Positions 1 through 32,260 of a stretch of DNA of 32,260 nt are shown piece after piece (positions within the stretch are counted from its first letter, which is position 1; each line of letters starts with the position of its first letter). The stretch lies in assembly GCA_938015575.1 (NCBI GenBank), contig CALLPT010000219.1:1-32260 (forward strand). Reading direction: 5' to 3'. The position numbers and the translations under genes are program-made. The notes under the pieces were generated by a model that saw only the letters and a list, made by a program, of their open reading frames with translations, made no database searches and was not told the origin of the DNA. This stretch comes from an uncultured Acidimicrobiales bacterium. GTDB lineage: Bacteria > Actinomycetota > Acidimicrobiia > Acidimicrobiales > UBA10347.

Positions 1-1
1 C

Positions 2-217
2 TACGAGATCTTCATGCAGGAGAAGACGCTGAAAGGCTCGATGATGGGCTCCAATGTGTTCCGTCGTGACATGCCCCAGTACGTGAACATGTACCTCGAC
101 GGTCGCTTGAATCTGGACGACATGGTGAGCCGCCACATTCATCTCGACCAGATCAACGAGGGTTACGAGGCGATGCAACGCCGCGAAGGCACCCGCACCG
201 TCATCAACTTCGACTAG
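2..217 (+). CDS. Zinc-type (MDR) alcohol dehydrogenase, C-terminal end only
   Basis: This is the last 71 residues of a gene that enters from the left edge; the frame is open from base 2. The visible part (KGSMMGSNVFRRDMPQY, then a GRLNLDDMVSRHIHLDQINEGYEAMQ stretch ending VINFD) matches the C-terminal end of medium-chain dehydrogenases of the zinc alcohol dehydrogenase class, where a 'G(S/C)..GS' segment is followed by 'INEGyeaM..G...R.vi.f'. NDMA-dependent or mycothiol/glutathione-linked alcohol dehydrogenases of actinobacteria end this way. The catalytic zinc and NAD-binding parts are outside the window, so the substrate cannot be stated. It is followed after 28 bases by an LLM oxidoreductase with its own ribosome site, so the two may be co-transcribed. 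Confidence 0.85.
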   Translation, partial: YEIFMQEKTLKGSMMGSNVFRRDMPQYVNMYLDGRLNLDDMVSRHIHLDQINEGYEAMQRREGTRTVINFD

Positions 218-245
218 TACGTCACCCCTCGAACAGGAGCACTTC

Positions 246-1142
246 ATGGACATCGGAATTTTCGGATTCGAAAGCAAGGTCGACGGTCTTGTCGAAGAGG
301 TCGCCGCTGCGGCCGGGCAGGGTTTCAGCAGTTTCTGGGTGCCCCAAATTTTCGGCTTCGATGCGTTGACGGCGCTTGCCGTTGTCGGCCGCGAGGTCCC
401 CGAAATCAAGCTGGGGACCTCGGTGATCCCGACCTATCCGCGCCATCCAATGATGCTGGCGCAACAGGCGCTCACGGTGAGCCAAGTGATCGGCGCCGAT
501 CGACTGCAACTCGGCATCGGCTTGTCACACAAGCCGGTGGTCGAAGGCATGTGGGGTATCCCATTCGACAAGCCGGTGCGCCACATGCGCGAGTACCTCG
601 AACTACTCGGGCCGCTTCTGCACGCCCAGACCGTGTCTGCAGCCCATGAGACGCTGACCGCCCGCGGCCAGATCGACATCCCTGACGCGGCACCGCCGCA
701 GGTGCTCGTCGCCGCGCTCGGCCCCCAGATGCTCAAGGTCACCGGACGCCTCGCCGATGGCACCATCACCTGGATGACCGGTGCGAAGACGATCGCGGAC
801 CTCACCACGCCAACCATCACCGAGGCAGCCGCAGGCGCAGAACGTCCGAGTCCCCAGGTCGTCGTCGGTCTACCGATCTGCGTGACCGGCGACGTCGATG
901 CCGCTCGCGAGCGGGCAGCCCGTGAGTACGAGATTTACGGTCAGCTTCCGTCGTATCGGGCCATGCTCGACCATGAGGGTCTCGACGGCCCGGCCGATCT
1001 CGCCCTGATCGGCGATGGCGACTCGATCCGTGAACGGCTCGCCGCATTCGAAGCCGCCGGCATGACCACGTTCGCGGCGAGCGCCTTCGGCTCAGAATCC
1101 GAACGAGCTGCGACCCGGGCGTTCCTGCAAACGTTGCTCTAG
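246..1142 (+). CDS. LLM-class (luciferase-like) F420-dependent oxidoreductase
   Basis: A 298-residue TIM-barrel protein of the luciferase-like monooxygenase superfamily. The N-terminal MDIGIFGFESK strand, the 'GFSSFWVPQIFGFDALTAL' segment, 'LGTSVIPTYPRHPMMLAQQALTV' and 'RLQLGIGLSHKPVVEGMWG' follow the order seen in actinobacterial F420-dependent LLM enzymes (the group typed by mycobacterial MSMEG_4879). Members use reduced F420 for hydride transfer, but most have no known substrate. ATG is chosen because AGGAG lies 6 bases upstream. Length is normal for the family and no defect is seen. F420 use, rather than FMN, is inferred from family resemblance. Confidence 0.85.
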   Translation: MDIGIFGFESKVDGLVEEVAAAAGQGFSSFWVPQIFGFDALTALAVVGREVPEIKLGTSVIPTYPRHPMMLAQQALTVSQVIGADRLQLGIGLSHKPVVEGMWGIPFDKPVRHMREYLELLGPLLHAQTVSAAHETLTARGQIDIPDAAPPQVLVAALGPQMLKVTGRLADGTITWMTGAKTIADLTTPTITEAAAGAERPSPQVVVGLPICVTGDVDAARERAAREYEIYGQLPSYRAMLDHEGLDGPADLALIGDGDSIRERLAAFEAAGMTTFAASAFGSESERAATRAFLQTLL

Positions 1143-1215
1143 CAGCCCACTCGACGTTCGATTACGACACCGAGACGCCGAGACTTCCGGAGCACAAACA
1201 CGTAGCGTGCCCTCC

Positions 1216-1662
1216 ATGGCAAACAGGACGTCGTGTGAACGGGCGGATCACACGCGGCGCCGCCTTGAGACCGAGCCGAACGTGTGGCTGGCCACGGCGT
1301 CACCCGACGGCGACCCGCACCTGGTGCCTCTGTCACTGGCGTGGATCGACGACCAGATCGTGGTCGCGACTCCCTCGGACACGATCACGGCGAAGAACGC
1401 GGCCGCCAACGGGCGCGGCCGAGCCACGCTCGACAGCGCAGATGACGTCGCGATCTTTGACGTGGCGATCGATGTCGTCGACTACCGAACCGCAGATCGG
1501 ACACTCATAGGCGGCTACGTCACGCGAGTCGGCTGGGACCCTGGCGACAACGACGGCGAGTGGTCACTCCTGATCCTGACGTTGCTGCGGGGCCAAGCAT
1601 GGAACGGTCCCGGCGAGATGGCGGGGCGAACCATCATCCGAGACGGAGCATGGCTGGGCTGA
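1216..1662 (+). CDS. PPOX-fold protein, probable F420-dependent (Rv0121-like)
   Basis: A 148-residue split-barrel protein. Its core 'NVWLATASPDGDPHLVPLSLAWIDDQIVVATPS' is the N-terminal hallmark of the pyridoxamine-phosphate-oxidase-like flavin/deazaflavin family: a strand reading 'LATvspDG.PhlvPl' and then a second strand of the cofactor barrel. The spacing and ending fit the actinobacterial class of probable F420-binding PPOX proteins such as Rv0121. Substrate unknown. The ORF track starts at GTG 1207; I prefer ATG 1216, three codons in, but neither has a clear ribosome site. It converges with the LLM gene at 1672, and its TGA lies in the left arm of a short dyad. Confidence 0.8.
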   Translation: MANRTSCERADHTRRRLETEPNVWLATASPDGDPHLVPLSLAWIDDQIVVATPSDTITAKNAAANGRGRATLDSADDVAIFDVAIDVVDYRTADRTLIGGYVTRVGWDPGDNDGEWSLLILTLLRGQAWNGPGEMAGRTIIRDGAWLG

Positions 1663-1675
1663 CCGCCAGGGTCAG
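1659..1675. terminator. Short convergent dyad spanning both stop codons
   Basis: Perfect inverted repeat CTGACC-gccag-GGTCAG: 6-bp arms and a 5-base loop. The TGA of the PPOX gene (1660-1662) and, on the other strand, the TGA of the LLM gene (1674-1672) both sit inside the arms. There is no T-run, so a role as a bidirectional terminator or 3' end stabiliser is inferred from position only. Confidence 0.4.
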
Positions 1676-2529
1676 AAGCCGGCCTTTTCCTTCGCTCGGC
1701 CAAGACGCTCGTCGAGCTCGTCGAGGCTCCGTGCGAAGACACCAAGAATCAGCTGCTCGACACCGGCGGCTTCGTAGGTCGCTGCGACCTCGGGCGTCAC
1801 TTTGTGGCGGTTCGGTCCGACATAGATCTTGATGTCGTCGCGGGTGCGACCCGCTTCCTCGAGGTGCTCGTCGAGTCGATCGAGCGTGCCCGCGATCTCG
1901 TCGGGCCCGACGTTGTACGCGTACCAGCCGTCCGCGAACGCCGCGACGCGGCGCATCGCCGGCTTGCTCTCGCCGCCGACAAAGATCGGCGGGTGCGGCC
2001 CCTGCACCGGCTTCGGGTTGAACTGGGCGTTGCGGATCGTGACCGTCTCGCCGGCGAAGTTCACCGGGTCGGCGCCCCAGCACGCCTTCATGGCGGCGAT
2101 GTATTCGTTCGTGCGAGCGGCCCGAGCCGAGAAGTCCATGCCGAGCGCTTCGAACTCTTCTTCGAGCCAGCCAATGCCGATGCCGAAGTCGACCCGACCG
2201 CCGGACAGGTAATCGAGATCCGCGACCATCTTTGCGGTGTAGACCGGCTGCCGCTGTGGCACGAGGCAAATCCCTGTCGCCAACCGAAGCGTGGTCGTGT
2301 GCGCGGCGACAAACGTCAGTGCCGTGAACGGATCGAGCACCCCATCGGGATTGCCCGGCACCTTGCCATCGTCGGAGTACGGATACGCCGACGCATAGTC
2401 GGGGAAGAACAACACGTGCTCCGGCACCCAGATTGCGGCGAAGCCTGCGGCCTCGATCCGCTGCGAAGCCCCGACGATGTAGTCGATCGGCGTGTGATGG
2501 CTGAACGCCATCGTGACAGCAAGTTCCAT
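1672..2529 (-). CDS. LLM-class F420-dependent oxidoreductase
   Basis: A 285-residue luciferase-like oxidoreductase, distinct from the one at 246. Family signs include 'RIEAAGFAAIWVPEHVLFFPDY', 'PFTALTFVAAHTTTLRLATGICLVPQRQPVYTAKMVADLDYLSGGRVDFGIGIGWLEEEFEALG' and 'PIFVGGESKPAMRRVAAFADGWY'. These match the F420-dependent subgroup TIGR03619, which has many paralogues in actinobacteria. The ATG is preceded by AGGGGGA, 3 bases upstream in minus-strand sense. It lies 27 bases after the nitroreductase stop and is the last gene of a three-gene minus-strand set (SRPBCC, nitroreductase, LLM), so these are probably co-expressed redox enzymes. Substrate not predictable. Confidence 0.87.
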   Translation of the reverse strand: MELAVTMAFSHHTPIDYIVGASQRIEAAGFAAIWVPEHVLFFPDYASAYPYSDDGKVPGNPDGVLDPFTALTFVAAHTTTLRLATGICLVPQRQPVYTAKMVADLDYLSGGRVDFGIGIGWLEEEFEALGMDFSARAARTNEYIAAMKACWGADPVNFAGETVTIRNAQFNPKPVQGPHPPIFVGGESKPAMRRVAAFADGWYAYNVGPDEIAGTLDRLDEHLEEAGRTRDDIKIYVGPNRHKVTPEVAATYEAAGVEQLILGVFARSLDELDERLGRAKEKAGF

Positions 2530-2556
2530 GATTCCCCCTGAGGTGGCGACGAGTGA

Positions 2557-3222
2557 TCAGCTGGTGTGGCTGAAGAATGTTTCGAGCGGTTCGCGCGGCA
2601 TCCGCACGGTATTGATGTGGGCCTCTTTGTCTTCCCAGCCAAAGGACAGCCCGAACAGGATCCCGTTCTCTTCCGGGATGTCGGCAATCTCGCGCACCGG
2701 ATCGGGATAGCTCGCCAGCGCACCCTGTGCAATGCAGCCGACGCCCTTCTCCTGCATGACGAGCATGACGGTTTGCAAGAAGATGCCCATGTCGAAGGCG
2801 TTGCTGCGATCCATCGACCGTGGCATCGAGAAGAACGCCACATGGGGCGCACCAAAGAACTCGAAGTTCTTTCGTGCCAGCGCAGCTCGGCCCTCGCGGT
2901 CTTCGCGGGTCACACCCATGGTTCCGTAGTAGCCCCAGCCGCACGCCCGGCGCCGTTCCAGATACACCCCGGTCAACGCGTCTTTGGCCGCGGGAAACTC
3001 GCGATTGGGCGGCACTCCCTCGTCGGCAAGCGCGCAGATCGCCGCCTCGAGGCGAATCCGGGGGTCGCCTGACACCACCGCGACATGCCACGGCTGGCAA
3101 TTCGTATTCGACGGCGCCAGCCGAGCAATGTCGAAGATCTCGGTGATCAGCTCATCAGGAAGAGGTTCGGGTAGATAGCCGCGAACGGAGTAGCGGCTCG
3201 AAACTGCGTCGGAGACGTTCAC
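2557..3222 (-). CDS. Nitroreductase-family FMN oxidoreductase
   Basis: A 221-residue protein of the nitroreductase fold. Near the N-terminus 'SSRYSVRGYLPEPLPDELI' supplies the Arg/Ser phosphate contacts for FMN, followed by 'ARLAPSNTNCQPWHVAVVSG', the classic 'apS..N.QPW' segment. The later 'GIFLQTVMLVMQEKGVGCIAQGALASYPDPVREI' is the usual dimer-interface helix and flavin-contact region. Such enzymes reduce nitro groups, quinones or activated double bonds with NAD(P)H. The start is GTG, 4 bases after the SRPBCC stop, so translational coupling is likely. The natural substrate is unknown; the neighbouring SRPBCC and LLM genes suggest a small aromatic or terpenoid compound, but that is a guess. 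Confidence 0.87.
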   Translation of the reverse strand: MNVSDAVSSRYSVRGYLPEPLPDELITEIFDIARLAPSNTNCQPWHVAVVSGDPRIRLEAAICALADEGVPPNREFPAAKDALTGVYLERRRACGWGYYGTMGVTREDREGRAALARKNFEFFGAPHVAFFSMPRSMDRSNAFDMGIFLQTVMLVMQEKGVGCIAQGALASYPDPVREIADIPEENGILFGLSFGWEDKEAHINTVRMPREPLETFFSHTS

Positions 3223-3226
3223 GCCA

Positions 3227-3736
3227 CTATTGATACTTGGCCGCGTTCGCTTTCATGTACTCGGCGAGGTTGGCCAGCGATCCTCGAGCCTGGCGTTTGA
3301 ACCCGGCGTTGACCAATCCCTGCGTCGCTCGGAAGAATCCGGCACCCTCGAACGCCCAGCTCCAGCGCAGTTCACAGCGGTCGTTGCCCTGGGGTGTCAA
3401 GACATAGTCCTCGGCGAACGCGGCAAAGAACGGCAGACCCGTGCGCACGAAGTAAAACGCCATGCGTCGACCGTCTTCCCAAGCGAAGAAGTCCTCTTCG
3501 ATCGCACCGCCGGGCTTCACGCTCACCGTTCGGGTGGTGCCGATCCCGTACGGCCGAGGCGAGGTCCACTCGACCGATTGAATTGCCTCGAGCCACTGGC
3601 CCCACGCGTCGCCATCTTCGAGACACCGGAACGTCGCCTCGGCCGAAGCTGGGATCGTCTGGATGAGATGGTCGCGGACAGGTGCGGTCTCGAGGAAGCT
3701 CGGGTCGACGACCCGAAGTTGTCGCAACTTCGCCAT
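3227..3736 (-). CDS. SRPBCC-family (START-like) protein
   Basis: A 169-residue helix-grip protein of the polyketide cyclase/SRPBCC superfamily. 'VRDHLIQTIPASAEATFRCLEDGDAWGQWLEAIQSVEW' is the family opening, in which a strand is followed by 'pa..vw..l.d...w..W'. 'GTTRTVSVKPGGAIEEDFFAWEDGRRMAFYFV' forms the curved sheet, and a long final helix 'FKRQARGSLANLAEYMKA' closes the pocket. These proteins bind hydrophobic ligands and some are cyclases. The ORF track starts at 3784, but that overlaps the divergent molybdo-enzyme gene; ATG at 3736 (MAKLRQL) is a better start. SRPBCC genes (CoxG) often accompany molybdenum hydroxylases, so a link to the divergent operon is possible. Confidence 0.82.
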   Translation of the reverse strand: MAKLRQLRVVDPSFLETAPVRDHLIQTIPASAEATFRCLEDGDAWGQWLEAIQSVEWTSPRPYGIGTTRTVSVKPGGAIEEDFFAWEDGRRMAFYFVRTGLPFFAAFAEDYVLTPQGNDRCELRWSWAFEGAGFFRATQGLVNAGFKRQARGSLANLAEYMKANAAKYQ

Positions 3737-3750
3737 GGCGCCACGGTAAA

Positions 3751-3762
3751 CGAGCAGGCTCG
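3751..3762. promoter_or_regulatory. Small dyad in the divergent promoter gap
   Basis: CGAGC-AG-GCTCG, 5-bp arms and a 2-base spacer, sits in the 46-bp gap between the SRPBCC gene and the molybdo-hydroxylase operon. It could be an operator for either side. Dyads this short also arise by chance in GC-rich DNA, so this is a weak call. Confidence 0.2.
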
Positions 3763-3782
3763 GCAGTGTGCGAAACTGGTAC

Positions 3783-4658
3783 ATGGACTACCTGGCACCG
3801 ACTTCGGTCGAAGAGGCGGTCGGGGCGCTCGCTGCGCAACCCGATGCCCGAGTTTTCGCTGGCGCAACCGACCTGATCCCTCAGATCCGAGCGGGGCGCC
3901 CCGAACCGGGCCTCCTCATCGATCTCAAGCGCATCGACCGCTGCACCACCGTCACCAAGACCGACACCGGCTGGGTCGTCGGAGCGGCCACACCGACCTC
4001 TCGGCTGACCGAGGATCCCGACTTCTCATCCACCCTCCCAGGACTGAGCGAAGCAGCCGGGCTGATCGGCAGCGATCAGATTCAGAACCGGTCGAGTCTT
4101 GGCGGCAACCTGTGCAATGCATCGCCGGCCGCAGACTCGGTGCCGGCAATGCTCGTCAACGAGGTCCGAGCCGTCGTCGCCGGAGGCAACGGCACCCGCA
4201 CGCTGCCGGTCGGCGACATCACGACCGGGCCGGGCAAGACTTCGCTCGCCGACGACGAGTTCATTGTCGAGTTCGAAATCGATGCACCGCCACCAAACAC
4301 GGGCGATGCCTATCTGCGCATGATTCCGCGCACCGAGATGGACATCGCCGTCGTCGGGGCGGGCGCACAAATCACCCTCGACGCCGACGGCAACTGCGCC
4401 GCCGCCCGGATCGCGCTCGGCGCCGTCGCCCCGACGGCGCTTCGTGTCGCCGACGCCGAAGCCGCCCTCGTCGGCAACCCGATCAACGACGACACGCTCG
4501 CCGCGGTCGCCGCGGCTGCGAGCGCAGCATGCAATCCAATCGATGACAAGCGCGGCACCATCGCCTATCGCAAACAAGTCGCCGGCGTCCTCGCCAAGCG
4601 AGCTGTCAAACTCGCCGCCGACCGGGCCGCTGGCACCAACGCAAACGGAGCTCACTGA
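3783..4658 (+). CDS. Molybdenum hydroxylase, FAD-binding subunit (M)
   Basis: A 291-residue FAD subunit of the xanthine dehydrogenase/CO dehydrogenase-type family; it passes electrons from the iron-sulfur subunit to an acceptor. The opening MDYLAPTSVEEAVGAL is the standard start of the family. The two FAD-diphosphate signatures are present: AGATDL (about residues 26-31) and SLGGNLCNASPAAD (about 105-118). The C-terminal 'CO_deh_flav_C' region includes 'IALGAVAPTALRVADAEAALVG' and 'YRKQVAGVLAKRAV'. ATG 3783 is preferred to the upstream GTG at 3768 because it gives the canonical family N-terminus. Its TGA overlaps the ATG of the 2Fe-2S gene by one base. The order M-S-L is that of coxMSL, but the Mo subunit argues against CO as substrate. 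Confidence 0.93.
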   Translation: MDYLAPTSVEEAVGALAAQPDARVFAGATDLIPQIRAGRPEPGLLIDLKRIDRCTTVTKTDTGWVVGAATPTSRLTEDPDFSSTLPGLSEAAGLIGSDQIQNRSSLGGNLCNASPAADSVPAMLVNEVRAVVAGGNGTRTLPVGDITTGPGKTSLADDEFIVEFEIDAPPPNTGDAYLRMIPRTEMDIAVVGAGAQITLDADGNCAAARIALGAVAPTALRVADAEAALVGNPINDDTLAAVAAAASAACNPIDDKRGTIAYRKQVAGVLAKRAVKLAADRAAGTNANGAH

Positions 4659-5149
4659 TGAATACACCACACACCAAGTCAGTGGTCAGCTGCACGATCA
4701 ACGGCAATGCCACCCAGTTCCTGGCCGACAGTGGCGGCACGCTTCTCAATGCGCTGCGCGACGACATCGGCCTCACCGGGGTCAAAGAGGGCTGTGGGAC
4801 CGGTGACTGTGGCGCATGCTCGATCTTGGTCGAAGACCGGGTGACCTGCGCCTGCCTCATCTTCGCTCCCGAGGCCGAAGGCGCCACGATCGTCACGATC
4901 GAAGGCCTGGCCGAAGCCGACCATCTGCACCCACTTCAAGAGACCTTCCTCGAAGGTGCTGCCCTGCAGTGCGGCGTATGTACGCCTGGCTTCCTGATGG
5001 CAGCCAAAGCCCTGTTGGACAAGAATCCCGACCCGACCGAAACCGAAATTCGCTACGCCCTTGCCGGCAACCTCTGTCGCTGCACGGGCTACGACAAGAT
5101 CATTCGCGCCGTCCAAGACGCGGCCGAACGCATGCGCGAGAACGCCTAG
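4658..5149 (+). CDS. Molybdenum hydroxylase, 2Fe-2S subunit (S)
   Basis: A 163-residue electron-transfer subunit with two [2Fe-2S] clusters. The N-terminal plant-ferredoxin-like domain has C46, C51, C54 and C66 (CGTGDCGAC then CAC), with normal spacing. The C-terminal four-helix domain carries C105 and C108 (CGVC) and C140 and C142 (CRC, followed by TGY). All eight ligands are intact. GGAG lies 8 bases before the ATG, which overlaps the previous stop codon. It links the Mo centre of the L subunit to FAD of the M subunit. It has no Tat-type N-terminus, so the complex is probably cytoplasmic, as usual for three-subunit members. Confidence 0.95.
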   Translation: MNTPHTKSVVSCTINGNATQFLADSGGTLLNALRDDIGLTGVKEGCGTGDCGACSILVEDRVTCACLIFAPEAEGATIVTIEGLAEADHLHPLQETFLEGAALQCGVCTPGFLMAAKALLDKNPDPTETEIRYALAGNLCRCTGYDKIIRAVQDAAERMRENA

Positions 5150-5166
5150 GACCGAAGGAGCCAATC

Positions 5167-7422
5167 ATGACGATGACCGAAGATCCAACTACTCCTGGCT
5201 ACAAGTGGGTGGGCACCCGCCCCATCCGCCCCGACGGCCTCGACAAGGTCACGGGCAAGGCGCGTTTCGGCGCCGACCTGATCCTGCCGAACATGGTCGA
5301 GGCCGCGGTGCTGCGATCGCGCCACGCGCACGCCCGCATCCTGTCCATCGACACCGCAGCAGCGCTCGAGATGCCGGGGGTCCAGGCCATCATCACCGGC
5401 GACGACTTCCCGCCGACCGACGACATGGCGCCCGGCGACGCCCACCAGGCCGTCAAGGTCATGGCGCGCGACAAGGTCCTGTTCGAGGGTCATCCCGTCG
5501 CCGCAGTCGCCGCGACAAGTCGGGCCGAAGCCCAAGCCGCGGCCAAGGCAATCGTGGTCACCTATGAACAACTCCCCCACGTGCTCACGGTCGACGAAGC
5601 CATGGCCGATGGTGCACCGATCCTGCACGACGACCTGATCACGGCCAACGTCGACCCGGCGCCCGAGACCGCCTCGAACATTGCGAGCCGAGCGTTCTTC
5701 GAGCGCGGCGACCTCGACGAAGGTTTCGCGGCCGCGGACGCCATCCTCGAACGCAGCTACACGACCAAGCCCGTTCACCAGGGCTACATCGAACCCCACG
5801 CCGCCGTCGCCGACTCAGGCCAGAACGGTCGAGCGAACCTGTGGGTCTCGTCGCAGGGCCACTTCGACATGCGCACCATGACCGCCAAGGTCCTCGGCAT
5901 GTCGGCGTCGAAGATCAAGGCGACGCCGGCAGAGATCGGTGGCGGCTTCGGTGGCAAGACCACCATCTATCTCGAACCGCTGGCCGTCCTGCTGTCGCGC
6001 AAGGCCAACCGCCCTGTCCGGGTCGTAATGGATCGCGACGAAGTCTTCATGGCCACGGGCCCGACTTCGGGTTCGAGCATGAAGATCAAGATGGGCATCA
6101 AGAACGACGGCACCATCACGGCCTGCGATCTGTGGATGGCCTTCGAAGCTGGGGCCTTCCCCGGCTCGCCCGTCGGCGCCGCGTCGATGACAGCACTGGC
6201 GTGCTACGACGTCGACAACTTCCGGATCGAGGGGTTCGACGTTGTCGTCAACAAGCCCAAGGTCGCCGCCTACCGCGCCCCTGGGGCCCCGATCTCGGCG
6301 TTCGCCGTCGAGAGCATGATCGACGAGCTCGCCCGAGCCATCGACATGGATCCGATCGAGCTGCGCTTGGCCAACGCCGCCAAAGAGGGCGTCCAGGCGC
6401 CGTATGGCCCGGTGTTCCCCCGCATCGGCTTCATCGAAACGCTCGAAGCCATCCGCGACAGCGACCACTACCGGTCCCCTGTTCCCGAGGGCCAAGGGCG
6501 CGGCCTGGCCAGCGGTTTCTGGTTCAACATCGGCGGCAACTCGGTTGCGACCGTCAACGTGCATGCCGACGGCAATGTGTCGGTGATCACCGGCTCGCCC
6601 GACATCGGCGGCAGCCGTTCCTCGATGGCCCTGTTTGCTGCCGAAGAGTTCGGCATCGACGTCGAGCGTGTGCAGCCCCACATCGCGGACACCGACACCA
6701 TCGGCGACACCGACGTGACCGGCGGAAGCCGTGTCACGCTCGCGACCGGCAAGGTCGTCGTCGAGGCCTGTCGCAAGATCGTGACCGACCTGTGTCGCCG
6801 TGCCGCCAAGACCTGGGACTGCGAGATCGAAGACGTCGAATGGGTGCAGGGCCACGCCCAGCACGTGAGCGGAACCGAGTCGCCGCTGTCGCTCGCCGAC
6901 CTTGCAGCCAACGCCGGCCGGACTGGCGGGCCGATCTCGGCTACCCATGCCGAAAATGTGCGCGGCGCCGGCGCCGGCTTCTCGACCCAACTCGTCGACC
7001 TCGCCGTCGACGAAGAGACCGGCCAGACCAGCATCGTGCGCTACACGACCGCCCAAGACGCGGGCAAGGCGATCCACCCGAGCTATGTCGAGGGCCAGAT
7101 GCAGGGCGGTGTCGTCCAGGGCATCGGCTGGGCACTCAACGAGGAATACATCCATCGCGCCGACGGCACGCTCGACAACCCGAGCTTCCTTGACTACCGC
7201 ATTCCCGTGGCGTCTGATCTACCGATGATCGACACCATCGTCGTCGAGGTTCCGAACCCCAATCACCCTTATGGCGTGCGCGGTGTTGGCGAAGTCGGCA
7301 TCGTTCCCCCGATGGCGGCGATCGCGAACGCCATCGACCGAGCCACCGACTGCCGCATGGAGCACCTGCCCATGTCGCCGGTCGCCCTGCTCGAGGCCAT
7401 CAACGAACGCAACGCCGACTAA
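5167..7422 (+). CDS. Molybdenum hydroxylase, molybdopterin-binding catalytic subunit (L)
   Basis: A 751-residue large subunit of the xanthine dehydrogenase family, which hydroxylates a substrate carbon using water at a Mo-cytosine-dinucleotide centre. The first half holds the a/b hammerhead domain ('DGLDKVTGKARFGADLILPNMVEAAVLRSRHAHARI'). GGGFGGK at residues 258-264 contacts the cofactor. The substrate/Mo loop is AYRAPGAP (residues 368-375). GVGE at 706-709 provides the catalytic glutamate (E709). The loop is not AYRCSFR (form I CO dehydrogenase) or AYRGAGR (form II); it resembles loops of aromatic or N-heterocycle hydroxylases. The ORF track merges this gene with upstream out-of-gene sequence. 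ATG 5167, preceded by GAAGGAG, is the real start. Confidence 0.94.
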   Translation: MTMTEDPTTPGYKWVGTRPIRPDGLDKVTGKARFGADLILPNMVEAAVLRSRHAHARILSIDTAAALEMPGVQAIITGDDFPPTDDMAPGDAHQAVKVMARDKVLFEGHPVAAVAATSRAEAQAAAKAIVVTYEQLPHVLTVDEAMADGAPILHDDLITANVDPAPETASNIASRAFFERGDLDEGFAAADAILERSYTTKPVHQGYIEPHAAVADSGQNGRANLWVSSQGHFDMRTMTAKVLGMSASKIKATPAEIGGGFGGKTTIYLEPLAVLLSRKANRPVRVVMDRDEVFMATGPTSGSSMKIKMGIKNDGTITACDLWMAFEAGAFPGSPVGAASMTALACYDVDNFRIEGFDVVVNKPKVAAYRAPGAPISAFAVESMIDELARAIDMDPIELRLANAAKEGVQAPYGPVFPRIGFIETLEAIRDSDHYRSPVPEGQGRGLASGFWFNIGGNSVATVNVHADGNVSVITGSPDIGGSRSSMALFAAEEFGIDVERVQPHIADTDTIGDTDVTGGSRVTLATGKVVVEACRKIVTDLCRRAAKTWDCEIEDVEWVQGHAQHVSGTESPLSLADLAANAGRTGGPISATHAENVRGAGAGFSTQLVDLAVDEETGQTSIVRYTTAQDAGKAIHPSYVEGQMQGGVVQGIGWALNEEYIHRADGTLDNPSFLDYRIPVASDLPMIDTIVVEVPNPNHPYGVRGVGEVGIVPPMAAIANAIDRATDCRMEHLPMSPVALLEAINERNAD

Positions 7423-7437
7423 CCCGACCCGTTCACC

Positions 7438-7680
7438 ATGATCACCGTCAAATTCAGCGCGACGGCCAAAGCCGTCACGGGCGAAGATGAGATCACCGTC
7501 GAAGCCCCGACGGTGCGCCGGCTCGTGCGACTTCTCGACGAACGATGGCCTGGCCTCGGTGACCAGCTCACCGAGGGCATGGCCGTCGCCATCAACGGCG
7601 AGATCATTCCCGACGCGCTCTACGAGGACATCCCCGACGGGGCCGAAGTCCACTTCATTCCCGCCATCGGAGGCGGCTGA
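7438..7680 (+). CDS. MoaD/ThiS-family sulfur-carrier-like protein
   Basis: An 80-residue beta-grasp (ubiquitin-like) protein. 'ITVKFSATAKAVTGEDEITVEAPTVRRLVRLLDERWPGLGDQL' is the usual MoaD opening, 'VAINGEIIPDALYEDIPDGAEVHFIPAIGGG' the usual ending. The C-terminal Gly-Gly needed for activation by an E1-like MoeB and thiocarboxylate formation is present, here with one extra glycine. It begins 15 bases after the L-subunit stop, so it belongs to the molybdo-hydroxylase operon. A dedicated role in making or sulfurating that enzyme's cofactor is plausible, but no moaE, moeB or coxF-like gene lies beside it, so housekeeping molybdopterin synthesis cannot be ruled out. Confidence 0.85.
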   Translation: MITVKFSATAKAVTGEDEITVEAPTVRRLVRLLDERWPGLGDQLTEGMAVAINGEIIPDALYEDIPDGAEVHFIPAIGGG

Positions 7681-7769
7681 CCCACCTACTCCATTTCGCC
7701 TAGCGCGTCTTCAATCCCTCAGCCGTCGCCAAAAAGGGCCGATGGGATCAGGTGAACGTGGGATTGGCG

Positions 7770-8861
7770 ATGGCCGGGGAGCAGGACCTCAGGGTCAATG
7801 CCGTCCTGCGCGCCCGCCTGCACCGGTTGATGCGCATCACCGTGTTCTGCATTCCGTTCTCGATGCCACCTCTCGTCGGATTGATCTGGTCCCAAGCAAA
7901 GAACACGACAACCGTCATCATCTGGACGTGCTTGGCGCTTGGCGCTGGGCTGGTGCAGTGGCTCGCCTATCTGCGTCGCGACGCGCACGAGGACTGGACG
8001 ATCCACGCCGTCTGGACCCAGGTGCTCGGCGGGACCGTATGGGGCCTCTACCCCTGGCTCATGATGCCGTCGGATCCGATCTGGCAAAGCATGTCGACCG
8101 GCGTGCTCGTCTCGGTCTTCACTGGCGCCGCGATCTACGCGTCTGCACTCCGGGCCACGTTCGTCGCGTTCATCGCGCCGGCGGCCCTCTTCAGCACCGT
8201 CGGGTTCCTGGCCATGGCCGACGGCGACGCCCGCTGGTCCGCACTCGTGACCTTCGGGACGGGCGGCTTCGCGGCCGTCCTCGGCGAGGCCTCACATCGC
8301 AGTCAACGCGAAACAGCCACGCTGACCGTGCGCCTCCATGGTCAAGCCCGAACCGACGAGCTCACCAGCTTGGCCAACCGAGCCGGTTTCGTTGAAACCT
8401 TGGGTGCCGCACTCGATGCCCAGAGAGGCATCGTGGGCGTCGCTTTCCTCGACTTGGATGGCTTCAAATCCGTTAACGACGAGCTTGGCCACGCCGCCGG
8501 TGATGAACTCTTGGTCGCTGTCGCCGCCCGCCTCGAAGCTCGCCTGGGAGCTAATGCCCAAGTCGCTCGTTACGGCGGTGACGAGTTCACGGTGGTCGCC
8601 CCTGATACAACCGAGATCGAAATGGCCGACCTGAAACGACGCATCGTGGACTCGTTCACAGAACCGTTCGCGATCGATGGTGCCACGGTCTCTATCAGGG
8701 CCAGCGTCGGCATTGCTCTGGCCCCGCCGGGTACCTCGCTCGCCAGCGCGTTGCAGGAAGCTGACGCTGCGCAGTACCAGGCGAAGCACCGCCGCGTACC
8801 GGGGAATCGTCGGGCCGCGATTGCGACCGTGACGGCGGAGATCCCACGATGTCCCGGATGA
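7770..8861 (+). CDS. Membrane GGDEF protein, probable diguanylate cyclase
   Basis: A 363-residue protein with an N-terminal membrane module of about six hydrophobic segments (from LMRITVFCIPFSMPPLVGLI to GDARWSALVTFGTGGFAAVLGEASHR) and a C-terminal GGDEF domain. The domain opens with DELTSLANR, has the metal/nucleotide segment FLDLDGFKSVNDELGHAAGDELL, and an intact active site YGGDEF (GGDEF about residues 269-273). Cyclic-di-GMP synthesis is therefore expected. The product-inhibition I-site (RxxD before the active loop) reads GANA and is missing. The start is uncertain: ATG 7770 or GTG 7752. It overlaps the following lipoprotein gene by 13 bases, which suggests coupling. Confidence 0.88.
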   Translation: MAGEQDLRVNAVLRARLHRLMRITVFCIPFSMPPLVGLIWSQAKNTTTVIIWTCLALGAGLVQWLAYLRRDAHEDWTIHAVWTQVLGGTVWGLYPWLMMPSDPIWQSMSTGVLVSVFTGAAIYASALRATFVAFIAPAALFSTVGFLAMADGDARWSALVTFGTGGFAAVLGEASHRSQRETATLTVRLHGQARTDELTSLANRAGFVETLGAALDAQRGIVGVAFLDLDGFKSVNDELGHAAGDELLVAVAARLEARLGANAQVARYGGDEFTVVAPDTTEIEMADLKRRIVDSFTEPFAIDGATVSIRASVGIALAPPGTSLASALQEADAAQYQAKHRRVPGNRRAAIATVTAEIPRCPG

Positions 8862-9379
8862 ACGCTCCGCTCTCGGCCAGCTCAGGGCCGCTCCGCAACA
8901 TTCTCGCCGCGCTGATCATTGCGACGCTGACCGCGACGGCATGTGGATCGTCGTCGAGTCTCGACCTCGAGGTCGTGGCCGTCTCCGACGTCGAACGTCT
9001 TGATGACCTGACCCGCCTGGACTACCGCGTCTACACCGTCGAAGACGTCGACGAAATTCTCGCGACCGCGACTAACCCGAACGGCACGCCGGTCCAGGCC
9101 ATCTCGTGTGAGATCCTCAAGACGGCGGCACCCGATGCAACGGACTGCACCGAGACCGAGCGCCGTGTCACCCGCGACCAGGACCTGCTCGAGACCGGGC
9201 CCGTCCCAGCCGACGGAAGGCTCACGATCAAAGGCGGCCAGCGTGTACGTGTGTACGCGTCGTTGCGGCCTGACCAGCTCGTCATGGACGAGCACGGCCA
9301 TTTCTGCTCATGGACCGGCAATCAGGTTTTCGAAACCACCGCGACAGCTGGCGAAATTCAAGTCCGGCCGTTCTGTTAG
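8849..9379 (+). CDS. Small lipoprotein of unknown function
   Basis: A 176-residue protein that I do not recognise. It has a hydrophobic signal segment NILAALIIATLTATAC with a lipobox-like end at C32, followed by a Ser-rich linker, so it is probably a membrane-anchored lipoprotein outside the cytoplasm. The mature part has conserved-looking cysteines (CEILK, DCTETE, FCSW, and a C-terminal Cys as last residue) that could form two disulfides. It contains 'LTIKGGQRVRVYASLRPDQL', suggesting a beta-sandwich. The start at 8849 has GGAG 8 bases upstream and overlaps the GGDEF gene; an alternative ATG lies at 8858. A sensor partner for the cyclase is possible but unproven. Confidence 0.7.
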   Translation: MSRMNAPLSASSGPLRNILAALIIATLTATACGSSSSLDLEVVAVSDVERLDDLTRLDYRVYTVEDVDEILATATNPNGTPVQAISCEILKTAAPDATDCTETERRVTRDQDLLETGPVPADGRLTIKGGQRVRVYASLRPDQLVMDEHGHFCSWTGNQVFETTATAGEIQVRPFC

Positions 9380-9393
9380 CCAAACGCGCTAAC
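9375..9393. terminator. Convergent dyad spanning both stop codons
   Basis: Perfect inverted repeat GTTAGC-caaacgc-GCTAAC, 6-bp arms and a 7-base loop. The TAG of the lipoprotein gene (9377-9379) and the opposite-strand TAG of the transporter (9391-9389) each fall within an arm. No T-run follows. A compact bidirectional terminator is inferred from location. Confidence 0.4.
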
Positions 9394-11986
9394 GAATCGA
9401 GTCGCGACGGGACTTGGGTCGGCCGTTGCGAGCGCGCGCATCGGTTGCGTCGCCGTCGGTATTGACCCAAAGCTCCGGGTCGACATGGCCATCGGCGGCC
9501 GACGGATCCAGATCGGAGACGACTCGCCATGCCTCGTCGGCGCGGGTCCGCGCGTCGAGATAGGCCCGCTGGGCATCGGCGGCTTCCCGGTCCGCGGCCA
9601 CAATCGCCTCGTCGTCGCTCGTGCATTCGGGCCGTTCGATACGCAACAGCTCGGCCTCGACCATGAGCAGCGCGGCCTTTTCGTTGAGCTGCTCGGCGCG
9701 CTCCGAGATCTTTGACGCCCGATCCTGCGCGGCAGCAATCGCGGCCGAACGGTCCTCGTCGGGCTGCACATCGAGCTCGACGGGCGCGACAGCTTGAGCG
9801 AACACGACGACAGGGAGCTGCCCACCGAGCTCATCGAGATCAACCCCGTTGGGTCCGAGCGCTTCGCCCTTGCGGACCCGCATCGGAGCAAAAACCAGTG
9901 ACGCCCCCGACACCCGGTTCACAAACGCCGAGCGGGGCGCGCCGCCAGCGACGCGAACCGGCAGGCGGGCATCGTCGAGCTGTGCGGCGACTCGGTTGAT
10001 CTCGTCGGCGCGCACATCGTCTCCGGCGACCCACACCTCGATCTCGGCTCCTGCCCATGTCGATGAACGCGTGCACATCCACGCCAACATGGTGAGCAAC
10101 TGTCCGGTGCGGTCGTCGGTCCACCAAACCGCCAGGCGCCGGTCGCCGTTCGTCGACGACGCAACCCGTTCCCAGCTGGCATCGTCGGCGTGCACGATGG
10201 CCACATTGCAACCATGGCGTAGCCCCGTGCGCACCATGTTCGTGTAGCGGGTGGCCTTGCCCTTTTCAGATTCCGCGTGCCATGAGACATCGGGATCGTG
10301 CCAGGAGTAGAGCGCCAGGTTCGGTCTGACGGCGCCAAGCCCGTGTGCCTGCAACATCGCCGCCACCCCCGCTTGGACCGTGTCGCCGACAACGACGCGT
10401 CCATAGATGCCGTCATTGCGGTCGGCCAGCTCACGCCGCAGCTCGAGGTCGACCTGCGACGCCTTCTTGCGGGCCACGGCACCCGATCCGACGATGACAC
10501 GTGCGACGGTGGTGAACCCGGCCGCGCCTTCGAGCCATGACGCCACCGCGATGAGCCGCGAACGACGCTCGGGATTGCGAGGTACGAACGCGACCGTGCA
10601 CGGTCGCCAGTCCCGACTCGGGTCCGACTGCACACCCATCTGTTTCAAGTGTGATCGCACCTGCGAGGCGTGGAAGCCACGCGTGCTGTCGGCCCATCGG
10701 ACCTCGATCACCGACTGCTGCAGCCATCGGTAGAGCATGAACACGGCGACGCCCGCCAAGGCGCCGGCGAGTGGATCGATCGCCAAGATTGCGCCGAGGC
10801 ACGCGATCGTGCCCAGCAGGCTCAGCCGCCAATCGAAGTACTTGAACCGAGGGCGGAACGAGGTGCTCGCAGCGCGAGCCTCGGAGTAGGTGGCGAAGTT
10901 GATCATGCCGTAGCTGGCCAGGAAGAACATCGAGATGACCGGAGCGACTACATCGAGGTCGCCGAGGGCCACTGTCACCAGTGCAATTGCCGCGCTCAAC
11001 GCCGCCCCCAGCCGGGGGTTGTCGTCGGCTCCTGAGCCTTCCGCGAACCGTTCGAGCGGCTTGATGAGCCGGTCGGCGGCGAGGCGTTGCAGCGTCCGCG
11101 GTGCGCCCATGATCGAGGCAATCGCCGAGGACAATGTGGCTGCGATGACGCCGACGTCGACCAGCCAGGGGCGCAGCGAGAGCGAACGCATGATCGCGGT
11201 GTCGTCACGCAACACATCGAGCGGCACCGCCATGCCCAACGTCAGGATGACCAAGAGGTAGACGACGGTCGATACGCCAATGGCCGAGAATGTGCCGAGC
11301 GAGATGCTTCGCGAAGGCGTCTTCAGATCGCCCGACATCGCGACGCCTTGGGTGAAACCGGTGATGGCCGGAAAGAAGATGGCGAAGCTGACCCAGAAGG
11401 ACGCACCGAGCGCTGGTCGGCCGAAGTTGTCGCCGAGGCTGCTCGGTTGCAGGTCCGGAAGCACGCCGGCGAAATAGCCGGCGATGGCGACCGCCAAGCA
11501 CACCATCACGACGTATTGGAAACGGGTTGCGATGTCGGCACCAAGCCAAGCCAGGCCCAGCAGGCCGATGATCACAAACGCAGCGATCAGCCGAGGCAGT
11601 GCGGCGCTGTCGCTGCCCGTGATGCTCGTGACGGCTTCACCCAAACCAATGGCGTAGAACGCGACCGAAACCGACATGGCGACATACAGCACCAGGCCGA
11701 TGGCGCCGCCGTATTGCGGGCCGAGGGTGCGCGACAGCAAGAAGTAGACCCCGCCGCCGCCGACCTTGAGGTTGGTGGCAATCGCAGCCAACGAGATCGT
11801 GGTCAGGACCGAAACACCACTCGAAAGCGCCAGGATCAAAAGCATCTGGCCCACGCCGACGCTGCCGGTGACGAAGCCCAAACGGAGGAAGAGGACGAGC
11901 CCCAGGATGGTCAACAAGCTCGGGGCAAACACTCCCCCGAACGTGCTGAGCTTGTGAGCCTCGGGCGAGGACTCGGCTTCGGTCAC
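9389..11986 (-). CDS. APC-superfamily transporter, cation-chloride-cotransporter-like
   Basis: An 865-residue membrane protein resembling SLC12-type cation-chloride cotransporters. 'FGGVFAPSLLTILGLVLFLRLGFVTGSVG' is the family's first helix. 'SLAAIATNLKVGGGGVYFLLSRTLGPQYGGAIGLVLY' matches the highly conserved helix 2-3 region of that family. About 12 hydrophobic segments fill the first half, ending near 'LLGTIACLGAILAIDPLAGALAGVAVFMLYRWLQ'. A soluble C-terminal half with a mixed alpha/beta pattern follows, and then an Ala/Glu-rich segment (AAQDRASKISERAEQLNEKAALL) likely to form a coiled coil. The ORF track begins at 12187, inside the divergent acyl-CoA dehydrogenase gene; GTG 11986 (TTG 11998 is an alternative) gives the family-like N-terminus. 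The ion substrate cannot be read from sequence. Confidence 0.85.
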   Translation of the reverse strand: MTEAESSPEAHKLSTFGGVFAPSLLTILGLVLFLRLGFVTGSVGVGQMLLILALSSGVSVLTTISLAAIATNLKVGGGGVYFLLSRTLGPQYGGAIGLVLYVAMSVSVAFYAIGLGEAVTSITGSDSAALPRLIAAFVIIGLLGLAWLGADIATRFQYVVMVCLAVAIAGYFAGVLPDLQPSSLGDNFGRPALGASFWVSFAIFFPAITGFTQGVAMSGDLKTPSRSISLGTFSAIGVSTVVYLLVILTLGMAVPLDVLRDDTAIMRSLSLRPWLVDVGVIAATLSSAIASIMGAPRTLQRLAADRLIKPLERFAEGSGADDNPRLGAALSAAIALVTVALGDLDVVAPVISMFFLASYGMINFATYSEARAASTSFRPRFKYFDWRLSLLGTIACLGAILAIDPLAGALAGVAVFMLYRWLQQSVIEVRWADSTRGFHASQVRSHLKQMGVQSDPSRDWRPCTVAFVPRNPERRSRLIAVASWLEGAAGFTTVARVIVGSGAVARKKASQVDLELRRELADRNDGIYGRVVVGDTVQAGVAAMLQAHGLGAVRPNLALYSWHDPDVSWHAESEKGKATRYTNMVRTGLRHGCNVAIVHADDASWERVASSTNGDRRLAVWWTDDRTGQLLTMLAWMCTRSSTWAGAEIEVWVAGDDVRADEINRVAAQLDDARLPVRVAGGAPRSAFVNRVSGASLVFAPMRVRKGEALGPNGVDLDELGGQLPVVVFAQAVAPVELDVQPDEDRSAAIAAAQDRASKISERAEQLNEKAALLMVEAELLRIERPECTSDDEAIVAADREAADAQRAYLDARTRADEAWRVVSDLDPSAADGHVDPELWVNTDGDATDARARNGRPKSRRDSIR

Positions 11987-12038
11987 TGCGATCCGCAAAT
12001 CTTGGCACAGCCATCGACAGTCTGGGCACTTCCGGACT

Positions 12039-12055
12039 GCTCGTGCGAGCGCTCG
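12039..12055. promoter_or_regulatory. Overlapping GCTCG dyads upstream of acyl-CoA dehydrogenase
   Basis: GCTCG-tg-CGAGC overlaps the perfect palindrome CGAGCGCTCG, giving three alternating half-sites about 20 bases before the ATG at 12075. It lies in the 88-bp gap between divergent transporter and dehydrogenase genes and could be an operator. GC-rich dyads occur by chance, so confidence is low. Confidence 0.25.
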
Positions 12056-12074
12056 ACGTGCAACGATCAAGACG

Positions 12075-13232
12075 ATGCGTTTCACACCCACCGAACTGAC
12101 GCCAGATGAACTGGCGCTCCAAGCCGAGGTTCGGGCGTTCCTCGCCGAGGAGCTTCCGCCCGGGTCCCATGAACCTGGCCTGGGCATGTCCGCCCGTCAC
12201 GACAAAGCCTTCTCGAAAAAGATGGCGGAGCGCGGCTGGGTCGGCATGGCGCTTCCCACCGAATGGGGTGGCCATGCACGGACCGCCGTCGACCGATTCG
12301 TCGTCGTCGAAGAGATGCTGCGCTGGGGTGCCCCGGTTGGCTACCACTGGGTCGCCGACCGCCAGACCGGTGCGATCATCAATAAGTTCGGCACCGACGA
12401 TCAGCGCGAACGCTTTCTTCCAAAAATCTGCGCTGGCGAACTCGGTTTCTCGATTGGCATGAGCGAACCCGACAGCGGCTCCGACCTGGCGTCGGTCTCG
12501 ACCCGAGCCGACCGCGACGACGGCGGTTGGATCATCAACGGCACCAAGATCTGGACCAGCAATGCGCATCAGAACGACTGGTTCATCTGCCTGCTGCGCA
12601 CCACGCCGCTGGAGCCCGAAGGCAACAAGCGCGAGGGCTTGAGTCAGATGCTCATCGACATTCACAACACGCCGGGCCTCGAAGTCGGCCCGATTCCGTT
12701 TCTCAACGGCGAGCATCACTTCAACGAGGTGTCGTTCACCGACGTCTTCGTACCCGATGAGAATGTGGTCGGCCAGGCCGGTATGGGCTGGAACCAGAAC
12801 ACGACCGAGATGGCCTATGAACGAGGCGGACCCGATCGCTGGTTGTCCCCGTTCTCGACCGTCGAGCAGCTTCTTCGCGAAACCCAGGACACCGAGCTGG
12901 GTGAGCGAGCGCTGGAGTTGTTCGGCGAACTCGTCGCTCGCTGGTGGGGCATTCGCAACCTGTCGCTGTCCGTTGCTCGGCTCATCGACGGCGGCTACGC
13001 CCCTTCGGTCGAATCGTCGCTCGTCAAAGAGATGGGCACCCGGTACGAGATCGAGCTGATCGAGAAGCTGGTCGAATTCGTCGACGAAGAACTCACGCTC
13101 GATTCCGAGTCACTGTTCAGCCGGCTGCTCTCGCAGTGCGTGCTGACGGGACCCGGCAACACCATTCGTGGCGGCACGATCGAGATCCTTCGCTCGGTAG
13201 CCAGCAAGGGACTCCAGGGGCTTCCGGTATGA
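12075..13232 (+). CDS. Acyl-CoA dehydrogenase, alpha-type subunit
   Basis: A 385-residue flavoprotein of the acyl-CoA dehydrogenase family. N-terminal helices (TPDELALQAEVRAFLAEELPP) lead into 'GWVGMALPTEWGGHARTAVDRFVVVEEM'. 'GFSIGMSEPDSGSDLASVSTRADRDDGGWIINGTKIWTSNAHQ' is the FAD/substrate beta-domain signature. The C-terminal 'NTIRGGTIEILRSVASKGLQGLP' is the usual FAD-adjacent ending. The MCAD-position catalytic Glu is replaced by Gly (RGGT), but the Glu in MAYERGG may correspond to the helix-G base used in isovaleryl-CoA and long-chain enzymes. Its TGA overlaps the next ATG. The paired layout matches actinobacterial heteromeric enzymes such as ChsE4-ChsE5 of steroid side-chain breakdown; steroid or other branched acyl-CoA substrates are conjecture here. 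Confidence 0.92.
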   Translation: MRFTPTELTPDELALQAEVRAFLAEELPPGSHEPGLGMSARHDKAFSKKMAERGWVGMALPTEWGGHARTAVDRFVVVEEMLRWGAPVGYHWVADRQTGAIINKFGTDDQRERFLPKICAGELGFSIGMSEPDSGSDLASVSTRADRDDGGWIINGTKIWTSNAHQNDWFICLLRTTPLEPEGNKREGLSQMLIDIHNTPGLEVGPIPFLNGEHHFNEVSFTDVFVPDENVVGQAGMGWNQNTTEMAYERGGPDRWLSPFSTVEQLLRETQDTELGERALELFGELVARWWGIRNLSLSVARLIDGGYAPSVESSLVKEMGTRYEIELIEKLVEFVDEELTLDSESLFSRLLSQCVLTGPGNTIRGGTIEILRSVASKGLQGLPV

Positions 13233-14287
13233 GTTTCGAGACCGTCGATGAACTGATCACCGAGACCGCAGACCGCCTGTTTGGCGAGCTCTGCACTCAC
13301 GGTGCGGTCCAAGCCGCCGAGGAGACCGGCGGCGCCCCCGAGATCTGGTCGGCGTTTGCCGAGACGGGCTTTCCGTGGATCTCGCTGGCCGAAGAAGCGG
13401 GCGGTTCGGGTGGCACTTTGCTCGACGCACTCGAAGTGTTGCGATTGGTCGGCTATCACGCGGCACCGATTCCGGTGGCTGAGACCGGCATGCTTGGCGG
13501 CTGGCTTCTTGCTTCGGCCGGACTTGAACTTCCCGAAGGGATCGTCACCGTCGCGCCCGACGCTTCGGGCCTGTCCATCAACGCGGATGGCACCATCACC
13601 GGTTCAGCGGCGATGGTCCCGTGGGGTCGGTCCGCCGAACGGTTGGCGTTCGTCGCCGACGGCAAGGTGGCGTCGGTAGACCCCACGGCCGGCTCGATCG
13701 TCGAACAAACATCACTCGCCGGCGAGCCTCGAGACACAGTGACGTTCGATGGAGCGGCGGCCGACATCGCGGCGGCCCCCGACGGCGTCGATCCTGCTGC
13801 GCTGCGCTTCCGAGGTGCGCTCAGCCGGGTCGCCATGATGGGCGGTGCGATCGAGAAGATGAGCCAGCTCACCGTGAGCTACACCAATGAGCGCCACCAG
13901 TTCGGTCGACCGGTGGCCCGCTTCCAGGCCGTGCAGCAGCACCTGGTGTGGGCGGCCCAAGACGCGGCGCTTGCTCGCATGGCTGCCGAGTCGGCGGGTC
14001 AGGCGGCACACCGCGGCGCCGGAGAGTTCGAGATCGCCGCAGCCAAGCTCAATTGCAACCAGGCCGCCACCCGTGCAACCAAGGCCTGTCACCAGGCGCA
14101 TGGGGCCATGGGCATGACCCAGGAGTATCCGCTGCACCACTACAGCCGGCGGCTGTGGAGCTGGCGCACCGAGTACGGCGGCACCCGCGAGTGGTCTCGT
14201 TGGGTTGGGCACGCCGCCGCCAACCAAGGCGCCGACGGGCTCTACCCCCTCATCACCGGCGGCTCCACCACCCCACCCCGAAATTGA
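13229..14287 (+). CDS. Acyl-CoA dehydrogenase, beta-type subunit
   Basis: A 352-residue partner of the preceding gene, overlapping it by 4 bases (ATGA). 'FAETGFPWISLAEEAGGSGGTLLDALEVLRLVGYHAAPIPVAET' is the N-terminal helical domain. The middle beta domain is shortened and lacks the 'sEp..GSD' signature. The C-terminal domain has 'SYTNERHQFGRPVARFQAVQQHL', with the FAD-binding Arg and Gln, and 'CHQAHGAMGMTQEYPLHHYSRRLWSW'. No Glu is visible at the usual catalytic positions, as expected for the non-catalytic, FAD-sharing half of an alpha2beta2 enzyme. It ends in Arg-Asn-stop inside the left arm of a 55-base hairpin. Confidence 0.9.
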   Translation: MSFETVDELITETADRLFGELCTHGAVQAAEETGGAPEIWSAFAETGFPWISLAEEAGGSGGTLLDALEVLRLVGYHAAPIPVAETGMLGGWLLASAGLELPEGIVTVAPDASGLSINADGTITGSAAMVPWGRSAERLAFVADGKVASVDPTAGSIVEQTSLAGEPRDTVTFDGAAADIAAAPDGVDPAALRFRGALSRVAMMGGAIEKMSQLTVSYTNERHQFGRPVARFQAVQQHLVWAAQDAALARMAAESAGQAAHRGAGEFEIAAAKLNCNQAATRATKACHQAHGAMGMTQEYPLHHYSRRLWSWRTEYGGTREWSRWVGHAAANQGADGLYPLITGGSTTPPRN

Positions 14288-14332
14288 TGCCGATTAGGGG
14301 TCGGCACCACCCCTAATCCCCATCAATTTCGG
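14278..14332. terminator. Long inverted repeat between convergent genes, both stops in the arms
   Basis: Two 24-base arms (14278-14301 and 14309-14332) pair at 22 of 24 positions around a 7-base loop; the only mismatch is an internal 2x2 block. Arm pieces read CCGAAATTGATG and ATTAGGGGT. The TGA of the acyl-CoA dehydrogenase and the opposite TGA of the crotonase lie symmetrically in the arms, so both proteins end Arg-Asn-stop from the same arm sequence. It is AT-richer than its surroundings. A bidirectional terminator is the plain reading; a dispersed repeat copy that landed here is an alternative. Confidence 0.7.
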
Positions 14333-15063
14333 CCGCCGGCGCGCATGCGTGCTTCCATGTCGGCCGGGCGACCGTAGGGAGCGGTTCGTTCGCGCTCCAA
14401 GGCATCGGTGCGATCCATGTTCTGGGCGTCGGTGATGAGCCGTTTCATCATCGACACGGTGCCCGGTGAGTTGGCCGCGATCTGACCGGCCATCTCGGCG
14501 ACCGCTGCGTCGAGCTCATCGAGTGGGACTGAACGATTCGCCAGGCCGATCGCGACGGCCTCGACACCGCTGATTCGTTTGGCGGTGAAGCTCAGCTCGC
14601 GCGCCTTGGCCACGCCAACCCGTTCGGGCAGCCGGACCGACATGCCCCATACCGGCACCAGGCCCCATTGACCGTGCGTGTCGCCGATCGAAGCATCGTC
14701 GGCACACAAAATCAGATCGCAGCCCAATATGAGCTCGAGTGCGCCGGTGTAACAGTGGCCGTGCACTCGAGCGATGGTTGCCTGAGGGAGCGCTTCGAGC
14801 AGGTCGATCGTCTCGGCCTGATAGGTCGCCGTTGGTGCCCGTTCGCCAGCAGCAATCGAGCCCAGATCATTGCCGGCACAGAATGCGCGGCCGGCGCCTT
14901 GGAGCACGACGACGCGCACCGACTCGTCGTCTCGGATCGCTTCGAGGTGACCACGAAGCTCGATGAACGCCGCCGGGTTCATCGCGTCGAGCTTGTCCGG
15001 GCGATGCAGCGTGATCGTCGCCACACCGTCGAGATCCGAGCGAAGTACGAGGCCGTCGTTCAT
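14323..15063 (-). CDS. Enoyl-CoA hydratase/isomerase-family protein (crotonase)
   Basis: A 246-residue crotonase-fold protein. 'VATITLHRPDKLDAMNPAAFIELRGHL' and 'VRVVVLQGAGRAFCAGNDLGSI' supply the first oxyanion-hole strand. 'HGHCYTGALELILGCDLILCADDASIGDTHGQWGLVP' supplies the second oxyanion loop and one acidic residue at the hydratase Glu position (GALEL). The second hydratase Glu is not where expected (HGQWGLVP), so an isomerase or another crotonase reaction is possible. The ATG follows a G-rich ribosome site. It is the last gene of the minus-strand run and ends in the right arm of the 14278-14332 hairpin. Its link to the convergent acyl-CoA dehydrogenase pair is a plausible shared beta-oxidation theme. 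Confidence 0.88.
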   Translation of the reverse strand: MNDGLVLRSDLDGVATITLHRPDKLDAMNPAAFIELRGHLEAIRDDESVRVVVLQGAGRAFCAGNDLGSIAAGERAPTATYQAETIDLLEALPQATIARVHGHCYTGALELILGCDLILCADDASIGDTHGQWGLVPVWGMSVRLPERVGVAKARELSFTAKRISGVEAVAIGLANRSVPLDELDAAVAEMAGQIAANSPGTVSMMKRLITDAQNMDRTDALERERTAPYGRPADMEARMRAGGRN

Positions 15064-15108
15064 CCCCCGACCCTAGAGGCCGACCAGGTTCGGGCCAGAA
15101 ACGAGCGA

Positions 15109-15834
15109 TCAGCTGTCGAGCAGGAAGATGCCAAGTCGGATCGAGTACCCGGCCATGACGGTCCAGAACAGCACCGCGAACGTCTTCTCGCCTGCTTTGC
15201 GGTTGAGGGTCGAACCCGTCCAGGTCCCTGCGACCATCAGCGGCACCGCGGCAGCGGCGAGCAGCAACGAGGTCCGACCGAGCAGATCCGCTTCGGCGAA
15301 GATCGCCGTCTTGGTCGCATCGCCAGCGAAGCTCGCCAGCGATGCCGCGCCCACGAAGTGGCGACGATCGAGATCGAGGTTGCGAATCGCTACGCCCTTG
15401 AGCGGACCGCTTGTCCCCGAGAACCCGCTCGTCGCTCCCGACACAAACGCCAGCGATGGGGCGAACCCTCGCCGTACCGGGTTCCACTCGTAGCGCTCGG
15501 CGGCCAACGACACCGCAAACATCGTGATGACGCCAGCCGTGACCGCCCAGGTCGGGGCGTTGACCAACAAGGTCGAGCCAACTGCCGCACCGACCATGAT
15601 GAGTGCAACGATCGGAGCGGCCTTGCGGAACGGCAGCGTGTCTCGATAGGCGACAATTTTGGCGACGTTGTTGCTCGCCAATAACAGGGCAGCGAGCGCC
15701 ACTCCCTCTTTGGTACCGAGGAAGAGCGCCAATGTCGGCACGAGCAGCAGCGAGCCACCGAGCCCGGCCGAGGCCGAGACGGTGAACGACGCGTACACCG
15801 CGACAAGGACCCCAAGGGTCGCCAGAAGTTGCAC
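15109..15834 (-). CDS. TauE/SafE-family sulfite/anion exporter-like permease
   Basis: A 241-residue integral membrane protein with about seven or eight hydrophobic segments. The opening 'LGVLVAVYASFTVSASAGLGGSLLLVPTLALFLGTKEGVALAALLL' and the internal repeat 'GFAPSLAFVSGATSGFSGTSGPLKGVAI' are the two half-repeats with Gly-rich loops of the TauE/SafE (DUF81) family. Known members export sulfite, sulfoacetate or other small organic anions; the substrate here is unknown. GTG start, 18 bases after the stop of the large Asp-box protein gene and 45 bases before the crotonase start, so all three are probably on one transcript. Confidence 0.87.
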   Translation of the reverse strand: MQLLATLGVLVAVYASFTVSASAGLGGSLLLVPTLALFLGTKEGVALAALLLASNNVAKIVAYRDTLPFRKAAPIVALIMVGAAVGSTLLVNAPTWAVTAGVITMFAVSLAAERYEWNPVRRGFAPSLAFVSGATSGFSGTSGPLKGVAIRNLDLDRRHFVGAASLASFAGDATKTAIFAEADLLGRTSLLLAAAAVPLMVAGTWTGSTLNRKAGEKTFAVLFWTVMAGYSIRLGIFLLDS

Positions 15835-15852
15835 GTAGTAAGAGACGGTCGA

Positions 15853-18800
15853 CTAGGCGCCGATGATGCCCATGTCGAGTTCGGCGAGCATGTCGTTCAG
15901 CGCTGCGAGGTCGGTCTCTCGCAGCGATGAATAGGCGCCCAGTTGTTCGTCGATCTGGCCAGCGACCTTGTCGTACACGGTGAACGACTGGGTCGTCGGC
16001 GGCTTGTCGGCGCTGCCGACGACAGGCGGCAGACCGGCCATGCGTTCGAACAGCTTCTCGCGATAGTTGAGGGTGTCGCCGCGGGTCGTGAACTCGCGCT
16101 GCACCAGCTCGGACTCGATGGCATCGAGGCGCTCGACCAGTGACTCGCCCGCGGACAGGATCTCGGCATGGGTCTCGCTGTCTAGGCGATCCTGCCACCC
16201 GGCGACCTGCTTCTTCATCAGGCGGATGCCGTTGACGCACTCGACGAGCTCGCCCAACTTGCCTTGGACTTGAAGCAGGAGATCTCGCTGGGCCTCGAGA
16301 TCCTCGACGGGGGTTTCGACGCGAGGGTCGCGCAGGAGCTGGAACGACTCGGTCATCGAAGCATCGCCGACCTCGAGCCGCACCTGGTAGGTGCCCGGCA
16401 CACAAAGTGGCCCTTTGGGGCGACCGTGGAACTCGGTGTCGACCATCTTCGGTCCGGCCGGATGACGCATCTCCCATTGGAAGACGTTCATGCCAGCGCT
16501 GGCCGTGGCGTAGCGGCCGTCGCGGTCCTCTTCGGCTTCGGGCCGGTCGCTCGTGAACGATTCGATCAACTCGCCGCCGGCGTCGAGGAAGCTGAGCGTG
16601 ATCGGCGCCTCGGGTTCTTCGCCGAGCCAGTAGGTGACACGGACACCGCGGTCGGCATCGGTGCCGCCGTCGATCACCCGCTTGCGTTGATAGCCGGTCT
16701 CGTCTTCTTCGAGGTAGAAGGTCGCGTTCTGCCCGATCGTGACGTGGTAATTCTTGCCGCCCTTGGAGCCCCAGAAGTCGGCGAACAGGTCCGGTGGCGT
16801 ACGCACAGCATCTCGAGGCGTGAACAGATGCGCCGACGCTGACAGCAGATCGTCGTGAGCCTGGTGGAGCTGGGTCAGGTCATCGAGGATCCAGAATGAC
16901 CGGCCATGCGTGGCGACAATCATGTCGGTGTCCTTGACGACCAGGTCATAGACCGGGGTGACCGGCAAGTTGCACTGCAGCGACTGCCAATGCGCGCCAT
17001 CGTCGAACGAGACCCAGAGACCGAGCTCAGTGCCGACATAGAGAAGGCCAGGCTTGGTCGGGTCTTCGCGCACAACACGACAGAACTGGCCGTCGGGCAG
17101 GCCTGCGTCGATGCGAGACCAGGTCTCGCCGAAGTCCGACGTCTTCCAGACATAGGGCGCGTAGTCGCCGTTCTTGTGGCGGGCCACGGTCATGTAAACC
17201 GTGCCGTCGTGGTGGGGCGACTCGGCCAGCATCGTGATCTGGCTGAACTTCTCGAGGCCCGCAGGCGTGACGTCGGTCCACGTACCGCCATCGTCGGCGC
17301 TCACATGCACACGACCATCATCGGAACCGGCCATGAGCGAGCCGGGCCGGTGCGCCGAGGCGATGAACGAGAAGATCGTGGCGTACATCTCGGCGCCGGC
17401 GGTGTCCATCGTGAGCGGGCCGGAAACACCAAGTGTGTCGGGGTCCGCGTAGGTCAGGTCAGGGCTGATCTCGTCCCAGCTATGACCCTCGTCTTTGGTG
17501 CGGAAGACCTTGTTGCCACAGGCGTAGAGCGTGTTCGGATCCTGGGGCGAGAAGACGATCGGATAGGTCCATTGGAAGCGGACTTCGGCGGTTGCCCCGT
17601 CGTGGTACCCCTCGGGCCAGATCGATACGAGCTGGACCTGACCGGTCTTCTTGTCGAAGCGTTGCAGGGCCTCGCCGCCACCAGGCGAGCTTCCGATCGC
17701 GCCGACATAGACAATGTCGGGGTCGCCGGGCTTTGGGGCGATGTAGCCGCTTTCGGCGGTGCCGGGCGGGTAGCAGTCACCCCAGTTGATCGCGCCCTTG
17801 CCGGTCTGGCTCGGCACGGCGATCGAAGAGTTGTCCTGCTGGGTTCCGTAGACCGTGTAGGGGAATTCGTCGTCGACGGCGACGTGGTAGAACTGCGCCG
17901 TCAGCTGGTTGTAGATGGTCGACCAGCTCGAACCGGCGTTGAGCGACACCCAGGCGCCGCCGTCATCGCAGCCGATCATGCGGTCGGGGTTCTTCGGGTC
18001 GATCCAGAGTCCGTGATTGTCGCCGTGGGGCGTGTGGAACTCGTCGAAGTTCTTGCCGCCGTCGATCGACTTCCATGCCGACGCGTTCATGACGAAGACG
18101 GTGTCGGCCTCGGTCGGGTGGGCCTCGACGTGCATGTAATACCAGGGGCGCCAGCACAGATCGGGCTTGGAGCTGACTTTGGTCCAAGTATCACCATGGT
18201 CGTCGCTGCGGTACAGACCGCGCTTGCGGAACTCGGCTTCGACGAGAGCGAACACGCGCCCCGGTTGCGCGGCCGATGCCGACACGCCGATCTTGCCGAG
18301 CGTGCCGTCGGGCATGCCGGCATTTGTCGAGATGTCGGTCCACGTGTCGCCACCGTCGAGGCTGCGCCACAGGCCGCTGTCGGGGCCGCCGCTGTTGATG
18401 GACCAGAAATTGCGGCGCGCTTGCCACATCGCGGCATAGACGATGCGGGGGTTGGTCGGGTCGATCGAGACATCGATCGCTCCGGCACCTTCGCTCACGT
18501 GGAGGACGAGATCCCAGGTCTTGCCGCCGTCGCTGGAGCGGTAGAGGCCACGATCAGGATTGTCCTTTGCCGAGTGACCGAGCGCGGCAACGTAGACGGT
18601 GTCGGGATCGTTCGGATGGACTTCGATGCGACCGATGTGGCGGCTCTCGGGTAGCCCCATGTGCTGCCAGTTCTTGCCCGCGTCGGTCGACTTGTACACC
18701 CCGTCTCCGTGGGTGACATCGATACGGATCGTCGCCTCGCCGGTGCCGGCGTAGATCACGTTGCCGTCGCTCGGCGCGACGGCCAGGGCGCCGATCGCCG

Positions 18801-19002
18801 CGGTCGACAGCTGACCGTCGGTGACATTCTCCCAGTACTGACCGGCGTCGTCGCTCTTCCACACACCGCCCGCGCACGCGCCGAAGTAGAACACGTTCGG
18901 GCGATCAGGGTCTGCCGAGACAGCAACGACTCGCCCACCGCGAGTCGGCCCGATACAGCGGTAGCGGACTTGGCTCAGCAGCTTCGGATCAACAGTGGCC
19001 AC
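15853..19002 (-). CDS. Large Asp-box (BNR/sortilin-type) beta-propeller protein
   Basis: A 1049-residue protein built from at least eleven Asp-box motifs (S/T-x-D-x-G-x-x-W type), for example YKSTDAGKNW, YRSSDGGKTW, WRSLDGGDTW, YRSDDHGDTW, FRTKDEGHSW, WKTSDFGETW and WVSFDDGAHW. This is the pattern of BNR/VPS10-like propellers often labelled 'glycosyl hydrolase' in databases. No sialidase Arg triad can be claimed, so that label is doubtful. After about residue 740 the propeller gives way to a beta-sandwich region ('APITLSFLDAGGELIESF') and a helical C-terminus ('LEAQRDLLLQVQGKLGELVECVNGI'). The GTG start has AGGGGGA upstream. There is no signal peptide, which is unusual for this type. Confidence 0.85.
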   Translation of the reverse strand: MATVDPKLLSQVRYRCIGPTRGGRVVAVSADPDRPNVFYFGACAGGVWKSDDAGQYWENVTDGQLSTAAIGALAVAPSDGNVIYAGTGEATIRIDVTHGDGVYKSTDAGKNWQHMGLPESRHIGRIEVHPNDPDTVYVAALGHSAKDNPDRGLYRSSDGGKTWDLVLHVSEGAGAIDVSIDPTNPRIVYAAMWQARRNFWSINSGGPDSGLWRSLDGGDTWTDISTNAGMPDGTLGKIGVSASAAQPGRVFALVEAEFRKRGLYRSDDHGDTWTKVSSKPDLCWRPWYYMHVEAHPTEADTVFVMNASAWKSIDGGKNFDEFHTPHGDNHGLWIDPKNPDRMIGCDDGGAWVSLNAGSSWSTIYNQLTAQFYHVAVDDEFPYTVYGTQQDNSSIAVPSQTGKGAINWGDCYPPGTAESGYIAPKPGDPDIVYVGAIGSSPGGGEALQRFDKKTGQVQLVSIWPEGYHDGATAEVRFQWTYPIVFSPQDPNTLYACGNKVFRTKDEGHSWDEISPDLTYADPDTLGVSGPLTMDTAGAEMYATIFSFIASAHRPGSLMAGSDDGRVHVSADDGGTWTDVTPAGLEKFSQITMLAESPHHDGTVYMTVARHKNGDYAPYVWKTSDFGETWSRIDAGLPDGQFCRVVREDPTKPGLLYVGTELGLWVSFDDGAHWQSLQCNLPVTPVYDLVVKDTDMIVATHGRSFWILDDLTQLHQAHDDLLSASAHLFTPRDAVRTPPDLFADFWGSKGGKNYHVTIGQNATFYLEEDETGYQRKRVIDGGTDADRGVRVTYWLGEEPEAPITLSFLDAGGELIESFTSDRPEAEEDRDGRYATASAGMNVFQWEMRHPAGPKMVDTEFHGRPKGPLCVPGTYQVRLEVGDASMTESFQLLRDPRVETPVEDLEAQRDLLLQVQGKLGELVECVNGIRLMKKQVAGWQDRLDSETHAEILSAGESLVERLDAIESELVQREFTTRGDTLNYREKLFERMAGLPPVVGSADKPPTTQSFTVYDKVAGQIDEQLGAYSSLRETDLAALNDMLAELDMGIIGA

Positions 19003-19074
19003 GATTCCCCCTGGAGTAGTCAGGCCCTGAAACTAGCCGCTCACCTACCGCCCGTCCTCGCTGGTCGCGACGGT

Positions 19075-19470
19075 TCATTCCGCCGTAACCGACGAGGCGA
19101 ACAGGGCAGCTGCAGCAGCCGAGTCGAGATACTCGTCGGATCGCCTGATCAAGCCGTCGTCATCGAACTGCACGACGACACAGATGTCGATGCGGACCTG
19201 ACGTCCGTCGGGCTTGGTGAAGACCGCGTCGTGCATTTCGGTCGCCGAGTCGATGCCATACACGCGCCGAACGTTCTCGTAGCGGAGTTGGGTGCCGTCG
19301 GCGGTGAACGCGGGCAGCGCGACCATTGCCTGTTCCTTGGTCAGCTCGCGGCCGACGTTCTGGCGCAGGACAGCATCGGCGGCGAAGAAGCTGGCGAAGC
19401 GCTCCCAATCCCCTCGCTCGGCTGCACCGAAGAGGTCATCTAGGACGGTTGCGATTTGTTCGGAGCCCAT
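19075..19470 (-). CDS. NTF2-like/SnoaL-fold protein
   Basis: A 131-residue protein of the nuclear transport factor 2-like fold. 'VLDDLFGAAERGDWERFASFFAADAVLRQNVG' is the N-terminal helix pair and first strand typical of the family ('f.a...gD...l..lfa.Davl'). 'TEMHDAVFTKPDGRQVRIDICVVVQFDDDGLIRRSDEYLDS' forms the curved sheet. Family members are isomerases, dehydratases or simple ligand binders; no catalytic Asp/His pair can be singled out. ATG 19470 is chosen over GTG 19488, and the choice is not firm. It lies 72 bases before the Asp-box gene start and 54 bases after the cysteine-repeat gene. Confidence 0.78.
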   Translation of the reverse strand: MGSEQIATVLDDLFGAAERGDWERFASFFAADAVLRQNVGRELTKEQAMVALPAFTADGTQLRYENVRRVYGIDSATEMHDAVFTKPDGRQVRIDICVVVQFDDDGLIRRSDEYLDSAAAAALFASSVTAE

Positions 19471-19524
19471 GGCCCGACCGTACGACACTGCGAAACAGCT
19501 CGCGACACCCAGCCCGGCACCCGA

Positions 19525-21129
19525 TCAGGAACTGATCGGGGCCTCGAACCGTACGCACCACCCGTACTCGAACAGCTCGCCGGCACTGCACAGCGCGGCA
19601 CCGGCGATCTCGACGATGATTTCGCACTCGTCACCGATCAAGGTCCCCATCGCACAGATCCGGTCGGCACCGAACGCGGACACACAGCGCCCGGCTTCGA
19701 GGCTCGATCCAACGGGACAGGTTGAAACCGGGGCCGCGGCGGGCGTCGACACAGCGCACAGCAACTGAGGCGACTCGGAACCTTCGGAAGCATCGGTCTC
19801 CGCCGTCTCAGATTCCGCCTCGACCAAGATGCCTTCGGCGCACTCGGGCTCGGGCATGACCTCGACGAAGCAGCTCGTGCCGACGAGCATCTCGCCCGGC
19901 GGGCACTGGAACGGAGCCGGCGCGGCCGCAGCCTCGCGGGCACAGTCGCTGCCGTTCCAGGCAAAGTTGGCCGGACAGGTGGCGGGCACGACGAACGTGC
20001 AGTCACCACGCTGGCCGGTGAGCGAGCAGATGACCTCGACGATCGGAGGGGACCCGCAGATTCGAGAATCCTTGGTGTTCTGGCAGCCGCCGATCGGCTG
20101 GCAGCGTCCGTCGTTCAACACGGTGTCGGTCGGACACGACGTTCGCTTCTCGGTCGGCGCCGATTGCGCGCAACCACCGCTCACGGGTGTCCCCGAGCTA
20201 CAGGTGCCGGCAACGACGATGGTGCATCGCCCGTCGGTCACGGCCCCGCCGGTGCAACTCAGTTCGCCGCCTTGCGCGGGCGCCTGTTCCACGCGACAAA
20301 GATCGTCGACGAGTTCGCCGTCGACACACACCAGCTTGGCCACCAAGGTCCGGACACACCGCTGGCCCGAGAGAACCGCACCGGTGGGACAAGGAGGAAC
20401 CGCGGGCCTAGGCGCCGAACGAACGAAACACACGAACCCGCTTTGCTCGGCGGTCCCCGGACACGACGCGACGGCATCAACCCGTTTGAAGCATTGGGTA
20501 GCGTCGCCGCCCGTCTCGCCACGAAGCATGCCGGCTTGAGCAAGGCACGCGGCCGATCGGGCGCTGTTGGCAACCGGGCGTGCGATGCGACAATCCCCGT
20601 TGACGAGCAAACCGTCGCGGCAACGAGCGGAGGGAACCGAATCGTTCGGGTCCCCGGCGGCCCCGACCTCGGGATCGGACCCTCCGTCCGTCGCCGCCGG
20701 CTCCGCCGGCGGTTCAGTATCGTCGATTTCTGCCGTCGGCGCTGGCGAAACAGGCTCGGCTTGTGGCGCTTGCTCGCTAGGCGCTGCCAACGGGTCCGAC
20801 GTGGGCTCGCCCGCCTCGGCGCTCGCTTCGGGATCGATCGGCGCAGCGATCCCGACTGGGGCCTCGGTATCAGGTGGCGCGCTCTGGTCGGTGGTGAGGC
20901 TCAGGAGTATCGCCACGGTTGCCGCTGCGGCCAGCGTGACGACCACCGCGACCGCGAGAAATGGACGGTGGCCCGCACCGGACCACCGCCCCCGCCATCC
21001 CCTGTAGAACAGGAGGGGCGAACTTGCCGCCACCGTGGCGGGATTAAAAACCGGCCACCCGGCGAGTTCGGCGGAGAGCACCTGGCCGTAGTCCGCCAGG
21101 CGCTGTTCGAGCTCGGTCGACTCAGTCAC
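19525..21129 (-). CDS. One-pass membrane protein with cysteine-pair repeat ectodomain, sigma-factor partner
   Basis: A 534-residue protein that I do not recognise. Residues 1-56 are a short, probably cytoplasmic segment (TELEQRLADYGQVLSAELAGW). Residues about 57-78 are one membrane helix. About 80-165 is a Pro/Glu/Ala/Thr-rich stalk, and from about 166 to the end runs an array of roughly 13-15 units of the form C-P-x-G-x-x-L-x-x-G-x-C, such as CPTGAVLSGQRC, CPPGEMLVGTSC and CPVGSSLEAGRC. Each unit could close one disulfide. GTG overlaps the sigma gene's TGA (GTGA), so translation is coupled. Topology and coupling suggest an anti-sigma-like membrane sensor, but no zinc-binding or other known anti-sigma domain is visible. 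Confidence 0.75.
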   Translation of the reverse strand: MTESTELEQRLADYGQVLSAELAGWPVFNPATVAASSPLLFYRGWRGRWSGAGHRPFLAVAVVVTLAAAATVAILLSLTTDQSAPPDTEAPVGIAAPIDPEASAEAGEPTSDPLAAPSEQAPQAEPVSPAPTAEIDDTEPPAEPAATDGGSDPEVGAAGDPNDSVPSARCRDGLLVNGDCRIARPVANSARSAACLAQAGMLRGETGGDATQCFKRVDAVASCPGTAEQSGFVCFVRSAPRPAVPPCPTGAVLSGQRCVRTLVAKLVCVDGELVDDLCRVEQAPAQGGELSCTGGAVTDGRCTIVVAGTCSSGTPVSGGCAQSAPTEKRTSCPTDTVLNDGRCQPIGGCQNTKDSRICGSPPIVEVICSLTGQRGDCTFVVPATCPANFAWNGSDCAREAAAAPAPFQCPPGEMLVGTSCFVEVMPEPECAEGILVEAESETAETDASEGSESPQLLCAVSTPAAAPVSTCPVGSSLEAGRCVSAFGADRICAMGTLIGDECEIIVEIAGAALCSAGELFEYGWCVRFEAPISS

Positions 21130-21683
21130 GATGCGGCTCCCAACTCGGTCCGCAGGCGAGCCATGCCCCGGTGCACCCGGTTGCGGACGCCGTGCAGTTC
21201 CAGGTCCATGAGCTCAGCAACCTCGCGATAGGTCCACTGAAAACAGTGGACGAGAACGACAGTGGTGCGTTGCTCCTCGTCGAGTAGCGCCAAAGCGTTG
21301 GCGAGTCCAGGCTCGACCCAAGGCTGCTGATCGTCGGTGTTCTCGCTCGGGTAGCGCACGGATTCTCGACTCCAACGCAGCAGCCGCCGGGACTTGCTCT
21401 GGCCTACCCGGAACAGGTAGCCGGCCGGGTTCTCCATGCCCTCGAGCCGATCCCGATGCTCCCACGCCCAAGCCAGCGTTTCCGAGGTCACCTCGCGGCC
21501 GACTTCGGCTCCGTAGCGGGCCAAGAACGCCGTGCTCAGCCGCTTCTCAAGATCGTGAACGTCGAGCAGGCCAAGCTGGCTGGCTTCGGATTTTTGGCGC
21601 GTACGACGACGACGAGAAGAGGCTGCAGAAAGATGGCCGCGGGCTTCCCGAGCATGGAAATGAAGAGGAAACACCGCAGCCAC
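21126..21683 (-). CDS. ECF-type RNA polymerase sigma factor
   Basis: A 185-residue sigma-70-family protein with region 2 and region 4 only. Region 2 covers 'LEKRLSTAFLARYGAEVGREVTSETLAWAWEHRDRLEGMENPAGYLFRVGQSKSRRLLRW', where 'ENPAGYLFRVGQSKSRR' matches the common 'npraWLy.va.n..rd..R' stretch. Region 4 is 'ALLDEEQRTTVVLVHCFQWTYREVAELMDLELHGVRNRVHRGMARLRTELG', a helix-turn-helix for the -35 element. GTG 21683 has GAGGGG about 11 bases upstream; no other in-frame start fits before region 2 except GTG 21674. The extra N-terminal 40 residues are basic and of unclear function. Coupled to the cysteine-repeat membrane protein downstream, its likely regulator or target. Confidence 0.85.
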   Translation of the reverse strand: MAAVFPLHFHAREARGHLSAASSRRRRTRQKSEASQLGLLDVHDLEKRLSTAFLARYGAEVGREVTSETLAWAWEHRDRLEGMENPAGYLFRVGQSKSRRLLRWSRESVRYPSENTDDQQPWVEPGLANALALLDEEQRTTVVLVHCFQWTYREVAELMDLELHGVRNRVHRGMARLRTELGAAS

Positions 21684-21739
21684 GCACTGCTAGACCCCTC
21701 ACTGGGCGATTTGTCTCAAGATTTCTGAAACTTTTTTGG

Positions 21740-22381
21740 TCAGGGCGAACCGAGGACAGCGGCGACGAGATGTACCCGCGGTGTGTCGCCCCCGTTGAGC
21801 GCGGTGTGATACGCCCGCGTGTCCGTGAAATAGACACTGCCGTCGGCGGGCAGATGCGTGCAGTGATGGTTGACCACGAACAGGCATCCCGGGTTGGTGT
21901 GGATAGGCACGTGGATACGCGGCTCTGGATCGCGGTGCCAGGAGTTTGCGTTGAACGGCTGCTTCAGGTTGATCCGGACCCGCCCGATCGTCGTTACGGA
22001 TCGAAGCAGCTCGACGACCTCGGCGATGTAGGTGTCGCCAAACTCGGGAACCAGCTCGCTGTAGGCGTGTTCATCGACCAGAGGATCACGAGCGATCTCT
22101 TCGTAGCGGTCATCGGGCCGGATCCAGAAGCGTCCGGAGAGGTCGACCGCCTCGCGCCCCGCGGTTCCGGGACGCCGGGTCACGGGCAATACGCCGAATC
22201 CCCATTCGCCGTAGGTCGTGTCGTAGTCGAGCCGATCGAGGACCTGGTCGAGCGATGCTCGCAGACGGGCGAGGTCGATCGATACGTCGAGTCGCCGCAC
22301 ACCTGGGCCGGCGACGAACTCGGTCACCGACGTCGCATCGGGTGCCGGGCTCTCCCAGGGAGCGGCGGTCACGTCGCTCAT
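21740..22381 (-). CDS. Aspartyl/asparaginyl beta-hydroxylase-like Fe(II)/2OG dioxygenase
   Basis: A 213-residue double-stranded beta-helix oxygenase. 'RVRINLKQPFNANSWHRDPEPRIHVPIHTNPGC' carries the H149-x-D151 iron pair and the Arg and 'hvPi.tn' segment typical of Asp/Asn hydroxylases. 'VYFTDTRAYHTALNGGDTPRVHLVAAVL' supplies the distal His192 and the 2-oxoglutarate-binding Arg202. All parts of a 2-His-1-carboxylate site are present. The ORF track starts too early (22492); ATG 22381 overlaps the methyltransferase stop (ATGA). The reaction is probably hydroxylation of a small molecule, amino acid or peptide; the coupled methyltransferase suggests a two-step tailoring, which is inference. Confidence 0.82.
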   Translation of the reverse strand: MSDVTAAPWESPAPDATSVTEFVAGPGVRRLDVSIDLARLRASLDQVLDRLDYDTTYGEWGFGVLPVTRRPGTAGREAVDLSGRFWIRPDDRYEEIARDPLVDEHAYSELVPEFGDTYIAEVVELLRSVTTIGRVRINLKQPFNANSWHRDPEPRIHVPIHTNPGCLFVVNHHCTHLPADGSVYFTDTRAYHTALNGGDTPRVHLVAAVLGSP

Positions 22382-22941
22382 CGGGTGGCTACGGCGACGA
22401 GATAGTCGCTGTCGCTGGTCCATGGATCGGCGTCCCACGTCGCGAAGCGCTCGAGTGGTGTCAACCCCGCGTCGCGACACCAGGCATCCCACTCATCGGC
22501 TGAAACACCGCGTCCGAGCGAGAACCCGGCGATCAGATGACCACCGTTTCGGACATGGCGGGCGGCCCCCGACACCACGGCCGCTTCGGTCCCTGGCTGT
22601 ACGAACAAGATGATGTTGCCGGCCATCACCACGGCGTCGAAGGTGCGCCCGAGATCGAGTGCGGCAAGATCCGACTGCACCCAGTCCAGTTCGGGGGCTT
22701 TCGTCGACGCCTCGGCGAGCATCGATGCATCGAGATCCGTGCCTACGGCCTCGCCGCCGCGGCGAGCGAACTCGATGGCGACGCGACCGGTGCCGCATCC
22801 GGCGTCGAGCACGCTTGCCGGCCGGTACCGCTGCACGAAGTCGACCTCGCCGTGAGGAGTCTGACCAAGCTCCTCCATGCGTTTCCAGGCGGTGTCGTAG
22901 GTTCCCGCTCGCTTGCCATCCCATCGCGATGCACCAGTCAC
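22378..22941 (-). CDS. Class I SAM-dependent methyltransferase
   Basis: A 187-residue Rossmann-fold methyltransferase. Motif I is 'ASVLDAGCGTGRVAIEFARRGGEAVGTDLD', motif II region 'DWVQSDLAALDLGRTFDAVVMAGNIILFV', and 'RHVRNGGHLIAGFSLGRG' is the post-III strand. These are the S-adenosylmethionine site elements of the Methyltransf_11/25 group. The acceptor is unknown. The ORF track starts at 23073, inside the divergent VOC gene; GTG 22941 gives the compact start MTGASRWDGKRAGTYDTAWKRM typical of such proteins. It is the first gene of the long minus-strand run and overlaps the dioxygenase gene by 4 bases. Confidence 0.88.
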   Translation of the reverse strand: MTGASRWDGKRAGTYDTAWKRMEELGQTPHGEVDFVQRYRPASVLDAGCGTGRVAIEFARRGGEAVGTDLDASMLAEASTKAPELDWVQSDLAALDLGRTFDAVVMAGNIILFVQPGTEAAVVSGAARHVRNGGHLIAGFSLGRGVSADEWDAWCRDAGLTPLERFATWDADPWTSDSDYLVAVATR

Positions 22942-23011
22942 GGTTCGCAGCGTATTGCCGACGGTCCCCGGCCCGCTTGGAGCGGGGCGGGGAAACTTGG
23001 GAGGGTGGAGG

Positions 23012-23737
23012 ATGCTTCGTCTTCGCCAGATCGCGTTGGTCGCTCGAGACCTGCGCCCCGTTGAACAGGTCATCTGCGACCAACTCGGCCTCGAGGTCTG
23101 TTACCGAGACCCCGGCTTGACACATTTCGGATTGCGCCACGGCCTGTACGCCATCGGGGATCACATCCTCGAAGTCGTGGTTCCGAAGCAACCGGGCACG
23201 ACGGCGGAGCGGTTCCTCGACCGCCGCGGCGGTGACGGGGGCTACATGGTGATCCTGCAGACCGACGATGTGGCCGGCGAAAAGGCGAGAATCGAGGCAG
23301 CCGGAATTCGCATCGTGCACGAGGGAGGCACCAAGGGCGTGACCGCCGACGGCGGCACGGCTTCGATCCACGGCATCCACATGCACCCCAAGGATGTCGG
23401 TGGCGCGATCTTGTCGATCGACCAGTCCGATCCGCCCGAGAGCTGGGGTTGGGCCGGCTACGACTGGGAGTACCACAGCCTCGACGGCGTCGTGAGCGAC
23501 CTGGTGGCCGTCGACATTCAGGCCGACGATCCGGCGGCGATGGCCGACCGGTGGGCGGTCGCGGTTGGGCGGCCGGTGCACGACGGCGTGATGACGCTCG
23601 ACGATGCCGAGATCCGATTTGTCGAGGCGACCGATGGGCGCGGTGACGGGCTCGCCGCTGCCGACCTGGTCGCAACAGACCGAAGCCGCGCTGGTGAGAC
23701 GCTCACCTTGTGCGGCACCGACTTCCGGCTGGTCTGA
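23012..23737 (+). CDS. VOC-superfamily (glyoxalase/dioxygenase-fold) protein
   Basis: A 241-residue protein with two vicinal-oxygen-chelate-type modules. The first is 'LRLRQIALVARDLRPVEQVICDQLGLEVCYRDPGLTHFGLRHGLYAIGDHILEVVVPKQPGTTAERFLDRRGGDGGYMVILQTDD', a textbook VOC half ending 'lev..p......a..fl.....gg.y.i...v.d'. The second is degenerate ('VSDLVAVDIQADDPAAMADRWAVAVGRPV'). Some VOC enzymes are lyases or dioxygenases; metal ligands are not secure here. ATG 23012 is set by a strong G-rich ribosome site (GGGAGGGTGGAGG). It lies 3 bases before the crotonase gene, so the two are co-transcribed and may share a CoA-thioester or keto-acid substrate. Confidence 0.85.
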   Translation: MLRLRQIALVARDLRPVEQVICDQLGLEVCYRDPGLTHFGLRHGLYAIGDHILEVVVPKQPGTTAERFLDRRGGDGGYMVILQTDDVAGEKARIEAAGIRIVHEGGTKGVTADGGTASIHGIHMHPKDVGGAILSIDQSDPPESWGWAGYDWEYHSLDGVVSDLVAVDIQADDPAAMADRWAVAVGRPVHDGVMTLDDAEIRFVEATDGRGDGLAAADLVATDRSRAGETLTLCGTDFRLV

Positions 23738-23740
23738 GCA

Positions 23741-24598
23741 ATGACGGACACCACGCCAGAGACGACCGACTGGACCCGGGTGCGATACGACGTACCCGTC
23801 GAGCGAGTCGCTCGCATCACACTCGCCCGCCCCGAGGCGGCGAATGCCCAGGACTATCTGATGCTCACCGAGCTCAACCAGGCGTTCGACCGAGCAATCG
23901 CCGACGAGGACATCCGGGTGATCGTGTTGGCCGCCGACGGCAAGCACTTCTCGTCGGGCCACGATCTCGGCGAGATCAACCCGGACATGGATGCACTGCC
24001 GACGATCGGCACGCAATGCCACTTCGATGCCCCAGGAGCCGAGGGTTACATGGCGCGAGAAGCCGAGATGTACATCGGCCTGTGCTGGCGCTGGCGGAAT
24101 CTGTCGAAGCCGACGATCGCCTCGGTGCAGGGCAAGGTCATCGCCGGTGGCCTGATGCTGGTCTGGCCCATGGACCTGATCGTGTGCTCCGACGATGCGA
24201 CCTTCTCGGACCCGGTCGTTGCTCTGGGCGTGAACGGTCACGAGTACTTCGTGCACCCCTACGAGGCCGGCGCGCGCCTGGCCAAGGACATGTTGTTCAC
24301 GGGCCGAGCGATCGGCGCGCACGAGGCTTTGCAGCATGGCATGGTCAACCGCGTCGTGGCTCGCGACGATCTCGAATCCGAGACGCTCGCGCTGGCATCA
24401 CACATTGCCCGGCGTCCCATGTTCGGTCTGACCCTCGCCAAGCAGTCGGTCAACAATTCCCAAGAGGCAATGGGTATGTACACGGCGTTGCAGTCGGCGT
24501 TCGGCTTGCACCATGTCGCGCACAGCCACAACCGCCTGAAGTTCGACGGTTGGTTCATTGACCCCGAGGGGCCACAGATCATTCGCGACGAAGCCTGA
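23741..24598 (+). CDS. Crotonase-family protein lacking the usual catalytic Glu
   Basis: A 285-residue enoyl-CoA hydratase/isomerase-fold protein. 'RITLARPEAANAQDYLMLTELNQAF' and 'IRVIVLAADGKHFSSGHDLGEI' give the first oxyanion strand; 'IASVQGKVIAGGLMLVWPMDLIVCSDDATFSDPVVALGVNG' gives the second. At the hydratase Glu position the sequence reads GGLML, and the second Glu region reads VVALGVNG, so neither canonical glutamate is visible. Plain enoyl-CoA hydration is therefore doubtful; other crotonase reactions use other residues. The C-terminal 'ARRPMFGLTLAKQSVNNSQEAMGMYTALQSAFGLHH' is normal. Its TGA abuts the TetR gene's stop codon in CTGATCAG. Confidence 0.87.
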   Translation: MTDTTPETTDWTRVRYDVPVERVARITLARPEAANAQDYLMLTELNQAFDRAIADEDIRVIVLAADGKHFSSGHDLGEINPDMDALPTIGTQCHFDAPGAEGYMAREAEMYIGLCWRWRNLSKPTIASVQGKVIAGGLMLVWPMDLIVCSDDATFSDPVVALGVNGHEYFVHPYEAGARLAKDMLFTGRAIGAHEALQHGMVNRVVARDDLESETLALASHIARRPMFGLTLAKQSVNNSQEAMGMYTALQSAFGLHHVAHSHNRLKFDGWFIDPEGPQIIRDEA

Positions 24599-24602
24599 TC
24601 AG
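24595..24602. terminator. Abutting convergent stop codons in an 8-bp palindrome
   Basis: CTGATCAG holds the TGA of the crotonase gene and, on the other strand, the TGA of the TetR gene with no base between. It is too short to be a terminator hairpin by itself. It is listed because it is a further case of symmetric stop codons at a convergent junction in this window. Confidence 0.3.
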
Positions 24603-25165
24603 CGCGCGGCCATCTGCACAAGAGTGAGCGGTCCCGCCGCTACCTCTACATCTGGTGAGACCCGAGCGAGCAGAAGCGCGCCTTCGAGTGCCGCCACGAA
24701 GCCGTGTGCAAAGTCCCGGGCAGCTAGATCCGATCGCAGTTCACCGTCGACCTGGCCGCGCTCGACCGTGGCCTGGACCCACACGAGCTGATCGTCGAAG
24801 AAGGCAGCGATGCGCTTGCGCACCGGTGGCGCGGTGTCTTCCCAGTCGGCAGTAAGTGCACCGCAGAGGCAAAACCTGCCGTCGCGAGCGGGGGCCGTGA
24901 ACGCCGTGACATAGGCGTTGAGTCGCTCGATCGCCGATCCCGTCGAGAGGGTCGCAACGGTCGTCTCGAACCCGGCGATGTAGTCGGTCACCGCTGCGGC
25001 GATGAGATCGTCTTTGCGGCGGAAGTGGTGGTGCAACGAGGGGGCTCGCACGCCGAGTCGCTTGGCCAGCTGGTTGAAGCTGAAGGACGTGCCTTCGGTT
25101 TGCATCGCGATCGTCGCTTCTTGGATCAACTCAGCGCGCAGATTGCGGCCGGTAGGGCGTGCCAT
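24599..25165 (-). CDS. TetR/AcrR-family transcriptional regulator
   Basis: A 188-residue repressor. The N-terminal DNA-binding helices are 'RAELIQEATIAMQTEGTSFSFNQLAKRLGVRAPSLHHHFRRKDDLIAAAVTDYI', a full TetR helix-turn-helix with the usual 'lyhHF..Kd.Ll' end. The C-terminal ligand domain includes 'TAPARDGRFCLCGALTADWEDTAPPVRKRIAAFFDDQLVWVQATVERG', in which the 'g.CLc..l..d' segment resembles the AcuR/YxaF-like subgroup. It diverges from the flavin oxidase gene over a 34-bp gap filled by a perfect dyad, so autorepression and control of the oxidase/DinB operon are expected. Confidence 0.9.
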   Translation of the reverse strand: MARPTGRNLRAELIQEATIAMQTEGTSFSFNQLAKRLGVRAPSLHHHFRRKDDLIAAAVTDYIAGFETTVATLSTGSAIERLNAYVTAFTAPARDGRFCLCGALTADWEDTAPPVRKRIAAFFDDQLVWVQATVERGQVDGELRSDLAARDFAHGFVAALEGALLLARVSPDVEVAAGPLTLVQMAAR

Positions 25166-25171
25166 GCCACG

Positions 25172-25195
25172 AGAGTCTAGTAGTAGCTAGACTCT
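25172..25195. promoter_or_regulatory. Probable TetR operator between divergent genes
   Basis: Perfect inverted repeat with arms AGAGTCTAG and CTAGACTCT (9 bp each) and the spacer TAGTAG. It is 6 bases from the TetR ATG and 4 bases from the oxidase GTG, so a bound repressor would cover both promoters. Its AT content is above that of the surroundings. Assignment as the operator of the adjacent TetR protein is inference from position and symmetry. Confidence 0.7.
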
Positions 25196-25199
25196 GTGC

Positions 25200-26291
25200 G
25201 TGGATGAGGTGGAGTTTGACGACGTTGACGTCGCGGTGATCGGCGCAGGCATTGCCGGCGTCGCGGTGGCCGACGCGGTGGAGCGCTCCGGCCGTTCGGT
25301 GCGTCTGTTCGAGGCACGCGATCGCGTGGGCGGACGACTCCTCGCCCACCGCCACGGCGAACATCGCCTGGATCTGGGCGCGACTTGGTTCTGGCCGAAC
25401 GAGCTCCGGGTGCAGGCGCTCGCTAAACGGCTCGACCTGCGACTCCACAGCCAGCACCTGGACGGCGACGCCTTGTTCCACCAACCGGGTGCGGCGCAAC
25501 GGATCGACGGCAATCCACTCGACACGCCGTCGGGACGTTTCACCGACAGCGCCCAAGACCTGGTCGAGCGCCTCGCCGGCGAGCTCGCAGCTGGCACGCT
25601 TCGACTCGCGACACCGGTGCGTCGGATCCGCACGGCGGCCGACTCTGGGCGACTGCAGGTTGACCATGCCTACGGGACGACGACGGCGCGCCATGTCGCA
25701 CTCGCACTCCCACCAGCGCTGGCCGTGGCAGCGATCGATTTCGAGCCGGGGCTTCCCGAGCGCCTGCGCGGCCTGGCGGAGATCACGCCGGTATGGATGG
25801 GCGCCATCGCCAAGGTCGTCGCGGTGTACGGCACACCGTTCTGGCGAGACGAGGGTCTTGCGGGTGCTGCAATCAGTCACCTCGGGCCGATGCGCGAGAT
25901 TCACGACATGAGCGGACCAAGCGGTTCACCTGCAGCCCTCTTCGGCTTCGCTCCCACTGCAGCTGGCGAGCCGGCCGCGACCGCCGACGCGTGCCTGACC
26001 CAATTGGTCGAGCTGTTCGGCCACCGCGCCGCCGACCCGATCGACATCGTCGTACACGACTGGCGAGCCGAAGAATGGACCTCCCCACCCGGTGTCGAAC
26101 AGCTCGCGTCGTATCAGACGTTTGGCCATCCCATGTACGGCGACCCAGCGCTCGACGGACGACTGCACTGGTGCTCGACCGAGACAGCGACCGAAGCGCC
26201 CGGCCACATCGAAGGCGCCCTCGCCGCGGCCGAACGTGCCGTCGCCGCAATCCTCTCCACGACCCCACCGCTAGCAAAGGAAGCACGATGA
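25200..26291 (+). CDS. Flavin monoamine-oxidase-like FAD oxidoreductase
   Basis: A 363-residue FAD-dependent oxidase/dehydrogenase of the amine oxidase group. The N-terminal Rossmann motif is 'VAVIGAGIAGVAVADAVERSGRSVRLFEARDRVGGRLLAHR', with GxGxxG and the acidic ribose contact, followed by 'LDLGATWFWPNE', the typical 'D.Gatw' strand. The C-terminal FAD segment is 'RLHWCSTETATEAPGHIEGALAAAERAV'. At 363 residues it is shorter than standard monoamine oxidases (about 450), so the substrate domain is reduced. GTG start lies a few bases after the dyad, which makes a leaderless or near-leaderless mRNA likely. It overlaps the DinB gene by 4 bases. Amine, phytoene-like or other substrates are all possible. 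Confidence 0.85.
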   Translation: MDEVEFDDVDVAVIGAGIAGVAVADAVERSGRSVRLFEARDRVGGRLLAHRHGEHRLDLGATWFWPNELRVQALAKRLDLRLHSQHLDGDALFHQPGAAQRIDGNPLDTPSGRFTDSAQDLVERLAGELAAGTLRLATPVRRIRTAADSGRLQVDHAYGTTTARHVALALPPALAVAAIDFEPGLPERLRGLAEITPVWMGAIAKVVAVYGTPFWRDEGLAGAAISHLGPMREIHDMSGPSGSPAALFGFAPTAAGEPAATADACLTQLVELFGHRAADPIDIVVHDWRAEEWTSPPGVEQLASYQTFGHPMYGDPALDGRLHWCSTETATEAPGHIEGALAAAERAVAAILSTTPPLAKEAR

Positions 26292-26818
26292 CCACGCCAA
26301 CCCTGAGCGAACTGCTCACCGAGTACGACCGCTCCATCGCGTGGACACAAGCGCTGCACGCGGACCTGACCCCGGCCGAGATCACGTGGCGTCCTCACGA
26401 GGAATCGTCGGCGATCGGCTGGCACCTGGGCCACCAAGCGGCCGTCGCCCACTTCATGGTGCGCAACCTCACCGCGGCCGAGCCCAGCCCGGATCCCGAG
26501 CTCGATGGCCTGATGGATTCGGCCACTGCCGAAGCCGACCGAGGCGCCCTTCCCGACGTGGGTCGCCTGCTCGACTACAGGTCCGCGGTCGCCGAGCGAG
26601 TCCGCTTCCGCATTGGTCAGATCGACGAAGGCAACGTCGGCGCACCAGCGCAGCTCCGAGTGATCGCCGGCACCCTGCTCACCGCCGTCATCAACCACGA
26701 GTACCAACACAGCAAGTGGATCGGCGAGGTCCGATCCGATGCTCACGGCAAAGGGGTCCCGCCGCTCCCCCAGTCAGGCTTGTTGTCCGTCATCGACGGC
26801 TACTGCGTGTTGGCCTAA
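26288..26818 (+). CDS. DinB-family four-helix protein
   Basis: A 176-residue DinB/YfiT-like protein, a four-helix bundle that usually binds a divalent metal through three histidines. Candidates are H46 or H49 (GWHLGHQ) and H137 and H141 (HEYQH). 'ELLTEYDRSIAWTQALHADLTPAEITWRP' is the characteristic first helix and turn. Actinobacterial relatives include mycothiol-dependent S-transferases and isomerases, so a thiol-dependent reaction on the oxidase product is conceivable. AAAGGAAG precedes the ATG, which overlaps the oxidase stop. The ORF track begins 165 codons too early. Its TAA overlaps the convergent LigB-like gene's TAG. Confidence 0.83.
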   Translation: MTTPTLSELLTEYDRSIAWTQALHADLTPAEITWRPHEESSAIGWHLGHQAAVAHFMVRNLTAAEPSPDPELDGLMDSATAEADRGALPDVGRLLDYRSAVAERVRFRIGQIDEGNVGAPAQLRVIAGTLLTAVINHEYQHSKWIGEVRSDAHGKGVPPLPQSGLLSVIDGYCVLA

Positions 26819-27636
26819 CCCAGGTCGTAGCTGGCCGTGGTGCAGCCGACCGCGAAGATCGGGATCGGCTCGTAGTGATGGACCGTGCCTGTCGAGCCCG
26901 CAGCGGCGCCGCTCACGGTGATGAAGGTACGAATCTCAAACCCGCCTTGGCCGGCATCGGCATAGACCTGGGCGTCGTCGTAGTCGAGGAGCGCCGCGCG
27001 GTCATTGCGCGCCCAGCGGTCCAAGAAGTCCCGGTCCCAGGCCTCGTTGATCTTGCCGCTGTCCGGGGTCGCTGGCCAGTGTGAGATGCCGCCGGTGCCG
27101 ACGAGGGCGATGCGTTCGGGCACAGAGTCCGCGGCTCGACGAAGGGCTTCGCCGAACGCGTAGGCGCGGTGCAGCGGTGTCAGCGGCGGGCCCTGGCAGT
27201 TGATGTTGACCGGAATCACCGGCAGATCGAAGTTCGGCGTAAGGAACGACAACGGCACCGCAATGCCGTGGTCGAACAGCCACTCTTCTGCATAGGCGAC
27301 ATCGACGGTCTGCATGACTTCGCGGATCAGCCGCTCGCTCAAACTCCGGTTGCCCGGGGCCTCGAACTTGTCGATCCCCAGCCAGGCGGGATCTTCGATC
27401 GGGCCGTTGTAGAAGTCGGCCATGCCGATGGCGAACGTCGGCATGTTGTTCATGAAGAAGTTGGCGAAGTGCTCGGCCGCGATGACGATCAGCGCATCGG
27501 GATTCGTCGCCGCGATCGCGGCTCGCTGGTCGTCCATGGCTGCGTAGAGCGCGTCTTTGGCAACCGGGTCGGCCTGGTCGGCGCGGCCGCGAATTCCGGG
27601 GGCGTGGCTACAGACGCCGGCGTAGACGAGTGGCAT
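26815..27636 (-). CDS. Class III extradiol dioxygenase, LigB-type catalytic subunit
   Basis: A 273-residue ring-cleaving dioxygenase of the LigB superfamily, which opens catechols next to the diol using non-heme Fe(II). Expected residues are present: iron ligands H11 (VCSHAPG), H56 (AAEHFANFF) and E234 (GGFEIRTF), and active-site H123 (FDHGIAVPL) and H186 (GGISHWP). The spacing matches protocatechuate 4,5-dioxygenase beta subunit. SD AAGGAG begins at the LigA stop codon, 11 bases apart. Sitting with hpaE and hpaF, it most likely cleaves homoprotocatechuate (3,4-dihydroxyphenylacetate) or a related 4-substituted catechol in place of HpaD; protocatechuate or gallate cleavage is the alternative. 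Confidence 0.88.
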   Translation of the reverse strand: MPLVYAGVCSHAPGIRGRADQADPVAKDALYAAMDDQRAAIAATNPDALIVIAAEHFANFFMNNMPTFAIGMADFYNGPIEDPAWLGIDKFEAPGNRSLSERLIREVMQTVDVAYAEEWLFDHGIAVPLSFLTPNFDLPVIPVNINCQGPPLTPLHRAYAFGEALRRAADSVPERIALVGTGGISHWPATPDSGKINEAWDRDFLDRWARNDRAALLDYDDAQVYADAGQGGFEIRTFITVSGAAAGSTGTVHHYEPIPIFAVGCTTASYDLG

Positions 27637-27647
27637 GGTGCGCTCCT

Positions 27648-28040
27648 TCAGCTTCCGTTCGTTGAGGTTCCTGCGTTACCGGCGCCGTCCGCGACCCGGC
27701 TCTCTTGTCCGAGCGTGGCCGCGTGGGCGTCGACGCCTTCGTAGCCCGTCATGGCATAGACGCCTTCTCGGACCGGGCCGTACGCATCGATCCCGTCGCG
27801 CATGCGCTGCAAGTAGTCGGCCCATTCGATCTGGTGGAACGCGGCGAAGTGCATCAGGATCTGGCCGTTCACGCCCAGGTGGAACAGCTTGCCGATGTCG
27901 GGCTCAGTGAGGGCGGCGATTTCTTCGTCGCTGAGCGTGAACCCCTCGAGCGACGCGTGTCGGTCGGCGGTGTAGGCCTGCTGCACCGCCGGACTGCGAT
28001 TCAGTTCGTAGAGAAACTTCTGGACGTAATACAGGCTCAT
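27648..28040 (-). CDS. LigA-type small subunit of extradiol dioxygenase
   Basis: A 130-residue protein matching the alpha subunit of protocatechuate 4,5-dioxygenase (LigA fold). 'YYVQKFLYELNRSPAVQQAYTADRHASLEGFTLSDEEIAAL' is the characteristic helical opening, followed by 'DIGKLFHLGVNGQILMHFA' where 'l...Gvnp.lL..f' closes over the active site of the beta subunit. The tail after about residue 100 is Gly/Ala-rich and probably disordered. The ORF track starts 14 codons early; ATG 28040 has GGAGAG at correct spacing. It makes no catalytic contribution alone; it should form an alpha-beta enzyme with the LigB-like protein. Confidence 0.85.
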   Translation of the reverse strand: MSLYYVQKFLYELNRSPAVQQAYTADRHASLEGFTLSDEEIAALTEPDIGKLFHLGVNGQILMHFAAFHQIEWADYLQRMRDGIDAYGPVREGVYAMTGYEGVDAHAATLGQESRVADGAGNAGTSTNGS

Positions 28041-28112
28041 GGTGTTGGCTCTCCGACTTGCCGGGACCGCAGATTCGCTCATCGAGCGCAGCGTTTCCGA
28101 GCTCGGCGAGGG

Positions 28113-28129
28113 GCAACCCTGCGGGTTGC
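28113..28129 (-). terminator. Hairpin between hpaE and the ligA-like gene
   Basis: GCAACCC-tgc-GGGTTGC, 7-bp arms and a 3-base loop, lies 8 bases after the hpaE stop within a 96-bp gap. There is no T-run, so it could be an mRNA processing or stability hairpin that sets different levels for hpaFE and ligAB, or an intrinsic attenuator. Function is inferred from location. Confidence 0.4.
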
Positions 28130-28136
28130 TGGCGTA

Positions 28137-29663
28137 CTACCCGCCCAACTTCGGCACGTTGTGGTTGCCGAAGCTGACGGCGATGTTCTTCGTCTCCATG
28201 TAGAAATCGAAGCTCCAGTCTCCCCCGTCGCGACCGATGCCGCTCGACTTCGTGCCACCGAAGGGCGTGGGGAGGTGGCGGACGTTCTGCGAGTTGACCC
28301 AGATCATGCCGGCCTCGAGTGCGTGGGCTACCCGGTGGGCCCGTCCCACGTCGCCGGTCCACAGATAGCCGGCGAGGCCGTAGGGCACGTCGTTGGCGAT
28401 GCGGATCGCGTCGGCTTCGTCGGTGAACGGGATGGCGGTGAGCATCGGGCCGAAGATCTCTTCTTGGGCGATGCGCATGTCGTTGTTTGCGCCCGTGAAG
28501 AGCGCGGGAGCGACCCAGTTTCCCCCTTCGGGGGCGTCGGCCCACTCGGCGCCTCGGATGACGGTGGCGCCCTCGGACTCGGCGATGTCGACATAGCTGC
28601 ACACCTTGTCGTGATGACGAGGGTGGATGAGCGGTCCGATGATCGAGGTCGGGTCGAGCGGATGCCCAACCGGCACGTTCTTCATCTTGGTGGCAATCAT
28701 CTCGGTGACCTGGTCATAGACCGTGTCCTGAATGAGCACGCGGCTCGAGCTGGTGCAGCGCTCGCCGTTGAGGCTGTAGATCATGAACACGGCCGCGTCG
28801 ACGGCCCGTTCGAGATCGGCATCGTCGAAGACGATGACCGGGTTCTTGCCGCCGAGTTCGAAGTGCACGCGCTTGAGGGTCGGCGCACCTTGGGCCTGGA
28901 TCATCGAGCCGGTCGCCGACTCGCCGACGAAGGCGATGGCCTTGATGTCGGGGTGCTCGGTCAGCGACTTGCCGGCCGTCTCGCCGAGGCCGTGGACGGT
29001 GTTGAGGACACCAGCGGGGAGACCGGCTTCGAGCGCGATCTCGCTGAGCATGGCGGCCGTGAACGGCGACCACTCCGCCGGCTTGTGCACGACGGTGCAG
29101 CCTGCAGCGAGCGCCGGCGCGATCTTCCAGGTCGAAAGCATGAACGGGGTGTTCCACGGCGTGATCACGCCGACGGGGCCGATCGGGTGGCGGGTGGTGT
29201 AGTTCACGTGGTCGGGCGTCGGGAGCGACTGCCCGTCGTTCGCGCCGGGCGCTTGGTCGGCGAAGAAGCGGAAGTTCGCCGCGCCCCGCAAGGCGGCGTG
29301 CGACATCCAGCGCATGGTCTGGCCGGTGTCCACGCATTCGGTCACCGCGATGTCGTGGGCGTGTTCCTCGATCAGGTCGGCGACCCGATGCAGCACCCGC
29401 TTGCGTTCGACGCCCGGAGTGCTTCCCCACTCGACGAAGGCGGCCGCAGCCGCCTTGGCCGCGGCGTCGATGTCGGCGGCGTCGCCACTCGCAACATCGC
29501 CCAGGTGCATGCCGTCGATCGGCGACTGGTTGGCGAACGTCTCACCCGATGCACTGGGGACCTTTGCGCCGTTGATGAGGTGCAACAAGGGTGCGTCGGC
29601 GAAGCGTTGCAGGCTTGCCTGCGCGGCGGCGAGGTTCTCTTCCATCGTGTGATTGTCAGCCAT
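28137..29663 (-). CDS. hpaE: 5-carboxymethyl-2-hydroxymuconate semialdehyde dehydrogenase
   Basis: A 508-residue NAD-dependent aldehyde dehydrogenase. The Asn171 of 'VITPWNTPFMLSTWK', cofactor segment 'FVGESATGSMI', catalytic E269 in 'FELGGKNPVIVFDDADL' and nucleophile C303 in 'SLNGERCTSSSRV' are all present. 'NGERCTSSSR' is typical of HpaE, which oxidises the ring-opened aldehyde of homoprotocatechuate to the tricarboxylic product. The ORF track starts 31 codons early; ATG 29663 has GAGGAG upstream and overlaps the hpaF stop (ATGA). Context with hpaF, hpaG, hpaR and hpaH supports the specific name over a general semialdehyde dehydrogenase. Confidence 0.88.
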   Translation of the reverse strand: MADNHTMEENLAAAQASLQRFADAPLLHLINGAKVPSASGETFANQSPIDGMHLGDVASGDAADIDAAAKAAAAAFVEWGSTPGVERKRVLHRVADLIEEHAHDIAVTECVDTGQTMRWMSHAALRGAANFRFFADQAPGANDGQSLPTPDHVNYTTRHPIGPVGVITPWNTPFMLSTWKIAPALAAGCTVVHKPAEWSPFTAAMLSEIALEAGLPAGVLNTVHGLGETAGKSLTEHPDIKAIAFVGESATGSMIQAQGAPTLKRVHFELGGKNPVIVFDDADLERAVDAAVFMIYSLNGERCTSSSRVLIQDTVYDQVTEMIATKMKNVPVGHPLDPTSIIGPLIHPRHHDKVCSYVDIAESEGATVIRGAEWADAPEGGNWVAPALFTGANNDMRIAQEEIFGPMLTAIPFTDEADAIRIANDVPYGLAGYLWTGDVGRAHRVAHALEAGMIWVNSQNVRHLPTPFGGTKSSGIGRDGGDWSFDFYMETKNIAVSFGNHNVPKLGG

Positions 29664-30094
29664 CAGGTCTCCTCGAGCTTCGCCTGGAGGCGAGCGCGGA
29701 CGTGGTTGCGGTTGATGCGGAACTCGGGGTCGATCTCGGTCACTTCGATCGACCACATGATCGCGAGCGGGTTGGGTTCGCCACTCGCCGATTCCGACGC
29801 GAGCTGGGCTTCGGCCGCGAGATGGGCCTCGGCTGTTTCGAGCAGCTGCTCGATGAACGACTGCTTCGCTTCGGGTTCACGGCCCGGACCAATACGACAG
29901 TGGATTGCGACGAAGGCGTGGTCGGGATCTCGATCCGCGATCGCGTAGTGCTCCCGGGCAACCGCTCGGGTGCGGTGACCGTCGGCCGGCGGAAGTCCGT
30001 GGGCAAGAGCTGCCTCGTGCACGGCGACCACGAGCGCATCGATGTCGTGGTGCTCGGCGACGTTGGCCGAGTACTCGATCGTCACATGGGGCAT
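29663..30094 (-). CDS. hpaF: 5-carboxymethyl-2-hydroxymuconate delta-isomerase (CHMI)
   Basis: A 143-residue tautomerase-fold protein. It starts MPHVTIEYSANV, so Pro1 would be the catalytic base once Met is removed. 'FVAIHCRIGPGREPEAKQSFIEQLLETAEAHL' matches the central conserved segment of CHMI ('fvh...ri..GR....k..l...ll'). It isomerises the HpaE product. The ORF track adds 56 codons that run into the promoter region; ATG 30094 has AGGAG at good spacing. It is somewhat longer than the E. coli enzyme (126 residues) because of an Ala/Ser/Glu-rich insert around residue 95. It is first gene of the leftward half of the cluster. Confidence 0.85.
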   Translation of the reverse strand: MPHVTIEYSANVAEHHDIDALVVAVHEAALAHGLPPADGHRTRAVAREHYAIADRDPDHAFVAIHCRIGPGREPEAKQSFIEQLLETAEAHLAAEAQLASESASGEPNPLAIMWSIEVTEIDPEFRINRNHVRARLQAKLEET

Positions 30095-30134
30095 GGAGCG
30101 CTCCTGGGCCAGACCGTTGTCGGCGAATACAACA

Positions 30135-30163
30135 TTGCTCGAACTGTTTAACATGTGTACTAT
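30135..30163 (+). promoter_or_regulatory. Sigma-70-type promoter for hpaG-hpaR-hpaH with operator-like dyad
   Basis: TTGCTC (30135-30140) and TACTAT (30158-30163) are separated by exactly 17 bases, a good housekeeping promoter reading toward hpaG, with about 70 bases of leader before the ATG. The spacer contains TGTT-T-AACA (30145-30153), a short odd-centred dyad suited to a MarR-type protein such as the nearby HpaR. The region is distinctly AT-richer than the genes. The leftward promoter for hpaF probably overlaps here but I could not place it. Confidence 0.55.
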
Positions 30164-30182
30164 CGTCCCGCAACACGATCTG

Positions 30183-30219
30183 TGGACATTTGACGCCACC
30201 TCGTGGCTATAGATGTCCA
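30183..30219. promoter_or_regulatory. Nested symmetric dyad in the hpaG leader
   Basis: Outer arms TGGACAT and ATGTCCA enclose inner arms GCCAC and GTGGC, with a 3-base centre (CTC) and equal 5-base gaps on each side (TTGAC and TATAG). The whole 37-base element is centred on one axis, 21 bases before the hpaG ATG and upstream of its GGGAGG ribosome site. It could be an operator for a dimeric regulator or a hairpin in the mRNA leader. Confidence 0.5.
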
Positions 30220-30240
30220 AATTTCGCCGGGAGGTCGAGG

Positions 30241-31134
30241 ATGAAGCTGCTGTCGTACTCATTTGACGGAGTGCCTGGCTTCGGGTTGCTCGACGCCGCG
30301 GGCATCGGTGTCATCGATCTTGGTCGCCGCATGGACGGCATCGACGATCTCGGTGCGCTGATCGAAGCCGGGCGCCTGGCGGAAGCGGCCTCGTTCGTCG
30401 ACGAACCCGCCGACCACACACTCGCCGACGTCACCTACGAACGCCTCCTCCCCTGGCCCGGCAAGATCTTCTGCATCGGCGTGAACTATGGCGGCCGCGC
30501 CGACGAGTACGCCGATAAGAGCGATGCCGCCTACCCGTCAGTGTTCGTGCGCTTCCCCGACTCGTTCACCGGCCACGAGCAGAACCTGCTGCGTCCACCC
30601 GAAAGCCCCCAACTCGACTACGAAGGCGAAATTGTCGTCGTCATCGGCACCGGTGGCCGTCGCATCCCAATGGCATCGGCTCGCGATCACATCGCTGGCC
30701 TGACCCTCGGGAACGAGGGGACGATCCGCGACTGGGTGCGCCACGCCAAGTTCAACGTCACCCAGGGCAAGAACTGGGCATCGACCGGCGCCATCGGTCC
30801 GCACCTCGTCACCATGGACGAGATCGGCGACATCGAAGACCTTCACCTCACCACGCACGTCAACGGTGAGCTTCGCCAAGACGACCATCCGCGCACGATG
30901 AAGTACTCGATCGAGTACCAGATCCACTACTTGTCGACGTTCACGGAGCTGCGTCCCGGCGACATCATCTTCAGCGGGACACCGACCGGTGCCGGCGCTC
31001 GTTTCGATCCACCTCTCTGGCTCGTGCCCGGCGACGTGGTCGAGGTCTCGGTGCCCGAACTCGGCACGCTACGCAACACCGTCGCCGACGAATTCCCGGA
31101 CGGAAGCGACCACGTCGCTCCTGAGCCGCAATGA
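30241..31134 (+). CDS. hpaG: Fumarylacetoacetate hydrolase-family HHDD isomerase/OPET decarboxylase
   Basis: A 297-residue protein with a small N-terminal domain (MKLLSYSFDGVPGFGLLD) and a FAH C-terminal domain. 'KIFCIGVNYGGRADEY' opens the catalytic domain. 'PQLDYEGEIVVVIG' holds the Glu-x-Glu metal ligands. In 'GLTLGNEGTIRDWVRHAKFNVTQGKNW' a Glu stands where FAH itself has the third acidic ligand Asp. 'GDIIFSGTPTGAGA' is the conserved ending. In the homoprotocatechuate pathway HpaG decarboxylates 5-oxopent-3-ene-1,2,5-tricarboxylate and isomerises the product. The ATG follows GGGAGG. The specific role rests on the cluster; alone it would be called only FAH-family. Confidence 0.85.
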   Translation: MKLLSYSFDGVPGFGLLDAAGIGVIDLGRRMDGIDDLGALIEAGRLAEAASFVDEPADHTLADVTYERLLPWPGKIFCIGVNYGGRADEYADKSDAAYPSVFVRFPDSFTGHEQNLLRPPESPQLDYEGEIVVVIGTGGRRIPMASARDHIAGLTLGNEGTIRDWVRHAKFNVTQGKNWASTGAIGPHLVTMDEIGDIEDLHLTTHVNGELRQDDHPRTMKYSIEYQIHYLSTFTELRPGDIIFSGTPTGAGARFDPPLWLVPGDVVEVSVPELGTLRNTVADEFPDGSDHVAPEPQ

Positions 31135-31595
31135 GCCAGACGGCGACCGACGCCACCGCGATCCGACCCTTTAGCGCGTCGCTGCCGATGGCGCTGTTGC
31201 AGGCCCGTGAATCGGCGATGCGGTTGTTTCGCCCGATGCTCGCCGAGCATGACCTGACCGAGCAGCAATGGCGCGTGCTGCGGGCGTTGGCAGCCAAAGC
31301 CGACCCGCTCGAAGTCGGCGGGATTGCCGACGCGACGTTCTTGCTCGGACCGAGCCTGACCCGGATCCTGGCGAACCTCGCCGACCGAGGGCTCGTCGAT
31401 CGTCAACCGGTCGCCGACGACGCACGCAGGGCTGCGATCTCGCTTACGGCGTCGGGCGTCGAACTCGTCGCCACCGTTGCCCCGCACAGTGAACGCATCT
31501 ACTCCGAGATCGAAGCTGCCTTCGGCGCAGCCGAACTCGACGAGCTGATCTCTCGCCTCAACGACCTACGAACCGACTTGGGAACCCTGGCATGA
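31131..31595 (+). CDS. hpaR: MarR-family regulator of homoprotocatechuate degradation
   Basis: A 154-residue winged-helix repressor. 'SLPMALLQARESAMRLFRPMLAEHDLTEQQWRVLRALAAKADPLEVGGIADATFLLGPSLTRILANLADRGLVDRQPVADDARRAAISLT' contains all MarR elements: first dimer helix, recognition helix region 'GPSLTRILANLADRGLV', and wing 'DARRAAISLT'. The 'llqARE.am..FRP.L...glTeqQWRvLRaL' opening is characteristic of HpaR, which represses the meta-cleavage operon until substrate binds. It overlaps hpaG by 4 bases (ATGA) and hpaH by 4 bases. The TGTTTAACA dyad at 30145 is its probable target. Confidence 0.88.
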   Translation: MSQTATDATAIRPFSASLPMALLQARESAMRLFRPMLAEHDLTEQQWRVLRALAAKADPLEVGGIADATFLLGPSLTRILANLADRGLVDRQPVADDARRAAISLTASGVELVATVAPHSERIYSEIEAAFGAAELDELISRLNDLRTDLGTLA

Positions 31596-32260
31596 CCATC
31601 AATCCAGAAGCCGCAGCAGCAGAAGCCGCGATGTTCGACGAAGCCGAACGCTCGGCCCAGCAAATGCGCCAGAGCACCGAGGCCTACCCCGATCTCACGA
31701 TCGACGACGCCTATGTCATCCAAGCCGAGTGGCAGAAGCTCAAGCTCGCCCGGGGCGAGAAGCTCGTGGGCCACAAGATCGGTCTCACCAGCCGGGCGAT
31801 GCAAGCGGCGATGAACATCGAGACGCCGGACAGCGGATTCTTGACCGACAAGATGGTCTTCGAACCGAACAGCGAGTTGATGGCGGCTGACTTCTGCGAC
31901 CCGAAGCTCGAGATCGAACTCGCCTTCGTATTGGCTCAGGATCTTGCCGGGGCCGATCTCAGCGTCGACGACGTGCTCGACGCGACGGAGTACGTAGTTC
32001 CCTCGATCGAACTGATCGCTGCTCGGAGCTTCCGCCGCGATCCGAACACGGGGCGCACCCGCACGGTGATCGACACGATCTCGGACAATGCGGCCAATGC
32101 AGGAATCATCAGCGGTGGTGAGCGTGTCGCCCCGAGAGACGTCGACCTCCGTTGGGTGAGCGCACTCGGTAGTCGCAATGGCATTGTCGAGGAGACCGGT
32201 GTGGCCGCTGGTGTGCTCGGTCATCCGGCCAAGGGGATTGCGTGGCTGGCTCGGCGCTAC
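31592..32260 (+). CDS. hpaH: 2-oxo-hept-4-ene-1,7-dioate hydratase, 3' end beyond the window
   Basis: The first 223 residues of a protein that runs off the right edge; the ORF track omits it because no stop is reached. 'AAMFDEAERSAQQMRQSTEAYPDLTIDDAYVIQAEWQKLKLARGEKLVGHKIGLTSRAMQ' is the standard opening of HpaH/MhpD-type hydratases ('i.DAY.iQ..w...r...Ge.ivGkKiGlTs'). 'DFCDPKLEIELAFVLAQDL' supplies the Glu metal ligands. It hydrates 2-oxohept-4-ene-1,7-dioate before aldolase cleavage. ATG 31592 overlaps the hpaR stop. About 45 residues are probably missing compared with the roughly 265-residue family length. An hpaI-type aldolase gene would be expected beyond the window. Confidence 0.87.
   Translation, partial: MTINPEAAAAEAAMFDEAERSAQQMRQSTEAYPDLTIDDAYVIQAEWQKLKLARGEKLVGHKIGLTSRAMQAAMNIETPDSGFLTDKMVFEPNSELMAADFCDPKLEIELAFVLAQDLAGADLSVDDVLDATEYVVPSIELIAARSFRRDPNTGRTRTVIDTISDNAANAGIISGGERVAPRDVDLRWVSALGSRNGIVEETGVAAGVLGHPAKGIAWLARRY

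Follow-up and report, generated by a model that had tools for sequence, protein, structure and literature searches.

A compact ECF-type sigma factor and an overlapping one-pass cysteine-ladder protein, a probable anti-sigma/sensor pair, in an uncultured Acidimicrobiales bacterium

Why would a sigma factor gene overlap the gene of a membrane protein that carries 32 regularly spaced cysteines outside the membrane? The question is raised by the window analyzed here, a stretch of 32,260 nucleotides that represents contig C219 of an uncultured Acidimicrobiales genome (G000; 80% complete, 4.2 Mb). The original prediction described a sigma factor gene that overlaps a one-pass protein gene at a GTGA, and the coordinates, strand, and overlap all check out. 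The features, all on the minus strand, are as follows.

21692..21718, minus strand: ECF-type promoter TGAGAC-N16-GGTCT, 8 nt before the GTG start, presumed autoregulatory (common to the four closest sigma factors)
21126..21683, minus strand: ECF-type sigma factor gene, 185 amino acids, start GTG (PF08281/PF04545, AlphaFold2, Foldseek)
21372..21560, minus strand: sigma2 domain, residues 42-104, divergent (AlphaFold2 helices at pLDDT of about 94-97; missed by Sigma70_r2)
21141..21305, minus strand: sigma4 domain, residues 127-181 (Pfam and AlphaFold2)
21126..21129, minus strand: GTGA stop/start overlap of 4 bases, translational coupling presumed (overlaps are usual in relatives)
19525..21129, minus strand: one-pass membrane partner, 534 amino acids, presumed anti-sigma factor/sensor (sequence, ortholog, relatives)
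20959..21129, minus strand: cytoplasmic segment, residues 1-57, with LEQRLxxYGxxLxxEL, presumed sigma-binding element (homology across partners, alignment, charge)
20896..20958, minus strand: transmembrane helix, about residues 58-78 (19-residue hydropathy of 2.73; family-wide inside-positive rule)
20623..20895, minus strand: acidic stalk rich in Pro, Glu, and Ala, residues 79-169 (sequence)
19555..20622, minus strand: cysteine ladder, 16 C...C units with 32 cysteines, residues 170-525 (cysteine spacing; TraN-like unit consensus)

That the first gene encodes an ECF-like sigma factor is confirmed by profile, fold, and structure matches. Pfam finds region 4 in the window protein (PF08281, 1e-10) and sigma4 in 55 of 55 relatives; the region 2 profile PF04542 gives no match in the window protein and matches only 9 of the 55 family members. 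An AlphaFold2 model run with 55 aligned sequences (pLDDT 84) contains confident sigma2 and sigma4 folds without sigma3, and given the confidence of the sigma2 model, we read the PF04542 miss as divergence of region 2. Foldseek searches with this model returned ECF sigma factors at the top (SigH, RpoE-NepR, SigW-RsiW), in transcription complexes or with anti-sigma factors, and also matched CnrH of the CnrH-CnrY complex (4cxf). On this modeled structure, the window protein is a compact ECF-type sigma factor with a divergent region 2. It shares an Arg-rich N-terminal extension of roughly 40 residues with its ortholog in G004, an uncultured Acidimicrobiales MAG; the extension is absent from the next relatives.

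The four nearest sigma genes (the window gene, L010, L013, and L045) are all preceded by the element TGAGAC-N16-GGTCT, its spacing unchanged, 8 to 10 nt before the start codon in every case. The partners at L013 and L045 have other ectodomains, yet the promoter elements are the same as in the window. In the intergenic DNA between an upstream hydroxylase-like gene and the sigma gene, two blocks are identical in the window and G004, with flanks that are not conserved. We take the -10 end of the element to be of the ECF type (compare the GTCTAA/TCTGA type of E. coli sigma-E); autoregulatory bipartite promoters are common, though not universal, among ECF sigma factors. From its sequence and position, the element is most likely the self-driven promoter of the sigma gene, and the sigma mRNA is probably near-leaderless, since the start codon sits at the expected transcription start. 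We also looked for a wider regulon: other sites with the pattern occur at background level, mostly within long open frames, and are equally frequent in G005, a genome without a close sigma factor. Because of this background frequency, we propose autoregulation only. Two sites lie 74 nt (L135, G000:C242) and 104 nt (L134, G004:C405) upstream of genes for secreted or membrane proteins; these could possibly mark regulon members, as leads weakened by the pattern's background.

The second gene encodes a protein with the predicted architecture. A short cytoplasmic end, one transmembrane helix, a Pro/Glu-rich stalk, and an N-in orientation are borne out by the sequence and by the charge pattern of the family. 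Pfam, NCBIfam, and PDB sequence searches with the window partner gave no matches, and a scan of genome contigs with the same query gave none. The earlier remark that no known anti-sigma domain is visible also stands, as Pfam and NCBIfam give none in the partners at the curated cut-off. NF038083 (the CU044_5270 family) and NF052375 bear a sub-cut-off likeness to the N-terminal and, mainly, the transmembrane regions of several partners, the window protein not among them, with scores far under their curated thresholds (no more than 26 of 100 bits for partners scanned singly). An AlphaFold2 model of the whole partner was uninformative (pLDDT 39), with a helix at residues 2-23 reaching a pLDDT of 65-68 only.

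This architecture invites comparison with known membrane anti-sigma factors. Like the class I proteins RseA, RsiW, and RskA, the partner is a one-pass, N-in protein encoded beside an ECF sigma factor. Class I anti-sigma domains, however, average 101 ± 33 residues, some with an Hx3Cx2C motif (PMC7406223), whereas residues 1-57 of the window partner are shorter, lack cysteine, and match no Pfam or NCBIfam family; we therefore do not place them in class I. The layout is that of class II (CnrY-like) anti-sigma factors: as in the CnrH/CnrY pair of Cupriavidus metallidurans, a short cytoplasmic end precedes one transmembrane helix, and the gene lies beside an ECF sigma gene. CnrY differs in acting together with CnrX and is not known to carry a cysteine ladder. 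Two helices of CnrY bind sigma2 and sigma4 (PMC7406223), and the window partner is like CnrY in size, a likeness from which we claim no class II membership and in which the helical arrangement of our protein is presumptive. Among actinobacterial sigma factors, ECF48, ECF52, and ECF53 (e.g., SCO4117) are linked to a transmembrane segment, a Pro-rich stretch, and an outer domain (PMC8999054); in these proteins the sigma factor is fused to a membrane part that bears a zinc finger, whereas in the window that part is encoded by a separate gene and has none. A search for natural sigma-partner fusions among the relatives yielded long open frames that proved to be N-terminal extensions, and no fusion was seen.

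Whether the pairing has meaning beyond one contig was addressed with sigma relatives collected, with their downstream DNA, from 298 genomes. The pair itself is kept in G004 (sigma factor 85% and partner 44% identical), and the arrangement is general across the sigma group, which answers the call for a check of its conservation and co-occurrence in Acidimicrobiia: 54 of 56 sigma relatives in this class are followed by a one-pass protein gene (1 of the 54 called only with a distant start), mostly overlapping, as a rule by 4, 8, 11, or 14 nt. A phylum-wide profile search found a one-pass partner at 29 of 30 loci, many outside the class and a few already counted among the relatives. In a neighbor control, crude in that many genes were missed, one-pass pairing held for 11 of 13 sigma genes versus 1 of 26 other adjacent pairs. 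Two or three different sigma/partner pairs stand side by side or back to back at L013, L014, L058, and L069, as though the system were multiplying in clusters.

What the partners have in common is the short cytoplasmic end. Their transmembrane helix starts at residue 35-87, which leaves a positively charged end of 34-86 residues, and the inside-positive charge is seen in 48 of 53 partners. Homology of the segments before the helix is shown by leave-one-out HMMs, in which 49 of 53 score higher than every one of 200 shuffles, with the mild bias that the held-out row had helped build the alignment. Their pattern is [LIV]xxQLRxYGDxL ... P[VI][TS]xxE[VA] ... P ... RRRR. The ectodomains vary (Kelch, BNR, SGNH, META, PASTA, FtsX_ECD, and DUF3352, with the cysteine ladder in the window). 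Sigma distance correlates with cytoplasmic-end distance at r = 0.33 versus 0.18 for ectodomain distance (0.22 versus 0.06 without close pairs), a Mantel signal that is modest and confounded by relatedness. At L057:736-1674 and L058:4215-5450, the partner ectodomains resemble SGNH hydrolase and META (HslJ) domains, and these sensor parts look borrowed from enzymes or lipoproteins.

Because the part of the partners that is homologous is this cytoplasmic end, we favor an anti-sigma/sensor reading over that of a surface protein under sigma control. We put at about 0.72 the probability that the pair is an ECF sigma factor with its cognate membrane anti-sigma factor/sensor, consisting of a short anti-sigma segment and exchangeable sensors; we infer both the binding and the direction of control. 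The partner could instead be an activator or membrane anchor that recruits the sigma factor to the membrane and, by protecting or delivering it, relays a signal. An activator or anchor should be paired with its sigma gene in just this way, and the partner has no recognized anti-sigma domain, but one-pass proteins coupled to ECF sigma factors are mostly inhibitors, and we consider this role unlikely. Nor does the small size of the cytoplasmic end speak for it, as class II anti-sigma factors are equally short (PMC7406223).

The ectodomain had been described as about 13-15 repeats of the form C-P-x-G-x-x-L-x-x-G-x-C. The array is indeed regular, but the count was wrong, the 32 cysteines making 16 C...C units, and the strict form occurs once. 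The real unit consensus comprises two subtypes, one like CPxGxxLxxGxC with 10 residues between the cysteines and one like CxxGxLVxGxC with 9; 9 or 10 residues separate the paired cysteines in most units, and successive units are joined by linkers of 5-14 residues. Cysteine gaps in the window ectodomain have a standard deviation of 3.7 versus 10.3 in shuffles, and 90% versus 28% of gaps measure 7-14; because neither value was reached by any of 5,000 shuffles, this regularity is not due to chance. In the G004 ortholog, the standard deviation is 1.8. The two ectodomains are 46% identical, yet every one of the 32 cysteines is kept, as is the length of each of the 15 linkers, and length changes are confined to the inside of 5 of the 16 units. 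Conserved cysteines and linkers with variable loops look structural, the pattern expected of a disulfide-braced scaffold in which the cysteines would pair within units.

The same constancy bears on redox sensing, one of the functions suggested for the ectodomain, in which the cysteines would register the extracytoplasmic redox state through reversible disulfides. Thirty-two cysteines outside the membrane make the idea a natural one; their fixity, together with that of the linkers, speaks instead for structural disulfides, and for TraN, whose repeats are discussed below, the prediction is that intramolecular disulfides could form between its cysteines throughout (PMC9246713). We regard redox sensing as very improbable. 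No VKOR was found in the window genome or G004, both of which are incomplete.

An order-wide profile search placed the array in only 2 of 397 genomes, G000 and G004 (remaining weak matches, at E values of 0.005-0.009, were disregarded), and phages and viral contigs gave no matches. A translated plasmid search led to TraN of F-type conjugation systems and to an Alteromonas plasmid protein with long CPSGYxLxxGxC arrays. The latter, with over 90 cysteines at regular intervals, corresponds to an open frame of 1,223 amino acids (Alteromonas mediterranea plasmid CP004847.1, L141:1939-5607), where the gene table has only short hypothetical open reading frames, one of them on the opposite strand. Both proteins are built of C-P-x-G-Y-x-L-x-x-G-x-C units with cysteine gaps mostly of 9-12, like the window protein. 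As a control, cysteines were kept in place and every other letter was shuffled 500 times: the window protein scores 24.7 summed unit bits versus at most 8.2 in the shuffles (its whole-sequence HMM score is not significant), and the G004 ortholog scores 13.6 versus 8.1. These sums exceed all the shuffles, and we read the ladder units as probably of the same kind as TraN repeats, a resemblance in unit type rather than a claim of common descent. The view that the repeat belongs to no familiar family is thus not wholly supported, the unit being TraN-like. TraN is an outer-membrane conjugation protein with a C-terminal PF06986 domain, whereas the window protein is a sigma partner without it (no match even at an E value of 10, versus 2e-20 for a plasmid TraN). 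TraN has an extended, largely beta N-terminal domain (PMC9246713), and by analogy the ladder is probably an elongated rod. By description alone, the spacing also recalls the type I repeats of Cryptosporidium and Toxoplasma oocyst wall proteins (COWP), eukaryotic wall proteins with regular cysteines, six per repeat, that are assumed to be disulfide bonded (PMC4514997).

The likeness to TraN, a conjugative adhesin, together with the one promoter common to the pair, would suit an adhesin or structural protein of the surface that makes no direct contact with the sigma factor controlling its operon. Such a protein would not need a cytoplasmic end homologous to those of partners that have unrelated ectodomains and sit beside related sigma factors. 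This second idea of the original prediction is accordingly the weaker, and we think it improbable, slightly more so than an activator.

Two neighboring genes deserve mention. Directly downstream of the partner lies a SnoaL_2-like protein gene (19075-19488, minus strand), and ECF41 and ECF56 sigma factors are regulated by SnoaL-like domains; we rejected such a role here because the gene is not conserved beside the pair in G004, where a beta-lactamase-like gene takes its place. A Sortilin/VPS10-type BNR propeller protein of 1,049 amino acids is encoded near the pair (15853-19002, minus strand).

If the partner is an anti-sigma factor/sensor, the pair might work as follows. The sigma gene would be transcribed from its own TGAGAC-N16-GGTCT promoter, translation of the partner would begin at the overlapping start codon, and the two would thus be made together. 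The 57-residue cytoplasmic end, with an amphipathic helix (LEQRLxxYGxxL) and a second short element, would keep the sigma factor at the membrane, while the disulfide-braced rod on its Pro/Glu stalk would contact a ligand or surface structure outside. Ligand binding or cleavage would then free the sigma factor, perhaps by proteolytic release, to transcribe its own operon and targets. A site-2 protease is present in the window genome and G004 and also in all 14 control genomes, and this near-universality means that it lends no specific support to proteolytic release. The sigma factor and the cytoplasmic end would form a constant chassis, with the ectodomain swapped among relatives.

It is possible, at somewhat less than even odds, that the cytoplasmic ends make up an undescribed family of short anti-sigma factors, widespread in Actinomycetota, that serves as a plug-in chassis, in which one and the same type of sigma-holding end and promoter logic is combined with freely exchanged sensors (propellers, hydrolase-like domains, PASTA, the cysteine ladder) and with a sigma group in which the standard profile overlooks region 2. 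This wider chassis is of more interest than the single locus, in which a TraN-like cysteine rod appears to have been recruited as a sensor. It would mean that uncultured actinobacteria have many sigma-based surface sensors whose membrane partners carry no Pfam or NCBIfam family name, and a candidate minimal anti-sigma motif and a concrete promoter can now be tested. The repertoire of ectodomains would then list directly what these cells monitor in their surroundings.
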